This document shows, piece by piece, positions 1 through 64,000 of a stretch of 64,000 nt of DNA (position 1 is its first letter; every line of letters begins with the position of its first letter). Location: assembly GCA_027493935.1 (NCBI GenBank), contig JAOSJV010000001.1, positions 806,001 to 870,000 on the forward strand, given 5' to 3'. The translations under genes were made by a program, and so were the position numbers. The notes under the pieces are model-generated. The model ran no database searches. It saw only the letters and a list, made by a program, of their open reading frames with translations, and had not been told where the DNA came from. The stretch is from Burkholderiales bacterium (lineage in GTDB: Bacteria > Pseudomonadota > Gammaproteobacteria > Burkholderiales > SG8-39).

Positions 1-413
1 AGCTCTCGACCGAGCTTTCCATGCAGCACATGCGCGGCCTGCTGAACGGCCGCGGCTTCGAGATGGGCGGCGGCGTCGCCGACGACGAGCGGCTGCCGCT
101 CGGCAAGCCGGTCGTGTGGACGTTCTCGAATCCGGCAACGCAGATGATGGCGATGCCGCACCCGATCCACATCCACGGCGTGCGCTTTCGCGTCGTCGAG
201 CGCAGCGGGGGCGGTGACGCCGGCCGCGAGCTCGCCGCGGGGATCGTGGACGCCGGCTACCAGGACACGTTCCTCATCCTGCCGGGCGAGCGCGTGCGGG
301 TGCAGGTCACCCCGACCGAGCCCGGCCTCTTTATGTACCACTGCCACAACCTGGAGCACGAGGACGGCGGAATGATGCGCAACTGCCGGTTCGAACCCTC
401 GCGCGGCGCCTAG
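1..413 (+). CDS. Multicopper oxidase, C-terminal fragment (5' end outside window)
   Basis: The reading frame is open from the window edge, so this is the last ~137 residues of a longer protein. Two copper-ligand blocks are visible: HPIHIHG, and HCHNLEHEDGGM close to the C-terminus. The second is the classic H-C-H-x3-H-x4-M pattern that holds the type 1 copper (with an axial Met) and part of the trinuclear centre. The family oxidises Cu(I) or organic substrates in the periplasm and reduces oxygen to water. The neighbouring small membrane protein, DsbA-like protein and CcdA suggest a periplasmic copper or thiol redox unit. Which subgroup (CueO, CopA or other) it belongs to cannot be decided without the N-terminal domains. 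Confidence 0.88.
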   Translation, partial: LSTELSMQHMRGLLNGRGFEMGGGVADDERLPLGKPVVWTFSNPATQMMAMPHPIHIHGVRFRVVERSGGGDAGRELAAGIVDAGYQDTFLILPGERVRVQVTPTEPGLFMYHCHNLEHEDGGMMRNCRFEPSRGA

Positions 414-464
414 AACCGAGCCGCATCCCCATCCCGATCTCACTACTTCCGAGGAGCGCTTCAG

Positions 465-764
465 ATGGAATCCACCCAGAGAATATTCGCGGCGTCGTCG
501 GCGATCGCCTTGCGCGGCCTCACCTTGAACGGCCGCCTGAGCGTCCGGACGGGCGTCCTCGGGCTGGCTTTCGCGGGCGTCGCGGCGGGGCTCCTCTTCA
601 GTTGGGACTGGCTGGTCGCGGCGGGCCTCTCGTCGCTCGTCGTCGGCGTGCTGCCGTGCGCCGCGATGTGTGCGCTGGGATTGTGCATGGGCCGTGGCGG
701 CAAGGGGAGCGCCTCCGCCGTGAGGGATGTGCCCGCGAGCCCCGCCGAAACCGACAAGCCCTGA
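465..764 (+). CDS. Small membrane protein of unknown function
   Basis: A 99-residue protein starting 51 bp after the multicopper oxidase, so probably co-transcribed. It has two hydrophobic stretches (about residues 27-45 and 52-75). The second carries a cysteine-rich patch, PCAAMCALGLCM, with three Cys and two Met in twelve residues, which could bind a thiophilic metal such as copper. The C-terminal 24 residues are polar. I do not recognise the family. The metal-binding idea is inference from the Cys/Met pattern and from the copper-oxidase neighbour. Confidence 0.6.
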   Translation: MESTQRIFAASSAIALRGLTLNGRLSVRTGVLGLAFAGVAAGLLFSWDWLVAAGLSSLVVGVLPCAAMCALGLCMGRGGKGSASAVRDVPASPAETDKP

Positions 765-824
765 CTCGGCGCCGTGCATCCCGCGCGTCGATCCCGTGCG
801 TCGCCCTTTGCCGGAGGAATCTCC

Positions 825-1660
825 ATGCCGACCCTGATCGCCGTGATTCTCATCGCTTCCGCAGCTTTGCTGCCCGCGCATGCGGCGGAGCCCGTCGCGC
901 GTCCCGCCGCCGAGCCCGATCCCGCGCTGGTGGATGCGATCGTGCGCAAGCTCGAGGCCGACGGCACGCTCGACCGCGCGGTCGAGCGTGCGATCGACCG
1001 CTACGTCAAGCGTCAGCGCGAAGCGCAACAGTCGGCGCAGGCCCGGGAGGAGACCGAGCTGCGCGCGCAGGCCAAGTCCGCGCGCCCGGTGTCGCCTCGC
1101 CGCGACCACATCCGTGGAAACCCGTCGGCCGCGGTCTCGATCATCGAGTACTCCGACTTCGAGTGCCCCCTTCTGCAAGCGCTTCCACGCCACGCCCGGG
1201 GAGCTCACGCGGCAGTTCGGGGACCGGGTGAACTGGGTGTTTCGCCACTTCCCGCTCGATTTCCACAATCCCGCCGCGCGCCGGGAAGCGATCGCGAGCG
1301 AGTGCGCGGCGAAGCTGGGCGGGAACGAGGCGTTCTGGAAGTACACCGGCGCGGTGTTCGAGCACACGCAGTCGAACGGTAAGGGCCTCCCCGGCAGCGT
1401 ATTCCGAGGCGGCCCTCGCGACGCGGATGGGCCTGAACGCAGCGGCGTTCGCCGAGTGCATGAAGGACCCCGCCATGGCGAAGCGCGTCGACGAGGACTT
1501 TGCGGACGGCGCCGCGGTGCGCATCTCGGGCACGCCCACCACGCTGATCCGCGACAACCGCACCGGCGCGACGGAGGTCGTCGTCGGGGCGCGCCCGGCC
1601 GACTTCATCGCGCCGATCATCGAGCGCGCGCTCGGCGCGACGCCCGAAAGCGCGCGCTGA
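825..1660 (+). CDS. DsbA-family thioredoxin-fold protein (two frameshifts)
   Basis: Starts at ATG 825 behind GGAGG. The N-terminus is a signal peptide (hydrophobic stretch ending AHAAE), followed by a charged helical region and a thioredoxin fold entered at IIEYSDFECP. The active site reads CPFCKRF once a frameshift near 1165 (extra C in a run of five) is corrected. A second extra base near 1390 shifts into the frame holding the cis-Pro region ISGTPTTLI. Corrected length is about 277 residues. The expected role is a periplasmic thiol oxidoreductase (DSBA-like domain), possibly re-reduced through the CcdA protein encoded next. Both breaks look like homopolymer indels, so the gene may be intact in the real genome. 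Confidence 0.82.
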
Positions 1661-1697
1661 GCGGAAGGCGCCGCCTGCCACGCGGACCGGCCACTCC

Positions 1698-2432
1698 ATG
1701 ATCACGGCCTCGGCGCTCGGGCTTGCCACCGCGTTTCTCGCGGGGATCGTGTCCTTTCTGTCGCCGTGCGTGCTGCCGCTCGTCCCGGGGTATGTGTCGT
1801 TCATTGCCGGACAGAGCGCCGAGCCACGGCACTTTCGGATCTCGGCGCGCCTGTCCACGCTCGGGATCAGTGCTTTCTTCGTCGCGGGGTTCGCCAGCGT
1901 GTTCATCGCCCTCGGGGCGAGCGCCAGTGCGATGGGCGAGCTTCTCTCGCGCTACCGCTACGAGCTCAACATCCTCGGCGGGGTCGTCGTCATCGCCTTC
2001 GGCCTGCTGATGCTCGGCATGATACGCGGCGTCCCGTGGCTGCAGCGCGATCTGCGCTTTCACCCGCGCATCATCGGCGGGAGTCCCATCACCGCGTACG
2101 TGCTCGGCCTCGCGTTCGGCTTCGGCTGGACGCCATGCATCGGGCCGGTGCTCGGCGCGATCCTCATGGTGAGCTCAACCGGCACGAGCGCCGGTGGCGT
2201 AGGCCTGCTCACCGCCTACGCACTCGGGCTGGGCGCGCCCTTCCTGGTGACGGCGCTGTTTCTCGACCGCGCGGCGAAAGCCCTGCGTCATGTCCGGCGG
2301 CTCGGCCAGATCCTGCAGCTGGTGGGCGGTCTCCTGATGATCGCGATGGGGGTGGCCATGATGACCGGCCAGCTCGCGGTGTTCGCCTACTGGCTCCTCG
2401 AGATCTTCCCGGCACTGGGCACCATCGGCTAG
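1698..2432 (+). CDS. ccdA: CcdA/DsbD-type cytochrome c biogenesis transmembrane protein
   Basis: An intact 244-residue membrane protein with six hydrophobic segments. The two family cysteines are in place: SPCVLPLVPGY in the first transmembrane segment and GWTPCIGPVLG in the fourth. CcdA proteins carry electrons from cytoplasmic thioredoxin across the membrane to periplasmic thiol-disulfide proteins. The gene directly follows the DsbA-like gene, which fits that partner role. The protein ends ALGTIG. Its TAG stop at 2430-2432 contains the TA dinucleotide used as target by the adjacent IS630 element, so the insertion landed in the stop codon and regenerated it. Confidence 0.9.
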   Translation: MITASALGLATAFLAGIVSFLSPCVLPLVPGYVSFIAGQSAEPRHFRISARLSTLGISAFFVAGFASVFIALGASASAMGELLSRYRYELNILGGVVVIAFGLLMLGMIRGVPWLQRDLRFHPRIIGGSPITAYVLGLAFGFGWTPCIGPVLGAILMVSSTGTSAGGVGLLTAYALGLGAPFLVTALFLDRAAKALRHVRRLGQILQLVGGLLMIAMGVAMMTGQLAVFAYWLLEIFPALGTIG

Positions 2433-3594
2433 TGTTCTGATGCATTAATTAGTGGCACTTTTATGACGCCTGTTTGTCTCATGGTAAGTTCATTACCAGG
2501 AGACAGTGATGGGTCGTGGAAGAGCGCTGCCGAAGCTGGAACTGACCCTCGAGGAGAGCAACCGCTTGGTCGAGTGGGCGCGCCGGCGCACCACGGCGCA
2601 GGCGCTGGCGCTGCGGGCGCGCATCGTGCTCGGTTGCGCGCAAGGGGCGAACAATACGCAAGTGGCGCAACGCTTGGGGGTGAAGCAGCAGACGGTAGGC
2701 AAGTGGCGGGGGCGTTTCGTCGCGCAGCGGCTCGATGGTTTGCTCGATGCGCCTCGTCCCGGACAGCCGCGCAAGATCAGCGACGCGAAGATCGAGGAGG
2801 TGCTGGCAATGACCCTTGAGCGTCGGCCCAAGCAGGCCACGCACTGGAGCACGCGGCTGATGGCCAAGGCGAGCGGCTTGAACCAGACGGCGGTGCTGCG
2901 CATTTGGCGGGCTTTCGGGTTGCAGCCGCATCGGGCCGAGACCTTCAAGCTCTCGACCGATCCGCTGTTCATCGACAAGGTGCGTGACATCGTCGGCCTG
3001 TACTTGGCCCCGCCGACCCATGCGGTGGTGCTGTGCGTGGACGAGAAGTCGCAGATCCAGGCCCTGGATCGCACCCAACCGCTGTTGCCGCTGTCCTTTG
3101 GGGTGCCCGAGCGGCGCAGCCATGACTATGTGCGCTACGGCACCACCACCTTGTTCGCGGCGCTCGATCTGGCCACCGGCAAGGTCATCGGCGAGTTGCA
3201 TCGACGTCATCGCAGCAGCGAGTTCCTGAAGTTCTTGCGCACCATCGAGCAGAGCGTGCCCGCGCAGCTCGACATTCACCTGGTCATGGATAACTACGGC
3301 ACCCACAAGTCCCCGACGGTCAAGGCGTGGTTCGCCCGCCACCGCCGCTACCACCTGCACTTCACCCCGACCTCCGGATCGTGGCTCAACCTCGTGGAGC
3401 GCTGGTTCGCCATCCTGAGCCAACGCCAGATCAAACGCGGATCGCATCGCAGCACCCTCGAGCTCGAGAGGGCGATCCGCAACTTCCTCGACCTTCACAA
3501 TCAAGACCCCAAGCCATTCGTGTGGCACAAGAGCGCCGACGAGATCATCGAGTCAGTCGGCCGCTTTTGTACGCGAATTAACGAATCAGTACAC
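2432..3594 (+). mobile_element. IS630-family insertion sequence (copy 1)
   Basis: A ~1.16-kb element flanked by TA dinucleotides (2430-2431 and 3595-3596), the usual IS630/Tc1 target duplication. The left end reads GTGTTCTGATGCATTAATT and the right end, read inward, GTGTACTGATTCGTTAATT: near-perfect terminal inverted repeats with three mismatches over 19 bases. Removing the element restores CTAG at the target. One transposase gene fills it. Confidence 0.9.
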
Positions 3595-3597
3595 TAG
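2509..3597 (+). CDS. IS630-family transposase
   Basis: About 362 residues starting at ATG 2509 behind AGGAGA. The N-terminal third is a helix-turn-helix region ([19 protein letters not shown]). The DDE catalytic core shows VDEKSQ, then VMDNYGTHK, then NLVERWF, supplying D, D and E. It mobilises its own element by cut-and-paste into TA sites. The last sense codon is CAC at the very end of the element, and the TAG stop is made from the duplicated TA plus the next flanking base. No frameshift is seen, so this copy may be active. Confidence 0.92.
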
Positions 3598-4783
3598 ACA
3601 CTATGGTCGTGTTGAGGTGAGGCGGCCGGTCTCCGGCGACGTAGGTTGCGCGGCAGGCCGCGCCGAGCTACATGCTGAGAACGAGTCGTCAGCAACCACA
3701 ATGGAGACCGGCCATGGAACAAGGTATCAAAGTTTTCGTTGGACTGGACGTGCATAAGGACTCGATCGCGGTGGCCGTGGCGGAGGTAGGGCGGGCGCCG
3801 GCGCGCCTCGTAGGCACGATCGCGCACGACGTCGGCAAGCTTCGGAAGCTGTTGGCGCGTTTCGGCGATGCGGCGCAGGTTCATGTGGTCTATGAGGCTG
3901 GTCCGACCGGTTATGGACTGCAGCGCGAGCTGGCCCGGCGTGGTTATCGCTGCGAAGTGATCGCCCCGTCGCTGATCCCGCGTCGCCCAGGCGAGCGCGT
4001 CAAGACCGATCGGCGCGACGGCATCCGCTTGGCCGAGCTCTCGCGTGCCGGTGAGTTGCGCGCGGTATGGATTCCCGACCCGGCCGATGAGGCGATTCGT
4101 GACTTGGCGCGTGCCCGCGAGGACGCGGTCAACGCCCGCACCCAAGCGCGCCACCAGCTCAAGAGCTTCCTGCTCCGCCACGAGGTGCGTTACCCGCATC
4201 GCACGTCGTGGAGCAAGACGTTCTATCGTTGGCTGGCGACGTTGAGCTTTGCCCAGTCCGGCGCGCAGACCGCCTTCACTGAGTACTGGCAAGCCGTCAG
4301 CACAGCAGATGAGCGCGTGGCGCGGCTCACCGCCGCGCTGGGCAGCTCGATCGAAGGCTGGCGCTTCGCCTCGATCGTGCAGGCACTGCAGGCGCTGCGC
4401 GGCATCGACATGATCAGCGCCATTGGCTTGGTGGCCGAGATCGGCGACATCGCGCGCTTCGCCCACCCGCGCCAACTGATGAGCTATCTTGGCTTGGTGC
4501 CGAGCGAGCACTCGAGCGGCGAGCGGGTGGTGCGTGGCAGCATCACCAAGACGGGTAATGCGCACGCGCGTCGGCTGCTCACCGAGGCGGCATGGAATTA
4601 CCGCTTTCCTCCGCGTATCGGCTATCAGGCACAGCGCCGGGCGGAAGACTTGCCGCAGGCGATTCGCGACGTGGCCTGGAAGGCGCAGCTGCGACTGAGC
4701 GCACGCTTCGCGGTACTCAAGGCCAGAGGCGTGCACCTGAACAAGGTCTGCGTGGCCGTGGCGCGCGAGCTGACGGGCTTTGT

Positions 4784-4793
4784 GTGGGCCATC
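4784..4793. repeat. Left copy of 10-bp target duplication
   Basis: GTGGGCCATC directly before the IS4-family element; the identical right copy is at 6120-6129. The length fits IS4-family target duplications. Confidence 0.85.
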
Positions 4794-6119
4794 AGTAGTG
4801 TCCGGACGTTAGTCGAACAATTTCAGTTGATTAGCCGAAATGGCCTGGCTGTCGTCGGTGATGATGTCGGCAAGTAGCTGATCCAATGGGACTCGCTCGA
4901 ACATGGTCAGGCTCAGGATCTGTAGCATTTCATAGAGGCTCGCCGAGAGGTTGAGTCGCTTCTTGACGATGGCCACGAGCACGTAGACCGACACGGCGAT
5001 CCAGATCTGTGACTTGACTGCGTTCTCGCTGGTACCGAAGAAGACCTTGATCCGAAGATGCTGCTTGATCCACTTGAAGAACAACTCGACCTGCCAGCGG
5101 CATCGATACAGCTCGGTGATGATGATCGCTGGCAGCACGAAGTTGTTGGTCAGGAACACCAGGCGTTTGCCGGTCTCGGGGTCTTTGAACTTGATGCGCC
5201 GCAGTGGCGTGTCGAAGTCCCGGCGGGAATAGAAGCCGCTGAGCACGATCGTTTGATCGCAAATCAGCCCCGTGCTTCGATCGACCGGATGGGAATAGCG
5301 ACGTTGGGCTTTCAGATTGGACTTTGCGCGCGTGACGAAGAAGCTGCCGGCTGCGTGCAGGCGATAGAGCCGCTCGAAGTCGATGTAGCCGCGGTCCATG
5401 ATGTAGAAGGCACTGGCCTCGGGCAGCAACAGGTCCAGGACGTTGACATCGTGCAGCTTGCCATCGCTGATATGCAGGAACGTGGGGATGTTGCCGCGCA
5501 GATCGAGCAGCGTGTGCAGCTTGATGGCCGCCTTGGTGGAGCGAAACGGGGCCCACGGGAACACCGACAGGCACAGGTCGATCGTGCTCGCATCCAACGC
5601 GTAGACCGTCTCCTTCAGCTCGACCCCGAAGGACTCCTCGGCATACAAACGCCGGGCGATGCCAATGAGCGACTGGGCAAACTCCGCGTAGATGCGCCAG
5701 TCGCGCACTTCGTTGGCATCGGCCAGGGTGCTGCGCGAGACCCGGCTCCTGATACCCATGTGGTAGAGCTTGTCCGTCTGCGCCCGCAGGCACGCCTCGA
5801 TGTCGCGCAAGCTCTCTCGATAGGTCAGCTGAGCAAAGGCCATGCACAGATATACTGGTCGAGACAGGAAAAGCTCTTGACCTTGTGCTCCCCACCGTAG
5901 CGCGCCACGCAACGCCGAAACGTTGTCAGCGGCAAATGCCGCGTGATCTGTGCGAACACCAGCTGGCCCCAGTTCATCGACGCCCCCCGCGAGTGAGTCC
6001 CTCGCAGGGTCGCAAATCGAGGCGGCGAACTTCAAATCGAGACCAAGAAAATTCATGAGTTGTTCATTTCAGATCAAGCCATTACCGCGTTCCCGGCGTT
6101 CAACGTCCGGACAGCACTG
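4794..6119 (-). mobile_element. IS4-family insertion sequence
   Basis: A 1,326-bp element with terminal inverted repeats: the left end reads AGTAGTGTCCGGACGTT and the right end, read inward, CAGTGCTGTCCGGACGTT. It is bounded on both sides by GTGGGCCATC. It carries one transposase on the minus strand and lies within the 3' end of the IS110-family transposase. It is therefore the younger of the two insertions. Confidence 0.9.
4809..5977 (-). CDS. IS4-family transposase (DUF4372 N-terminus, one frameshift)
   Basis: The catalytic domain contains YALDAST and FYIMDRGYIDFERL, and the IS4 signature Y-x2-R-x3-E-x6-K as YRCRWQVELFFKWIK. A DUF4372-like N-terminus (FAQITRHLPLTTFRRC, then FSCLDQYIC) is encoded just upstream in another frame. 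It joins the main frame MAFAQLTYRE near 5845 if a duplicated TG is removed. The likely start is ATG at 5977 (MNWGQLVFAQ). A longer frame opening at 6056 gives an N-terminus unlike the family, so I rejected it. The break may be a sequence indel or an inactivating mutation. Confidence 0.85.
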
Positions 6120-6129
6120 GTGGGCCATC
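6120..6129. repeat. Right copy of 10-bp target duplication
   Basis: GTGGGCCATC, identical to 4784-4793; the IS110 transposase frame resumes immediately after it. Confidence 0.85.
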
Positions 6130-6162
6130 GCTTCGACCCAAACCAGGCCTGAGCGCGCCTGA

Positions 6163-6416
6163 ACCAACGTCGATACCACCAGATCGATCCGGTGATGCGG
6201 TACCGGGCAACGATAGGGAAAACCCTCGAGGACACTACCCCGGCATCCCGCAAGGATTGATCCATGACGCTAGAGCGAGGCAGTTCCCGCGACGAATCGG
6301 TGAAAGGTGGTAACCAACCCACGGATATGAGTCTGATTCATCGTCGCTGCAGCGCTCGTGCCGCGTCACCGGATCGATTTGGAATTCGACGAAAAAACGC
6401 ACTGTTGACAACCTTG
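6163..6416 (+). ncRNA. Noncoding right end of the IS110-family element, possible bridge-RNA locus
   Basis: About 255 bases between the transposase stop codon and the right inverted repeat with no convincing ORF. In IS1111-type IS110 elements this is where the structured bridge RNA is encoded. The assignment rests on position and length only; I did not resolve a specific fold. Target-matching loops would have to be checked against related elements. Confidence 0.3.
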
Positions 6417-6652
6417 CGACCATATGAGTCCTGTTCGGTCGACCCCATTCGGGCCCCGCGGGCCCGTAGCTGGCGTGATCGTCGCCCGCAGGCTAGCCCG
6501 CTGCTCCGCATCGCGCACTAGCCGCGAGTTGCACCGGCTTGCGCAGACGCGTGTGGCCGAATTTGTACCACCGCGCCGATGCGATGAGGCGTTGTGTGGC
6601 GTGTCGCCGCTGCGAATGAAGGTGGCAGGCGTTGCAGGTCGTTGATAACACT

Positions 6653-6719
6653 AGCAGCGCGTTCGCCCGCCCCGGCTCATAATCCTTTGGTCCTTGGTTC
6701 GAATCCGGCGGGCCCACCA
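6653..6719 (+). repeat. tRNA-3'-end-like sequence, copy A (possible att site)
   Basis: The run GGCTCATAATC, GGTTCGAATCC and GGGCCCACCA resembles the anticodon loop (CAT), T-loop and acceptor/CCA end of a tRNA-Met or tRNA-Ile2 gene. The 5' part of the tRNA is absent and the T-stem is imperfect, so this is a fragment, not a gene. A diverged copy in the same orientation is at 13630-13688. A tyrosine integrase remnant begins 40 bp downstream, as expected for an att site left by integration into a tRNA 3' end. Confidence 0.5.
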
Positions 6720-6758
6720 GCAAGATCGAGGCGTTGGCGTGCACCGGCGCCTCGCGTC

Positions 6759-7150
6759 TCATCGGCTGTGGCCGTTTTTGTGCCAAGGGGGCCAAAAGGG
6801 GGCCAGGGGGAGGATCCGCGCGGCCGCTCTGGCGAGGTGCTCGGGCGCAAGATGCGCGTACCGGCGCACCATCTCCACCGACTCCCAGCCGCCGGGCTCC
6901 TTCCGCTCGTGGATCGGCGTTCCGGCCTGCACGTGCCAGCTGGCCCAGGTGTGCCGCAGGTCGTGCCATCGGAATCCCTCGATCCCCGCCTTGCGGAGCG
7001 CGCGCTTCCAGGCGCGGGTGTTGACGGTGCACACCGGCTTGCCCTGTCGGTGAACACCCGGATGTGGTGCTTCCCCAGCTGGCGCCGGACCACCTCCACT
7101 GCTTCGTCGTTCACGGGCAGCGCGATCGCCTTCCGGCACCGGCTCGCGGT
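6759..7150 (-). pseudogene. Tyrosine integrase, C-terminal remnant
   Basis: The minus-strand frames encode [20 protein letters not shown], then after a frameshift near 7050 [29 protein letters not shown] and [20 protein letters not shown]. These are the H-x2-R-x2-H, W and Tyr catalytic elements of phage-type tyrosine recombinases. The N-terminal half, including the first catalytic Arg, is missing, so it cannot work. It lies beside the tRNA-like fragment, the usual arrangement of an integrase and its att site. Confidence 0.78.
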
Positions 7151-7302
7151 CGTTGAGCCGCGAACGGGGTGATGTGCGTGCGGGAGAATCCGCCGCGCTC
7201 ACGCGCGCATCATCGGTCGCGAGCCATGCCCCGCCGTCATCCGGCGACCGGGCGCAGCGGGGCGCGTCGGTCCGGCCGAACGGTGCGGCGCCGGCGACCG
7301 GG

Positions 7303-7704
7303 CTACTGCGTGCGATCTGGAATCACCGCCAGCGCCTCGATTTCGACCTTGGCTTCGTCGACCATCAGGTTCTGTACCTCGACCGCGGTGACCGGCGGGC
7401 GGTGATCGCCGAGGATCTCGCGGAAGGCTGTGCCGACCTGCTTGCCGTGTGCGAAGTAGTCCGCGCGGTCACGCACGTAGAGGTTCAAGCGCACGATGTG
7501 CTGTGGCGTGCCGCCGGCCTCCGCGAGTAGCTCGCGGATGTTCTTCAGTGCTTGCAGCACCTGGTCGCCGACGTCGTCCGATGGCCAGCTGTGATCCGAT
7601 AGCCAGCCGACCTGGCCGGCGAGCGCGACCAGCGTGCCGCGCGCGGCGATGCCGTTGACGTAGCCGCGCGGTCTTGCCCAGTGCCCGGGTTGCAGGACCT
7701 TCAT
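7303..7704 (-). CDS. RidA/YjgF/L-PSP family protein
   Basis: An intact protein of 133 residues from ATG 7704, chosen because CAGGAG lies at ribosome-binding distance. The RidA fold signatures are ALAGQVGW near the N-terminus, VRLNLYVRD in the middle and RPPVTAVEV near the end. Canonical RidA hydrolyses reactive enamine/imine intermediates made by PLP enzymes. The subgroup seen here, with [10 protein letters not shown], often sits in catabolic clusters with uncertain substrates. No partner enzyme is obvious next door. Confidence 0.85.
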
Positions 7705-7913
7705 GACCCACTCCTGTGCCGGCGATCGGTTCGCTTCATGTCCTGCGCGATGATGCCTCATGCGCGCGTTCAGGGGAACGGCAAGTGCGCCGGATTCCGG
7801 GGCTCGAAGCGGCGCGCGATGGAGGCTCGCTCCCCGGGTAGCAGGTCCGCAACTCGGTGTCGGCGGCGAGTTCGGCCGAGGTCACGCTCCAGGCCACCCG
7901 GATCGGGCGGAGG

Positions 7914-8421
7914 TCAGCGCGGGAGGCGGCCGAGCGCGATCTCGCGACCCGTGTTCGCGCCGGGCTCCGCGCGCAGCTCGATCCGATCGAGCCACTTGAT
8001 GCTCGTGAAGCAGTCGGTGCCCGGCGCCACGAGCCGCACCGGCCAGCCATGCTCGCGCGGGAGCGGCGCTTCGCCGAGCCGCGTCGCCAGCAACGCTCCG
8101 CGGGCCTCCTCGAGGGACAGCGGGACGCTGAACTCGCCCGCGCTCGCCTGCACGAACCGGGCCTCTGCTGCGACGCCGGCGGCCTCGAGCACCGTGGCGA
8201 GCGCGACGCCGCCCCAGTGCACACCCGGCACGCTCCACCCCCTCGAGGCAGCGGAAGTCGTCGGTCACCTCGGCCTGCCGGAACGCCGCCAGATCGGCCG
8301 GTGTCAGCTCGAGGCGGCGCGCGACGAGGCCATCGACGACCAGACGCGGCTCGGCCGGTTCGTGCGGGCCGCCTCGGTGGACCGGCAACGCGGAGAGTGA
8401 TTCGGGTTTGCTCTGTGTCAT
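7914..8421 (-). CDS. Small sulfite-oxidase-like molybdopterin oxidoreductase (frameshifted)
   Basis: Starts at 8421 behind GGAG. The N-terminal part (LVVDGLV, then ELTPADLAAF and DDFRCLEG) and the C-terminal part (VPGVHWGGVALATVLEAAG, LPREHGWPVRLVAPG, SIKWLDRIEL) are in two frames. An extra G in a GGGGG run near 8236 separates them. Corrected, it is a ~169-residue single-domain relative of sulfite oxidase/YedY. The conserved Cys that ligands molybdenum is in FRCLEGW. No signal peptide is visible, and the substrate is unknown. Confidence 0.72.
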
Positions 8422-8493
8422 GAAGGGCTCCTCGTCACCGGGCGGTCGGATCGTTTCGGTGGAACGCGCCGCGGTTGCGTCCGAGGCCCGCGG

Positions 8494-9325
8494 TCACTCC
8501 CGAAAGAGCGCATTGAGCTCCTGGCCGGAGGCCGCTTCGGCAAAGCCATCGAACTTGCCCTGATCGGCGATCAATCTGGCGGCGCGCATGGCGCCGCCCC
8601 AGGCCGAGCGTGCCAGCGCGCCGCCGAGGCTGATTCTCCGGACCCCGAGCGCAGCGATCTGCTGCACCGTGAGCTCGCTCGCCCAGCCCACCAGCAGGTT
8701 GAACGGCTTCGGCGCGACCGCGTCCACGACGGTGCGGATCTGATCGGACGTGCGCAGCCCCGGCGCGTACAGGCAGTCGGCGCCGGCCTGCGCGTAGGCC
8801 TTCAGCCGCCGGATGGTCTCGGCGAGATCGGGTCGGCCGACAAGAAAGCATTCGGCGCGCCCGACGAGCAGCGCGTCGCCGCCTGCGCTGTCGATGGCCT
8901 TGCGCGCCGCGCGAATCCGCTCGACGGCGACGTCGAGCTCGTAGAGCGGTCTTGCGGCATCGCCGGTCGAATCTTCGATCGAAAGCCCCCGCCACCCCGC
9001 TGTCGGTTGCGAGACGGACGTTTTCCGCGACGCCGGCCGCATCAGGCGCAAAGCCGCTTTCGAAGTCGGCATTCAGCGGCAAATCCGTCGCCGCGACCAT
9101 CTCGCGAAGATGCGCAAGCACCTTGTCACGCGACACTGCGCCATCGGATCGACCCTGCGACCAGGCGAAGCCGGAACTGGTGGTGGCAAGTGCCTTGAAG
9201 CCGAGGCTTTGCAGGAAACGCGCGCTTCCCACGTCCCAGGGGTTCGGAATGACGAAGCACCCGGCCTCGTGCAGCTCCCGAAAGGCGCGACGCTTGTCGG
9301 CGATGGTGGGACGAACGGTCGCCAT
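8494..9325 (-). CDS. Isocitrate lyase/PEP mutase superfamily protein (frameshifted)
   Basis: Starts at ATG 9325 (MATVRPTIADKRRAFRELHE) behind GGAG. The TIM-barrel motifs of the PEP-mutase branch are present: FVIPNPWDVGSAR, ALATTSSGFAWSQG, LPLNADFESGF and, after a frameshift near 8985, LSIEDSTGD. Further on come LVGRAECFLVGRPD and ADCLYAPGL. The glutamate in SIEDSTGD and the ADFESG motif suit Mg-dependent C-C or C-P bond chemistry (2-methylisocitrate lyase, oxaloacetate decarboxylase or phosphonopyruvate-type). It follows the CMD/AhpD-like gene by 10 bp on the same strand, so the two are probably one operon. Confidence 0.82.
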
Positions 9326-9335
9326 CGTGGAGCTC

Positions 9336-9884
9336 CTAGCGCTTGGGGAGAAGGCAGAAGCCCTGCGCCTCGATCCCGAGGGACGGATTGAACTTGCTGC
9401 GGAAGTTCTCCAGCGCGATCGCCGCAGTGAGCTCGACGATCTGCGGCTCGCTGAAACGCTCCTTCAGCCGATCGAACAACGCCGCGTCGACCTTCTGGTC
9501 AGTATAGGTCATGCGCTCCGCGTACTCGAGCGCAATGCGCTCGAGCACGCTGAAGGCACTGCTCCGGCGCCACTCGCCCAGGTCCGTGAGCTTGGCCGCG
9601 CCGCCGTCGATTTCCGTCACACGGACGGAATTGATGTCGACTCAGAAAGGGCAGCCGTTGATCGCCGCGACGCGCAGCGACACCAGCGCCGCCAGCCCCT
9701 TGGGCAGCGTGCCCGACTCGGCGATCGACGCGCCGAGCAGCTTCGCGGCGCGCAGGATCGGCGGGCAATGCGCCAGCACCTTCGTGGGGTTGAGCAGGGC
9801 GCCATAGACTGCGCGCTCCTTGGCGAACACCTCCGACAGGATCGGGTCGCCTTCGGGATCGTCGATTTCGCTCACTCTCGGCAC
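9336..9884 (-). CDS. Carboxymuconolactone decarboxylase/AhpD-like protein, candidate selenoprotein (in-frame TGA in the CxxC motif)
   Basis: Starts at GTG 9884, six bases after AAAGGAGC. The frame is open for 80 codons to INGCPF, then has TGA at 9644-9642. It continues without any shift through VDINSV, LERIALEYAERMTYTD and IALENFRSKFN to a TAG at 9338-9336. Total 182 codons, normal for the CMD/AhpD family. These proteins use a CxxC redox pair; here TGA (codon 81) occupies exactly the second Cys, the peroxidatic one in AhpD, giving C-P-F-U. The neighbouring genes are broken by indels, but this would be a substitution, so the usual error mode does not explain it. With the downstream hairpin, selenocysteine insertion is the best reading. 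The alternative is a nonsense mutation splitting the gene. Confidence 0.75.
9606..9641 (-). promoter_or_regulatory. Candidate bacterial SECIS hairpin just downstream of the TGA
   Basis: On the coding (minus) strand, directly after TGA, an outer stem GTCGA/TCGAC encloses an internal loop and a perfect 7-bp inner stem TTCCGTC/GACGGAA. The apical loop is CGTGT. The loop begins 18 nt after the TGA and has G at its second position. Bacterial SECIS elements have these properties: an apical loop roughly 16-37 nt from the UGA with a G among its first two bases. The hairpin lies in coding sequence, which is where bacteria place it. Confidence 0.65.
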
Positions 9885-10339
9885 GGGCGCTCCTTTGGGG
9901 ATGGTTTCCAAAGATAGCAAACACGTGCCGACGGAGAAAGAGAGATGGCAACCTTTCGGCCCGTCCTCCGGGGGGCGCCGGCAGGGGAGAGGCGCGTCGT
10001 TGGAGCGGGGACCACTGGCGACGACACGCTCGCGGATCCTCACCGGCGATTATGGACGGGTTCTGACCGGGTTCGCTTTGACTGCAGTTGCATGCGCACG
10101 AAGCGTCCCAGCGGCAACGCGAAAGCAGCGCTCCAGCACCGAGCGGAAGAAGCGGGCAACGGCACGGCGGCGCCTGCGCCGAGGCTGACGCCGACCCGCA
10201 GCGGCGTCGCGACGGGGATCGGACGCGTGCTCCGGACCGCGGGCCAGGGCTTCGGGCCGCTCGGCTTCTCCGCGAACCGCGCCGTCGCGGTCGTGCTTCT
10301 GAGCCGCCTTCCAACGCGCGCGTGCGCCCCGTTCATGTC
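9885..10339. other. Intergenic stretch, no gene seen
   Basis: Only GC-rich shadow frames lie here; none has a recognisable domain or a good ribosome-binding site. Its right part runs into a PIN-domain remnant. Confidence 0.5.
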
Positions 10340-10576
10340 CCGGCAATCCTGGCGCTGGCACTGAAGGAATCGATCCATCTGCCCGGCACGGTCAGGATCC
10401 TCGCCTGCGAGCTTCGCGACCTCGAGCAGTCGTGGGAGTACTTCCGGCGCAGGAATCTGCACGAGCTCTCGGCGGTCGACGCAACGAGCTTTGCCATAAT
10501 GAAGCGCGCGCGCATCCGGCTCGCCTTCACGTTCGACCATCACTTCGCGCTCGTCGGCTTCCGGCTGGTGGCCTGA
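10340..10576 (+). pseudogene. PIN-domain protein, C-terminal remnant
   Basis: The plus frame ending at 10576 encodes LHELSAVDATSFAIMKRARI and AFTFDHHFALVGFRLVA. This is the C-terminal part of a PIN-domain ribonuclease of the VapC type, with the conserved acidic residues in AVDATSF and FTFDHHF. The N-terminal half with the first catalytic Asp is not found upstream, and no start codon with a ribosome-binding site precedes it. No antitoxin-like gene is next to it. I read it as a decayed toxin gene. Confidence 0.6.
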
Positions 10577-11550
10577 CTCGCGCGTGCGCCGCTCAAGATA
10601 GCGGCCTCCAATCCGAGGTCCACGATCGAGGCGCTGCGCGCTCGAGGCGGGGCGTCGCCGGGCTTATCCATTCGCGCCGAAACCGCCTTTCGAGCGCACC
10701 GTCGTTCGCTCGCCGAGGTTCGCTGCCGGCGCGCGTTCCGCGCGGGTGGGGTGTTCGCGCCGTGATTCCGCGAGGAGGTGCAGCGTCTCGGCCTCCGGGG
10801 GCGGTCCGAGCCGGCGAGGCTTTCGGAGCGTTGCCGCGCCCCCGGTCGAGCGGCTGCGGAAGTGGCTCGGGCGGCGAGCCTCCGCGTCGACCCCGTTGCG
10901 AGCGTCCTCATCGCTCGCGACGGCGTGGCCGGTCTTGTACCGACACGTGATGACCGTGTCGCTTTGCTCGGCATTGCGGTGCCCGGAGGAGCGGCGGCCG
11001 GCGTTGCAGGTCGTTCATTACTACCCGCGGTACCTCGCCGTGCGCGCGCCGGCGTGATCGCCGTCCCGCGCGCCGAGATCTGCCAGGGCTGGTTGGAAGG
11101 GAAGGGTCCTTCCCCTTCGCCTGGCCTTTCGTCGACGCCGGGATTCGCACGGGAGTTCGGGATCGGATTGCACTGCTCCAACCGCTTGGCCAACTCGCCA
11201 TGGCGGACGCGTATTATCATGAGGACGCGAGGCTTGCGACAGCTTGGGAGCGTGGGTGGAAGGGGCCTCCTGCGCCGATGTCCGGAGAGAACGGGAATGC
11301 GGGGGGGTACGAAAGAGGCCAGACGCTGTCTCGAACTGCGGCCCCGGTCGCGAGGGAGGGGATCTCCAAGGGGCTCGCGCGATGTGCATTCAATCGCGCG
11401 GCGATTCGCCCCGCGTGCGTTCGAGCCCCACCGGCAGCGGCAGCACTGCCGCGATTCCGGGACGGATCCTAGCCGGTCTCCGCCCGTTATCCGTTCGCCG
11501 CGCGCGCGATCCCGCAGGCAGGCGCGCACGGACCGGCCGAGCCGAGGCTC
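10577..11550. other. ~970 bp without a recognisable gene
   Basis: Long frames exist on both strands, but they are Arg/Ser/Pro-rich shadows of high-GC DNA without motifs. The segment contains GGCGTTGCAGGTCGTT (11000-11015), which also occurs at 6628-6643 just before tRNA-like copy A. It may therefore hold another decayed piece of the same repeat family. Confidence 0.45.
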
Positions 11551-12225
11551 ATGATCGAGATCGTCTGCGCGACCAGGCTGTCAGAACCCGAGTTCTGGAA
11601 CAAGTCCGCCCTTGGCTGGTCGCTGCGGCGCCTCAAGCACGACACCCGCCTGGTCGCGCACGTGGCATTCGAGAACCGGCGCGGCCTCCCGGACGTCTTC
11701 AATGCGCGCATCGAAGCACCCGACGGAGATGACACCCTCGTCTTCATGCACGACGACGCCTGGATCGACGACTATTTTCTCGTCGATCGTCTGATCGACG
11801 GATTGGAGAGGTACGACGTGATCGGTGTCGCAGGCAATCGTCGCCGCGTGCAGCGGCAGCCCGCTTGGGCGTTCGTGGACGACAAGTTCACGTGGGATGA
11901 CGAGCTCAATCTGAGCGGGAGCGTTGCGCATGGAACGCATCCGTTCGGTCGGGTCGCCACGTACGGGACGACTCCTGCCGAATGCGAGCTGCTCGACGGC
12001 GTCTGCCTGGCCGCCAAGAAATCCGTTCTGGTGGGCAACGACGTGCATTTCGATCCGCGGTTCGATTTTCACTTCTACGACATGGATTTCTGCCGCCGCG
12101 CGAGGCAGCGAGGATTGCGCCTGGGCACTTGGCCGATCTGCCTGACGCACCAGAGCCGAGGCAAGTTCGGCACTCCGCAGTGGATCGCCAAGTATCAAGT
12201 GTACCTACAGAAGTGGGAAACGTAG
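11551..12225 (+). CDS. Glycosyltransferase family 2-like protein
   Basis: An intact 224-residue protein beginning MIEIVCATRL. It resembles the short glycosyltransferase-like group (Glyco_tranf_2_5 type). The acidic motif FMHDDAWIDDYF takes the place of the metal-binding DxD, and FHFYDMDFCRRARQRGL is the conserved distal block before the predicted acceptor site. Such proteins transfer sugars to surface glycans, but neither donor nor acceptor can be told from sequence. It stands alone, with no polysaccharide genes nearby, which fits accessory cargo. Confidence 0.75.
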   Translation: MIEIVCATRLSEPEFWNKSALGWSLRRLKHDTRLVAHVAFENRRGLPDVFNARIEAPDGDDTLVFMHDDAWIDDYFLVDRLIDGLERYDVIGVAGNRRRVQRQPAWAFVDDKFTWDDELNLSGSVAHGTHPFGRVATYGTTPAECELLDGVCLAAKKSVLVGNDVHFDPRFDFHFYDMDFCRRARQRGLRLGTWPICLTHQSRGKFGTPQWIAKYQVYLQKWET

Positions 12226-12758
12226 TCGTTTCTCGGCGCTCGCACCGCTCGACGGGACGGCGGCCGTGCGGCCGAGTCGCCCGACGGTTACCGAGAGTCG
12301 CGGTTTCGCGACGAAGCTCCCGCTCCGACGCTGCCGGCGACGACCAGGCGCGATCACTCTCGACGACGTGGTAGCCGGCTTGCTCGATCGCGCGGACGAC
12401 TTCGTCGACCACGTGATTCCAGGCGAAGGTCACGCACCGCGTGTTCTTAGCGCGTTTCTTCGCCTTGCCCGGGTCGTCTCGGCGCGGAACTTGCCGCGGC
12501 AGCGGATGACCGCGACGTGTGAGACGATGCTCGCGAGGATGAAGCCGTCTTCGACGGCCGTGTCGCGCCGCCGACTCCCGCGACCGGCTTGCAGCGGTAG
12601 CGTCCCGGCGGGCGGGCCTGCTTCGGTTCCGTCGCCGGCGGCTTCTCGGCTTCTATTGCGTTTTCAACGCCGGTTCGCGTCGGTCCGTTGATCGGACTCC
12701 GCCCGATCAACCGAGCGCGCCCTCGCGGCTTGCGCTGCCGGCAAGGCCTTGCCGCAGC
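12226..12758. other. ~530 bp with a possible broken minus-strand gene of unknown function
   Basis: No complete gene. On the minus strand two adjacent frames give protein-like text: DTAVEDGFILASIVSHVAVI around 12560-12500, and KKRAKNTRCVTFAWNHVVDE followed by AIEQAGYHVVESD around 12460-12345. They could be one small frameshifted protein. I do not recognise it, and it may be spurious. Confidence 0.25.
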
Positions 12759-13349
12759 CTACCGCCTGACCGCCTCGATCTGGATCAGCAGTCGCACGTC
12801 GTCGGGAATGCCGCGGTCGATACCCCAGTTCATGCCCCACCGGCTGCGCTTGATCGTCGTCTCGAAATCGCCACCGCAAACCCGCGCTTTCAGGATCGGC
12901 GAGTCGTAGCAGTTGTAGTTGGTCGCCTTCAGCGCGACCGGAAGCGTCTTGTCGAGCAGCGTGAGCTCGCCGGCGACCGCAGTGACCTCCTCGCCATCGA
13001 AGCTGAACTGCGTGCCGACGAACCGGGCCTTCGGCACGCGCGCGCTGTCGAAGAAGTCGGGGTTCTTCAGGTGCGTGTCGAACGACGCGATGCCCGAGCT
13101 CACCGATGCGGTGTCGATCGTGATCTCGGCGCGGCCGGTGCGCGACTCGCGGTCGAGCAGCACAAATCCCTCGGTGCGATCGAAGCGCGCGCGCACGGTC
13201 GAGGTGTTGAAGTGCCGGACTTCGAACATCGTGAAGGTGTGCGTCGGATCCACGACGTAGCGTTCGGGTGCGGCGTGCGCGAGCGTGACGGCTGCCGAAG
13301 CGGCGAGGGCGGCGATACCGAGTGTCGGGCGGCACAGGCGCAATGCCAT
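12759..13349 (-). CDS. YceI-family periplasmic protein
   Basis: An intact 196-residue protein. Residues 1-26 are a signal peptide ending TLAHA. The mature part starts APERYVVDPTHTFTMFEVRH, the typical YceI opening. It continues with the lipocalin-like beta-barrel segments SVSSGIASFDTHLKNPDFFD, FEVRHFN and AVAGELTLLDKTLPVALKA. It ends with the characteristic WGMNWGIDRGIPDDVRLLIQIEA. The family binds polyisoprenoid or amide lipids in the periplasm; the physiological role is unclear. Monocistronic here. Confidence 0.92.
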   Translation of the reverse strand: MALRLCRPTLGIAALAASAAVTLAHAAPERYVVDPTHTFTMFEVRHFNTSTVRARFDRTEGFVLLDRESRTGRAEITIDTASVSSGIASFDTHLKNPDFFDSARVPKARFVGTQFSFDGEEVTAVAGELTLLDKTLPVALKATNYNCYDSPILKARVCGGDFETTIKRSRWGMNWGIDRGIPDDVRLLIQIEAVRR

Positions 13350-13947
13350 GGAGGGTCTCTCCTAGCGGGTTCGACGACCGCCAAGTATAGGCCGAGCGTG
13401 ATCGCTTCGCTCAGCAACGAGACCTTGCCCTAAGGCAAACGCAAGCTCCCGGCCGCATGTTCGCGGGCGAGAGTGCCGTTCGACGCGGAACGGGCTGACG
13501 GAGCAGAAATACTCGGTGCAGGTAGGCGCGCATTGCTAACCGCATTTGATTCGTAACGATGAGACGATAAAGGCAATGCCGTTGGGGTGCGCATCACGAG
13601 ATTGAGGTGGCGCACCAGCTCCGTGATCGAGCAGCGCGTTCGTCCCGCCCGGCTCATGATCGACTGGTCCTCCCTTATTGAATCCGGAGCGACCCCGCGG
13701 CGCATAGCGCGGCGACTTGCGGGTAGTCCTCAAGATTTCCCGCGCCGCACCGATAATCCGCCCAGCAGGCGGCGCGCCCGGCATGCCGGAGCGTAGCCGG
13801 CGGAGCCATGCAGGGGGTGTAGATGCGGTTCGGGCTTTCACTGCGCGGCGTCGATGGCGGGCGGCCGCCGGCTGGCGCGCGTCACGTGATCGCGTCTCGA
13901 GCATTGGCCGATGCGATCGGGCGGATCTGCGCGGAGCGTTGCGCGTC
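13350..13947. other. ~600 bp intergenic region with tRNA-like repeat copy B
   Basis: No gene is supported. The left part is the upstream region of the yceI-like gene (minus strand). The middle holds repeat copy B (13630-13688). The right part leads into the HDOD gene. Confidence 0.5.
13630..13688 (+). repeat. tRNA-3'-end-like sequence, copy B
   Basis: Shares AGCAGCGCGTTCG, CCCGGCTCAT, GGTCCT and GAATCCGG in the same order and orientation with copy A at 6653-6719. It lacks the GGGCCCACCA end. Together they are imperfect direct repeats about 7 kb apart. Confidence 0.5.
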
Positions 13948-14220
13948 GTGACTCGTCTCGCCGAGGTGATCGCCAGACTTCATCCGCTGCCCTCGCCGCG
14001 CGGTGTCGCGCTCGAACTGGCGAATCTCATGCGGCGCGAGGACGCATCGGTGGCCGCAATCGCCCGGATCGTACAGGCCGATCCCGCGCTCGCCGGCCGC
14101 CTGATCCATGCCGCCAACGCGGCGGGCGCGGGACCCGGGTCGCGAACCGGCTCGCTGGGCGAGGCGGTGCTGCGGCTGGGTCTCGACGCGACGCGCCAGA
14201 TCGCACTCGGCTTTTCGCTA

Positions 14221-15369
14221 GTGTGTATCCAACTTAATATGCCTAACTCCTGGTATCCTGCGCTCCGGAAGGAGGTGCGGGATGGCCAAGACCTTGCAAT
14301 TGCGCCGGCTGCGCCGTGGCGAGCAGCGGGTGCTGGCAGCCAAACTGAAGGACCTGTCGCTCTCGGCCCGGGTGCACCAGCGGTATCGAGTCATCGAGGA
14401 GGTGCGCAGGGGCCACAGCGTCGTGGCGGCGGCCGATCGGGTGGGCTGCCACTTCACTGTGGCGTACGACTGGGTGCACCGGTTCAACGAGAGCGGCTTT
14501 GCCACCTTCGAGCAAGTGCCCAACCCGGAAGGGCCGTCCGCCGATTCTCAGGGGCGAGCAGCTCCGGGAACTCGTCGAGGTGGCCCTCTCCAGTCCCCTG
14601 GAGCGAGGGCTGCCGTTCTCAAACTGGTCCGTGCCGAAGCTGGCCGAGTACTGCCGCGCCAAGCGGCTGCTGCCGCCGGTGACCGACGAGTGGGTGCGCC
14701 GGCTGTTGCGCCGCGAGGGCCTGAGCGCCCAGCGCATCCGCACCTGGAAGCGCTCGCATGATCCGCACTTCGATCGTAAAAAAACTGATCCGCAGGCTCT
14801 ACCGGCGCTGCCCGCCGCGCGCCGCAGTCGTGTGCTTCGACGAATGGGGTCCGCTGGAGATCCGGCCAATCGGTGGAGTGGCCTGGGCGCCGCGCAACAA
14901 GCCCCAGCGTATGCGCGCTACCTACCGCCGGCTCAAGGGCACGGAACTCTTCTTCGGTTTCTACGATGTCCACGCCGACTGCCTCGATGGGGTGTTTCAC
15001 AGACGCAAGCGCCTGCCCGAACTGTTCGAGGCGTTCCAGCGGCTGCGCCGCTGCTATCCCGGGAAGAAGCTCTACGTCGTCATGGATAACCTGCATCAGA
15101 CCCACGACCACCCGCGCTTCCTCGCGCTGCTCAAGCGGCTTCGCATCCACCCGGTGTGGACCCCCACTGAGGCCTCCTGGCTGAACCTCATCGAGGCCCA
15201 TTTCGGTGCGCTCAAGCGCTTCACACTGGCCAATACCGATGATCCCAGCCACGCGGTCCGACGCCGTCGCGTCTACCGCTATCTGCGCTATCGGCACCGC
15301 AAGGTCGGGACCCAAGAGCATCGGTTGGCTGGAATCCGTAGTATTAGCATTAATAAGTTGGAAGCGCAC
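14221..15369 (+). mobile_element. IS630-family insertion sequence (copy 2, different type)
   Basis: 1,149 bp flanked by TA (14219-14220 and 15370-15371). The left end reads GTGTGTATCCAACTTA and the right end, read inward, GTGCGCTTCCAACTTA. Removal restores CTAG and the HDOD reading frame exactly. The ends and transposase differ from copy 1, so these are two distinct IS630-family elements. Confidence 0.9.
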
Positions 15370-15372
15370 TAG
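14282..15372 (+). CDS. IS630-family transposase (two frameshifts)
   Basis: Starts at ATG 14282 (MAKTLQLRRLRRGEQ). The N-terminal helix-turn-helix (GHSVVAAADRVGCHFTVAYD) is in one frame. The middle (NWSVPKLAEYCRAKRLLPPV and VRRLLRREGLSAQRIRTWKR) is in a second frame after a break near 14535. The catalytic part with CFDEWGP, YVVMDNLHQTHD and SWLNLIEAHFG is in a third after an A7 run at 14778-14784. Both shifts need removal of one base, which is not the -1 slip used by programmed IS frameshifting. The TAG stop again comes from the target TA. Confidence 0.85.
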
Positions 15373-16600
15373 TGGCCGACTACCGGTCCGGAGCGTGCTC
15401 GGGGTTCGATTACGCGGCGTTCTGGACCGGATCACTCCTGCGCGGGGTCGCCGCGCAGATCGTTGCGGCGCGCGCGAGAGGGTTCGACCCACGGGAGGCG
15501 TTCGTCTGCGGGCTGCTTGCCGACGTCGGGGAACTCGCGCTCGCGACCGCGCAGCCCGAGGCGTATGCCGAGCTGCTCGGGCACGCAGGGCAGATGCGCG
15601 CGCGACTGCGGCGTGCCGAGCGGGAGCGCTTCGGGATCGACCACGCAGAGCTTTGCGTCGAGTTGCTGCAGCGCTGGACCCTGCCTGCCGCGCTGGTGCA
15701 GGCGGTGCGCGACTTTCACGCGCGGGCAGTGCAGCGCCCCGCGACCTGGCTGCTGACGCTCGCCGAAGCGATTGCGCGCGGCGCCGCCGCGCACGCGTCG
15801 CCCGCATGGCAGCAGGTGGCGCTCGACGCTGCCGCACGCCTCGGGTTCGGTGCCGGAGACTTGAACGTGCTCGCCGGAGCCGCGGTCCGCGAAGCCGCCC
15901 AGTGGGCCCCGCTGCTGGCCTTGCCCGTGGCGGCTGTTGCGGCGGCCGACTACCAGGAGTACGCGAGCCCCGCCCGGGCGGGTGACGGCATGGTCCCGAC
16001 TCTGTCCGTGGTGATCGCGGACGACAACGATGACGACCGCGACCTCATGCGCCACGCGCTGGTGCGGGCCGGCCACAGCGTGCACGCGGTCGCGAGCGGG
16101 CAAGAAGCGCTGGAGGCGTTCCTGGCTGTGCTGCCGCAGATGATCATCGCGGACTGGGACATGCCCAAGATGGACGGGGGTGGCGCTGTGCCGCACGCTT
16201 CGCGCGACGCGCCTCGGCAGGGACCTCTACGTGATCCTGCATACTGCCCGCGCGGGCGACCGCGATCTCACGGCCGGTATCGAAGCCGGAGCGGATGACT
16301 TCGTGGCCAAGTCGGCGGGGCACGATGTGCTGCTCGCGCGGGTGAGCGCCGGTGCGCGTGCGGTAGAGCGCCAGCGGATCGTCGCCGGCGAATTCCGCGC
16401 CGCCCGCCGCCTCGCCGTCGAACTGGCGGGACGCTAGCCCGACCCGCGGCGCCGAGCGCCCCCCGTTTCGGAGCCGAGACTCGGGGCGGCCGCGGCGTGA
16501 CATTGTTCCCGCGCGGGACTCAAGGGCCAGCAGCCCGCGCCGATCTAGCTGCTAGTGGCGCATCGGTCGATCTCGCGGCGCCCGCGCGAATGGGGACGCC

Positions 16601-17707
16601 ATGCTGAACGCCTTGCCAGTGACCGCGGTCGCGCAGCGGCCCGCCATGCCCGCGCGCGCGGACGACGCCCGTATGAAGGTGGTGGTCGTCGACGACAATG
16701 CGGTCAATCGGACGCTGCTCGTGCGGCTGGTGCAGCGTCTGGAGAACGCATCGGCGGTCGCGCTGGCGGATGCGGCGTCCGCGCTGGCATGGTGCGCCGA
16801 GCGCCGGCCCGACCTCGTAATCGTCGACTACATGATGCCGGACTTGGACGGTCTCGCGTTCATCGAGCGCTTCCGTGCGCTTCCGGAGGCGGCCGATACG
16901 CCGCTCCTCATGGTGACCGCGGACCGCGATCTCGGCACGCGTTATCGCGCGCTGGATTGCGGCGCGACCGATTTTCTCACCAAGCCGGTCGACCACCGCG
17001 AGTTCCTCGCCCGGGTGCGCAACATGCTCAAGCTGCGGGCGGCGCAGAACGCGCTCGCCGGCCGTGCGACCTGGCTCGCTGCGGAAGTGGCCACGGCGAC
17101 CGCCGGGCTGGTCACCGCGGAACGTGAGACCTTGATGTGCCTTGCGCGCGCCGCGGAGTACCGCGACCCGGAGACCGGCGCGCACATCCTGCGCATGGCG
17201 AACTACTCGCGGCTCATCGCGCGCGAGCTCGGCGTTTCGGAAGCGGAGCAGCAACTGGTGCTCGAGGCCGCGCCGATGCACGACGTCGGCAAGCTCGGCA
17301 CCCCGGACCACATCCTGCTCAGGCCGGGCAAGCTCACGCCCGAGGAGTTCGAGATCATGCAGCAGCACGCGATCATCGGCTGGGAGATCCTGCGCAGCCA
17401 CGGATCGCGCGCGCTGCAGGCCGGCGCGGTGATCGCCTACACGCATCACGAGAAGTTCGACGGCAGCGGCTATCCGCGGGGGCTTGCCGGCGAGGATATC
17501 CCGCTTTTCGGCCGCATCGTCGCCGTCGCGGACGTCTTCGACGCTCTCAGCTCGGTGCGGCCCTACAAGCCGGCGTGGCCGGTGGCGCACGCGCGTGAGC
17601 TGCTGCTGAAGCAGTCGGGACGGCATTTCGATCCGGCCTGCGTGCGCGCGTTCCTCGGCGTCTGGGACGAGGCGCTCGAGATCAAGAACCGGTACTGCGA
17701 CGGCTAG
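16601..17707 (+). CDS. Response regulator with HD-GYP domain (c-di-GMP phosphodiesterase, RpfG-like)
   Basis: 368 residues, intact. The receiver domain is at about residues 25-145: VVVDDNAVNRTLL, phospho-Asp in IVDYMMPDLDG and Lys in FLTKPV. The HD-GYP domain occupies roughly residues 170-360, with metal-binding AAPMHDVGK, the HAIIGWEIL helix and the signature HHEKFDGSGYPRGL. All key HD and GYP residues are present, so it should hydrolyse c-di-GMP. It ends 3 bp before the hybrid kinase that follows; that kinase's Hpt domain is a plausible phosphodonor. Reducing c-di-GMP would favour swimming, which suits its place beside the flagellar genes. Confidence 0.92.
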   Translation: MLNALPVTAVAQRPAMPARADDARMKVVVVDDNAVNRTLLVRLVQRLENASAVALADAASALAWCAERRPDLVIVDYMMPDLDGLAFIERFRALPEAADTPLLMVTADRDLGTRYRALDCGATDFLTKPVDHREFLARVRNMLKLRAAQNALAGRATWLAAEVATATAGLVTAERETLMCLARAAEYRDPETGAHILRMANYSRLIARELGVSEAEQQLVLEAAPMHDVGKLGTPDHILLRPGKLTPEEFEIMQQHAIIGWEILRSHGSRALQAGAVIAYTHHEKFDGSGYPRGLAGEDIPLFGRIVAVADVFDALSSVRPYKPAWPVAHARELLLKQSGRHFDPACVRAFLGVWDEALEIKNRYCDG

Positions 17708-17710
17708 CAC

Positions 17711-20306
17711 ATGGAGCACCGCGCGGAGTCCGCCACCGTCGCGCTCGCCGCCGCCCCGGCGCTGCTCGGCGCGGTGGTCGCCGGGTCGATCGGCTGCCTG
17801 GCCGGGATCGCCGCCACGATGCTCGGGTACGCGTGGATCGGTCTCGCGGTCGCGGCGACGCTTGCCTGCTTGCTCGGCCTCGCGGCGACGCGCATCGGCG
17901 CGATCGTGCGGCACGGCTGGGTCGCCGAGGAGCTCGCCCGCGCTCGTGCGAACGCCGCGGCGGCCGAGCAGCGCATGCGCACCGCGATCGAATCGCTCGA
18001 CGACGGCTTCGTCCTGTTCGACGCCGACGATCGGCTGATCCTCTGTAACGAGCGCTACCGGGAATACTACGCGCTGTCGGCCGACCTCATCCGGCCCGGA
18101 ATGCGCTTCGAGGACCTCGTGCGCGAGAGCGCGCGGCGCGGACAGTTTGCCGGTTCCGACGGCTGCATCGAGCGGTGGGTCGCCGAGCGGCTAGCACACC
18201 ACCGCCAAGCGGACAGCGTTATCGAGCAGAAGCTCACGGACGGCCGCTGGCTGCGCATCGCCGAGCGGCGCACGCCCGACGGCGGCACGGTGGGGATCCG
18301 GGTGGACATCAGCGCGCTCAAGGCAGCGCAGGAGCGTGCCGAGGCCGCGAACCGCGCAAAGAGCGATTTCCTGGCCAATATGAGCCACGAGATCCGCACG
18401 CCGCTGAACGGCGTGATCGGCATGGTCGAGCTCGCACTCGGGACCGAGCTCACGAGGGAGCAGCAGGACCACTTGCAGACCGCCAGGTCGAGCGCGCATG
18501 CGCTGCTCGGGGTGCTCAACGACATCCTGGATGTTTCCAAGATCGAGGCGGGCAAGCTGGCGCTGGAGGAGGCGAGCTTCTCGATGCGCGCGATGCTCGA
18601 GGACGTCGTCAAGTCGTTTGCGGTCGCTGCGCACGACAAGGGCCTCGCGCTCGCGCTGCGCGTCGCGCCCGAGGTTCCGTTGTGGCTCGTGGGGGATCGC
18701 GCGCGCCTCCGGCAGGTCTTCGCCAACCTCGTTTCGAACGCGCTGAAGTTCACCGACCGCGGCGGCGTGGAGGTCAGCGTCGCGGCGGCGAGCGAGGGCG
18801 CCGGCCGCGTCCGGCTCGAATGCGCGGTGCGCGACACGGGCGTCGGCGTCCCGGCGGACAAGATCGAGACGATCTTCGACGCGTTCTCGCAGGCCGACGC
18901 CTCGACAACACGCCGGTTCGGCGGCACGGGCCTCGGGCTCTCGATCTGTCGCCGCTTGGTGGAGATGATGGGGGGAGCCATACGCGTCGAAAGTCAGCTC
19001 GGCCGCGGCAGCACCTTTCGCTTCTCCGTGGGCCTGCTGCGTGGCGGCATGCCCAGGCCCGCGGCACCCGCGATCACCCAGCGACTGCATGGGCTGCGCG
19101 TGCTCGTCGTGGACGACGAGCCGTCGAGCCGCGAGCGGCTCGGGGCGATGGTCGCCGAATGGGGTGCGACAGTGACTGCGGCCGGCTCCGGCGAGGAGGC
19201 GCTGGCCGCGCTCGCTGCCGCGTGCGCGCGCCGCAAACCCTTCGCGCTGGTGCTGCTTGACACGGAGATGCCGGGGGTGGACGGGTTCGCGGTTGCCGAA
19301 GCGGTACGCCGCGAGCGCCCGCTCGCCGCCACCACGATCGTCATGCTGGGCGACGCCGAGGACGCCGGCGCCGCGCTACGCTTCCGTACCCTGCGGATCC
19401 GCGGCCATCTTGTGAAGCCGGTCGCGGCGCAGGATCTGCTGCGCTCGATCGTGCTGGCGATGGACTGGACGTTGCCGCCGATGGGGTTGATCGACGCGGC
19501 GAGCGGCGCCGCCAACGCGCGCGGCTCCCCAGCGGGTGCTGCTCGTAGAGGATAACCCGGTGAATCGCAAGCTTGCAGCGCATATTCTGCAGAAGGGCGG
19601 ACACCACGTATCGCACGCCGGCAGCGGCGCCGAGGCGCTCGCCGAGATCGAGCGCGAGCGCTTCGACGTCGTGCTGATGGATGTCGAGATGCCCGGCATG
19701 AGCGGGCTCGAAGCCGCACGCCGCATCCGTGCGCGCGAATGCGCCCGAGGTGCGGCGGCCCGGCGGCTGCCGATCGTCGCCGTCACCGCGCGCGCGATGG
19801 CAGGCGACCGCGAGGTCTGCCTCGCCGCGGGCATGGACGACTACGTGACCAAGCCGATCGCCGGCGAACAGGTGCTTGCGGCGATCGCGCGCGCCGTCGC
19901 CGGTGGCGAGCGTTCGCGGGTGCAGCCGCCCCAGCCGGTCGCAGCGGTCGACGCGGAGGCAGCGGTTGCGGCGCTAGGCGGCGACCGCCTGCTCTTCGGC
20001 GAACTGGTGCGCGTCTTTCTCGAGACGAGCGCCGCGGCGGGGCATGAGCTCGCCGCCGCACGTGCGGCAGCGGACCTGCGGCGGGTTGGGCTCGCAGGGC
20101 ATAGCCTCAAGTCCTCGCTCGCGACGGTCGGGGCCTTCGTCGGACGCAGCATCGCGGCCGATCTGGAGACCGCGGCGCGCTGCGCCGATGGCGCTCGCGC
20201 CTGGGATCTGTGCACGCTTCTGGTCGCCGAGCTGGAGCGCGTCGAGCGTGCGCTGCGCGCTGCGTCGGCGGCATCGCCGACCGGCGCAGGTACGGCGCTC
20301 GCATAG
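17711..20306 (+). CDS. Membrane hybrid histidine kinase: PAS-HisKA-HATPase-REC-REC-Hpt (one frameshift)
   Basis: Two N-terminal transmembrane helices (about residues 15-60) precede a PAS-like sensor (SLDDGFVLFDADDRLILCN). HisKA follows with the phospho-His in FLANMSHEIRTPLNG, then the ATPase boxes LVSNALKFTD, DTGVGV and GGTGLGLSI. REC1 has VLVVDDEPSSRERL and LLDTEMPG. The frame breaks near 19525 (extra C) and continues with REC2 (LLVEDNPVNRKLA, VLMDVEMPGMSG, YVTKPI). A C-terminal Hpt domain follows, with its His in AGHSLKSS. Total about 864 residues after correction. This is a BarA/ArcB-like phosphorelay kinase; the signal is unknown and the HD-GYP regulator immediately upstream is the likely output partner. 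Confidence 0.9.
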
Positions 20307-20381
20307 CCGGTTCGGCGCACGCGCCGCCGCGCCCCGGTGTCCATGCCTCGTCGCCGCTCGCGGGCAGCAGACGCAGGCGCG

Positions 20382-21512
20382 TCACTGCGCCGAATGGAAT
20401 CGCCGCTGCGGCACGTTTTGACCGCCCGCCAACCGAGCCGCGCCTACGGAGTCGTCCTCGGCATGCGGGAACACCACGCACAGCGTCGTTCCCGCGCCCG
20501 GCGCCGACCGGATCTCCACGCGACCGCCGGCGAGCGCGACGCGCTCCCGCATCCCGGCGAGACCCATCGACATGCTGCGCAGCGACTGTTCGTGGGCCGC
20601 GGCGGGCTCGAATCCCCGGCCGTCGTCCTCGATGCATAGCTCGAGGGCGCCGTCGCGGCTGCCGAGCCTCACCTCCACGCGCGTCGCCCGTGCGTGGCGC
20701 GCCACGTTGTTCAGCGCTTCCTGCGCCGCGCGAAAGCAGGCGATCTTCACGTCCGGCCGCAGCCGGGTTTCGAGCGGCGTCGCGTCGAACCGGAACGCGA
20801 GGCCGGCGGCCCGGCTCTGGCGCTCGATCTGCCAGCGCAGCGCCTCGGCGAGCCCGAAATCGTCGAGCTGCGGCGGGCGCAGATCGAGCGAGAGGTTGCG
20901 GACTTGGCCGAGCGTGCGCTCGAGGATCGCCGCGCATTCCTCCAAGGTGCGCGCGGCCTGCGGCGAGCCCCTGCTGTGTCGCGCCGCGGCGACCAGCAGC
21001 TGGGCGCCGGTGAGCGCCTGCCCGATTTCGTCGTGCAGCTCGCGCGCGATCCGGCCGCGCTCCTCCTCCTGCGCGGCGAGGATCCGGGCCGGAAGCAGCC
21101 TCAGCACGGCCGCTGCGGCGTGCCGCTCACGGCGCACCACGGCTTCGCGCAGCTCGCGGCGGATGGCGGGTACCAGGCGCGCCATTTTGCCCTTGGCCAC
21201 GAAGTCGTGCGCGCCCGCGTGCATCGCGTTGACCGCCGTCTCCTCGCTGACGATTCCAGAGAGCATGATGAAGGGCAGTTCGCATCCGCGCGACTTGACC
21301 AGATCGAGGGCGGCGAGACCGCTGAAGGCGGGCAGTGAGTAGTCGGCGATGATGATGTCCCACCCGCCCGTCTCGAGCGCCGCCACCAGCTCCGATGCGG
21401 TCTCGACGCGGCGGTACGTGACCGCAAATCCGCCGCGCGAGAGCTCCCAGACGATGAGCGCAACATCGTCCTCCGAGTCCTCGACGACGAGCGCGCGCAG
21501 GGGTGTCTTCAT
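20382..21512 (-). CDS. Receiver-linked HisKA_3 histidine kinase (NarX/DegS type)
   Basis: Start chosen at ATG 21512 (MKTPLRALVVEDSEDDV). A receiver domain comes first (phospho-Asp in IIIADYSLPAFSG, Lys in FVAKGK). Then comes a HisKA_3 dimerisation helix with the phospho-His in RIARELHDEIGQALTG, and a HATPase (AQEALNNVARHARA, DDGRGF, GLAGMRERV). No membrane segment, so a soluble kinase fed by another phosphodonor. The natural partner class is LuxR/NarL-type regulators; one is encoded at 46955-47586. The gene is divergent from flhDC and shares its upstream region, which hints at a role in flagellar control. Confidence 0.88.
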   Translation of the reverse strand: MKTPLRALVVEDSEDDVALIVWELSRGGFAVTYRRVETASELVAALETGGWDIIIADYSLPAFSGLAALDLVKSRGCELPFIMLSGIVSEETAVNAMHAGAHDFVAKGKMARLVPAIRRELREAVVRRERHAAAAVLRLLPARILAAQEEERGRIARELHDEIGQALTGAQLLVAAARHSRGSPQAARTLEECAAILERTLGQVRNLSLDLRPPQLDDFGLAEALRWQIERQSRAAGLAFRFDATPLETRLRPDVKIACFRAAQEALNNVARHARATRVEVRLGSRDGALELCIEDDGRGFEPAAAHEQSLRSMSMGLAGMRERVALAGGRVEIRSAPGAGTTLCVVFPHAEDDSVGAARLAGGQNVPQRRFHSAQ

Positions 21513-21855
21513 TTCCGGTCCATCGAGCGGTGCGCGGGGGGTACAGGTCGCCTGCCGCGCGGCGCGCCTCATACGGCGCGCCGCGGTCGGCAAAGTACAC
21601 GGATTCTTTAGCGCACGTCAGAAGCGATCGCATGCGGAACGTGACGCCGGTCACAGTGCCAACTAGTTCCGCATGCGGCGAAAAGCGGCCACGCAACAGT
21701 CACTTGGCGCGCGTGTCGGAAAAAGTCCTACACGGCCGCGACCGGGGCTTCGCATGCCAGAAAGAGCGTGCGGGAGATTCTCGCCGGCCCGGTACCGCCT
21801 GATGATCGCGCCATCGCAGGCCGCTTCGAACGCAACGACGAATGGGAGTGGAGAG
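21513..21855. promoter_or_regulatory. Divergent intergenic region upstream of flhDC
   Basis: About 340 bp between the divergent kinase gene and flhD. It contains the long inverted repeat described at 21629-21677. The flhD ribosome-binding region is GGAGTGGAGAG just before ATG 21856. No -35/-10 pair could be fixed with confidence. Confidence 0.5.
21629..21677. promoter_or_regulatory. Nested palindromes upstream of flhDC, operator candidate
   Basis: CGCATGCGGAAC (21629-21640) is repeated as its exact reverse complement GTTCCGCATGCG (21666-21677). Inside the 25-bp spacer is a second palindrome GTGAC-GCCG-GTCAC (21641-21654). The two nested perfect palindromes in a noncoding regulatory region suggest a binding site for dimeric regulators or a cruciform/attenuator. 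Confidence 0.5.
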
Positions 21856-22171
21856 ATGCAAACCGACCGAATCCTGGACGATATCCGCGAGATGAATCTC
21901 GCCTACCTCATGCTCGCGAAGCACCCTCATCCGCGAAGACCGCGCGCAGGCCATCTTCCGCCTGGGCATCAGCGAGGAGCTCGCGGACCTGATTCACTCG
22001 CTGTCGGCGGCGCAGGTGCTGAAGCTCGCGGCCTCGAACATGCTGATGTTCCGGTTCCGGTTCGAGGGTCCGAGCATCCTCGGCCTGCTGACCAGCCACG
22101 GCGCCGAGCACCGGATGAACGCGGTGCATGCCGCGATCCTTGCGGCGAACCAGGTTCCGGAGACGGTCTGA
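21856..22171 (+). CDS. flhD: Flagellar master regulator FlhD (one frameshift)
   Basis: Begins MQTDRILDDIREMNLAYLML, the typical FlhD N-terminus. An extra C near 21921 throws the frame off. The corrected protein continues IREDRAQAIFRLGISEELAD and LSAAQVLKLAASNMLMFRFR to the end at 22171, about 105 residues, normal for FlhD. FlhD4C2 activates class II flagellar promoters with sigma-70. As printed, the 5' frame instead reads on into flhC. The gene overlaps flhC by one base (TGATG). Confidence 0.88.
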
Positions 22172-22710
22172 TGGGCGCGCGCAGCGTGGTGAACGACGCC
22201 CGCCAGGTCAACCTGGCGATCGAGCTGATCACGCTCGGCGCGCGGCTGCAGGTGCTCGAGGCCGAGACGACACTCTCGCGCGAGCGGCTGCTGCGGCTCT
22301 ACAAGGAAGTGCAGGGCAAGTCGCCGCCGAAGGGCATGCTACCGTTCTCGACCGACTGGTTCATGACCTGGCAGCCGAACATCCACGCGTCGCTGTTCAT
22401 GAACGTGCACGGCTACCTGGTGCGGCACGCCGAGACGAGCGGCATCGAGGCCACGGTGCGCGCCTACCGGCTCTACCTCGAGAACCTCAGAGCGGGCGCG
22501 CTCGAGCCGGTGCTCTCGTTCACCCGCGCCTGGACGCTGGTGCGCTACTTTCAGAGCGGGATGCTCACCCTGGTCGGGTGCGGCCGGTGCTCGGGGCAGT
22601 TCGTCGCCCACGCCTACGACCTGCATGAGCGCTTCGTCTGCGGCCTGTGCCACGTGCCGGCGCGCGCGGGCAAGACCAAGGCCGCGCGCGAGGAGTGCCT
22701 GGTCGACTGA
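22171..22710 (+). CDS. flhC: Flagellar master regulator FlhC
   Basis: 179 residues from ATG 22171, overlapping the flhD stop codon. It has the FlhC zinc site CGRC-x16-CGLC near the C-terminus (GCGRCSGQFV and RFVCGLC) and the internal PFSTDWFMTWQPNIHASLFM block. It binds DNA with FlhD. Intact. The 1-nt overlap points to translational coupling and 2:1-type complex assembly. Confidence 0.94.
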   Translation: MGARSVVNDARQVNLAIELITLGARLQVLEAETTLSRERLLRLYKEVQGKSPPKGMLPFSTDWFMTWQPNIHASLFMNVHGYLVRHAETSGIEATVRAYRLYLENLRAGALEPVLSFTRAWTLVRYFQSGMLTLVGCGRCSGQFVAHAYDLHERFVCGLCHVPARAGKTKAAREECLVD

Positions 22711-22751
22711 ATTCCGCGGCGCCGCGGCCTCCGCTCGCGCCGGGCGACCGG

Positions 22752-22779
22752 CTCAAGAATCGCGCCCGGCTGCCGAAAT
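22752..22779 (+). promoter_or_regulatory. FliA (sigma-28) promoter candidate for motAB
   Basis: CTCAAG (22752-22757), 14-nt spacer, GCCGAAAT (22772-22779), in the 177-bp gap before motA. The same layout with the same 14-nt spacing precedes flgM and flgK. Confidence 0.65.
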
Positions 22780-22887
22780 CCTCGCAGGGACGCCGGTAGC
22801 ACGGGCGGCCCCCAGCCAGCGTAGGCGGCCGGGGCGGCCGTCCGGTCCGCCGCGGCCTGGAGCTCACATCCCCAAGCGGGCAACAAG

Positions 22888-23749
22888 ATGCTGGTACTCA
22901 TCGGATACCTGATCGTGGTCGCATCGGTGTTCGGCGGCTTCGCGCTCGCCGGCGGCCACCTCGGCGCGCTCGTGCAGCCGGTCGAGCTGCTCATGATCGG
23001 CGGCGCCGCGCTCGGCGCGTTCTTGTGCGGCAACTCCGGCAAGGTGCTGCGTGCGACCTTCGGCGCGCTGCCGTCGGTGCTGAGGGGCGCGAAGTACACC
23101 AAGGCGACCTACATGGCGCTGATGAGCCTGCTGTACGAGCTCCTCTCCAAGATCCGCAAGGAAGGCATGATGGCGGTCGAGCGCGACGTCGAGCGCCCGG
23201 CCGAAAGCCCGATCTTCGCGAAGTACCCCGTCATCCTCGCCGACCACCACGTGGTCGAGTTCCTCACCGATTACCTGCGCATCATGGTGAGCGGCAACCT
23301 GAATGCGCTCGAGATCGAGAACCTGATGGACAACGAGATCGAGACGCATCACCACGAGGCCCACGTGCCGGCCCACGCACTGCAGAAGGCGGCCGACGGG
23401 CTGCCTGCGTTCGGAATCGTGGCCGCGGTCATGCGGGGTCGTTCACACGATGGAATCGGTCGGCCTGCCCCCGGCCGAGCTCGGCAGGCTGATCGCCGCC
23501 GCGCTGGTCGGGACCTTCCTCGGCATCCTGCTCTCGTACGGATTCGTTGCGCCACTCGCCGCGAAGCTCGAGCAGCGGGGCAACGAGGCGACCAAGATGC
23601 TGCAGACGATCAAGGTCACCTTGCTCGCCAGCCTGAACGGCTACGCCCCGGCGCTGGCGGTCGAGTTCGGGCGCAAGGTGCTGTTCTCTGCCGAGCGGCC
23701 GAGCTTCGCCGAGCTCGAAGAGCACGTGAAACAAGCCAAGGCCCGCTGA
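22888..23749 (+). CDS. motA: Flagellar stator protein MotA (one frameshift)
   Basis: Starts MLVLIGYLIVVASVFGGF, the first of four transmembrane helices. The cytoplasmic loop contains SLLYELLSKIRKEGMMAVER and YLRIMVSGN. An extra C near 23433 breaks the frame at GIVAAVMG. The rest (GRLIAAALVGTFLGILLSYG and the C-terminal FAELEEHVKQ) is intact in the next frame. Corrected length ~286 residues. With MotB it forms the proton channel that drives rotation. It is followed by motB after 18 bp. Confidence 0.92.
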
Positions 23750-23767
23750 GAGCGCGGGAGAGCGCAG

Positions 23768-24739
23768 ATGGGCGTCCGCGAACGGCCGATCATCCAGATC
23801 AAGCGGATCAAGAAGGTCGCCGGCGCACACCACGGTGCGGCGTGGAAGATCGCCTACGCCGACTTCGTCACGGCGATGATGGCCTTCTTCCTGCTGATGT
23901 GGCTGATCGGATCGACGGCCAAGGGCGATCTCGAAGGCATCGCGGAGTACTTCCGCACACCGCTCAAGGTGAGCCTCGCGGGCGGCTCCGGCGCGGGCGA
24001 TGCCTCGCACGTGATCAAGGGCGGCGGTAAGGACCTCACCCGTACCGAGGGCCAGGTGAAACAGGGCGAGATCCAGGTCGAGCGGCGGATCGTGAACATC
24101 AAGGCCGCCGAAGCCGAGCGTCGCCGGCGCGAGCTCGAAGCGCTCGAAGCCCTCAAACGCAGGGTCGAGGCGGTGATCGAGGGCAACCCGTCGCTCGAGC
24201 CGTTCCGCAAGCAGCTCCTGATCGATATCACCTCCGAGGGGCTGCGCATCCAGATCGTCGATGAGCTGAATCGGCCGATGTTCGATCTCGGCAGCGCGCA
24301 TCTCAAGGACTACACGCGCACCATCCTGCGCGAGCTCGCGCCGGTGTTGAGCGAGGTCGAGAACAACGTCGCGCTCGCGGGCCACACCGACGCCGCGCCC
24401 TACGCCGGCGGCGCGCGCGGCTACTCCAACTGGGAGCTGTCGGCGGACCGGTCGAACGCCCTGCGGCGCGAGCTGGTCGCCGGCGGGCTGGGCGAGCACA
24501 AGATCGTGCGCGTGGTCGGGCTCGCCTCCTCGGTCCTGCTTCGCGCCGACGATCCGTGGAATCCGGCCAACCGGCGCATCAGCATCGTCGTGCTCAACAA
24601 GGCGACCGAGGAGCGGATCCGACGCGACGGCGTGATCACCAATGCGCCGGTGCGCGAACCGACTGCGACCGAGACGCTGCAATCCGGGGCGGCTGCCGTG
24701 CCGGAAGCGGCGGCCACGGCGGCGCCCGCGGGGCGCTAG
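23768..24739 (+). CDS. motB: Flagellar stator protein MotB
   Basis: 323 residues, intact. One transmembrane helix near residues 30-52 carries the proton-binding Asp in IAYADFVTAMMAFFLLMW. A plug/linker region follows, and then an OmpA-like peptidoglycan-binding domain with FDLGSAHLKDY, GHTDAAPY, YSNWELSADRSNALRREL and NRRISIVVL. It anchors the MotA/B complex to the wall. A ~230-bp noncoding gap separates it from flhB; chemotaxis genes, which often follow motAB, are not here. Confidence 0.95.
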   Translation: MGVRERPIIQIKRIKKVAGAHHGAAWKIAYADFVTAMMAFFLLMWLIGSTAKGDLEGIAEYFRTPLKVSLAGGSGAGDASHVIKGGGKDLTRTEGQVKQGEIQVERRIVNIKAAEAERRRRELEALEALKRRVEAVIEGNPSLEPFRKQLLIDITSEGLRIQIVDELNRPMFDLGSAHLKDYTRTILRELAPVLSEVENNVALAGHTDAAPYAGGARGYSNWELSADRSNALRRELVAGGLGEHKIVRVVGLASSVLLRADDPWNPANRRISIVVLNKATEERIRRDGVITNAPVREPTATETLQSGAAAVPEAAATAAPAGR

Positions 24740-24968
24740 AGGCGCCGCGACCAGGGCTGCGCGGGCGGGTTCGTGCGCTGGGACGGGGGTGCTCGCAACT
24801 CGGATCGTCGGGCCCCCGCCGCGGCGCTTCACCGGCGCACGCCGGAGGAAGCTTGCCGCGCCCGGCGTGCGGGCGTCGGCGAATTGAGGCCGAAAACGTC
24901 GGGTAATCGAGCGATCCGGCCGAACGGCTGCTCGCCATACTGGCGGCGAAGACCATGCCTGCCGCCCG

Positions 24969-26097
24969 ATGGCCGAACAGGAACAGCTCGAACGAACCGA
25001 ATGGCCCTCCCCGCGGCGCCTGGAGAAGGCGCGCGAGGAGGGTCAGGTCGCGCGCTCGCGCGAGCTCGCGACCTTCCTGATGCTGGGCGCCGCGGCCGTG
25101 GGCGCGCTCGCTCTCGGCGGCACGCTCTACCGCGACTGGACCGGCCTGGTTCGGCGCAGGCCTCTCCTTCGGCCGCGCCGAGGCGTTCGAGACGGCCGCG
25201 ATGGCCAGGCTGCTCGGCGACCTCGCGCGTGCTGGCCTGCTCTCCGCCGCGCCACTGCTCGCGCTCGTCGCGCTCTGCGGGGCCGCCGCGTTTCTGATGC
25301 TCGGCGGGTGGACGCTCTCCACCAAGGCGTTCGCCCCGGATGCCGCCCGCCTGAACCCGGTCCGCCTGGTGAAGAACGTCTTCTCGGTGCGCGGGCTCGG
25401 CGAGCTCGTGAAGGCGATCCTGAAAGCGCTCGTCCTCGGCGGCCTCGCCGCGTGGGCGCTCCATCTTTTCCTGGCCGATATCACCGGCCTCGCCGCGCTG
25501 CCGCTCGCGACCAGCGTGCAGCACGCACTCCGCGTCATCGGGTGGTCGTGGCTGGTGCTGGTCGGCGGGCTCGCGCTGATCGCCGCGGTCGACGTCCCGT
25601 TCGAGCTCTGGCGGCACTACTCCGGCCTCAAGATGTCGCGCCGCGAGGTGCGCGACGAGCTGAAGGAGACCGAGGGCGACCCGCAGATCAGGGCCCGAGT
25701 GCGCAGCGCGCAACGCGACGCGGCGCGCCGCCGGATGATGGCCGCGGTGCCGAAGGCCGACGTGATCGTGACTAACCCCACGCATTTCGCGGTCGCCCTC
25801 GCTTACACTGAAACGATGCGCGCGCCTCGGGTCGTCGCCAAGGGCGCGGACCTGCTCGCCGCACGCATCCGCGAGCTCGGTGTGACGCACGGCGTCCCGA
25901 CGCTCGAGGCGCCGGCGCTCGCCCGCGCGCTCTATCGCCACGTGCCGCTCGAGCGCGAGGTGCCGCAGGCGCTGTACGAGGCGGTCGCGCTGGTGATGGC
26001 CTACGTCTTCCAGCTGCGCGCCGGGCGCGGCGGCGCGCTGCCGCCTCCGGCGGCGCTGCCGGTCCCGCAGGCGCTCGATCCGGGAGTACAGGCATGA
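24969..26097 (+). CDS. flhB: Flagellar type III export protein FlhB (one frameshift)
   Basis: Begins [20 protein letters not shown], the standard FlhB N-terminus (normally E-K-T-E-x-P-T/S-x-R-R). An extra base near 25155 shifts the frame. The remainder carries the four-helix membrane domain and the cytoplasmic NPTH autocleavage site ([13 protein letters not shown]). It ends in a Pro/Ala tail. Corrected length ~375 residues. FlhB switches export specificity from hook to filament subunits. It overlaps flhA by 4 bp. Confidence 0.93.
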
Positions 26098-28167
26098 CCA
26101 CCGCCGCAGCACGCCTGCCGTGGCTCTCCCGCAGCCTCGTAACCGGCCTCGCCGGACCGATCCTCATCGTCCTCGTCCTGGCGATGATGATCCTGCCGCT
26201 GCCGCCGTTCGCACTCGACCTGCTGTTCACCTTCAACATCGCGGTCGCGATGATGGTGCTGCTGGTGAGTCTGTACGTTCTCAAGCCGCTCGAGTTCGCG
26301 GTCTTCCCGACCGTGCTGCTGGTCACGACCCTGTTGCGGCTCTCGCTCAACGTGGCATCCACTCGCGTGGTACTGATGAACGGCCACGCCGGCCCGGATG
26401 CCGCCGGCAAGGTGATCGAGGCCTTCGGGCATTTCCTGGTCGGTGGAAACTTCGCCGTGGGTCTGGTCGTGTTCACGATCCTGGTGGTGATCAACTTCGT
26501 GGTGATCACCAAGGGCGCCGGGCGCATCGCCGAAGTTTCGGCGCGCTTCACCCTGGACGCGATGCCCGGCAAGCAGATGGCGATCGACGCCGACCTGAAC
26601 GCCGGCCTGATCGGGGAGGACGAGGCGCGCCGGCGCCGCCAGGAGATCGCCGACGAGGCCGACTTTTACGGCGCGATGGACGGCGCGAGCAAATTCGTGC
26701 GCGGCGACGCGATCGCCGGGATCCTGATCCTCGTTGTCAACGTCATCGGCGGCCTCGCGATCGGCATGCTTCAGCACGAGCTCCGCGTTCGCGCAGGCCA
26801 CCCGCAATTACGTGCTGCTCGCGATCGGCGACGGGCTGGTTGCGCAGATCCCCGCGCTGGTGATTTCGACCGCCGCCGGCATCGTCGTGAGCCGCGTCGG
26901 AAGCGGGGCGAACGTCGGCGGCCAGATCTTCGATCAGCTGCTGCGGAACAACGCCGCGCTGGCGATCACCGCCAGCATCCTCGGCGTGCTCGGGATGCTA
27001 CCCGGCATGCCGCACGCGGCGTTCCTCTTATTCGCCGCGCTGCTCGGTGGCGTCGTCTGGTGGCGCGCGCGCAGAGGCGAGCGCACCGTCGCGCCGCCGC
27101 CGCCGGCGGCGCCGGCCGAGACCCTGGAGGTCGGCTGGGACGACGTCGCCGCGGTCGATCCGCTCGGACTTGAAGTTGGATTCCGCCTAGTGCCCCTGGT
27201 CGACCGCGCGCAGGACGGCGACTTGCTGCGCCGGATCAAGGCGATCCGCAAGAAGTTCGCGCAGGAGATCGGCTTCCTCCCGCCGGCGGTGCACATCCGC
27301 GACAACCTCGAGCTCAAGCCGAACGCGTACCGGATCACGCTCAAGGGTGTGGACGTCGCGCACGGCGAGATCAACCCGGGAATGCATCTCGCGATCAACC
27401 CGGGGCGCGTCGCCGGCGCGCTGCCCGGGCCCGCGACCAAGGACCCCGCGTTCGGCCTGCCCGCGGTGTGGATCGATACCGCCGCACGCGAGCACGCCCA
27501 GTCGCTCGGCTACACGGTGGTGGACGCGGCCACGGTCGCCGCGACCCACCTCTCGCAGGTCCTGCACTCGCACGCGGCCGAGCTGCTCGGTCGGCAGGAG
27601 ACGCAGAGCCTGCTCGACCACCTGGCGAAGAGCGCGCCGAAGCTCGTCGACGAGCTGGTGCCGAAGCTGGTGCCGCTCGGCACGCTGCAAAAGGTGCTTC
27701 AGAACCTGCTCGCAGAGCAAGTCGCGATCCGCGACCTGCGCACGGTGTGCGAGACTGTCGCCGACTGCGCGCTGCGCACTCAGGAACCGGGCGAGCTCAC
27801 CGCTGCGGTGCGCCGCGCGCTCGGCCGCGCGATCGTCCAGCAGGCTGTGCCTGGTCCGCGCGACCTGGAGGTGATCGCGCTCGACGCCGAGCTCGAGCAC
27901 GTGCTCGCCCAGGCGGTCGCGAGCGGCGGCGAGCACGCCGCGGTCGAACCCGGACTCGCGAGCTCGCTCCTTGCACAGGCCGCGCGCGCGGTCGAACGGC
28001 AGGAGACGCTTGGGCTGCCGACCGTACTGCTCGTTCCCGACCGGCTGCGCGCACCGCTCGCCCGCCTGCTGCGCCGCGCGGTTCCGCAATTGCGGGTGAT
28101 CGCCACCAGCGAGGTGCCCGACGCCCGCGTGGTGCGAGTCACGACCACACTAGGAGGTAGAGCATGA
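26094..28167 (+). CDS. flhA: Flagellar export gate protein FlhA (one frameshift)
   Basis: About 690 residues after correcting an extra base near 26785. Seven to eight N-terminal transmembrane helices include [20 protein letters not shown] and the FHIPEP-like loop [17 protein letters not shown]. The large C-terminal cytoplasmic domain binds export substrates and chaperones ([35 protein letters not shown]). It is the proton-driven export motor. It overlaps flhF by 4 bp. Confidence 0.95.
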
Positions 28168-29444
28168 GCCTGGCGAAATTCTGCGCGCCGACCGCGCGCG
28201 AGGCGTTGCGACAAGTGCGCGAGCGCCTCGGCGCCGAGGCTGTGATACTCGCCAACCGTGCGGTGCAAGGCGGCGTCGAGATCATCGCGCTGCCGGCCCA
28301 GGCGATGAACGTGCTCCTCGCCCCCGCTGCGCCGAGTGCGCCGGCAGGCCCTGCGCCGGCGAGTCGCGAGCCACGCCCCGCGGCGCAGCCGATCCCGCAA
28401 GCGACTCCGAGCGCGCCGCCGACCGCGCCGATGCAGCCCGCGCAGGCGAGCGCGCCTGCCGCGGCGAAGGCGCGCGCCAGCGCCGACGGCGGCACCGTGC
28501 TGGTGCGCGAGGAGCTGCGCTCGATGCGGCGCATGCTCGAGGCGCAGTTCGCGAGCCTCGCGTGGAGCGAATCGATGCGCCGACATCCGCTGCGGATGCG
28601 ACTCACCGGCCAGATGCTCGCGGCCGGCTTCAGTCCGGCGCTCGTGCGCCGTGCGCTCGAGCGACTGCCCGACGACTACACCGAAAGCCAGGCACGAGGC
28701 TGGCTACACTCGGCGCTCGAGCAAAACCTCACTTGCGTGCCGCAGGGCGAGGACATCGTCGACCGCGGCGGCGTGTACGCGCTGGTCGGGCCGACCGGCG
28801 TCGGCAAGACGACGACCACCGCGAAGCTCGCGGCGCGCTGCGCGGTGAAGTTCGGCGCGCAGAAGCTCGCCTTGATCACCACCGACGGCTACCGCGTCGG
28901 CGCGCACGACCAGCTGCAGGCGTACGGGCGGATTCTCGGTGTGAAGGTCCATGCGATCCACGACGATGGCGCGCTGCGCAACATGATCCGCGAGCTCGCC
29001 GGCAAGCACCTCGTGCTGATCGACACCGTAGGCATGGGGCAGCGCGACGCGCGGGTCGCCGACCAGCTCACGATCCTGGCCGGCGCGCGCATCGAGCGCC
29101 TGTTGCTGCTCAACGCGACCTCGCAGCCAGAGACGCTCGAGGAAGTCGTCCAGGCGTATTCGGCCGGCGGGCTGCGCGGCGCGGTCGTGAGCAAGGCCGA
29201 CGAGGCTGCGAAGCTGGGCGGCGTGCTCGATTGCGTGATCCGGCACCGGTTGCCGCTGCACTACGTGGCAAACGGCCAGCGCGTGCCGGAGGACCTGCAT
29301 TTCGTGAATCCGCAGTACCTGCTGCATCGCGCGCTCAAGCCGGCCGTCCAACCGACCGCGTTCCGCCTGCGCGACGACGAACTGCCGCTCGCGGCGGCGC
29401 AGTTCCAGGGGCCGCAAGCTGCGGCGCGAGCGGCTCATGCTTGA
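28164..29444 (+). CDS. flhF: Flagellar biosynthesis SRP-like GTPase FlhF
   Basis: 426 residues, intact. The N-terminal B domain opens [19 protein letters not shown], followed by a Pro/Ala-rich linker. The NG GTPase domain has the P-loop LVGPTGVGKTTTTAKLAA, TTDGYRVGAHDQL, LIDTVGMGQRD and SKADEAAKLG. FlhF sets the position of flagella, recruiting the basal body to the cell pole. It overlaps flhG by 8 bp. Confidence 0.95.
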   Translation: MSLAKFCAPTAREALRQVRERLGAEAVILANRAVQGGVEIIALPAQAMNVLLAPAAPSAPAGPAPASREPRPAAQPIPQATPSAPPTAPMQPAQASAPAAAKARASADGGTVLVREELRSMRRMLEAQFASLAWSESMRRHPLRMRLTGQMLAAGFSPALVRRALERLPDDYTESQARGWLHSALEQNLTCVPQGEDIVDRGGVYALVGPTGVGKTTTTAKLAARCAVKFGAQKLALITTDGYRVGAHDQLQAYGRILGVKVHAIHDDGALRNMIRELAGKHLVLIDTVGMGQRDARVADQLTILAGARIERLLLLNATSQPETLEEVVQAYSAGGLRGAVVSKADEAAKLGGVLDCVIRHRLPLHYVANGQRVPEDLHFVNPQYLLHRALKPAVQPTAFRLRDDELPLAAAQFQGPQAAARAAHA

Positions 29445-30262
29445 GCGCCACGCTGATCAGGCCGCGGGCCTGCGCCGCCTGTTTGCCCGCAGGCCGCAGT
29501 ACGCGGTGGTGCTGGCGGGCGAGACGCACGACAAGGCGATGCTCGCGATTGGGCTCGCCCGCTCGCTCGCCGCGCGCGGCGAGCGAGCGGTCCTGATCGA
29601 CCAGAGTGCGGGGTCGTGCCCCAAGCACTGGGTTTGAGTGCGCGCTACCAGCTCGCGCACGTCCTGTCTGGCGAGCGGCGGCTCGCAGACACGGTGCTCC
29701 CGGCCCCGGGGGGTTCGTGGTACTGCCGGCAACACGCGGCCTGGCCGAGCTCTGCCGCGTGGGGACGGACGCCGCGACGCAGCTCGTGCGCGAGCTCGTC
29801 CACGGCCGCTACGCGGCAGACGTGCTGCTCGTCAACGCCCGCAGCGCCGACCTCGCGCGCGTCGCGCAGGCGTTCGGCGACGGCGCTCGATTCCTGGTGG
29901 TGGCATCGAGCATGCCCGAGGGACTGACCAGCGCCTACACCGACATCAAGCGCCTGCAACGCATCGCGGGCGATCGGCCGCTCGAAGTACTGGTCAGCCG
30001 GGCGCGCGGAGACGGCGCCGCGCGCAACGTGTTCGACAAGCTCGCCGCGGTCGCGTGGCGATTCGCCGGGGCCGACCTGAGCTATGCCGGACACCTTCCG
30101 GCAGCGGCGCTTCGTGACGCGCACTCCGGCGCGGGCGGGGGCGCGCAGTGGGTGCTGGAGCGCTTGGTGGATGCGTGCCACGAGCGGGTGGCGGCGGCGC
30201 CGGAGCGCGAGTACGTCCCGCGCGCGGCGCGCGGCCCGGCCGTGATGGGCTCGGGCTACTGA
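29437..30262 (+). CDS. flhG: FlhG/FleN-like protein with a degenerate ATP-binding site (two frameshifts)
   Basis: Begins LERHADQAAGLRRLFARR, the conserved DQAxGLR motif that FlhG uses to stimulate FlhF. The expected MinD-type P-loop (KGGVGKT) is replaced by LAGETHDKAMLAI, and the DADLG motif by IDQSAG. Indels near 29620 and 29715 break the frame. Later segments LVRELVHGRYAADVLLVNAR and TDIKRLQRI are FlhG-like. Corrected length ~275 residues. It probably limits flagellar number with FlhF, but ATP binding looks lost or altered. The P-loop region itself is free of frameshifts, so that change appears genuine. Confidence 0.82.
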
Positions 30263-30280
30263 GCGCGGTTCTACGACCGT

Positions 30281-31020
30281 GGAACTCGCAGCGACCTATC
30301 GACCGGCGGGCAATTTCGAGGCGCGAGGCGGCGCTCGCCGAATACGCGCCGCTCGTGCGCCGTATCGCGCACCATCTCCTCGCCCGGCTACCCTCGAGCG
30401 TGTCGCTCGATGATATCGTCCAGGCCGGCATGATCGGGCTGATGGACGCGCTCGGACGCTTCGAGGAGGGCCAGGGTACGCAGTTCGCGACCTACGCCAG
30501 TCAGCGCATCCGCGGCGCGATGCTCGACGAGCTGCGTGGCCACGACTGGCTGCCGCGCGCCGCGCGCAAGTCGATGCGCGAGATCGATGCGGCGCTCGGC
30601 CGGCTGCAGCAGCGTCTCGGCCGCTCGCCGAGCGAGGCCGAGATCGCGGCAGACCTGAAGGTGCCGCTCGCCACCTATCAGCAGATGCTGCAGGACGCGA
30701 AAGGACATCAGCTCGTGCATTTGGAGGACTTCTCCGACGGCGAAGACGAGAACCTGCTCGAGCGCTCGGTCGCCGCGGAAGGCGCCGAAAATCCGCTTGC
30801 CATGCTGCAGGATAAGCGGTTCCGCGGCGCGCTGGTGACGGCGATCGCCGATCTGCCGGAGCGCGAGAACACCGTGATGGGCCTGTACTACGAGCAGGAG
30901 CTCAACTTCCGCGAGATCGCCGCCGTGCTCGGCGTCACCGAGTCGCGCGTATGCCAGATCCACACCCAGGCAGTAGCGCGGTTGCGGGCCGCGCTGCAGG
31001 ACTGGCGCGAAGCGTCCTGA
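30281..31020 (+). CDS. fliA: Flagellar sigma factor FliA (sigma-28)
   Basis: Region 2 reads YAPLVRRIAHHLLARLPSSV and DDIVQAGMIGLMDALGRFEE, followed by FATYASQRIRGAMLDELRGH. Regions 3 and 4 are present, the latter with LPERENTVMGLYYEQELNFR and GVTESRVCQIHTQA. It directs RNA polymerase to class III genes and is held by FlgM (encoded nearby). The best start is GTG 30281 (ELAATYRPAGNF), which requires a one-base shift near 30315 to enter the main frame; otherwise the start is unclear. Three candidate target promoters are in this window. Confidence 0.9.
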
Positions 31021-31027
31021 GGCAGCG

Positions 31028-31767
31028 TTGGACCTCTTGAGCCTACTCGGCCTCGCGCTCGCGCTCGCCGGGATCATCGGCGGTTTGGTGATCGAGGGCG
31101 GGCATCCGGCCTCGCTCGCGCAGCTCGCGGCATTCTGATCGTGTTCTGCGGCACGCTCGGTGCGGTGATGGTGCAGACGCCGCGCCCGGTGTTCGCTCGC
31201 GCGCTCGGCATGCTGCGCTGGGTGCTGTTCCCGCCGCGTCCGGATCTCGACGCGGTCGCATGGCGCGTTGCCGGCTGGGCGCAGGTGGTGCGCAAGGACG
31301 GGCTGCTCGCGCTCGAGGCGCGCATCGGCACGGCCGGCGATCCGTTCGTCAAGCGCGGCCTGCAAATGCTCGCCGACGGCTTCGACGCCGCGAAGCTGCG
31401 CGACGCGCTCGAGAGCGAGCTCGCAGGCTACGACGAGCGCCTGCGGGTCGCGGCGCGCGTGTGGGAGGGCGCGGGCGGCTACGCGCCGACGATCGGCATC
31501 CTCGGTGCGGTGCTCGGCTTGATCCAGGTGATGGAGCACCTGAACGATCCGGCGCGACTCGGACCGGGCATCGCGGTGGCGTTCGTCGCAACGGTGTACG
31601 GCGTAGGGCTCGCCAACCTGCTGTTCCTGCCGATCTCGAACAAGCTGAAGGGGCTGGTGCGCGAGCAGGTGCTCGAGCGCGAGATGCTGATCGACGGGCT
31701 CGCCGGGATTGCCGACGGCGAGCATCCGCGGGTGATCGAGGCGCGCCTGCGCGCCTGGCGCGAGTAG
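31028..31767 (+). CDS. motC: Second stator MotA-like protein MotC (one frameshift)
   Basis: Starts at TTG 31028 (DLLSLLGLALALAGIIGG), 8 bp after fliA. A missing C near 31134 breaks AAFLIVFCGTLGAVMV. The rest shows MotA/TolQ/ExbB channel features: GGYAPTIGILGAVLGLIQVM and FVATVYGVGLANLLFLPI. Corrected length ~246 residues, as for MotC of pseudomonads. With MotD it forms an alternative stator. It is separated from the primary motAB pair by five genes. Confidence 0.9.
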
Positions 31768-31778
31768 GGGTGCGGCCG

Positions 31779-32521
31779 ATGGCGCGGCAGCGGCGACGCC
31801 GGCACGAGGAGCGCGAGAACCACGACCGCTGGCTCGTGTCCTACGCCGATTTCATCACGCTGCTGTTCGCCTTCTTCGTCCTGATGTATGCGATCTCGTC
31901 GCTGAACGAGGGCAAGTACCGCGTGCTGTCGAGCTCGCTCGCCGGGGGTGTTCGGCCCGGCGCAGCGCCCGGCCGATCTCGGCGCCGCGCCGGTGATCGT
32001 CGATGCGTCCGGGCATGCGCGCGCGCGCCGCCGCGCCGAGGAGGCGCGCGCCAAGGCGATGGTCGATGCCGCGCTCGCGGCGCTCGCCGACCACGTCGCC
32101 GCGGGCACCGTGCGAGTGACGCAGGGGCCGCGCGGCGTCGAGATCGACATCGCGGCGGCGGCGCTGTTCGCGACCGGCGAGGCGCGCGTCGAGCCGCACG
32201 CCGCCGCGCTCATCGCGTCGGTCGCGCGCGCTCGCCGCGGTCGATGCGCCGCTCGCGATCGAGGGCCACACCGACGACGTGCCGATCGCGACTGCCCAGT
32301 TCCCCTCGAACTGGGAGCTCGCCGGCGCGCGCGCGGCGGCGGTCGTCCGGCTGCTCGCCGTGAACGGCGTCGCCCCGGCGCGCCTGTCGGCGGTCGGCTA
32401 CGCCGACCAGCGCCCGGTCGAGCCGAACGCGACTGCTGACGGCCGCGCGCGCAACCGGCGCGTGACGGTCTTGGTGCAGACCGTCCCAGCCGAGTCGGCC
32501 AGGATCCAGGTTCTCCGGTGA
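31779..32521 (+). CDS. motD: Second stator MotB-like protein MotD (two frameshifts)
   Basis: Begins MARQRRRRHEERENHDRW, then the proton-binding Asp in VSYADFITLLFAFFVLMY. Extra bases near 31955 and 32232 split the frame. The OmpA-like domain follows with ALFATGEARVEPHA, EGHTDDVPI and SNWELAGARAAAVVR. Corrected length ~247 residues. It pairs with MotC (11-bp spacing). It completes the fliA-motCD block; flgN follows on the opposite strand. Confidence 0.9.
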
Positions 32522-32590
32522 GGTTGCGGGCGCGGCTGCGACGCGCGCCGCCAGCGTGCGCGTCGCGCGCCCTGTGGCGGACGTCGCAGC

Positions 32591-33076
32591 CTAGGCGACG
32601 AGCAATACGCTGCCGGCGGGCGCATCGCCGACGCTGCGCCCGTCCGGCCCGTAGACCGCCCGCGGCGCGCCTGCGGCGGCGCGCAGGCCGTCGAGAAGCC
32701 GCTCGTTGTGCCCGCGCAGCTGTGCGAGCAGCAGGCCGTTCTCGTGGTTCAGGCGTCTCGCCTTGCGCGCCACGCCCTGCAGCGCTTCCCAGCCGCCGGC
32801 GAGCACACGACCGCGCTCGCCGGCGCGCTGCGCAAGCGCGTCGACTGCGGCCGTGCCGGGCGCGAGACCGGCGCGCGCGAAGAGATCGCGGCAGCGCGGC
32901 GCGAAGCGCTCGATCTCGGCCGCGCTCCGCGACTTCGCCTCCGCGAGCGCCCCGAGGGCGTCGATGGCGTTCGACAGCAACGCGCGCCGCTCGTCCTCGA
33001 GCAGCGCGACGAAGCGGTGGAGTGCGGCGAGCTGCTCGTCCAGCAGCCGCGCGAGCGGCTCGGTCGTCGGGGTCAC
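32591..33076 (-). CDS. flgN: Flagellar export chaperone FlgN
   Basis: 161 residues, intact. Predicted all-helical: LARLLDEQLAALHRFVALLE at the N-terminus and ARRLNHENGLLLAQLRGHNE near the C-terminus, the FlgN pattern. It binds FlgK and FlgL and escorts them to the export gate. It lies 30 bp downstream of flgM on the minus strand, the standard flgMN pair. Confidence 0.87.
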   Translation of the reverse strand: MTPTTEPLARLLDEQLAALHRFVALLEDERRALLSNAIDALGALAEAKSRSAAEIERFAPRCRDLFARAGLAPGTAAVDALAQRAGERGRVLAGGWEALQGVARKARRLNHENGLLLAQLRGHNERLLDGLRAAAGAPRAVYGPDGRSVGDAPAGSVLLVA

Positions 33077-33106
33077 GGCTGCAGGAATCGGAGCGAAGGG
33101 CCGGGG

Positions 33107-33415
33107 TCAGCGGCTGCGCGAGAGCAGCTCTGCGACACCCTTCAGGAGGTTGTCGGCCACGGCATCCGCGTTCACGCGGAACCGGCCCTCGGCGATCGCC
33201 TGGCGGATCTCCTCGACGCGGCCCGCGTCGAAGCCGCCGTCGGCGATCCGGGCTTCGATCGCGTTCAGCTGCCGCGAAAGTTCGCTGATGCTGACAGCGT
33301 CGCGCGCCGCCCCGGCCGTCTCATCGGCCTTGTGCGCCGTCGGACGCTTGGCGAGGTCCGGCGCGCCGCCGGCCTTGCCGGTGGCGACCTGATCGAATCC
33401 CTGGATGATCTTCAC
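33107..33415 (-). CDS. flgM: Anti-sigma-28 factor FlgM
   Basis: 102 residues from GTG 33415 (KIIQGFDQVATG), chosen because GGAGGAAA lies at the right distance. An upstream in-frame extension lacks conservation and was dropped. The C-terminal FliA-binding region reads VSISELSRQLNAIEARIA, VEEIRQAIAEGRFRVNADAV and ADNLLKGVAELL. FlgM blocks FliA until the hook is finished and FlgM is exported. A FliA promoter candidate upstream would give the usual feedback loop. Confidence 0.92.
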   Translation of the reverse strand: MKIIQGFDQVATGKAGGAPDLAKRPTAHKADETAGAARDAVSISELSRQLNAIEARIADGGFDAGRVEEIRQAIAEGRFRVNADAVADNLLKGVAELLSRSR

Positions 33416-33501
33416 GGCGTTTCCTCCGATGCGACCGGGCTTACCAGCGCTCCTGCGCGGGGGCATCAGCACATCGAGCTTGTGCCTTTGCCAGACCGAC
33501 A

Positions 33502-33529
33502 TTATCGGCGCGAGCGCCACCGACTTGAG
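33502..33529 (-). promoter_or_regulatory. FliA (sigma-28) promoter candidate for flgMN
   Basis: On the minus strand CTCAAG (33529-33524), a 14-nt spacer and GCCGATAA (33509-33502), an exact match to the sigma-28 -10 consensus, about 90 bp upstream of the flgM start codon. Confidence 0.8.
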
Positions 33530-33682
33530 GGCGTTCTGCACGAATTCGTGCAATCGCCCCGCGCGTGCGTCGGCGTGAGCCGGTCGGCCGGCCCGCACCT
33601 GGGATCGCTCGGCCCTCATCGCAGTAGTCCCTGCCCGTGCTAACGGCAGCTGCGCCGAAAACTTGACCTTGTCGCATCGGGA

Positions 33683-34384
33683 CTACCGCAACTCGACCAG
33701 TCCGCCCGCCCGGGCGGTCCCGGTGACCACCTTCCCGGAGGCGATGCGCACCTGGACCATCTGGCCGCTGAATCCACTGCCGAGCGCGCGGCCTTCGGAC
33801 TGAACCACGAAGCCCGGCCCGGCATACCGGACCCTGACCGTATCCCCGGCGCCCACGACCTGGCGGGGCCGCAGCATGTTCTGGTGAAGGATCTCGCCGG
33901 CTGGCACGTTGCGCGCGGCGACCATTTCCGCGGCGTCCGCGAGCTCGGTCAGGACCGCCGACCCGGACCGTGTCACCTCCCGGACCTCGATGGCGAGGTC
34001 GTCCTGAGCCACGCGCTGGCCGGCCTGGAGCGCTCGGGCGACGACCACCGCCGGCATGCTCACACGGACTTCCACCGGTACGTACACGCGCCAGGTCGGC
34101 GCGTGACATTGAACGATCACCTGCGAGCGCCCCCACGCCCGGGCGCCGACCGGCAGCGATGCCACGGGGGCCGGGCAGGCCGCCAGGCGTAGCCGCGGAT
34201 CGAGCTTGCCCACCGACACCCGGGCCTCGCCTCGCAGACCGGCCGCCTGCCGGACCGCGAATTCCTCGGCCAGGGCCTCGAGCGCCGTGAGATTCTGCAC
34301 GTCCTGCGCCTGCGCCTGCGCCTGCGCCGGCGCGGCGGCGAGCGCCGTGGCGGCGACGAGCGCGAGCCAGAGTATCCTGATCAC
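33683..34384 (-). CDS. flgA: P-ring assembly chaperone FlgA
   Basis: 233 residues from GTG 34384 (IRILWLALVAATALAAAPAQ), with GGAGG upstream. It has a cleavable signal peptide followed by a Gln/Ala tract. The SAF-domain and C-terminal motifs are VEVRVSMPAVVVARALQAGQ, GEILHQNMLRPRQVVGAGDT and GQMVQVRIASGKVVTGTA. FlgA helps FlgI polymerise into the P ring. Divergent from flgB, with a 186-bp regulatory gap between them. Confidence 0.92.
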   Translation of the reverse strand: MIRILWLALVAATALAAAPAQAQAQAQDVQNLTALEALAEEFAVRQAAGLRGEARVSVGKLDPRLRLAACPAPVASLPVGARAWGRSQVIVQCHAPTWRVYVPVEVRVSMPAVVVARALQAGQRVAQDDLAIEVREVTRSGSAVLTELADAAEMVAARNVPAGEILHQNMLRPRQVVGAGDTVRVRYAGPGFVVQSEGRALGSGFSGQMVQVRIASGKVVTGTARAGGLVELR

Positions 34385-34570
34385 AGTCGGCCTCCGTTGC
34401 CGGTGCGTGTTGCCGGTGCGTGAATTCTCGATCTCCGGCCGCGCCATTAGACCCGCGGCCGGGTAGCGCCGGTGCCGCGAATAGCGGGCAAAAAGCGGCC
34501 CTTATCGGGGCGCCGCGCGCGCGCCGGTCGGGCGACACTCCATGCACTCGAAAAGCCGCTGGAGGCACAA

Positions 34571-34978
34571 ATGATCCGCAGCGTCGACGACGCTCTGCGT
34601 TTCAACGAGCAGGCGCTCAAGCTGCGCGCGCAGCGCCAGGCGGTGCTCGCCTCGAACATCGCGCACGCCGACACCCCGAACTTCAAGGCCGTCGACGTCG
34701 ATTTCGCGCAGGCGCTGAAGCGGGCGGTGGCGCAGCAGGCGTCGCCGGGCGCACCGGCGCGCACCGACCCCGCGCACCTCGGCGGGGCGCAGCCGGCCGG
34801 CGCCGCGGCAGCGGTGAGACTGGTCGAGCGCGAGACGCCGATGCGCTCGGCCGATGGCAACACCGTCAATATGGACCGCGAGCGCGCCGAGTTCGCGGCG
34901 AACACGCTGCGCTACGAGGCCGCGCTTCGCTTTCTGCACGGGCAGATCAAGTCGCTGCTCGCGGCGCTGCAGGGCTGA
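34571..34978 (+). CDS. flgB: Flagellar proximal rod protein FlgB
   Basis: 135 residues from ATG 34571 behind GGAGGCAC. The N-terminal rod motif reads LASNIAHADTPNFKA, and the C-terminal helix FAANTLRYEAALRFLHGQIK. First gene of the flgBCDEFGHIJKL operon. Intact. Confidence 0.95.
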   Translation: MIRSVDDALRFNEQALKLRAQRQAVLASNIAHADTPNFKAVDVDFAQALKRAVAQQASPGAPARTDPAHLGGAQPAGAAAAVRLVERETPMRSADGNTVNMDRERAEFAANTLRYEAALRFLHGQIKSLLAALQG

Positions 34979-34999
34979 CCGACCAAGGGAGTTCCACTC

Positions 35000-35407
35000 A
35001 TGTCGCTCACCAAAGTGATGAATATCGCCGGCACCGCGCTGCAGGCGCAGTCCCAGCGCCTGAATACCGTGGCGAGCAACCTGGCCAACGCCGAGAGCGT
35101 CGCCGGGCCCGACGGCCAGGCCTATCGCGCGCGCCACGTCGTGTTCCAGGCCGCGGCGGTGCCGGGCGCCCCGGGCATGTCCGGCGTGAAGGTGACCCAG
35201 GTGATCGAGGACAACTCGCCGGGACGCAAGGTTTTCGACCCCGAGCACCCGCTCGCCGACGCCGAGGGCTACGTCACCGGCTCGAACGTGAACGCGGTCG
35301 AGGAGATGGTCAACATGATCTCGGCGGCACGCTCCTACCAGACCAGCCTCGAGGTGATGAACACGGCGAAGAACCTGCTCGCCAAGACGCTGAACCTCGG
35401 TAGCTGA
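35000..35407 (+). CDS. flgC: Flagellar proximal rod protein FlgC
   Basis: 135 residues, intact. The N-terminus is [20 protein letters not shown] followed by the rod signature [10 protein letters not shown]. The C-terminal helix is [20 protein letters not shown]. It assembles distal to FlgB in the rod. 21 bp after flgB. Confidence 0.95.
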
Positions 35408-35535
35408 GCGGGAGAAAGGCGCGGGATGCGGCACGAATCGGTGAACTGCGCGGCAATCCCGCCGCTGTTCGGCCGAATGCCGTGGCGGGCACCGGCCATA
35501 ATGAGATCGACCGTATCTGCCGGCGAAAGGCGTCG

Positions 35536-36198
35536 ATGAGCACGATCCAGACAGCAGCACTCTCTGCCGCCGCGAGCGGTCCGGTCGCCGCGGCCACGCG
35601 CGGCGTCATGGACGAGCAAGAGGATCGCTTCCTCAGGCTGCTCGTCGCGCAGATGCGCAGCCAGGACCCGCTCAATCCGCTCGACAACGCGCAGGTCACG
35701 ACCCAGCTCGCGCAGATCAGCACCGTGCGCGGGATCGAGCAGCTCAATGCGACCGTGAGCTCGCTGCTGCAGGCGCTCTCGACCGGCCAAGCGTTGCAGG
35801 CGAGCGCGCTGGTCGGGCGCGGCGTGCTCGTGCCGGGCAGCACGCTCGAGCTCGCGAACGGCGCTGCGCTGGCCGCGGTCGAGCTCCCGCAGCCGGTCGA
35901 CGGCCTGCGCGTCACGATCACCGACGCGTCCGGCCGGCCGGTGAACACCGTGGCTCTCGGTGCGCACGGCGCCGGACTGCTGCAGATCCAGTGGGACGGC
36001 GCGACCGAAAGCGGCGCGCCGGCCGCACCCGGGGTGTACACGTTCGCGGTCGACGCCACGGCGGGCGGCAAACCGGTACCGGTGAACCGGCTCGCGCTCG
36101 GCGTCGTCGAAGGCGTCACGCCGGGCAAAGCTGGCACGACGATCACCGCCGCCGGGCTCGGCACGTTCAGCCTCGAGCAGATCCGCATGATCCAGTAA
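35536..36198 (+). CDS. flgD: Hook-capping scaffold protein FlgD
   Basis: 220 residues from ATG 35536. The N-terminal FlgD motif is FLRLLVAQMRSQDPLNPLDN, followed by STVRGIEQLN. The C-terminal FlgD Ig-like/Tudor part includes LLQIQWDGATESGAPAAPGV and the terminal FSLEQIRMIQ. It caps the growing hook and is absent from the final structure. 128 bp separate it from flgC. A hairpin-rich 189-bp gap separates it from flgE. Confidence 0.93.
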   Translation: MSTIQTAALSAAASGPVAAATRGVMDEQEDRFLRLLVAQMRSQDPLNPLDNAQVTTQLAQISTVRGIEQLNATVSSLLQALSTGQALQASALVGRGVLVPGSTLELANGAALAAVELPQPVDGLRVTITDASGRPVNTVALGAHGAGLLQIQWDGATESGAPAAPGVYTFAVDATAGGKPVPVNRLALGVVEGVTPGKAGTTITAAGLGTFSLEQIRMIQ

Positions 36199-36277
36199 CC
36201 GGCGCTGCGAGGATGCCACCCTGCAGATTCCGATTGACGATATGAGCGCACAACCCGAACACCGGTCGTACGAACGA

Positions 36278-36355
36278 GGGGGACAGTCCCCTTGCACATG
36301 CCCCGGAACGAACAAGGGGCGCGCCTTTTGTAGGTCCCCGGTCGGGGCACAAGGA
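36278..36355 (+). promoter_or_regulatory. Three GC hairpins between flgD and flgE
   Basis: GGGGACAGTCCCC (36279-36291) is a perfect odd-length palindrome. GCCCC pairs with GGGGC across 36300-36320. CCCCGGTCGGGG lies at about 36336-36347. They sit just before the flgE ribosome-binding site (AAGGAGCG) and may act as a partial terminator, an mRNA stabiliser or a translation control element. Confidence 0.4.
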
Positions 36356-36387
36356 GGTCTTTCAACACGCTGTCCAAGGAGCGCGCA

Positions 36388-37602
36388 ATGAGCTTCCAGC
36401 AGGGCCTATCGGGCCTCAACGCCGCGGCAAAGAACCTCGACGTCGTCGGCAACAACGTCGCCAACGCGAGCACCGTCGGATTCAAGAGCTCGACCGCGCA
36501 GTTTGCCGACGTGTTCGCGAACTCGCTCGCCGGCGCCGGCGGCGTGCAGGTCGGGATCGGGACCACGATCAGCCGAGTGAACCAGAACTTCACCCAGGGC
36601 AACATCAGCACCACGGCGAACGCGCTCGACATCGCGATCAACGGCAAGGGGTTCTTCCGGATGAACAACAACGGCGCGATCACCTACCAGCGCAACGGCC
36701 AGTTCATGCTGGACAATGCCGGCTACGTCGTGAACGCGACCGGGCAGCGCCTGACCGGCTACCCGCCGGCGCCCGGCGGCGGCGTGATCACCGCGACGCC
36801 GCAGGACCTGCGCATCGACTTCAGCGACATTCCGCCCTCGATCACCACCCTTGCCCAAGTGGTCTCGAACCTCGACTCGCGCATGAGCGCCCTCAACCCG
36901 GCGCTGTTCAACATGAACGACGCGACCACCTATTCGAGCGCCACCTCGCTCACGACTTACGACACGCTCGGCAACCCGCATACGCTGACGCTGTACTACC
37001 TGAAGACCGCGGCCAACACCTGGGACGTGTTCGGCGCTAACGACGGCGTGCAGCTCGGCGCCGGTGCGCTCGGCACGGTCACGTTCAACCCGGACGGCAG
37101 CCTGGCGGCCGGCGCGAACATCCCGATCAGCGCCCCGGTCACGACCGGCGCGGTGACGCCGATGGCCTACACCGTCGACTTGACCGGCACGACGCAGTTC
37201 GGCTCGAACTTCGGCGTGAACCAGCTCACGCAGGACGGCTATTCGTCCGGCCGCATCGCGGGCTACAGCGTTGCGGCAGACGGCATGATGCTCGCGCGCT
37301 ACACGAACGGGCAATCGCGTACCCTCGGCCAGGTCGCGCTCGCCGACTTCGTGAATCCGCAGGGGCTGCAGCCGCTCGGCAACAACCAGTGGGCCGAGAC
37401 CCCCGAGTCGGGCCAGCCGCTGGTGGGCGCCCCGGACAGCGCCAGCCTCGGCGTTCTGCAGTCCGGCGCGGTCGAGGACTCGAACATCGACCTCACCGCC
37501 GAGCTGGTGAGCCTGATCACCGCACAGCGCGTGTACCAGGCGAACGCGCAGACCATCCGCGCGCAGGACCAGATCCTGCAGACGCTGGTCAACCTGCGCT
37601 AG
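36388..37602 (+). CDS. flgE: Flagellar hook protein FlgE
   Basis: 404 residues, intact. The N-terminal rod/hook motif is [20 protein letters not shown] with [16 protein letters not shown]1/D2 domains fill the middle (GNLSTT-type [20 protein letters not shown]). The C-terminal helix is [20 protein letters not shown] with [17 protein letters not shown]. It polymerises into the universal joint. The C-terminal portion is well conserved and no frameshift is seen. Confidence 0.96.
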
Positions 37603-37622
37603 CGTACGCGCGGGCCTGCGCC

Positions 37623-38360
37623 GTGGACCGACTGATCTACGTGGCGATGAGCGGTGCAAGAGCGACGCTCGATCGCATGACCACGACCACGTCGAACCTC
37701 GCCAACGCCGCCACACCGGGCTTTCGCGCCCAGCTCACCGCGTTCCGCGCGGCGCCGCTCGCGAACGAGCGGCTGCGCGTCTTCGCCACCGAATCGACGA
37801 ACGGCTACGACTTCAGCGAGGGGTCGATCCAACGCACCGGGCGCAACCTCGACGTCGCGATCCAGGGTCGCGGCTGGCTCGCGGTGCAGACGCCCGATGG
37901 CACCGAGGCGTACACGCGGGCCGGCAACCTGCAGCTCTCCGAGAGCGGCCTGCTCACCACCGGCTCCGGCTTGCCGGTGCTCGGCGACGGCGGCCAGGTC
38001 ACCGTGCCGCCGGACAGCCAGGTGATGATCGGTGCGGACGGCACGATCTCGGCGATGCCGAACAAGCCCGGCGACACCGGCGTCGCCGCGGTCGGCCGCC
38101 TGAAGCTCGTCAACCCGCCCGAGGAGGAGCTGCGGCGTGGCGACGATGGGCTCTTCCGTCTCGCGAGCGGCGCCGAGGCGCCGGCCGATCCGGCGGTTCG
38201 CGTCGTGAGCGGCGGCCTCGAATCGAGCAACGTCAATTCGGCCGAGGCGCTGGTCGGCATGATCGCGCTCGCCCGCCAATTCGACCTGCAGATGAGAATG
38301 CTGCAGATGGCCGAGCAGAACGAGCGCCAGGCGGCGCAACTGCTGGGAACCAGTCCTTGA
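37623..38360 (+). CDS. flgF: Flagellar distal rod protein FlgF
   Basis: 245 residues from GTG 37623 ([20 protein letters not shown]). The rod motif is [20 protein letters not shown]. The central block is [20 protein letters not shown], and the C-terminus [20 protein letters not shown]. Intact. It lies 20 bp after flgE and 9 bp before flgG. Confidence 0.94.
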
Positions 38361-38369
38361 GGAGTACAC

Positions 38370-39151
38370 ATGATCCGCTCGCTCTGGATCGCCAAGACCG
38401 GACTCGACGCGCAGCAGACGCAGATCGACGTCATCGCCAACAACCTCGCCAACGTCGGCACGAACGGCTTCAGCGCTCGCGCGCGGTATTCGAGGACCTC
38501 GTCTACCAGACGCTGCGCCAGCCGGGCGCGCAGTCCACCCAGCAGACGCAGCTGCCCTCGGGACTGCAGATCGGCACCGGCGTGCGCGTGGTCGGCACGA
38601 GCCGTGTGCACACGCAGGGCAATCTGCAGCAGACCGGCAACGCGCTCGACGTCGCGATCCAGGGCCAGGGTTTCTTCCAGGTCCAGCTCCCGGACGGCAC
38701 CACCGCGTACACACGCGACGGTGCGTTCCAGGTCGACAGCCAGGGCCAGCTCGTCACCGCGAGCGGGTTCGGCGTGATGCCGAACATCACGATCCCGCCC
38801 AACACGATCAAGGTGAGCATCGCCCAGGACGGCACGGTGAGCGTGACGCAGGCGGGCTCGGCCAGCTCGACCCAGGTCGGTCAGCTGCAGCTCGCGAACT
38901 TCGTCAACCCGACCGGCCTCACGAGCTTCGGCCAGAACCTGTACGTCGAGAGCGCCGCTTCCGGCACGCCGCAGACCGGCAACCCGGGACAGAACGGGCT
39001 GGGGCTGCTCAATCAAGGCTTCGTCGAGACTTCGAACGTGAACGTCGCCGAGGAGCTGGTGAACATGATCCAGACGCAGCGCGCGTTCGAAATCAACTCG
39101 AAGGCGATCCAGGTCTCCGACCAGATGCTGCAGCGGCTTGCGCAGCTGTGA
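38370..39151 (+). CDS. flgG: Flagellar distal rod protein FlgG (one frameshift)
   Basis: Starts [20 protein letters not shown] with the rod motif [16 protein letters not shown] missing C near 38478 breaks the frame before [18 protein letters not shown]. The rest is typical ([21 protein letters not shown]-terminal [20 protein letters not shown]). Corrected length 261 residues, exactly the family norm, which argues for a sequence error. It overlaps flgH by 4 bp. Confidence 0.94.
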
Positions 39152-39834
39152 CCTCGGAGCCCCGCATCCGCCGCCTGGCCTGGGCGATCGCTGGCACCGC
39201 GTGCCTCGCGGCGGCCGGTTGCGTCACGCAGCCGGTCGAGGTGCGCGAGCCGACCACCATGCGGGCGGCGCCGCCGGCGCCGCCCGCTCCGCGCAACGGC
39301 GCGATCTACCAGGGCGAGCGCCACTACGCGCCGCTCTTCGAGGACCGGCGCGCGCGCCGCGTCGGCGACACGCTGACGATCGCGCTCAACGAGAAGACCA
39401 ACGCGAGCCGCTCCTCGCAGTCGAAGGCTTCGCGCGAGGGCGATGTCGGGTTCAGCGTCCCCACGGTCTCGAAGCTCCCGCTGAAGTTCCTCCAGGGCAC
39501 GGAGATCGCCGCGAGCTCGTCGAACACCTTCGAGGGCAAGGGCGACGCGGCGAGTTCCAACCTGTTCACCGGCACGATCACGGTCACGGTGGTCGAGGTG
39601 CTGCCCAACGGCAACCTGCTCGTTTCCGGCGAGAAGCAGATCGGCATCAACCAAAGCTCGGAGTTCCTGCGCTTCTCCGGCGTCGTGAACCCGGTCACCA
39701 TCCAGGCCGCGAACACCGTCTCGTCGACCCAGGTGGCCGACGCGCGCATGGAGTACCGCGGCTCGGGCTACATCGACGAGGCGCAGACGATGGGCTGGCT
39801 CGCGCGCTTCTTCCTCACCGTGCTGCCGTTCTAG
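39148..39834 (+). CDS. flgH: Flagellar L-ring lipoprotein FlgH
   Basis: 228 residues from GTG 39148, overlapping the flgG stop. The signal peptide ends in the lipobox LAAAGC, so Cys25 is lipidated. The mature protein has [40 protein letters not shown] and [18 protein letters not shown]. It builds the outer-membrane L ring. Confidence 0.95.
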
Positions 39835-39850
39835 CACCCGTCTCATAGAG

Positions 39851-40993
39851 ATGCCGTCGCCGTCGCGAAGCATGACCGGATTCCGAGCACGCCTCAAGGC
39901 GGCGCTCGGTGCGCTCACCGTCGGATTCGCGCTCGCCGCCGCGGGTCCGGCACACGCGCAGCGGATCAAGGATCTGGCGAGCGTGCAGGGCGTGCGGTCG
40001 AACCAGCTGATCGGCTACGGCCTGGTGGTCGGCCTGGACGGCAGCGGCGACCAGACCACGCAGACCCCGTTCACCGTGCAGAGCATCACCGCGATGCTGT
40101 CGCAGCTCGGGGTGAACCTGCCGCCCGGCACCAACCTGCAACTGCGCAACGTGGCCGCGGTGATGGCGACCGCGGTGCTGCCGCCGTTCGCCAGGCCCGG
40201 CCAGCAGGTCGACGTCACGGTGAGCTCGCTCGGCAACGCCCGCAGCCTGCGCGGCGGCACGCTGCTCCTCACGCCGCTGCGCGGTGCCGACGGGCGCATC
40301 TACGGCATGGCGCAGGGCAACGTGGTCGTCGCAGGCGCGGGCGCCGCGGCCGGCGGCAGCGGGGTCAAGATCAACCAGCTCAATTCGGGGCGTATTCCGA
40401 GCGGGGCGACGGTCGAGCAGGAAGTGCCGACTCCGGTCGGGCAGGGCGAGTACGTCAATCTCGAGCTCCACGGCACCGACTTCGCGACCGCGGGCTTGAT
40501 CGCCGAGGCGATCAACCGGCGTGCACCCGGCGCGGCCGCGGCGCTCGACGGCCGCGTGGTCCAGGTCCGCGCGCCGCGCGATTCGAACGAGCGCGTCGCC
40601 TTCCTGGCGATGGTGAACGAGCTCGCGGTCGACGCGCCGGCGCCCGCTGCGAAAGTGATCATCAACGCGCGCACCGGCTCGGTGGTGATGAACCGGGCGG
40701 TGATGCTCGAGGAGGCCGCAGTCGCGCACGGCAGCCTGTCCGTGGCAATCTCGAGCGACCCGGTCGTCAGCCAGCCCAATCCCTTCGGCTCGGGGCAGAC
40801 GGTGGTGACCGAGCGTACCCGCGTCCAGATCCAGCAGGAAGGCGGCCAGCTCGTGCACGTGCCGGCGAGTGCCAAGCTCGTCGACGTGGTGAGCGCGCTG
40901 AATGCGATGGGCGCGACGCCCACCGATCTCCTGGCGATCCTGCAGGCGCTCAAGGCGGCCGGGTCGCTCAAGGCCGAGCTCGAGATCATCTGA
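39851..40993 (+). CDS. flgI: Flagellar P-ring protein FlgI
   Basis: 380 residues, intact. The signal peptide ends GPAHAQ, after which the mature start is [20 protein letters not shown]. Further motifs are [20 protein letters not shown] and [20 protein letters not shown]. The C-terminal block is [20 protein letters not shown]. It forms the periplasmic P ring with FlgA's help. Confidence 0.96.
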
Positions 40994-41010
40994 GGAATCC
41001 GCGGACCGCG

Positions 41011-41875
41011 ATGCGCGCGATCAACCCGCCGCCGGAGCGCTACTCGCTCGAAGTGAACGGGCTCGCCGACCTGCGCCGCGAGGCGCGCGCCGACACGCCG
41101 GAGGCGCGGCGCCGGATCGCGCTGCAGTTCGAGGCGCTCGTCATCCAGATGATGATGAAGAGCATGCGCGAAGCGCTGCCGCACTCGGATCTGTTCTCGA
41201 ACGACGCCGTGCGGCTCACGCAGGGCCTCGCTGACGCCGAGCTCGCGCAGCAATCCGCCGGACGCGGCTTCGGATTCGCCGACTTGATCACGCAGCAGCT
41301 CGGGGCGCGCCGCGGCGGCAATCGCGCCGGCCGCGCGGGTGGCGCCGAAGCCGCCGCGAGCGGCCGCTGCCGCGCCGGCGCCGGCACCCGTCGCGCGTGG
41401 TCCGGCCGCGCCGCACGTCGAGGCGTTCGTCGCGCGGCACCAGGCGGCCGCCGAATCGGCGAGTCACATCACCGGGATCCCCGCCGGGTACATCCTCGGG
41501 CAGGCCGCCCTCGAGTCCGGGTGGGGTCGCCGCGAGATCCGCGCGCAGGGCGGGGCGCCGAGCTACAACCTGTTCGGCATCAAGGCCAGCGCGTTGTGGC
41601 AGGGCAAGACGGTCGACACGACGACGACCGAGTACGTCGGCGGGCGCGCGCAGCAGCGCACCGAACGCTTCCGCGCCTACGGATCCTATGCCGAGGCGTT
41701 CGAGGACTACGCACGCCTGTTGCGGGCGAGCCCGCGCTACGCCGCCGCGCTCAAGGCCGGCCACAGCGTCGAGGCTTTCGCCCGCGAGATGGGGCGCTCG
41801 GGCTACGCCACCGACCCGCGCTACGGGACCAAGCTCGCGCAGGTGATCCACACCGCGATCCAGGCAATCGCCTAG
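41011..41875 (+). CDS. flgJ: Rod-cap muramidase FlgJ (one frameshift)
   Basis: The N-terminal rod-binding domain reads RRRIALQFEALVIQMMMKSM and SAGRGFGFADLITQQL. A frameshift near 41340 lies in the Ala/Pro linker. The C-terminal GH73 glucosaminidase domain contains AGYILGQAALESGWGRREI (catalytic Glu), SYNLFGIKAS and the closing YGTKLAQVIHTAI. Corrected length ~287 residues. It locally opens peptidoglycan for the growing rod. Confidence 0.93.
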
Positions 41876-41886
41876 GGGGGGTGCGG

Positions 41887-41914
41887 CTCAAGTTCCCGGC
41901 GCCGCGACCGATAT
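41887..41914 (+). promoter_or_regulatory. FliA (sigma-28) promoter candidate for flgKL
   Basis: CTCAAG (41887-41892), 14-nt spacer, ACCGATAT (41907-41914), 22 bp before the flgK start. Same architecture as upstream of motA and flgM. It would let the late hook-filament junction genes be made with class III genes. Confidence 0.65.
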
Positions 41915-41935
41915 CGACCTGAGGCGGCTTGAAAG

Positions 41936-43850
41936 ATGGCAAACGGCATCATCGGCACGGGGTTGTCGGGCCTGCGCGCGGCGCAGGCGGGGCTCGCCAC
42001 GGCGAGCCATAACATCGCGAACGCGGCGACGCCGGGGTTCAGCCGGCAGCAGGCCGTCCAGGGCACCGCGATCCCCCAGTTCACCGGCTCAGGGTACCTC
42101 GGTCGCGGCACCGAGACCATCACCGTGCGCCGGATCTTCAGCGACTTCCTCGCCGGGCAGGCGAACGCCGCGCAAGCCGGCGCCGCGCAGCTCGAGACCT
42201 ACTACCGCGAGATCACGCAGATCGACAACCTGCTCGCCGACCCCGCGGCCGGCCTGGCGCCCGCGCTCGACGACTTCTTCCGGGGCGTCGATGCGCTCGC
42301 CGCCGATCCGGCGCACGCGTCGGCCCGCCAGGCGGTGCTGTCCGCCGCGCAGGCGCTCGCCGGGCGCTTCCAGGGATTGCACGCGCGGCTCGACGCGGTA
42401 CGCGATGGCGTCAACCGGCAGATCGAATCGAACGTGGCCGAGATCAATGCGTATGCGCAGAAGATCGCCGGCCTGAACCAGCGCATCGCGCTCGCCATCG
42501 AGTGCCGCCGGCGGCTTCGAACACCTGCCGAACGATCTTCTCGACCAACGCGATCTGCTGGTGGCCGAGCTGAACGAGCTGGTCGGCACGTCCGTCGCGA
42601 AGCAGTCCGACGGCAGCTACAACGTGTTCATCGGCAACGGGCAGGCGCTCGTGGTCGGCACCGACGCGTATGCGCTCACCGCGCTGCAGAGCCCGGATGA
42701 TCCGAACCAGGTTGCCGTCGGTCTCGTCGCGGGCGCCGCCACCGTGCTCCTGCCGGGCCAGATCCTGCGCGGCGGCGCGCTTGGCGGCCTGCTCGAGTTT
42801 CGCACCGGTGCGCTCGACCTCGCCCAGAACAGCCTGGGCCGCTTGGCGATCGGGCTCGCCGCCGCGGTGAACGCGCAGCACCGGCTCGGCCAGGACCGCA
42901 ACGGGCAGCTCGGCGGCGATCTGTTCGCCGCCGGCACCGCCCAGGCGATCGCCTCCAGCGCCAACACCGGGACCGCGGTGCTCGACGCGTCGATCGTCGA
43001 CTACCGCCAGCTCACGACGAGCGACTACCGCCTCCAGTACGACGGCGCGAACTACACGCTGACGCGGCTCGTCGACGGCGGCGTGCAGACGTTCGCCGCT
43101 CTGCCACAGACCACGGACGGGTTCACGCTTTCGCTTGCGAGCGGCGCGCCGGCGGCCGGCGACGCGTTCCTGATCCAGCCGACACGCATCGGCGCGCGCG
43201 ACTTCGGCGTGCTCGTCACCGACACGGCGCGGGTGGCCGCGGCGGGACCGGTGCGCGCGAACACCGCGCTCGCCAACACCGGCGCAGCCGCGATCGGTGC
43301 GCCGAGCGCCGACCCGCCGGCGCCGGCGCCTGCACTGCAGCATACTGTGCGCTTGTCGTTCTCCGACCCGGGCACTTTCGACGTCTTCGACGTGACCGCC
43401 GGCGTGTCGTTGGCGGTGGGCGTCGCCTATACGTCCGGCGCGCCGATCGCGTACAACGGCTGGACCACGACCATCACTGGCACTGCCGCGGCCGGCGATC
43501 AGTTCACCGTGGAGGCCAACGTCGGCGGGATCGGCGACAACCGCAACGCGCTCGCGCTCGGCTTGCTGCAGAGCACGGCGCTGCTGGCGAGCGGCACCGA
43601 GACTTTCGTCGGCGCTTACGCGACCGCAGTGAGCGACATCGGCAATCGCACGCGCGCGGCCGAGATCGCGCAGTCGGCGCAGGCTACCATGCTCGCCGAC
43701 ATCGAGCGCCAGCGCGAATCGATCTCCGGCGTGAACCTCGACGAGGAGGCCGCCGCGCTGGTGCGCTACCAGCAGGCCTACCAGGCCGCCGGCAAGACGA
43801 TCGCCGTCGCCCAGGCGATGTTCGACACCGTGCTCGACATCCTGCGCTGA
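41936..43850 (+). CDS. flgK: Hook-filament junction protein FlgK (one frameshift)
   Basis: Starts MANGIIGTGLSGLRAAQAGL with the motif [18 protein letters not shown]. An extra base near 42505 breaks the frame, and the corrected text continues GGFEHLPNDLLDQRDLLVAE. The C-terminus is SGVNLDEEAAALVRYQQAYQ. About 637 residues after correction. FlgK is the first hook-associated protein and needs FlgN for export. Confidence 0.94.
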
Positions 43851-43873
43851 GCGTGCACCGGAAGGGACCGCAC

Positions 43874-45082
43874 ATGCGAATCAGCACCAGCATGCTCTTC
43901 GACGCCGGCGTGGGCGCGATCAACCGCAACCAAGCCGACCTCGCCCGTACGCAGCAGCAGCTCGCGACCGGGCGGCGCATCGCGACGCCGGCCGACGACC
44001 CGGTCGCCTCCGCCGAGGCGCTGAACGTATCCTCGGCGAAATCGCGCTACGAGCGTCTGGCGGAGAATCAGGGACACGCGCGCGACGCGCTCGCACGGAC
44101 CGAGTCGGTGCTCGGCGAGCTCGGCCGCGTGCTCGCTGACGTGCGCGAGCGTCTGATCGCCGCCGGCAACGGCGCGCTCGCCGACCGCGATCGCGCGACG
44201 ATCGCGCTCGAGCTCGAGCATCGGCTCACCGAGCTGGTCGGGCTCGCCAACAGCGCCGACGGCCGCGGACACCACCTGTTCGCAGGCTTCCGCACCGGCA
44301 CGCAGCCGTTCGTCACGACCGCCGGCGGCGTTGTCTACAACGGCGACCAGGGTGAGCGTCTGCTCCAGGTTACACCCGAGCGGCAGATGCCGGTGAGCGT
44401 GAGCGGCGACGCGGTCTTTCTCCGAATCCCGACCGGCAACGGCGTGTACGGCGTGAGCGCCGCCCCGGCCAACGGCGGAACCGCGATCGCCTACGCGCCG
44501 GCGTCCGCCGGCGCACCATCGCTCGCGGCCGCCTTCCGGATCGACTTCGTCGCTGCCGGCCCCGGCGTCGCGTTCGAGATCCGGGACGCGGCGACGAGCG
44601 CGCTCCTCGTCCCGGCGACGCCATACACGCCCGGCACCGCGCTGAGCTACGCCGGTGCGCAGGTCGAATTCACCGGTACACCCGTTGCCGGTGATTCGTT
44701 CACCGTCGCCCCGAGCACCGCGCGCAGCGTCTTCGACACTCTCCAGGGCCTGGTCGGCGCGCTGCGCGTGCCGATCGCGGGCGACGACGCGGCCCAGGCA
44801 CGGCTCTTCACGCAGCTTGGCGCCGGGCTGGCGGACATCGATCAGGCAAGCGAGGTCGCGCTCGCCGCACGCACCGCGATGGGGGTGCGCCTCGCCGAGG
44901 TCGAATCGCTCGCGATCGGAAACGAGGACGCGCGCACGCAGTTCTCCGCCCGCGTCTCCGAGCTGCAGGACACTGACTACGCGGCGGCGATCTCCGACCT
45001 TGCCAAGCGCGAGATGGTGCTCGAGGCGGCGCAACGCTCGTTCACGCGGGTGACGCGTCTGACGTTGTTCGATTTCCTCTGA
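43874..45082 (+). CDS. flgL: Hook-filament junction protein FlgL
   Basis: 402 residues from ATG 43874 (MRISTSMLFDAGVGAINRNQ). The flagellin-like N-terminal helix is ARTQQQLATGRRIATPADDP, and the C-terminal helix DTDYAAAISDLAKREMVLEA. Forms the layer between FlgK and the filament. Intact, 23 bp after flgK. Confidence 0.94.
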   Translation: MRISTSMLFDAGVGAINRNQADLARTQQQLATGRRIATPADDPVASAEALNVSSAKSRYERLAENQGHARDALARTESVLGELGRVLADVRERLIAAGNGALADRDRATIALELEHRLTELVGLANSADGRGHHLFAGFRTGTQPFVTTAGGVVYNGDQGERLLQVTPERQMPVSVSGDAVFLRIPTGNGVYGVSAAPANGGTAIAYAPASAGAPSLAAAFRIDFVAAGPGVAFEIRDAATSALLVPATPYTPGTALSYAGAQVEFTGTPVAGDSFTVAPSTARSVFDTLQGLVGALRVPIAGDDAAQARLFTQLGAGLADIDQASEVALAARTAMGVRLAEVESLAIGNEDARTQFSARVSELQDTDYAAAISDLAKREMVLEAAQRSFTRVTRLTLFDFL

Positions 45083-45126
45083 GCTGCGGCGGCTCCGGAG
45101 CCCAGGCCCTCGGCGCGCGAGATCGC

Positions 45127-46899
45127 ATGACGGCGACCGATCAACTGCAGACCCGGAGGTCGGCTAGCGCGGCGGCGCGGGCTTCCGCGCTGGCGCGCGA
45201 GACCCTGCGCCAGCTCGTCCGCCACGGTCTGCCGCCGACTCCCCAGAATTACGCCGACGTCTACGCCCGCATTGCCGGTATCGACGCCGCAACCGCCCTC
45301 GACGGCGCGAAGGGCGTGCTCGAGTCGCTCGGGCGGGAGCTCGCCGCAGACGCTACCGGGCTGCGCACCGACGCCGCCGCGCTCGAGCACGCGCTCGGCG
45401 AGGGCGACCTCGATAAGGTGAGAGAGCTACTTGCGAAGAGCTTGCGCCGCGGCGCGTTGTACGCGGCGCTCGACTGGCCGGCGCTGATCCGCGAGCTCCT
45501 GCGCACCTGGGAAGCGCGCGTGGAAGGCTGGACCGCGGCACGCAAGCGCGAGAGCCTCGAGCACGTGCTCCAGGCCTCCGCTCTGGACCCGCAGTCGCTG
45601 CACAAGCGCCTGCGCGCGCTCGTCCGCGCATGGGCCGAGGCTCCGCAAGACGCGGCACCCGAGACCGGGGCCGTGGTCTGCGACCATACGCCGCATGCCC
45701 CGGCCCCTGCCGGGCTGCACGACCTGCTCGCTGCGGTGATCGAGCAGTCGGTCCCGGCCGAGGCGCTGGATCCGCGGCTGCCGGAGAAGACGCGCGAGCT
45801 CGCGCAGGCGATCCGCGACGGATCCGCCGGCGCGGACCTCGACGAGGTCGCCGCGCGTGTCCGCACGCTGTTCGGCCAAATCGACCGCGAGCAGCGCCGC
45901 TACCGCCGGCTGCTCGACGGGATGGTACGGCTGATGCGCGTGCTGATCGAGAACATCGGCGGACTGGCCGGAGACGATCGCTGGCTGACAGGGCAGCTGA
46001 AGACGCTGCGGGCGCTGATGGAACAGCCGCTCGATCCGCACGTGCTGAACGACGCCGAACGCCTGCTGCGCGATGTCGTCCTGCGTCAGGGCCCGCTCAG
46101 GCAGGGGCTCGACGACGCCCAGGGCGCCATGCGCGAGATGATCGCCGCCTTCATCAATCGCCTGGGTACGCTCTCGGACGCGACCGACCGTTATCAGGAG
46201 CAGATCGACGGCCACGCGCGCAGGATCGAGTCCGCGGCCAGCCCGGAAGAGCTGCCGGGGATCGTCGCTGCGCTCGCCGCCGACACGCGCGGGATGCAGG
46301 CCGATATCGTACGCTCGCGTGAGGCGCTTGCCGAAGCGCGCCAGCGCGCCGCGGCGAGCGAGGCGCGCATACGCGCGCTGGAGAACGAGCTCGCGATGGT
46401 GAGCGAGCTTGCGTGCGAGGATCACCTCACCGGCGCGCTCAATCGCCGCGGGCTCGATCGCGCCTTCGACACCGAGACCGCGCGCGCTGCCCGCAGCGGC
46501 GAGCCGCTCTGCGTGGCGCTGCTCGATCTCGATCGCTTCAAGCAGCTGAACGACCGCCACGGCCATCAGGCCGGGGACCGGGCGCTCGCGCACCTGGTCG
46601 GGGTCGTGCGCGACGCGTTGCGGCCGACCGACGTCGTCGCGCGCTACGGCGGCGAGGAGTTCGCGATTCTGCTTCCGGCGACCGAGCTCGCGGCCGCGAC
46701 GCAGGTGCTCGTGCGCCTGCAGCGCGAGTTGACGCGGCGCTTCTTCCTGCATGACCTAGAGCGCATCCTAATCACGTTCAGCGCCGGAGTGACGACGTTC
46801 CGCCCCGGCGAGACCTGCGAGGCCGCGCTTGCGCGCGCGGATCAGGGCGTGTACGAAGCCAAACGCACGGGCCGCAACCGCGTCGTCGCCGTGCCTTAG
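45127..46899 (+). CDS. GGDEF-domain diguanylate cyclase
   Basis: 590 residues, intact. A long helical N-terminal region (about residues 1-420, partly coiled coil: EALAEARQRAAASEARIRAL) precedes the GGDEF domain. That domain opens ACEDHLTGALNRRGLDRAFD and has the active-site GGEEF in VVARYGGEEFAILLP. An RxxD inhibitory site (RPTD) lies five residues before it, so product feedback is likely. No membrane segments. It makes c-di-GMP and, being next to flgL, probably tunes motility against the HD-GYP and PilZ proteins of this window. Confidence 0.92.
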   Translation: MTATDQLQTRRSASAAARASALARETLRQLVRHGLPPTPQNYADVYARIAGIDAATALDGAKGVLESLGRELAADATGLRTDAAALEHALGEGDLDKVRELLAKSLRRGALYAALDWPALIRELLRTWEARVEGWTAARKRESLEHVLQASALDPQSLHKRLRALVRAWAEAPQDAAPETGAVVCDHTPHAPAPAGLHDLLAAVIEQSVPAEALDPRLPEKTRELAQAIRDGSAGADLDEVAARVRTLFGQIDREQRRYRRLLDGMVRLMRVLIENIGGLAGDDRWLTGQLKTLRALMEQPLDPHVLNDAERLLRDVVLRQGPLRQGLDDAQGAMREMIAAFINRLGTLSDATDRYQEQIDGHARRIESAASPEELPGIVAALAADTRGMQADIVRSREALAEARQRAAASEARIRALENELAMVSELACEDHLTGALNRRGLDRAFDTETARAARSGEPLCVALLDLDRFKQLNDRHGHQAGDRALAHLVGVVRDALRPTDVVARYGGEEFAILLPATELAAATQVLVRLQRELTRRFFLHDLERILITFSAGVTTFRPGETCEAALARADQGVYEAKRTGRNRVVAVP

Positions 46900-46954
46900 G
46901 GCTGCGCCACGCGGTTGTTGCGGCGATCGAGGATTCGAGACGTTCCGGCGCGGC

Positions 46955-47586
46955 TCAGCCGACGAGCTGGTTCTTGATCGCGTAGTGCGTCAGCTCGGCA
47001 TTGTGCCGCAGCCTCAGCTTCTCGAGCACGCGCGCGCGGTAGACGCTGACGGTCTTCACCGACAGCGACAGGTCGCCGGCGATCTGCGAGAGCGATTTTC
47101 CGGAGCCGATCAGCACCAGCGTCTGGAACTCGCGGTCCGAGAGCGTGTCGTGCGGCGGCCGCTCGTGCGCCGCGTCGAGGCTCTCGGCGAGCGACTCGGC
47201 GAGCTCCGGGGTGATGTACTTCTTGCCGCTGGCCACCTGCCGGATCGCGCCGAGCAGCTGGTCCGGCGGGCTCTGCTGGTGAGGTACCCGGACGCGCCGG
47301 CCTTCAGCGCGCGTACCGCGTACTGGTCCTCCGGGTACATCGAGAGCATCAGCACCCGCAGCTTGGGCCGATCGCGCTTGAGCTGCTTCAGGGTCTCGAT
47401 GCCGGTCTTGCCCGGCATCGAGATGTCGAGCAGCACGACGTTGCAGTCGAGCTCGCGCAGCTGCCGGATGGCGTCGGCTCCGTTGTCGGCCTCGCCGACG
47501 CACCTGATGTCCGACTCCTGCGCCAGGAACTGCCGCAGTCCGGCGCGGACGATCGCATGATCGTCCGCGATGAATACCTTGATCAT
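46955..47586 (-). CDS. LuxR/NarL-type response regulator (one frameshift)
   Basis: The receiver domain starts MIKVFIADDHAIVRAGLRQF, with phospho-Asp in VVLLDISMPGKTG. A frameshift near 47275 breaks it at GYLT. The frame after it has SPPDQLLGAIRQVASGKKYI and the LuxR helix-turn-helix LSDREFQTLVLIGSGKSLSQ with LSLSVKTVSVYRARVLEKL. Corrected length ~210 residues. It may be driven by the HisKA_3 kinase at 20382-21512; that pairing is inference. Confidence 0.9.
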
Positions 47587-47896
47587 GGCCGCGATGACGC
47601 TTCGTTATTATTGGGACACGCCGCCGCCGTCACGCAAGCGCGGGCTTCCCTTCCCTCGGCCCGCCGGCTGCAGCAAGTGCGGCTCGCCTATCGCGGACCG
47701 AACGGATTCTAGCGGCTCCTGGCCGCGAAGTGGCGGGTCGTCGCACACAGTGCCGGGCATTTTTGTCATCGGCCGTGCAGTCGCGGCCGCCCGCGGGCGC
47801 ACGCCGCAGCCGCGCCGGCGGGATGCCGAAGGACGCCGCGCGAGCGAGAACGTTGATGGAAGCGGTGCCCGCCGCCGGGGGCGCGGTCACTCACGG
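47587..47896. other. Intergenic region between the response regulator and fliR
   Basis: About 310 bp, GC-rich with an AT-richer patch (TTATTATTGGG near 47604-47614) just upstream of the minus-strand regulator, which probably holds its promoter. No ORF is supported. Confidence 0.4.
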
Positions 47897-48661
47897 TCAG
47901 GGCACGACGAGGCTCACGCCGGCGAGGAGGTAGCGCTCCATCGCCGCGGTGATGCTCGGTAGCGAGAGCGTCAGGGCGGCGAAACCGACCAGCAGCGCGG
48001 CGGGAAAGCCGACCGAGAACAGGTTGAGCTGCGGCGCCGACCGGGTGAGCACGCCAAGCGCGAGGTTGGTCACGAGCATCGCGGCGAGCACCGGCAAGGC
48101 GAGGTGCAGGCCGATCGTGAACAGGGTCGCGCCGAGCGCGGCAATCCGGCTCGCTTCGCCGATGGCGAGCCCGCCGGTAGCAACCGGGAACGCGGCGAAG
48201 CTCCGCACCAGCGCATCGACCAGCAGCAGGTGGCCGTCGATAGCGAGGAACACGAGCGTCGCGAAGAACCCCAGGAAGCTCCCCATGACCGGCGACTGCG
48301 CGCCGTTCTGCGGATCGAAGAGGGTCGCCAGCCCGAGGCCCATCTGCAGGCCGATGGTCGAGCCGGCGAGCTCGACGGCCGCGAGCACCAGGCGCATCGC
48401 GAACCCGATCGCGACGCCGATCGCGACCTGCTCGGCGAGCAGCAGCAGGCCTGCCACCGAGGCGAGCGGGATCGGCGGCGGCGCCGGAAGCGTGGGCACC
48501 ACCAGCACCGTGAGGACCGCCGCGAAGCCGACGCGCACCCGCCGCGGCACCGCGGGATTGGCGAGCACGGGTGCGCTCGAGCAGAGCGCCAGGATGCGCG
48601 CGAGCGGCCAGAACACGCCGGCGAGCCACGCGTCGAGCGCCGCTGACGAGAAGCTCAGCAT
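47897..48661 (-). CDS. fliR: Flagellar export gate protein FliR
   Basis: 254 residues from ATG 48661 (MLSFSSAALDAWLAGVFWPL), chosen over a longer frame at 48739 that overlaps fliQ. Six to seven hydrophobic helices. Typical segments are IGFAMRLVLAAVELAGSTIG and GLQMGLGLATLFDPQ. Last gene of the fliK-R direction on the minus strand. Part of the FliPQR export pore. Confidence 0.94.
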   Translation of the reverse strand: MLSFSSAALDAWLAGVFWPLARILALCSSAPVLANPAVPRRVRVGFAAVLTVLVVPTLPAPPPIPLASVAGLLLLAEQVAIGVAIGFAMRLVLAAVELAGSTIGLQMGLGLATLFDPQNGAQSPVMGSFLGFFATLVFLAIDGHLLLVDALVRSFAAFPVATGGLAIGEASRIAALGATLFTIGLHLALPVLAAMLVTNLALGVLTRSAPQLNLFSVGFPAALLVGFAALTLSLPSITAAMERYLLAGVSLVVP

Positions 48662-48669
48662 CTGCGCCG

Positions 48670-48939
48670 CTACCCGATCAGCTGCGGAATATCGGCGAAC
48701 AGGCGCTGGACGTAGTCGACCAGGACGTCGGTCATCCACGGCCCGGCGATCAGCAGGGCGGCGAACACCGCGGCGAGCTTCGGGATGAACGAGAGCGTCA
48801 TCTCGTTGATCTGCGTGGCGGCCTGGAACACGCTCACCACCAGACCGGTGATCAGGGCGGCGAGCAGCAACGGCGCCGAGACCAGCATCATCGTCTCGAG
48901 GGCGCGTATGCCGAGCGCGAGGACGGTGGCCGAGCTCAC
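48670..48939 (-). CDS. fliQ: Flagellar export gate protein FliQ
   Basis: 89 residues, intact, GTG start. Two helices: [20 protein letters not shown] and [20 protein letters not shown], with [16 protein letters not shown]. Exactly the family length. Overlaps fliP by 4 bp. Confidence 0.95.
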
Positions 48940-49717
48940 GCCGCGAAGCTCCGTACCAGGGATCCGATGAGCAGCATCCAGCCGTCGACCAGGACGAACA
49001 GCATCAGCTTGAACGGCAGCGAGATCAGCACCGGCGAGAGCATCATCATGCCCATCGACATGAGCACGCTCGCGACCACCATGTCGATGATCAGGAACGG
49101 GATGAAGACGATGAAGCCGATCTGGAACGCGGTCTTCAGCTCGCTCGTGACGAACGCAGGGATCACCACGCGCAGCGGCAGCTGCGCAGGCGAGTCGACC
49201 GCCGGTGCGTCGGCGAGCCGGGCAAAGAGCGCGAGATCGGGCTCGCGCGTCTGCCTAAGCATGAAGCCCTTGACCGGCGCCTCGGCGCGCGCGAGCGCCT
49301 CGGCCTGGCTGATCCGGTTCTCGCTCAGCGGCAGGTAGGCCTCGGAATAGAGCCGCTCGCCGACCGGCGCCATGATGAACAGGGTCAGGAACAGCGCGAG
49401 CCCGATCAACACCTGGTTGGGCGGGGCGCCCTGGGTGCCGAGCGCGTGGCGCAGGAGCGAGAAGACGATGATGATCCGGGTGAAGCTCGTCATCATCAGG
49501 ACCAGCGCCGGCAGGAACGAGAGCGCAGCGAGGGCGAGCAGGGTCTGGACGGACAGTGTGTAGGCCTGACCGCCTCCCGGCGTGGGGGTGGCGGTGAACG
49601 CCGGCAATCCGGCGCCTGCGCCATCGCGCTGCCGGAGGCGAGCGCGGCGAGCGCGAGAAACGCGGCGAGCCGCGCGGCTGGGAGCAGGCGGTGGCGTGCG
49701 GCGTCAGGCGGAGCCAT
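48936..49717 (-). CDS. fliP: Flagellar export gate protein FliP (one frameshift)
   Basis: A cleavable signal peptide ([20 protein letters not shown]) is encoded from ATG 49717. A frameshift near 49612 joins it to [20 protein letters not shown]. The core is [40 protein letters not shown] and [20 protein letters not shown]. Corrected length ~260 residues. Central pore component of the export gate. Confidence 0.94.
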
Positions 49718-50111
49718 CACGTCTCCGCGCCTGCATCAGCCTGTCGAGGAACGGCGACGCGGCGCCCTGCTCGTGTGTCGCGGGCAGCACCGAGCGCGGC
49801 AGCGAATGCAGCAGGCTCACGCGGCCGGGCGCCACGCCCAGCACGAGGCAGGTGTCGCTCACCGCGATCAGCACGACGCGCTCGCGCTGGCCGACCGGCG
49901 CGGCCGCGAGCACGTTGATCGGTCCGGGACGCCCGATGCCGGGCGTGAAGCGCCGCAGGAGCCACATTGCGCCGATGATCATGCCGACCACGACCGCGAG
50001 GCCGAGCAGCACCTGCGCCGAGCCTGCGTAGGGCAGCGGCGCGCTCTCGGCGGCCGACGCTGCGGCCGGCAGCAGAGCGGCCGCGACCGGCAGTATGCGC
50101 TCGCGCCTCAT
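49704..50111 (-). CDS. fliO: Flagellar export assembly protein FliO
   Basis: 135 residues. A signal-like N-terminus (ILPVAAALLPAAASAAESAP) precedes one membrane helix (VLLGLAVVVGMIIGAMWLLR). The cytoplasmic domain begins INVLAAAPVGQRERVVLIAV and has CLVLGVAPGRVSLLHSL. It helps FliP assemble. Overlaps fliP and fliN by a few bases. Confidence 0.9.
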   Translation of the reverse strand: MRRERILPVAAALLPAAASAAESAPLPYAGSAQVLLGLAVVVGMIIGAMWLLRRFTPGIGRPGPINVLAAAPVGQRERVVLIAVSDTCLVLGVAPGRVSLLHSLPRSVLPATHEQGAASPFLDRLMQARRRDGSA

Positions 50112-50503
50112 CGGTCGATCTTTCCGAGGCGCTCGGACGGGGTGATGATGTCGGTGAGCCGGATGCCGAGCTTATCGTTCACCACGACCACCTCTCCCTG
50201 CGCGATCAGCCGGCCGTTGACGAGCACGTTGAGCGGTTCGCCGGCGAGCGCGTCGAGCTCGATCACCGCGCCCTGCGCGAGCTGCAGGATGTCGCGGATC
50301 GCAATGCGGGCGCGTCCGAGCTCGACGGTGAGCTGTACCGGGATATCGAGCACCATGTCGATGTCGTTGTGCAGCGCCGGCCGGCCGCCCTCCGGCGTGA
50401 GCTTCTCGAAGACATGCGGTGCCGGTGCGGCCGCGTGCACCGCCACCGGTGCGCTCATCGCGCTCGCGCGCTCGCTCACAGCGGTGCTCCACTCCTGGGC
50501 CAT
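50108..50503 (-). CDS. fliN: Flagellar switch protein FliN
   Basis: 131 residues, intact. The C-terminal SpoA domain reads IDMVLDIPVQLTVELGRARI, LQLAQGAVIELDALAGEPLN and GEVVVVNDKLGIRLTDII. Forms the lower C ring with FliM and FliG and docks the export ATPase via FliH. 18 bp after fliM. Confidence 0.95.
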   Translation of the reverse strand: MAQEWSTAVSERASAMSAPVAVHAAAPAPHVFEKLTPEGGRPALHNDIDMVLDIPVQLTVELGRARIAIRDILQLAQGAVIELDALAGEPLNVLVNGRLIAQGEVVVVNDKLGIRLTDIITPSERLGKIDR

Positions 50504-50521
50504 GGCTTGTCCTTGCGCTGG

Positions 50522-51501
50522 TTATGCATGTGCGTCGCCGTGCGGCGCCGCGAGGCGCTCGACCTTGAGGGCGTAGCGCCCGTTCACCACCCCGTAGCGG
50601 CAATCGAAAAGCGGCACGCCGTCGGCCGCGGCGGTGATGACCTCCTGGCGGTCGATCGTGATCACGTCGCCGGCGCGCATTTCGAGCAGCTGCTGGCAGG
50701 TGATCGCGGCGTGCGCCAGCGTCGCCACCACCTCGACATCCGCAAGCTGCAGCTGGCGCGCGAGCGCGCTCGCGTGGAGCGCATCGGTCCCGGCGGCATC
50801 CGGCTGGCCGGCGCGCGCGATCAGCCCGCGGACCGGGTCGAGCGCGGCGTACGGGATGCAGATCCCGAGCTCGCCGGCACCGCCGCCGAAGTCGATCGTG
50901 AACTGCGCCGTGATTACGATCTCGTCCGGCGCCGCGATGCCCGCGAACTGCGGATCGATCTCCGAGCGAACGTACTCGGGCTCGAGCGGATGGGAACTCG
51001 GACCAGGACTTGCGGTACTCGGCGAGCACCACCTCGAGCAGGCGCTGGATGATCCTGAGCTCGGTAGGCGTGAATTCGCGCTGGTCGAGGCCGACCGCGC
51101 CCCGTCCGTCACCGCCGAACAGCGCGTCGATCATCTGGAAGACGAGCTTCGGGTCGCAGACGACGAGCGCCTTGCCGCGCAGCGGCCTGAGCTGCACGAT
51201 GTTCAGGTTGACCGGCCGCGCGAGGTGCTGCGCGAAGTCGGCGAATTTCGACGCTTCCAGGGATCGCGCCGTCACGTCCGGCGCGCGCCGCACGAAGGCG
51301 GCGAGCGCGCCGCGCAGCAGCCGCGCGAAGCGCTCGTGGATCGTCTCGAGCACCGGCAGGCGCACCTGCGCGACGCGCTCCTGCCGAGTGAAGTCGTACC
51401 GGACGCACCGTGCCCGCAGCGTCGGCCGGCGCGTCGTCGTCGCCGGCCCCGCCCGCGAGCAGGGCGTCGACCTCTTCCTGGGAAAGGATGTCCTTGCCCA
51501 T
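50522..51501 (-). CDS. fliM: Flagellar switch protein FliM (two frameshifts)
   Basis: The N-terminus MGKDILSQEEVDALLAG carries the CheY-P-binding peptide. After an indel near 51395 the frame continues RLPVLETIHERFARLLRGAL, FAQHLARPVNLNIVQLRPLR and MIDALFGGDGRG. A second indel near 51000 leads to PLEPEYVRSEIDPQFAGIAA and the C-terminal SpoA-like DCRYGVVNGRYALKVERL. Corrected length ~326 residues. Because the CheY-binding peptide is kept, chemotaxis genes should exist elsewhere. Confidence 0.93.
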
Positions 51502-51511
51502 CGGCCCCGGG

Positions 51512-52045
51512 CTACTGGATCACGAACGACGAGAACAGCACGCCCTCGAGCCCCTTGCCGGGCGCCTTCGCGGCGAGCGGCCCGCGCACCTGGTCGAGAA
51601 TCTCGCTGGAGAGCTTCTGTTTCCCGTCGACGGTGAGCAACTCGTCCGCGGACTTGCTCGAGAGGAGCAGCAGCAGCCTGCTGCGGATCACCGGCATGTG
51701 CTGCTTGACCTCGTCCACCGCGGTCTGGTCGACCGCCTGCAGGACGATGCCGACCTGAAGATAGCGCTCGCCGCCCTCCTCGTGCAGGTTCACGGTGAAT
51801 AGGTCCAGATTCACGAACTGCGGCGGTGCCTTCCGCTCGGCCTTGGCATTGACCGGCTTCTCGCGCGCCTTGGCCTGCGGTGCAGCCTCGCCGCTCGGCG
51901 CCGGCTTCTGCCAGAGCCAGGCGCCGGCGGCACCCGCCCCGCCAGCGAGCGCGGCGGAAGCCAGTGCGACGAGCAGCAACGGCGTGCGTTTCGACTTTGC
52001 TGGCGCGGTCTCGGGCGCGGGCGTGGCGGCGGCTTTCTTCGACAT
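51512..52045 (-). CDS. fliL: Flagellar basal body-associated protein FliL
   Basis: 177 residues from ATG 52045 (MSKKAAATPAPETAPAKSKR). One transmembrane helix (LLLVALASAALAGGAGAAGA). The periplasmic domain has FVNLDLFTVNLHEEGGERYL and IRSRLLLLLSSKSADEL. It encircles and supports the stators. Intact. The long upstream extension in the same frame is fliK shadow. Confidence 0.93.
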   Translation of the reverse strand: MSKKAAATPAPETAPAKSKRTPLLLVALASAALAGGAGAAGAWLWQKPAPSGEAAPQAKAREKPVNAKAERKAPPQFVNLDLFTVNLHEEGGERYLQVGIVLQAVDQTAVDEVKQHMPVIRSRLLLLLSSKSADELLTVDGKQKLSSEILDQVRGPLAAKAPGKGLEGVLFSSFVIQ

Positions 52046-52146
52046 TGCGTTACCTTGCTGTGCGAGGTGAGAAATCGGATCGATTATCAGGTCCGTCGGA
52101 GTCGACCGAAGCCGGGAAAAGCGGCCGAGGGCGGCCGCATCTCCGC

Positions 52147-53303
52147 CTATACGAAAAGGTCCACCAGGCCGCGCACGGTCGGCGGAATGCGCACTTCGCC
52201 AGCGCTCGGCCCGGCGCGCATGTCCGGCTCGCCGGCGGCGGTGTGGGGTGTGGTGGCGGCCGCGTGGTCGCGCGTGCCCCGGGCGTCGGCGCCGACGTGG
52301 CAGCTGCCGAGCGCGATTCCCGCATCGGCCAGGAGCTCGCGCAGCCGCGGCAGCGCGGATTCGATCGCCTCGCGGACCTGCGCGTGCGGGGCGACGAAGC
52401 TCAGCGTCGCTTCGGCGTTTGCGACCCGCACGCGCACCTCGACCGGTCCGAGCTCCGGCGGATTGACTTGGAGGCTCGCCGCCTGCACGCGGTCGGAAAC
52501 GAGATAGGTCACGCGCGCGGCGAACTCGTCTCGCCATTCCGGCGCGCGCACCGGCGTGGCCAGCTGGACCGCGGCGGCCTTGTCGGCGACGGCGGCGGAC
52601 GTCGCGACCGGAAGCGCGACCTCCGTGCGCGCGAACGGCGGCTGGACGCGGTCCGCGGACGGATCCGATCCGGTCGCGTGCAGCCGTACTTCGCCGCCCG
52701 CCTCGATGGATGGCGCCTGCGCGGCGACTGGTACGGCGAGCGGCGCATCGTCGCGCCGGTCGCCGGGCCCCCGCTTCGAGGTGTCGCCCGCCCCGTGCGG
52801 CGACCGGATCCCGGCGACTTCGGCCGGCGCCCGGCGTCGCGCTTCGGCGTGCGCGAGCAGCGGCCGCGCCGCATCGACGGTCTCGGGCGGCGCCTGCTCT
52901 TCCGGGGCTGCGGGTATCGCCGCCGAATGACCCAGCGACATGGCCGCAGTCAGGCTCGCGAGCGCGAGCGCGGGGTCGGCCGACGATGCGGCGATGAGCT
53001 CGGCGCGCTCGTCGACCGGATCGCCCCGGTCTCGCCGGGGTGCGGCGGCGCGATTTGAACCGGCGCGGCGTCGGCTGCCGCGGCGTCGATCGGTGCATCG
53101 GCGAATGCAGCGGCCGAACCGAGGCCGCGCGGCCGGGCGATGCCCTCGACCGGCGTGCCGAGCCTAAGCGCGAGCACGAGCTCGAACGCGCCGGCGGGCT
53201 GCGGATCCGCGGCTGGCTCGAGCGCCATCGGCAGTCCCTTGGCCTCGCCGGCACTCGCCGTCGCCGCGGGACCCTGGCCCGTCGGTAAGGTGATCTCGGC
53301 CAT
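52147..53303 (-). CDS. fliK: Hook-length control protein FliK (one frameshift)
   Basis: Start taken at ATG 53303 (MAEITLPTGQGPAATASAGE). The Ala/Pro-rich N-terminal ruler is broken near 53020. The C-terminal Flg_hook domain is intact: EWRDEFAARVTYLVSDRVQA, ASLQVNPPELGPVEVRVRVA and ATLSFVAPHAQVREAIESAL. It measures the hook and triggers the FlhB specificity switch. Corrected length ~385 residues. Confidence 0.9.
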
Positions 53304-53325
53304 GTATGGCACTCCGGTGGCGGGC

Positions 53326-53772
53326 TCAGCGCTCACGATTGGCGGTCAGTCGGCGCGCCGCGAACTCGTCGTGATGCTTCTGCTCGCTGCGCGCGTCGGC
53401 GATACGCGCGGCCGCGCGTTGCCGATCGGCGAGAGTGGAGAAGGACTTCAGGCGGCGGCTCTCGGCGTGCCACGCTTGGGTACCGGCGCCGACCGCGCGG
53501 CGGCTCTCGTCGACCTGGGCCGCCTGCTGCCGGATGATCTCGTCCAGCGTACCGAGGAAGCTGCGGAAATTGTGCAGCGCCCCGACGTCGACTCCGGCGC
53601 GCATCGCCTCGCCGTACTTTGCGACGTACTCGGTGCGGTAGCCCTGCAGCACCGCGAGCGTCTGCTCGGTGCCCAGCGCCCGATGGATGAGCTGGCCGAG
53701 GCGCCGGCCGGCGTCCTCGGCGCGGTCCTTGGCCAGGCTGATCAGCAGCTCGATTGGCTCGTGGCGGGCCAT
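53326..53772 (-). CDS. fliJ: Flagellar export chaperone FliJ
   Basis: 148 residues from ATG 53772 (MARHEPIELLISLAKDRAED). An antiparallel coiled coil: GRRLGQLIHRALGTEQTLAV and AWHAESRRLKSFSTLADRQR. It acts as the stalk-like partner of the FliI hexamer. 44 bp after fliI. Confidence 0.9.
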   Translation of the reverse strand: MARHEPIELLISLAKDRAEDAGRRLGQLIHRALGTEQTLAVLQGYRTEYVAKYGEAMRAGVDVGALHNFRSFLGTLDEIIRQQAAQVDESRRAVGAGTQAWHAESRRLKSFSTLADRQRAAARIADARSEQKHHDEFAARRLTANRER

Positions 53773-53816
53773 GCTTTCTCTCCTCGTATCGGCAGGGTCG
53801 GTCGAATCTGTAGGCG

Positions 53817-55216
53817 CTAGCCCGAGATCAGCGCGGCGAGCGCGGCCGCGCTTTCGGCGACCGTGACTTTTTCGCGCAGATCCTGCTGCAGGAATGCTTC
53901 CATCTGGGGCTGAAGCGCGATCGCCTCGTCGAGCAGCGGGTCGGTACCGGCGACGTAGGCGCCGACGCTGATCAGGTCCCGGTTGCGCTGGTAGCGCGAA
54001 TAGAGCGACTTGAACCGGCGCACCGTCTCGAGACCGCGCGCGTCGAGGAGCGCGGCCATCACCCGGCTGACCGACGCCTCGATGTCGATCGCCGGGTAGT
54101 GGCCCTGGTCGGCGAGCGCGCGCGAGAGCACCACGTGCCCGTCCAGGATCGCGCGCGCCGCGTCGGCCACCGGGTCGTGCGGATCGTCGCCCTCGGTGAG
54201 CACGGTGTAGAAGGCGGTGATCGAGCCGCCGCGCTCGGCCGCGCCGTTGCCCGCGCGTTCCACGAGCTGGGGCAGCTTGGCGAACACCGACGGCGGATAC
54301 CCCTTGGTCGCCGGCGGCTCGTTGATCGCCAGCGCCACCTCGCGTTGCGCCATTGCGTAGCGAGTTAGCGAGTCCATGATCAGGAGGACGTGCTTGCCAC
54401 AGTCGCGGAAGTGCTCGGCGATCGCGGTCGCGTAGGCCGCACCCTGCAGGCGCAGGAGCGGCGGGGTGTCGGCCGGCGCGGCCACCACTGCCGCGCGTGC
54501 GAGTCCCTCGCGCCCGAGGATCTCCTCGATGAACTCCTTCACCTCGCGGCCGCGCTCGCCGATCAGACCGACGACGATCACGTCGGCGCCCGTATAGCGC
54601 GCCATCATGCCGAGCAGCACGCTCTTGCCGACGCCGGACCCGGCGAACAGCCCCAGCCGCTGCCCGCGGCCGACCGGGACGAGCGCATTGATTGCGCGCA
54701 CGCCGACGTCGAGCACCTCGGTGATCGGCGTGCGATCGATCGGGTTGATCGGGCGGCTGACGAGCGGCGCCTGGCGATCGGTGCGCAGCGCACCGAGGCG
54801 GTCGAGCGGGCGCCCGGCGCCGTCGAGCACGCGCCCGAGCAGACCGTCGCCCACCGGCAGGTGCTGGCGCGGTCTTCCGACCGGCGCCACGGGTGATTCG
54901 GCCGACCGTACACCGGCGCGGCGTGCGCTGGCTCGAGCGGCATGACCACTGCGCCCGGGGTGAGGCCGTAGACATCGGCTGCGGGCATCAGGAACAGCCG
55001 CTCGCCGGCGAATCCGACCACCTCCGCCTCGACGGCCGGCGTGCCGTGCTGCGAGATCACGCACATGCTGCCGACCGGCAGGCGCAACCCGACCGCTTCC
55101 ATCACCAGCCCGGCGACGCGCGTCAGGCGGCCGTGCACCTGGAGCGGGCGCGCTGCCCGAACGAACGCCCGGCAGTCCCCGAGGTAGCTCGACCAGCGCG
55201 CCTGCGGCTCAGTCAT
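53817..55216 (-). CDS. fliI: Flagellar export ATPase FliI (one frameshift)
   Basis: The N-terminal part starts [20 protein letters not shown] at 55216, and the frame shifts near 54890. The catalytic part has [18 protein letters not shown], Walker [20 protein letters not shown], Walker [19 protein letters not shown] and [16 protein letters not shown]. Corrected length ~466 residues. An F1-beta-like ATPase that unfolds and delivers substrates. The start overlaps the fliH stop. Confidence 0.94.
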
Positions 55217-55809
55217 CGAGCCACCCGCGGTCGCGGCCGAGCACCTCCACGGTGCGCCTCCAGCGCGACTCGAGCGTCGCGTTCACTTCGGCGCGCTCGG
55301 TCACGATGCGGCAGCCGCCGGGGGCGATCGCCGGGTCTTCGACCGTGCGGACGTTGGTGGTCGCGGCCTCGCCCGCAGCGTGCGCTCGCCACAGCGCGAG
55401 GTCGGCGGCATTCATGTACAGCGTGGCGCCGGCATGCACTTCGCCGAGGCTCTTCAGCGCGTCGCTCACCGCAGCGCGCAGCAGTTCGGGTTTCACCTTG
55501 ATCGCGGTGCGCACGACCTGCTGCGCCACGTCGAGCGCGAGATCGACCAGCTGGTCGGCGACGTGCTGTTCGAAGCCGGCGAGCGCCGCCTGCAGCGCGT
55601 CGGCGAGCGCGCGCAGCCGCGCGCCCTCGGCATGCGCCGTCTCGAGGCCGCAGCGGTAGCCTTCGTCCTCGGCGAGCTTGCGGATCATCTCTAGCTCGCC
55701 GGCAGTGGGGGAGCGTGGCCGGCGCGACGCCCTCGGCGCCCTCGAACGAGGCGAGCTCCCAGCGCTGCCAAGCGGTGAGCGACTCCTTCGGGATGAAGCG
55801 CGCGCTCAC
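55209..55809 (-). CDS. fliH: Flagellar export regulator FliH (one frameshift)
   Basis: Begins MSARFIPKESLTAWQRWELA, the Trp-containing N-terminus that docks to FliN/FlhA. A frameshift near 55700 joins it to EMIRKLAEDEGYRCGLETAH. The rest is a long helix and the C-terminal FliI-binding domain (QLVDLALDVAQQVVRTAIKV, GGCRIVTERAEVNATLESRW). Corrected length ~199 residues. Confidence 0.92.
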
Positions 55810-55827
55810 GCGTCGTCCTGTCGCCGG

Positions 55828-56826
55828 TCAGACATACTGGTCTCCCCCCTTGCCGCCGAGCACGATCTGGCCTTCCTCGGCGAGGCGGCGGACGATCTTC
55901 ATGATCTCGCGTTGCTCGGACTCGACTTCCGAGAGCCGCACCGGGCCCTTCGCCTCGAGGTCCTCGCGCAGCATCTCGCCGGCGCGCTGGGACATGTTCT
56001 TCAACACCTTTTCGCGCAGGTCGGGGCTCGCGCCCTTCAGCGCAACGATGAGCGACTCGGACTGCACCTCGCGCAGCAGCTGCTGCACGCCGCGGTCGTC
56101 GAGGTTGAGCAGATCCTCGAACACGAACATCTCGTCGAGAATCTTCTGCGCCAGCTCGGTGTCGTGCTCGCGCACGGCGTCCATGATCGCCGTCTCGACC
56201 GCTGGTCCGACCCGGTTGAGCATCTCGGCCGCGGTCCTCACTCCGCCGAGCGCGGTGCGCCTGCCGCGCGCCGCTGCGCTCGACAGCACCTGGGTCAGCA
56301 CCTCGTTCAGCTCGCGCAGAGCGGTCGGCTGGATGCCGTCGAGTGTCGCCACCCGCACGACGGCCTCGACGCGGGTGCGCTCGGGGAGCTGTGCGAGAAC
56401 CGCGCCGGCGTGGTCGCGCTCGAGGTGGGCCAGGATCGAGGCGATGACCTGCGGATGCTCGTGCCCGATCATCTCGGCGACGCTTTCGGCGTCCATCCAC
56501 TTGAGCGCCTCGATGCCCTTGGCGTCGCCGCCCTGTCCGATGCGATCGAGCAGCAGCGTGGCGCGCTCCTGTCCGATCGCCCGGGTCAGTACCGCGCGCA
56601 CGTACTCGTTCGAGTCGGCTGCGATCGGCGCCTGCTGAGTTGCTGCGTCGGCGAAACGCCCGAGCACCTGCACCATCTTCTCGCGCGTCACGTTCTTCAG
56701 GCCCGCCATCGCGCGGCCGAGCGTCTGGGTCTCGCTCGGCTGCATGCAGCGCAACACCTCGGCCGCGGCCTCCTCGCCGATCGACAGCAGGAGGATCGCG
56801 CTGTCGAGGACGCCTTGGTCATTCAT
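55828..56826 (-). CDS. fliG: Flagellar switch protein FliG
   Basis: 332 residues, intact. The N-terminal domain binds FliF (SAILLLSIGEEAAAEVLRCM). The middle domain has the EHPQ motif in MIGHEHPQVIASILAHLERD. The torque helix is MFVFEDLLNLDDRGVQQLLR with the charged residues that face MotA. Overlaps fliF by 8 bp. Confidence 0.96.
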   Translation of the reverse strand: MNDQGVLDSAILLLSIGEEAAAEVLRCMQPSETQTLGRAMAGLKNVTREKMVQVLGRFADAATQQAPIAADSNEYVRAVLTRAIGQERATLLLDRIGQGGDAKGIEALKWMDAESVAEMIGHEHPQVIASILAHLERDHAGAVLAQLPERTRVEAVVRVATLDGIQPTALRELNEVLTQVLSSAAARGRRTALGGVRTAAEMLNRVGPAVETAIMDAVREHDTELAQKILDEMFVFEDLLNLDDRGVQQLLREVQSESLIVALKGASPDLREKVLKNMSQRAGEMLREDLEAKGPVRLSEVESEQREIMKIVRRLAEEGQIVLGGKGGDQYV

Positions 56827-58383
56827 TCTTGCCGATCCAGCCTTTGACGACGGTGGCGACCACCTTCGGATCCTGGCGCGCGAGCAGCCGCGCCGATTCC
56901 AGCGCCTCCTTGATGCTCGCGCTGCTCTGGCCCTCGATCTGCGCGAGCGCCGGCGCCGCCGGCGCGTTCGCGATCGCGCTGTTCACGCTGCGGAACATGG
57001 GCCGCAGCACGCCGAGCAGGACCCACAGGGCGAGCGCCGCGAACAGGAGCTGCTTGCCGGTCTCCTTGGCGAGCGACACGGTGTCCGGCGCCTTCCAGAA
57101 CGCGATCTCCTCGTTCGGTACGCGCTCGACGACGGTGAACGCCGCGTTCGTGACGTTCAGCGAGTCGCCGCGCTCCTGCTGGAACCCGATCGACTCCTTC
57201 ACCAGGGCGGTGATCTGGTCGAGCTCGGCCTGCTCGAGCGGCACCGGCTTGGTCTCGCCCTTGTCGTTCGTCACCTTCTTGTGGTTCACGACAACCGCTG
57301 CCGACAGGCGCTTCACCTGCCCGACCGGCTGGCGCGTGAGCCTGACCGTCTTGTCGACCTCGTAGTTGATGGTCGAATCGCGCCGCGCCGATCCGGACTG
57401 CGTCGCGCGCGGCGGCGGCGATTGCGGGGTAGGCGCCGTGCCGGGGGCTGGTTGGACGCAGGACCGGGTACGCCGCCCGGGCCGGCGGCGCCGGCGGCGT
57501 CGCGCGACTCGGAGGTCTGCTGGCTGCGCATCGTGGCGTCCTTCGGATCCTGGTTCGGCTTGTAGGTCTCGGCGGTCTGCTCGGTGTGCGAGAAGTCGAT
57601 CTCGACGGTCACCTGTGCGCGGATGTTGTTCGGTCCGGTGATCGGTTCGAGGATGTCGATGATGCGCTGGATGTAGCGCGCCTCGACCTGCTGGGCGTAC
57701 GCGAGCTTGCCCGGATCGACCGTGCCGGTCGCGTCGGCATGGGCATGCGCCGAGAGGAGCGCGCCGCTCTGGTCGAGCACGCTCACGCTCTTCACGGGCA
57801 GCTCCGGAACGCTGGTGGCGAGCAGGTGCACGATGCCCTGCACCTGGGCGCGTTCGAGCGATTTCCCCGGGTACAGCGTGAGCAGCACCGAGGCGCTCGG
57901 CTTTTGGCGGTCGCGCAGGAACGCGGACGATTTCGGGATCGCGAGGTGAACGCGCGCCGACTGCACCGCGGCCAGCGTCTGGATCGTGCGTGCGAGTTCG
58001 CCTTCGAGCGCGCGCTGGTAGTGCACCTGCTCCTGGAACTGCGTGAGGCCGAGCCGGGGATTCTCGATCAGCTCGAAGCCGCCGGCGCTGCCCTTCGGCA
58101 GGCCCTGCGAGGCGAGCTTCAGCCGGGCGTCGTACAGCTGGCTCGCCGGCACCATGATCGCCCCGCCGCCCTCGCTGAACTTGTACGGGACGTTCATCTG
58201 TCCGAGCGCGGCGACCACCGCGCCGCCGTCGCGGTCGGAGAGGTTCGAGTAGAGCACCCGGTACTCGGGTCCCGGGCCCCAGCTCCAGGCGGCGACGAGC
58301 AGGGCGACGGCGGCGCCGACGCCGAAGATCAGCGCCACCATCTGGCGCGGCGCGAGCATGCTGATTCGCTGGAGGAAAGCCAT
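56819..58383 (-). CDS. fliF: MS-ring protein FliF (one frameshift)
   Basis: Starts MAFLQRISMLAPRQMVALIF with the first transmembrane helix. The ring-building motifs are EYRVLYSNLSDRDGGAVVAA, ENPRLGLTQFQEQVHYQRAL and TVEIDFSHTEQTAETYKPNQ. A frameshift near 57460 falls in the Pro-rich variable loop before STINYEVDKTVRLTRQPVGQ. The second transmembrane helix and FliG-binding tail close the protein. Corrected length ~521 residues, a little short of the usual 550. First gene of the minus-strand operon; divergent from fliE. Confidence 0.94.
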
Positions 58384-58619
58384 GTTCGAGCGGATCGGTC
58401 CGTGACGAGCGCGCAGTATGCGAAGCGCGCCGCGGGTGCCATCGCGCGAAATGCGGGGCTTTTGCGAGCCATTTCAGCCCGAGCGGACCTAATGCACACC
58501 GGTAGGCGGGCGCGCCCGGGAAAAACCCGGGAATGGCCGGCCAATCCCGGCCTGTTCGGCGCTTGCGCGGCTCGCCCGCCGGGCTAGTCTTCCCGGGTCG
58601 ACACGCTTGGGAGAGCGCG

Positions 58620-58937
58620 ATGGACCTGCAACCGTTGCCGTCGCTCGCCGGTCCGGTGGGCACCGCCGCGTCGGGCGGCGTCGGGCCGCCGGCTGCCGCC
58701 GCGGCGGGCAGGCCGGGTGAGTTCCTGGACGCGCTCAAAGCGGCGCTCGACCAGGTGAACGAGTCCCAGCGCAGCGCCCAGGCACTGCAGCAGCGCTTCC
58801 AGCTCGAGGACGCGGCGGTGAGCCTGGAGGATGTCATGGTCGCGATGCAAAAGGCCAACATCGCGTTCCAGGCGGCGGTCCAGGTGCGCAACCGGCTGGT
58901 CGCGGCCTACCACGACATCATGAACATGCAGGTGTGA
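58620..58937 (+). CDS. fliE: MS ring-rod junction protein FliE
   Basis: 105 residues from ATG 58620 behind GGGAGAG. The conserved C-terminal half reads EDAAVSLEDVMVAMQKANIA and FQAAVQVRNRLVAAYHDIMN. It connects the MS ring to the rod. Faces fliF across a 236-bp divergent regulatory gap in which I could not assign a promoter with confidence. Confidence 0.94.
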   Translation: MDLQPLPSLAGPVGTAASGGVGPPAAAAAGRPGEFLDALKAALDQVNESQRSAQALQQRFQLEDAAVSLEDVMVAMQKANIAFQAAVQVRNRLVAAYHDIMNMQV

Positions 58938-59011
58938 GGGCGACCACGCGAGCGCGCCAGCGGTTTTCCCGCGCAAGATGAGCGTGCCAGCCGCCTTGCG
59001 CCGGACCGCCG

Positions 59012-59764
59012 CTAGGCGCGCCGCCTTTGCTCCGCCTGCAGCTTGTTGATGTAACGCTGCACCAGCGCGCCCATGCGCGCCGGCAGGTCGAGGAATTTGC
59101 ACCCCGAGCGGTTCGCGCGCACACCGGTCGAAAGCCGCATCTCGAAGCTCGAGGGGACCTCGAGCTTGCACTCGATCGCGCCGATCTCCGGCAGCTGCAG
59201 GCGAAACGCGGGGATCACCGTCCCGGGAATTAGCCCCACGTGCGGCGGCTGCGAAAGCAGGCCGAGACCGCCGACGCTGATGTCGAGCACGCGGAACTCC
59301 ACGATGCTCGTGGGGTCGTCGCCCACGATCGGGATGCGCGCGATGAGCGGCCGCCCGACCGGCGCGGTGGCGCGGAAGAACTCGCGGCGCTGCAGTCGGA
59401 CCAGGCTCGCCGGAAGCGGTACGCTGAACGCCGGCCGGCCGTCGTAGTCGACACGCCTCGGCGGGCCGATGACGAACCGCACCTTGACGTGACCCTGCTC
59501 GGTGACCGCGAATAGGCTTTCGGCGCCGAGCAGGCGGCGGTTGGCGGCCGCGTCCGGCCCGCCCTCGACCACGAGCGCATCGCCCTCCGCATCCACGTCG
59601 AGAATCGTCGTGAGGACGAAGTCGCGCGCGCGATCGGCGTCGATCGAGATCAGCGCGCGATCGGTCGCGAGCTGGCGTAGCGTCGCCACGATCTCCGCGC
59701 GCGAGCGCAACACGAAGCGTTCGTCGATCTCGGCGTCGGTGAGGGTGAGGAACGACTGATCCAT
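59012..59764 (-). CDS. ycgR: YcgR-like flagellar brake protein (PilZ domain)
   Basis: 250 residues, intact. The N-terminal YcgR domain covers about residues 1-120. The PilZ domain binds c-di-GMP with RLQRREFFRA (RxxxR) and VLDISVGGLG (D/NxSxxG). When loaded with c-di-GMP it slows the motor by contacting FliG/MotA. It reads out the balance between the GGDEF and HD-GYP enzymes encoded in this window. Confidence 0.92.
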   Translation of the reverse strand: MDQSFLTLTDAEIDERFVLRSRAEIVATLRQLATDRALISIDADRARDFVLTTILDVDAEGDALVVEGGPDAAANRRLLGAESLFAVTEQGHVKVRFVIGPPRRVDYDGRPAFSVPLPASLVRLQRREFFRATAPVGRPLIARIPIVGDDPTSIVEFRVLDISVGGLGLLSQPPHVGLIPGTVIPAFRLQLPEIGAIECKLEVPSSFEMRLSTGVRANRSGCKFLDLPARMGALVQRYINKLQAEQRRRA

Positions 59765-59775
59765 CGTGAGTCGCC

Positions 59776-60063
59776 TCAGGATCCGGCCGCGCCGCCCCCG
59801 GCGCGGCAGTCGACCCGGTAGACCCAGGCGAGCAGCTCGGCGACCGCGACGTATAGCGCCGCGGGGATGTGGCGGTCGAGATCGATCTCCATCAGCAGCG
59901 CGACCAGCTCGCGCGACTCGTGCACGAATACCCCTGCCTCGCGCGCACGCCGGATGATCTCGTCCGCCACGAGGCCGCGCCCCTTGGCGACCACGCGCGG
60001 CGCCGCGTCGCTCGGCGTGTAGGCGAGCGCCGCCGCGACGCGCCGGTCGTGCTCAGCCGTCAT
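59776..60063 (-). CDS. FlhB C-terminal-like small protein (FlhX/YlqH type)
   Basis: 95 residues matching only the cytoplasmic end of Flh[41 protein letters not shown] and LVALLMEIDLDRHIPAALYV. The NPTH cleavage half is replaced by AYTPSD, as in FlhX proteins that can substitute for the cleaved FlhB domain. It overlaps the FliK-like gene upstream, a pairing that suggests a role in the export switch. Confidence 0.87.
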   Translation of the reverse strand: MTAEHDRRVAAALAYTPSDAAPRVVAKGRGLVADEIIRRAREAGVFVHESRELVALLMEIDLDRHIPAALYVAVAELLAWVYRVDCRAGGGAAGS

Positions 60064-61195
60064 CGTTTTGCACCAGCACGCTCCGCGTTTCGAGGCCGCG
60101 CGCGGCGAGCGCGTCGACGAGCTCGTCGCGGGCGCCCGCCAGCGCGTCGGCTGCCGTCCCGCTCACCGCGCGGCGGGCGACCCGCACGCCGTTACCGGCG
60201 AGGTGCAGCTCGAGCTCCACCGGACCGAGCTGCGGCAGCTCGAGCACGAGCCGGCTGCGCCAGCTCGCGGCGGCGTCCCCGTACGGGCCGGCGTGCTGGG
60301 CATGCTCGCCGACGGTGAGCGCGACCGGCTGGCCCGGCCACGCCTGGCCGTGCCAGACGAGCTCGCGCGAAACCCACGCATCAAGCTGTGCATCCACGAT
60401 CGAGCGCGCCAGCCCGGGCGTTGCGAGCGCTTCGCCGACGCGCGGTGAGCCGGGGCCGGCGGGGGCGGCGTCGACGTCCGCGCGTGCCCGCCCGCGTCCG
60501 GCGCTGACGGCACGTCCGCGCGTCGTGCGCTGCCGGATTGCGCGCCGGCTACGGCCGGTTCGGCGCGCGGCGCGGCCGTCCCGCCGGCCGCATGGCGCGC
60601 TTGCGGCTCGCGCAGCAAGCGCGCGAGGTCGAGGCGGCCCTGCACCCAGTCGGCCTGGTGCGATTCGTAGAAGAAGCCGCTCTCGGCGAGCGAGCGACGC
60701 AGGGTCTGCGCCGCCGCGGCAGGGTCGAGTGCGCGTGGGTCGAGCAGCGGCTCGGGATCGGGCGCGAGCACCGGCGCAACGGCGCTCGCGCGTGCGAGCT
60801 CGCTGGTGAGCGCTGCAACACGCTGTGCTGGCGCGGACAGGGCGGGCGCCTCCGCGGCGCTGCGCTGCGCGGGTGTCGGCGTCGCTGGTCCCTGCGTCCG
60901 CGCGCGCGCGGGACGCGGCATCCGGCAGGTGCTCGAACGTGAGCAGGGGCGTGTGGGCGGTCACGCGCAGCACGATCGTCTGCCCCGAGCGCAGCGTGCC
61001 GCTCAGCCGCAGCACGATCGGATGGCCGTCGATCTCGGCGAGCCATTCGTTCGCGCCGCGGGCCTCGATCAGGCGAGCGTCGAGCACGGTACCCGGTGCC
61101 GGCCACGCGCGTGCCGGGGGCGCGACCTGCGGTGCGCGCGGCACGGGCGCGTCGAGCACCACGCGCGCGAGTTGGGCGAGGAGCGCCGGTGTCAT
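60053..61195 (-). CDS. Second FliK-like hook-length control protein (two frameshifts)
   Basis: Starts MTPALLAQLARVVLDAPVPR. A beta-rich N-terminal part (WLAEIDGHPIVLRLSGTLRS) is followed by an Ala/Arg-rich linker broken near 60930 and again near 60430. The last 130 residues form a Flg_hook-like domain (LVLELPQLGPVELELHLAGN). It has its own FlhB-like partner directly downstream and is distinct from fliK at 52147-53303. Function inferred from domain and context only. Confidence 0.75.
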   Translation of the reverse strand: MTPALLAQLARVVLDAPVPRAPQVAPPARAWPAPGTVLDARLIEARGANEWLAEIDGHPIVLRLSGTLRSGQTIVLRVTAHTPLLTFEHLPDAASRARADAGTSDADTRAAQRRGGARPVRASTACCSAHQRARTRERRCAGARARSRAAARPTRTRPCRGGADPASLARRERLLLRIAPGRLGAGPPRPRALAARAASAPCGRRDGRAARRTGRSRRAIRQRTTRGRAVSAGRGRARADVDAAPAGPGSPRVGEALATPGLARSIVDAQLDAWVSRELVWHGQAWPGQPVALTVGEHAQHAGPYGDAAASWRSRLVLELPQLGPVELELHLAGNGVRVARRAVSGTAADALAGARDELVDALAARGLETRSVLVQNDDG

Positions 61196-61411
61196 CGGTC
61201 GCGCGCGGGAAGTGCGTAGTCATCGACCTGTCCCGGTCGCGACGGGGTCTCGGGACGCTCGGCGGTGTCAGCCGGCTTGCGCCGCTCGCGGCGCGGCGGC
61301 GCGCGCGGCGCATCGGGTTCGCGCAGCACCGGCCGAACCGGGTACGGACCGACGACACCGCCCGGCCCCTGCGGCCCCTGCGGCGCCGCCGGGGAAAGCC
61401 GGCGCGTGCGC
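61196..61411 (-). other. Gap between fliT and the FliK-like gene; possible tiny Pro/Arg-rich ORF
   Basis: A minus-strand frame ends at 61192, overlapping the next start codon (ATGA), and includes LREPDAPRAPPRRERRKP and RPGQVDDYALPARDR. The coupling suggests a real small protein, but no convincing start codon or ribosome-binding site was found. Confidence 0.25.
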
Positions 61412-61732
61412 CTAGCGGTAGGCGCGGTCCACCCTGCGGACATTGCCGGCGCTGCGCAGCACGTCCTCGAGCCGGCGCAGCCAGGGATCGGCGAGCTCGC
61501 GGATCTCGGCATCGTCCGCGAGCAGCCTCCGGATGATCTCGACGCGCCGGCGCCGCTCCTCCTCGCCGGTCGGCCGGCGGTCGCCGCTCGCGCGCAGTGC
61601 CTCGATCTGCGTCGCGCAGCGGTGCTCGGCGGCGACGACCGCGTCCCAGTCACCGGCGCGCGCCGCGGCGAGCATGTCCGCGGAGGTGGCGGCGAGCGAC
61701 TCGTAATACTTCATCACGTCGTGTGCTTCCAT
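61412..61732 (-). CDS. fliT: Flagellar export chaperone FliT
   Basis: 106 residues from ATG 61732 (MEAHDVMKYYESLAATSADM). Helical throughout: AARAGDWDAVVAAEHRCATQ and EIIRRLLADDAEIRELADPW. FliT escorts FliD and, in enterobacteria, restrains FlhDC. 7 bp after fliS. Confidence 0.85.
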   Translation of the reverse strand: MEAHDVMKYYESLAATSADMLAAARAGDWDAVVAAEHRCATQIEALRASGDRRPTGEEERRRRVEIIRRLLADDAEIRELADPWLRRLEDVLRSAGNVRRVDRAYR

Positions 61733-61739
61733 TCTGCGA

Positions 61740-62183
61740 TCAGACGGTGACCGTCGCGGCGAGTCGCACCGGATCGTCACCGCCGGGCGCGTGCGGGCGC
61801 CGCGCACCGATGGCGGCCCACGCGTCCCTCAGTCCGCACAGCAGGTCGCGAACCTCGACGAGGTGCGAGACCTCGTTCTTCAGGTTCGCGAACAGCAGCC
61901 GCGCCGCCATGTAGTCGTAGAGTCGCGCGAGCTGCGCGGCGAGATCGCCCGTGGAATTGCGGTCGAGACTCGCCTTGAGGCCCTCCTCGACGATCTGGAT
62001 TGCCTTGGCAATCGCGCGACCCTTGCCGGGCACATCGGCGCGCTGCATGCAGTCGATTGCCTGCCCGATTGCCACGACCGCCCCGTCGTAGAGCAGCAGG
62101 ATCAGGGCGTGCGGGTCGGCCGTCGGCACCGCCGTCTCGACGGCGGTCTGGGCGTAGAGTCTGGCCTGTCGTGCGCCGATCAT
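61740..62183 (-). CDS. fliS: Flagellin export chaperone FliS
   Basis: 147 residues, intact. Typical motifs: YAQTAVETAVPTADPHALIL, LLYDGAVVAIGQAIDCM and AQLARLYDYMAARLLFANLK. It binds the flagellin C-terminus, so fliC should lie upstream of fliD beyond the window edge. Overlaps fliD by 4 bp. Confidence 0.95.
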   Translation of the reverse strand: MIGARQARLYAQTAVETAVPTADPHALILLLYDGAVVAIGQAIDCMQRADVPGKGRAIAKAIQIVEEGLKASLDRNSTGDLAAQLARLYDYMAARLLFANLKNEVSHLVEVRDLLCGLRDAWAAIGARRPHAPGGDDPVRLAATVTV

Positions 62184-64000
62184 CGGTCCGAGCTCCCCGG
62201 ATTCTGGACGAGGCTCGCGAGCTGCTGCTGCAGGAAGGCGCTCGTCTTGGTCATGCTCGCGAGCGCGGCGTCCAGCGCGGCGAACTGGGCGCGGTAGCGG
62301 GTCTCGACGAGATCGAGGCGCCGTTCGAGCGCGTCCTTGCGCGACTGCAGCGCGCGGATCGAGCTGCTCACGCCGTCGGTGCGCGCTGCCAGCGGACCGT
62401 CGGCGGCGAGCAGGCCGCTCACCAGGCGGTCGAGCTGGTAGGCGAAGCCCTGCGCATACTTCACGCTGCCGCGCGCGCCGGTGGCGCCGCCGTTCACCCG
62501 GAGCTCGAGCTCGGCGGCGTCGCCGCTGCCGATCAGAGCCTGGCCGCTACCCGCGGCGGCGGCGCCACCGATCGATCCGGCGACGTCCGTCCCGGGCGCG
62601 GCGAAGGCGGCGGCGCCGAAGATCGACGCCTGCGCGTATCCGCCGGTTACGCTGGCGCCCGAGGCCGCGCCGTAGCGGTTGGAGGTGATCACGAGCTCGT
62701 TCGCGCCGGTGAGCGACACGCTCGCGGCGGCACTCGCGGCGACGAGCGGCGCCGCGCCGTTGATGGCGGACTGCAGGGCGGCGGCGAGCTGCGCGCGCGA
62801 GTAGCTGCCTGCGCCGATCGTGACGCTGGCGGCGACGCCGTCGAGCACGATGTCGAGCGCGTCGTTCACGCCGGCCGTGATGAGCGTGGTCGCGCCGAGC
62901 TGCACCGAACCGGCGGTCGCTCCGCGCGTCGCGATCTGGCTCACGCTCACCGCGTAGTCGCCCGACTTGGTCGCCGTGCCCGCGCGCGTGAACGCGATCA
63001 AGCTGTCGGTCGGCCTGCCCACCGCCGCGAAGAGCGTGGCCACGTCCTTGGTCGGGTCGTCCAGGACGCGCTGCAGTTTGGCCGCATCGAGCGCGAGGCG
63101 CCCGTCGCTTGCGAACGCGACGCCGATGTCGGAGAGCGTGGTAAGGCCGCCCCCGGCGGTCGTCAGCGCGGTGTTGAACACGGCGCGCAGCTGCGTCTGC
63201 ACCCCCGCGCAGCGCCGAATCGCCCTGCAGCGGACCGGCGTCCTTGGTGACCGGGTCGTACTTGCCGAGCTCGGCGAGCTGTCCGGCGAGGGTGTTGTAG
63301 GCATCCACGAAGCCCTCGACCGCGCTCGTCATGGCCTCCGCATCGCGCTCGATCGCGACGGTCGCGGGCGTGCCCGGGGCAGCCTTGGTTAGCGTGAGCG
63401 TCACACCCTCGATCACGTCGGTCCAGGTGTTCGACGCCTTGCGGACCAAGAGGCCGTTCACCGTCGCCTCGGCGTCCTGTGCGGCGACGGTCTGGGCGAG
63501 ATTCTGGCCGGCGTCGTCGGCCGGGTCGTGCTCGAGCAGGGCGGCGAGCGCGGCGTCCCCGCTGACGCTCACCTTGAGGCTGCCTGCCGCGCCGGCGGCG
63601 GTCGACGTCAGCACCAGGCGGTAGGGTGCGCCGCTGCCGTCGTTGACGATCGAAGCCGCGACGCCGATGCCGGCCGCGTTGATCGCGTCGCGAATGCCCG
63701 CGAGCGAGCTGCTCGCCGGATCGATCGTGACCGTCTTCGTCCCGGCGCCGTTTGCCGAGAACGCGGCACCGGTGTACTTGCCGCCGGCACCGGTGGCCGC
63801 ATCGTAGGCGGTGAAGCTGCCACCCGAAATGGTGCCGAATTCGAACGTGAGCGTGCCGGCGCCGATCGCGGTCACGGTGCTCGCCTGGCCGACGGCGACC
63901 AGATGCTGCGACTGCGCGAGCTGCCGGACCTCCACGGAATAGGTGCCGGCGGGCGCCCCGGCCGACGCCACCGCCGCGGCGGCGTCCGCATCCGAGACAC
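62180..64000 (-). CDS. fliD: Flagellar filament cap protein FliD (N-terminus outside window, one frameshift)
   Basis: Runs off the right edge. The visible part has GTYSVEVRQLAQSQHLVAVG (the conserved D0/D1 entry), TLTFEFGTISGGSFTAYDA, and VEGFVDAYNTLAGQLAELGK before a frameshift near 63213. After it come LRAVFNTALTTAGGGLTTLS and the C-terminal coiled-coil TKTSAFLQQQLASLVQN. It caps the filament and folds flagellin in place. At least 606 residues are encoded here. Confidence 0.94.

Follow-up and report, generated by a model that had tools for sequence, protein, structure and literature searches.

The window, a stretch of 64,000 nucleotides, carries on its minus strand a frame of 182 codons that runs from a GTG (9884-9882) to a TAG (9338-9336), as read from the sequence within the window. 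The sole in-frame TGA of this gene is codon 81 (9644-9642, minus strand). It occupies the second position of the CxxC motif in a CMD/AhpD-like frame (GCPF-TGA-VDINS), and with the TGA counted as a residue, U, the translation is ...AINGCPF-U-VDINSVRV.... The read-through product matches the Pfam CMD family (PF02627) with 26.7 bits, above the cut-off of 23. Without readthrough, a 94-aa ORF is left behind the TGA and the segment before the TGA becomes the end of a 133-aa ORF. A sequence-only reading of this DNA had described a 182-codon frame from GTG, interrupted only by a TGA at codon 81, with a family-like translation; the sequence confirms the frame, and the CMD match, over the cut-off when the TGA is read through, agrees with the family assignment. 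A scan of the window with Rfam at gathering scores gave no match. The features of the locus are the following.

9336..9884, minus strand: CMD/AhpD-like gene with one TGA read through (frame and Pfam match)
9890..9896, minus strand: AAAGGAG, likely ribosome-binding site 5 nt upstream of the GTG, recognised by eye
9651..9653, minus strand: codon 78, Cys, first residue of CxxU; invariant in alignment A2
9642..9644, minus strand: codon 81, the TGA predicted to encode selenocysteine; conserved as TGA in L133 and in 80 of 80 kept genome-contig loci
9612..9630, minus strand: putative bacterial SECIS hairpin, with arms 9630-9624 and 9618-9612 (7 pairs) and apical loop CGTGT (9623-9619)
9354..9356, minus strand: codon 177, Cys in the motif QGFC near the C-terminus; almost without variation in A2

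The predicted model of the protein has an all-helical AhpD-like fold, with the CxxU motif at the start of a helix. Cys78 and Sec81 align with the two Cys of Pseudomonas aeruginosa PA0269. At the aligned positions where AhpD has its proton relay of Glu, His/Tyr and His, the protein has Ala66, Phe80 and Asn85. The relay is likewise absent from the Sec-branch rows of A2: all 35 have Phe80 and Asn85, and only one has Glu66. Because the relay is missing, the peroxidase activity of AhpD cannot be transferred to this protein.

A PEP mutase/methylisocitrate lyase-like neighbour (8435-9325, minus strand) lies 10 bases past the TAG of the candidate selenoprotein gene; its N-terminal part is in one frame and its C-terminal part in another. 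It had been claimed that the other broken genes of the window suffer indels, which fits this neighbour, the one case examined in the window.

Selenocysteine machinery of the source genome

The source assembly comprises 5.19 Mb in 17 contigs and is 86.6% complete; the window covers 806001-870000 of its contig C1. The sequence-only reading had proposed a search of this genome for selA, selB, selC and selD, and all four are present, selA being frameshifted in the assembly. The genes selA, selB and selC lie in this order on one strand of contig C11. SelA is found in two frames (L017:3200-4600, plus strand), one matching with 533.9 bits and the other, a C-terminal piece, with 28.8 bits; both pieces match the family. 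SelB scores 429 bits. The selC gene, encoding tRNA-Sec with the anticodon UCA, scores 72.6 bits, where the gathering score is 47. For selD, two matches exceed the cut-off: the main gene, at 421 bits, and a second selD-like match at G000:C10:662144-662956, at 275.3 bits. Thioredoxin and SDR genes near selA also look split by eye; these splits, that of selA and that of the neighbour of the TGA gene in the window are possibly assembly indels or real decay.

The neighbourhood of selC contains further frames of this kind. Directly behind selC, a peroxiredoxin-like frame (L017:6729-7205, minus strand; AhpC-TSA, 72.2 bits) has an in-frame TGA in FYRGHW-U-PYC and is, as judged from its sequence, likely to be a further selenoprotein of the UxxC type. 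A second CMD-like frame (L017:7875-8480, minus strand; PF02627, 29.9 bits) has an in-frame TGA in CSY-U. It adjoins a CMD-like gene (L017:7324-7866) with neither CxxC nor internal stop, which scores 20.6 bits, below the cut-off.

The occurrence of tRNA-Sec was assessed in 83 genomes that carry the TGA form (subsets of 37 and 36, a further 9 among the relatives of the source genome, and G357), matches being counted from at least 55 bits and L053-L056, L063, L072 and L098 being left out as duplicates. A tRNA-Sec was found in 76 of the 83 (36, 33, 6 and 1 per subset), or in 77 if G045 is counted, whose match of 48.0 bits is just above the gathering score. Among the seven genomes without a clear tRNA-Sec, selB is over the cut-off in G024, G039 and G210 and below it in G045, G165, G194 and G206; completeness is 91 for G024, 100 for G039 and 88 for G045. 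Genome G039, which carries locus L051, thus combines selB and 100% completeness with a best tRNA-Sec match of at most 46.7 bits. By comparison, tRNA-Sec was found in 5 of 19 genomes with the Cys form alone (Fisher p 1.5e-8, a value that ignores shared descent and the differing sampling of the sets), and in 57 of 149 relatives of the source genome at large.

Codon 81 in relatives and in public protein entries

Scanning the contigs of GTDB genomes yielded 178 relatives, and the best 80 of them, with 54-87% identity, were kept. Codon 81 lies within one of the six scan patterns; since this lone pattern spanning the codon came from the Cys reading, the scan is not biased to TGA. At the position aligned with codon 81, every one of the 80 loci kept out of 178 reads TGA, and so does L133 (64% identity), from a one-contig genome. 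By their record titles, the kept relatives belong to Betaproteobacteria, the Reyranella/Enhydrobacter/Rhodospirillales group, Gammaproteobacteria and Rokubacteria, with some metagenome bins labelled otherwise. TGA carriers titled as strains are Reyranella massiliensis, R. soli, R. aquatilis, Enhydrobacter aerosaccus and Vineibacter terrae. Two TGA loci are irregular: the matched part of L125 contains another stop, and L121 diverges from the family right behind the TGA, in a genome (G210) with selB and no tRNA-Sec match. Two further TGA copies, L067 and L072, lie on different contigs with the common record prefix CAMDOT01 and are possibly two paralogues in one bin.

Among the 149 relatives of the source genome, 19 matched at E≤1e-20. 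TGA is present there in six close loci (L031-L036, 69-87% identity) and in the distant L038 and L051 (39-40% identity), and TGC or TGT in 14 loci of 38-43% identity. L031-L036 are identical behind the TGA to L053-L056, L063 and L098, and probably come from the same genomes. A search of 398 phylum-wide genomes gave 11 matches at E≤1e-25, namely the window, L133 and nine loci of 37-44% identity without a stop; eight of these nine have TGC or TGT at the codon, and the remaining one, L140, was not captured by the read pattern. The proposed alignment of homologues thus gave TGA or, at 37-44% identity, Cys at codon 81. Neither TAA nor TAG occurs at the aligned codon among the 102 loci read, and no Cys form above 44% identity was seen in the genomes searched. 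That distant cousins carry TGC or TGT at the aligned codon also upholds the earlier placement of the TGA at the second Cys of CxxC, and sequence conservation extends to either side of the TGA.

In L038 (genome G143) and L051, the TGA lies in a CEFU motif, followed by a stem of 7 pairs in the former and 6 in the latter. A tree was built without L121, the six duplicates L031-L036 and L133-L142. TGA and Cys rows part in it with one change (99/98). However, L038 and L051 sit on long branches, so the tree does not fix a single origin of Sec.

The protein database gave 589 matches. Among the best 120, which were listed, 107 begin at the codon behind the TGA by a simple pattern, and many of these fragments are annotated as alkylhydroperoxidase family enzyme. 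This is consistent with the expectation that standard gene callers would split the gene, as are the 94-aa and 133-aa ORFs in the window. Six of the remaining 13 are further fragments starting at or behind the TGA site. Five longer entries (P0002, P0003, P0006, P0009 and P0075) have W, G, S or L there, perhaps through gene calling under other codes or through other changes, and P0088 is without the stretch of the TGA site. P0117, which aligns to 86% of the query at 48% identity, has CEWC at the site and is the only Cys form among the best 120 of 589; its N-terminal part is similar to one group and its C-terminal part to another, and it may be a hybrid or else a Cys-bearing member of the branch. 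GCPFC occurs in none of the 120 listed proteins. The branch is present in about 80 genomes, and public protein sets, judged by the best 120 matches, keep mostly its C-terminal fragment: the predicted selenoprotein looks like a gene broken by a stop codon.

A covarying hairpin behind the TGA

The putative SECIS hairpin has the sequence TTCCGTC-CGTGT-GACGGAA and lies 12-30 nt after the TGA, its loop being 19-23 nt past the last base of the UGA. Compared with shuffles, the window hairpin alone gives no single-sequence folding signal (z -0.10). An exact synonymous-codon calculation for the same residues puts the chance of a perfect 7-pair Watson-Crick stem at 4.7% under codon usage and 2.1% under uniform codons, and at 11.5% and 7.0%, respectively, when G-U pairs are allowed. 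Because this single-sequence signal is weak, the case for a SECIS element was built on covariation.

Stems were scanned in 82 TGA loci (the 80 kept loci with L038 and L051) in a 28-nt segment whose first base lies 8 nt past the T of the TGA. In this segment a score of at least 6 is reached by 74 of the 82 loci, with a mean of 6.51. Elsewhere in the gene such scores occur in 0 to 28 of the 82, save in two overlapping segments (36 and 63), and only 3 of the 14 Cys loci tested have the hairpin by the same threshold. When the 80 loci are taken together with the window (60 distinct), a single register pairs 81.9% of the cells, two-sided changes number 54 compared with 10.5 in shuffles, and the covariation score is 0.331 compared with 0.117 when shuffled and at most 0.183 when slid. 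A smaller set of 49 of these loci with the window (44 distinct) leaves out 11 register-shifted loci, L121 and 19 loci with repeated stem letters, of which five differ outside the stem. Here 96.1% of cells are paired, with 38 two-sided changes compared with 7.6 and a covariation score of 0.410 compared with 0.119 when shuffled and at most 0.128 when slid. The full set thus has the lower share of paired cells, yet its values stay far above those of its controls. The shuffles ignore relatedness, whereas the slid controls keep it. The 11 shifted loci among the 80 require the register of the stem to be moved by two bases (GCATCACGTGTGATGC and the like).

The pairing extends to the encoded residues. 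Ser87 occurs with Leu90 in 26 of the 79 loci counted, always as AGC...GCTG, and Val87 with Thr90 in 19 of the 79, 18 times as GTC...GACG and once as GTC...GACC with its own matching base. Such paired changes at residues 87 and 90 are what selection on an RNA stem within a coding region would give. The strongly covarying hairpin likely directs Sec insertion, as expected of a SECIS element, and would clearly illustrate how an RNA signal can shape the residues of a protein (Val87-Thr90 in one group, Ser87-Leu90 in another).

Reading of the UGA and comparison with known systems

In agreement with the sequence-only reading, we consider it very likely that selenocysteine is inserted at the in-frame UGA of codon 81, and the product is very probably a Sec-containing CxxU protein with a predicted length of 182 residues. 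Of the outcomes named beforehand as refuting this, neither a lack of Sec machinery nor, in the homologues read, TAA, TAG or a frameshift at this codon appeared. If the TGA were instead an accident, the gene would be dead through a nonsense mutation, or a sequencing error would have hidden a true TGC or TGT. The assembly does contain broken genes (selA and the neighbour at 8435-9325), and L121 and L125 are damaged, by divergence behind the TGA and by the second stop, respectively. However, the two breaks examined in the source genome are frameshifts and not stops, and the same TGA is found in 81 loci of other assemblies, named strains included, which answers the objection of a sequencing error and makes an accident extremely improbable. 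An ordinary stop, with the UGA closing an upstream protein and the half behind it made on its own, would be consistent with what gene callers report, most listed proteins starting behind the TGA. Yet such a stop would require neither TGA exclusively nor a covarying hairpin behind it, the Cys cousins are matched without an internal stop, and in the predicted model the cut would fall within the helix of the CxxU motif; we regard this reading as very unlikely.

The five longer entries with W, G, S or L at the site speak for low-level readthrough or for decoding of UGA as a residue other than Sec, such as the Trp of code 4 or the Gly of code 25. Against this stand the tRNA-Sec with its UCA anticodon, selA, selB and selD and the SECIS-like hairpin, and in the cousins read the TGA aligns with Cys, not with Trp, so that this decoding appears exceedingly improbable. 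Against the Sec reading itself we count the frameshift in selA, the hairpin unremarkable in the window alone, the shifted stems in 11 of 80 loci, the seven genomes without a clear tRNA-Sec, the Cys of P0117 and the lack of a shared gene partner. On this last point, no cluster of at least 8 loci in the gene neighbourhoods includes the window, and three stretches of window neighbours had no tblastn match in the 80 loci (up to 3 kb on each side).

With UGA read as Sec, SelD would produce selenophosphate, SelA would turn Ser-tRNA-Sec into Sec-tRNA-Sec, and SelB with GTP would bind the mRNA hairpin (9630-9612) and deliver Sec at the UGA; these are the steps of the known bacterial Sec pathway. In the protein, by analogy with AhpD-like proteins, the Sec81 selenolate would attack an oxidised substrate, with a peroxide as the likeliest candidate. 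The selenenic form would be resolved by Cys78 into a selenenylsulfide, and a thiol reductant would reduce the latter and reset the enzyme. Thiol- or selenol-based redox catalysis seems highly probable. Peroxide is the favoured substrate, at about an even chance, and halogenated compounds are possible. A selenoprotein acting on a non-peroxide substrate, for example as a reductive dehalogenase like Bmp8 or as a thiol-disulfide reductase, is rather unlikely. A selenolate is mostly ionised at neutral pH, and it is only an idea that this makes a proton relay less needed. Loss of the relay as a consequence of Sec was set aside, Cys cousins being without the relay too.

More tentatively, it is possible that the Sec proteins form a Sec-obligate AhpD-like clade spanning Alpha-, Beta- and Gammaproteobacteria and Rokubacteria, with Sec in every genome-encoded member read, neither a Cys fallback nor the AhpD relay, a chemistry in which Cys cannot replace Sec, and a SECIS element that couples two residues. 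If so, this chemistry would be fast reduction of peroxides or of carbon-halogen bonds. Unlike the usual scattered exchange of Sec and Cys, no Cys form is found among close relatives in the genomes searched. Such a Sec-only pattern makes the branch a good place to ask what Sec does beyond Cys, and named strains such as Reyranella soli render the Sec prediction directly testable.

A literature search confined to article text found no description of this branch, nothing on a CPFU selenoprotein and nothing related on selenocysteine in Reyranella; a lookup of AhpD terms showed the main text of PMC12013277 and PMC5029168 to be without AhpD. The earlier statement that AhpD-like selenoproteins are known from surveys agrees with the literature, where CxxU forms have been recorded since 2005 (PMC1088965, PMC2398784, PMC13188914). 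The Sargasso Sea survey reports 27 AhpD-like and 4 CMD selenoprotein sequences (PMC1088965), the GOS survey 299 AhpD-like 1 and 70 AhpD-like 2 selenoproteins (PMC2398784), and a table in a 2026 review includes CxxU AhpD-like/CMD selenoproteins (PMC13188914). The CxxU selenoproteins of COG2128/TIGR01926 are, like the window gene, CMD/AhpD-like with Sec at the second place of CxxC, and for the Sargasso AhpD-like family a SECIS element was predicted too (PMC1088965, figure legend). However, the window gene scores 40.5 bits with the TIGR01926 peroxidase-related enzyme model, below the cut-off of 81.8. Its best NCBIfam match is NF053654 (GroundWater_YciW, YciW-related (seleno)protein), with 126.8 bits over residues 3-175. 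This is far below the cut-off of 310, as are L058, L126 and L128 (125.7-150.7 bits), and the distant TGA relative L051 is nearer, with 222.4 bits for a partial frame.

PA0269 (2ijc, 2o4d, 7xw1) has the same helix pair with CxxC, at 27-29% identity and an rmsd of 1.4-1.6. Its residues Glu36, Tyr50, His55 and two Cys (PMC3141380) correspond to Ala66, Phe80, Asn85 and Cys78/Sec81 in the window gene. The Cys cousins (L037, L039-L050, L052, L134-L139, L141 and L142), at about 37-44% identity, have TGC or TGT at codon 81 in place of TGA. Five of them in A2 share D83, N85 and QGFC with the Sec branch and likewise are without the AhpD relay. The window gene thus belongs to a new, apparently Sec-only branch of the already known kind of AhpD-like selenoproteins.
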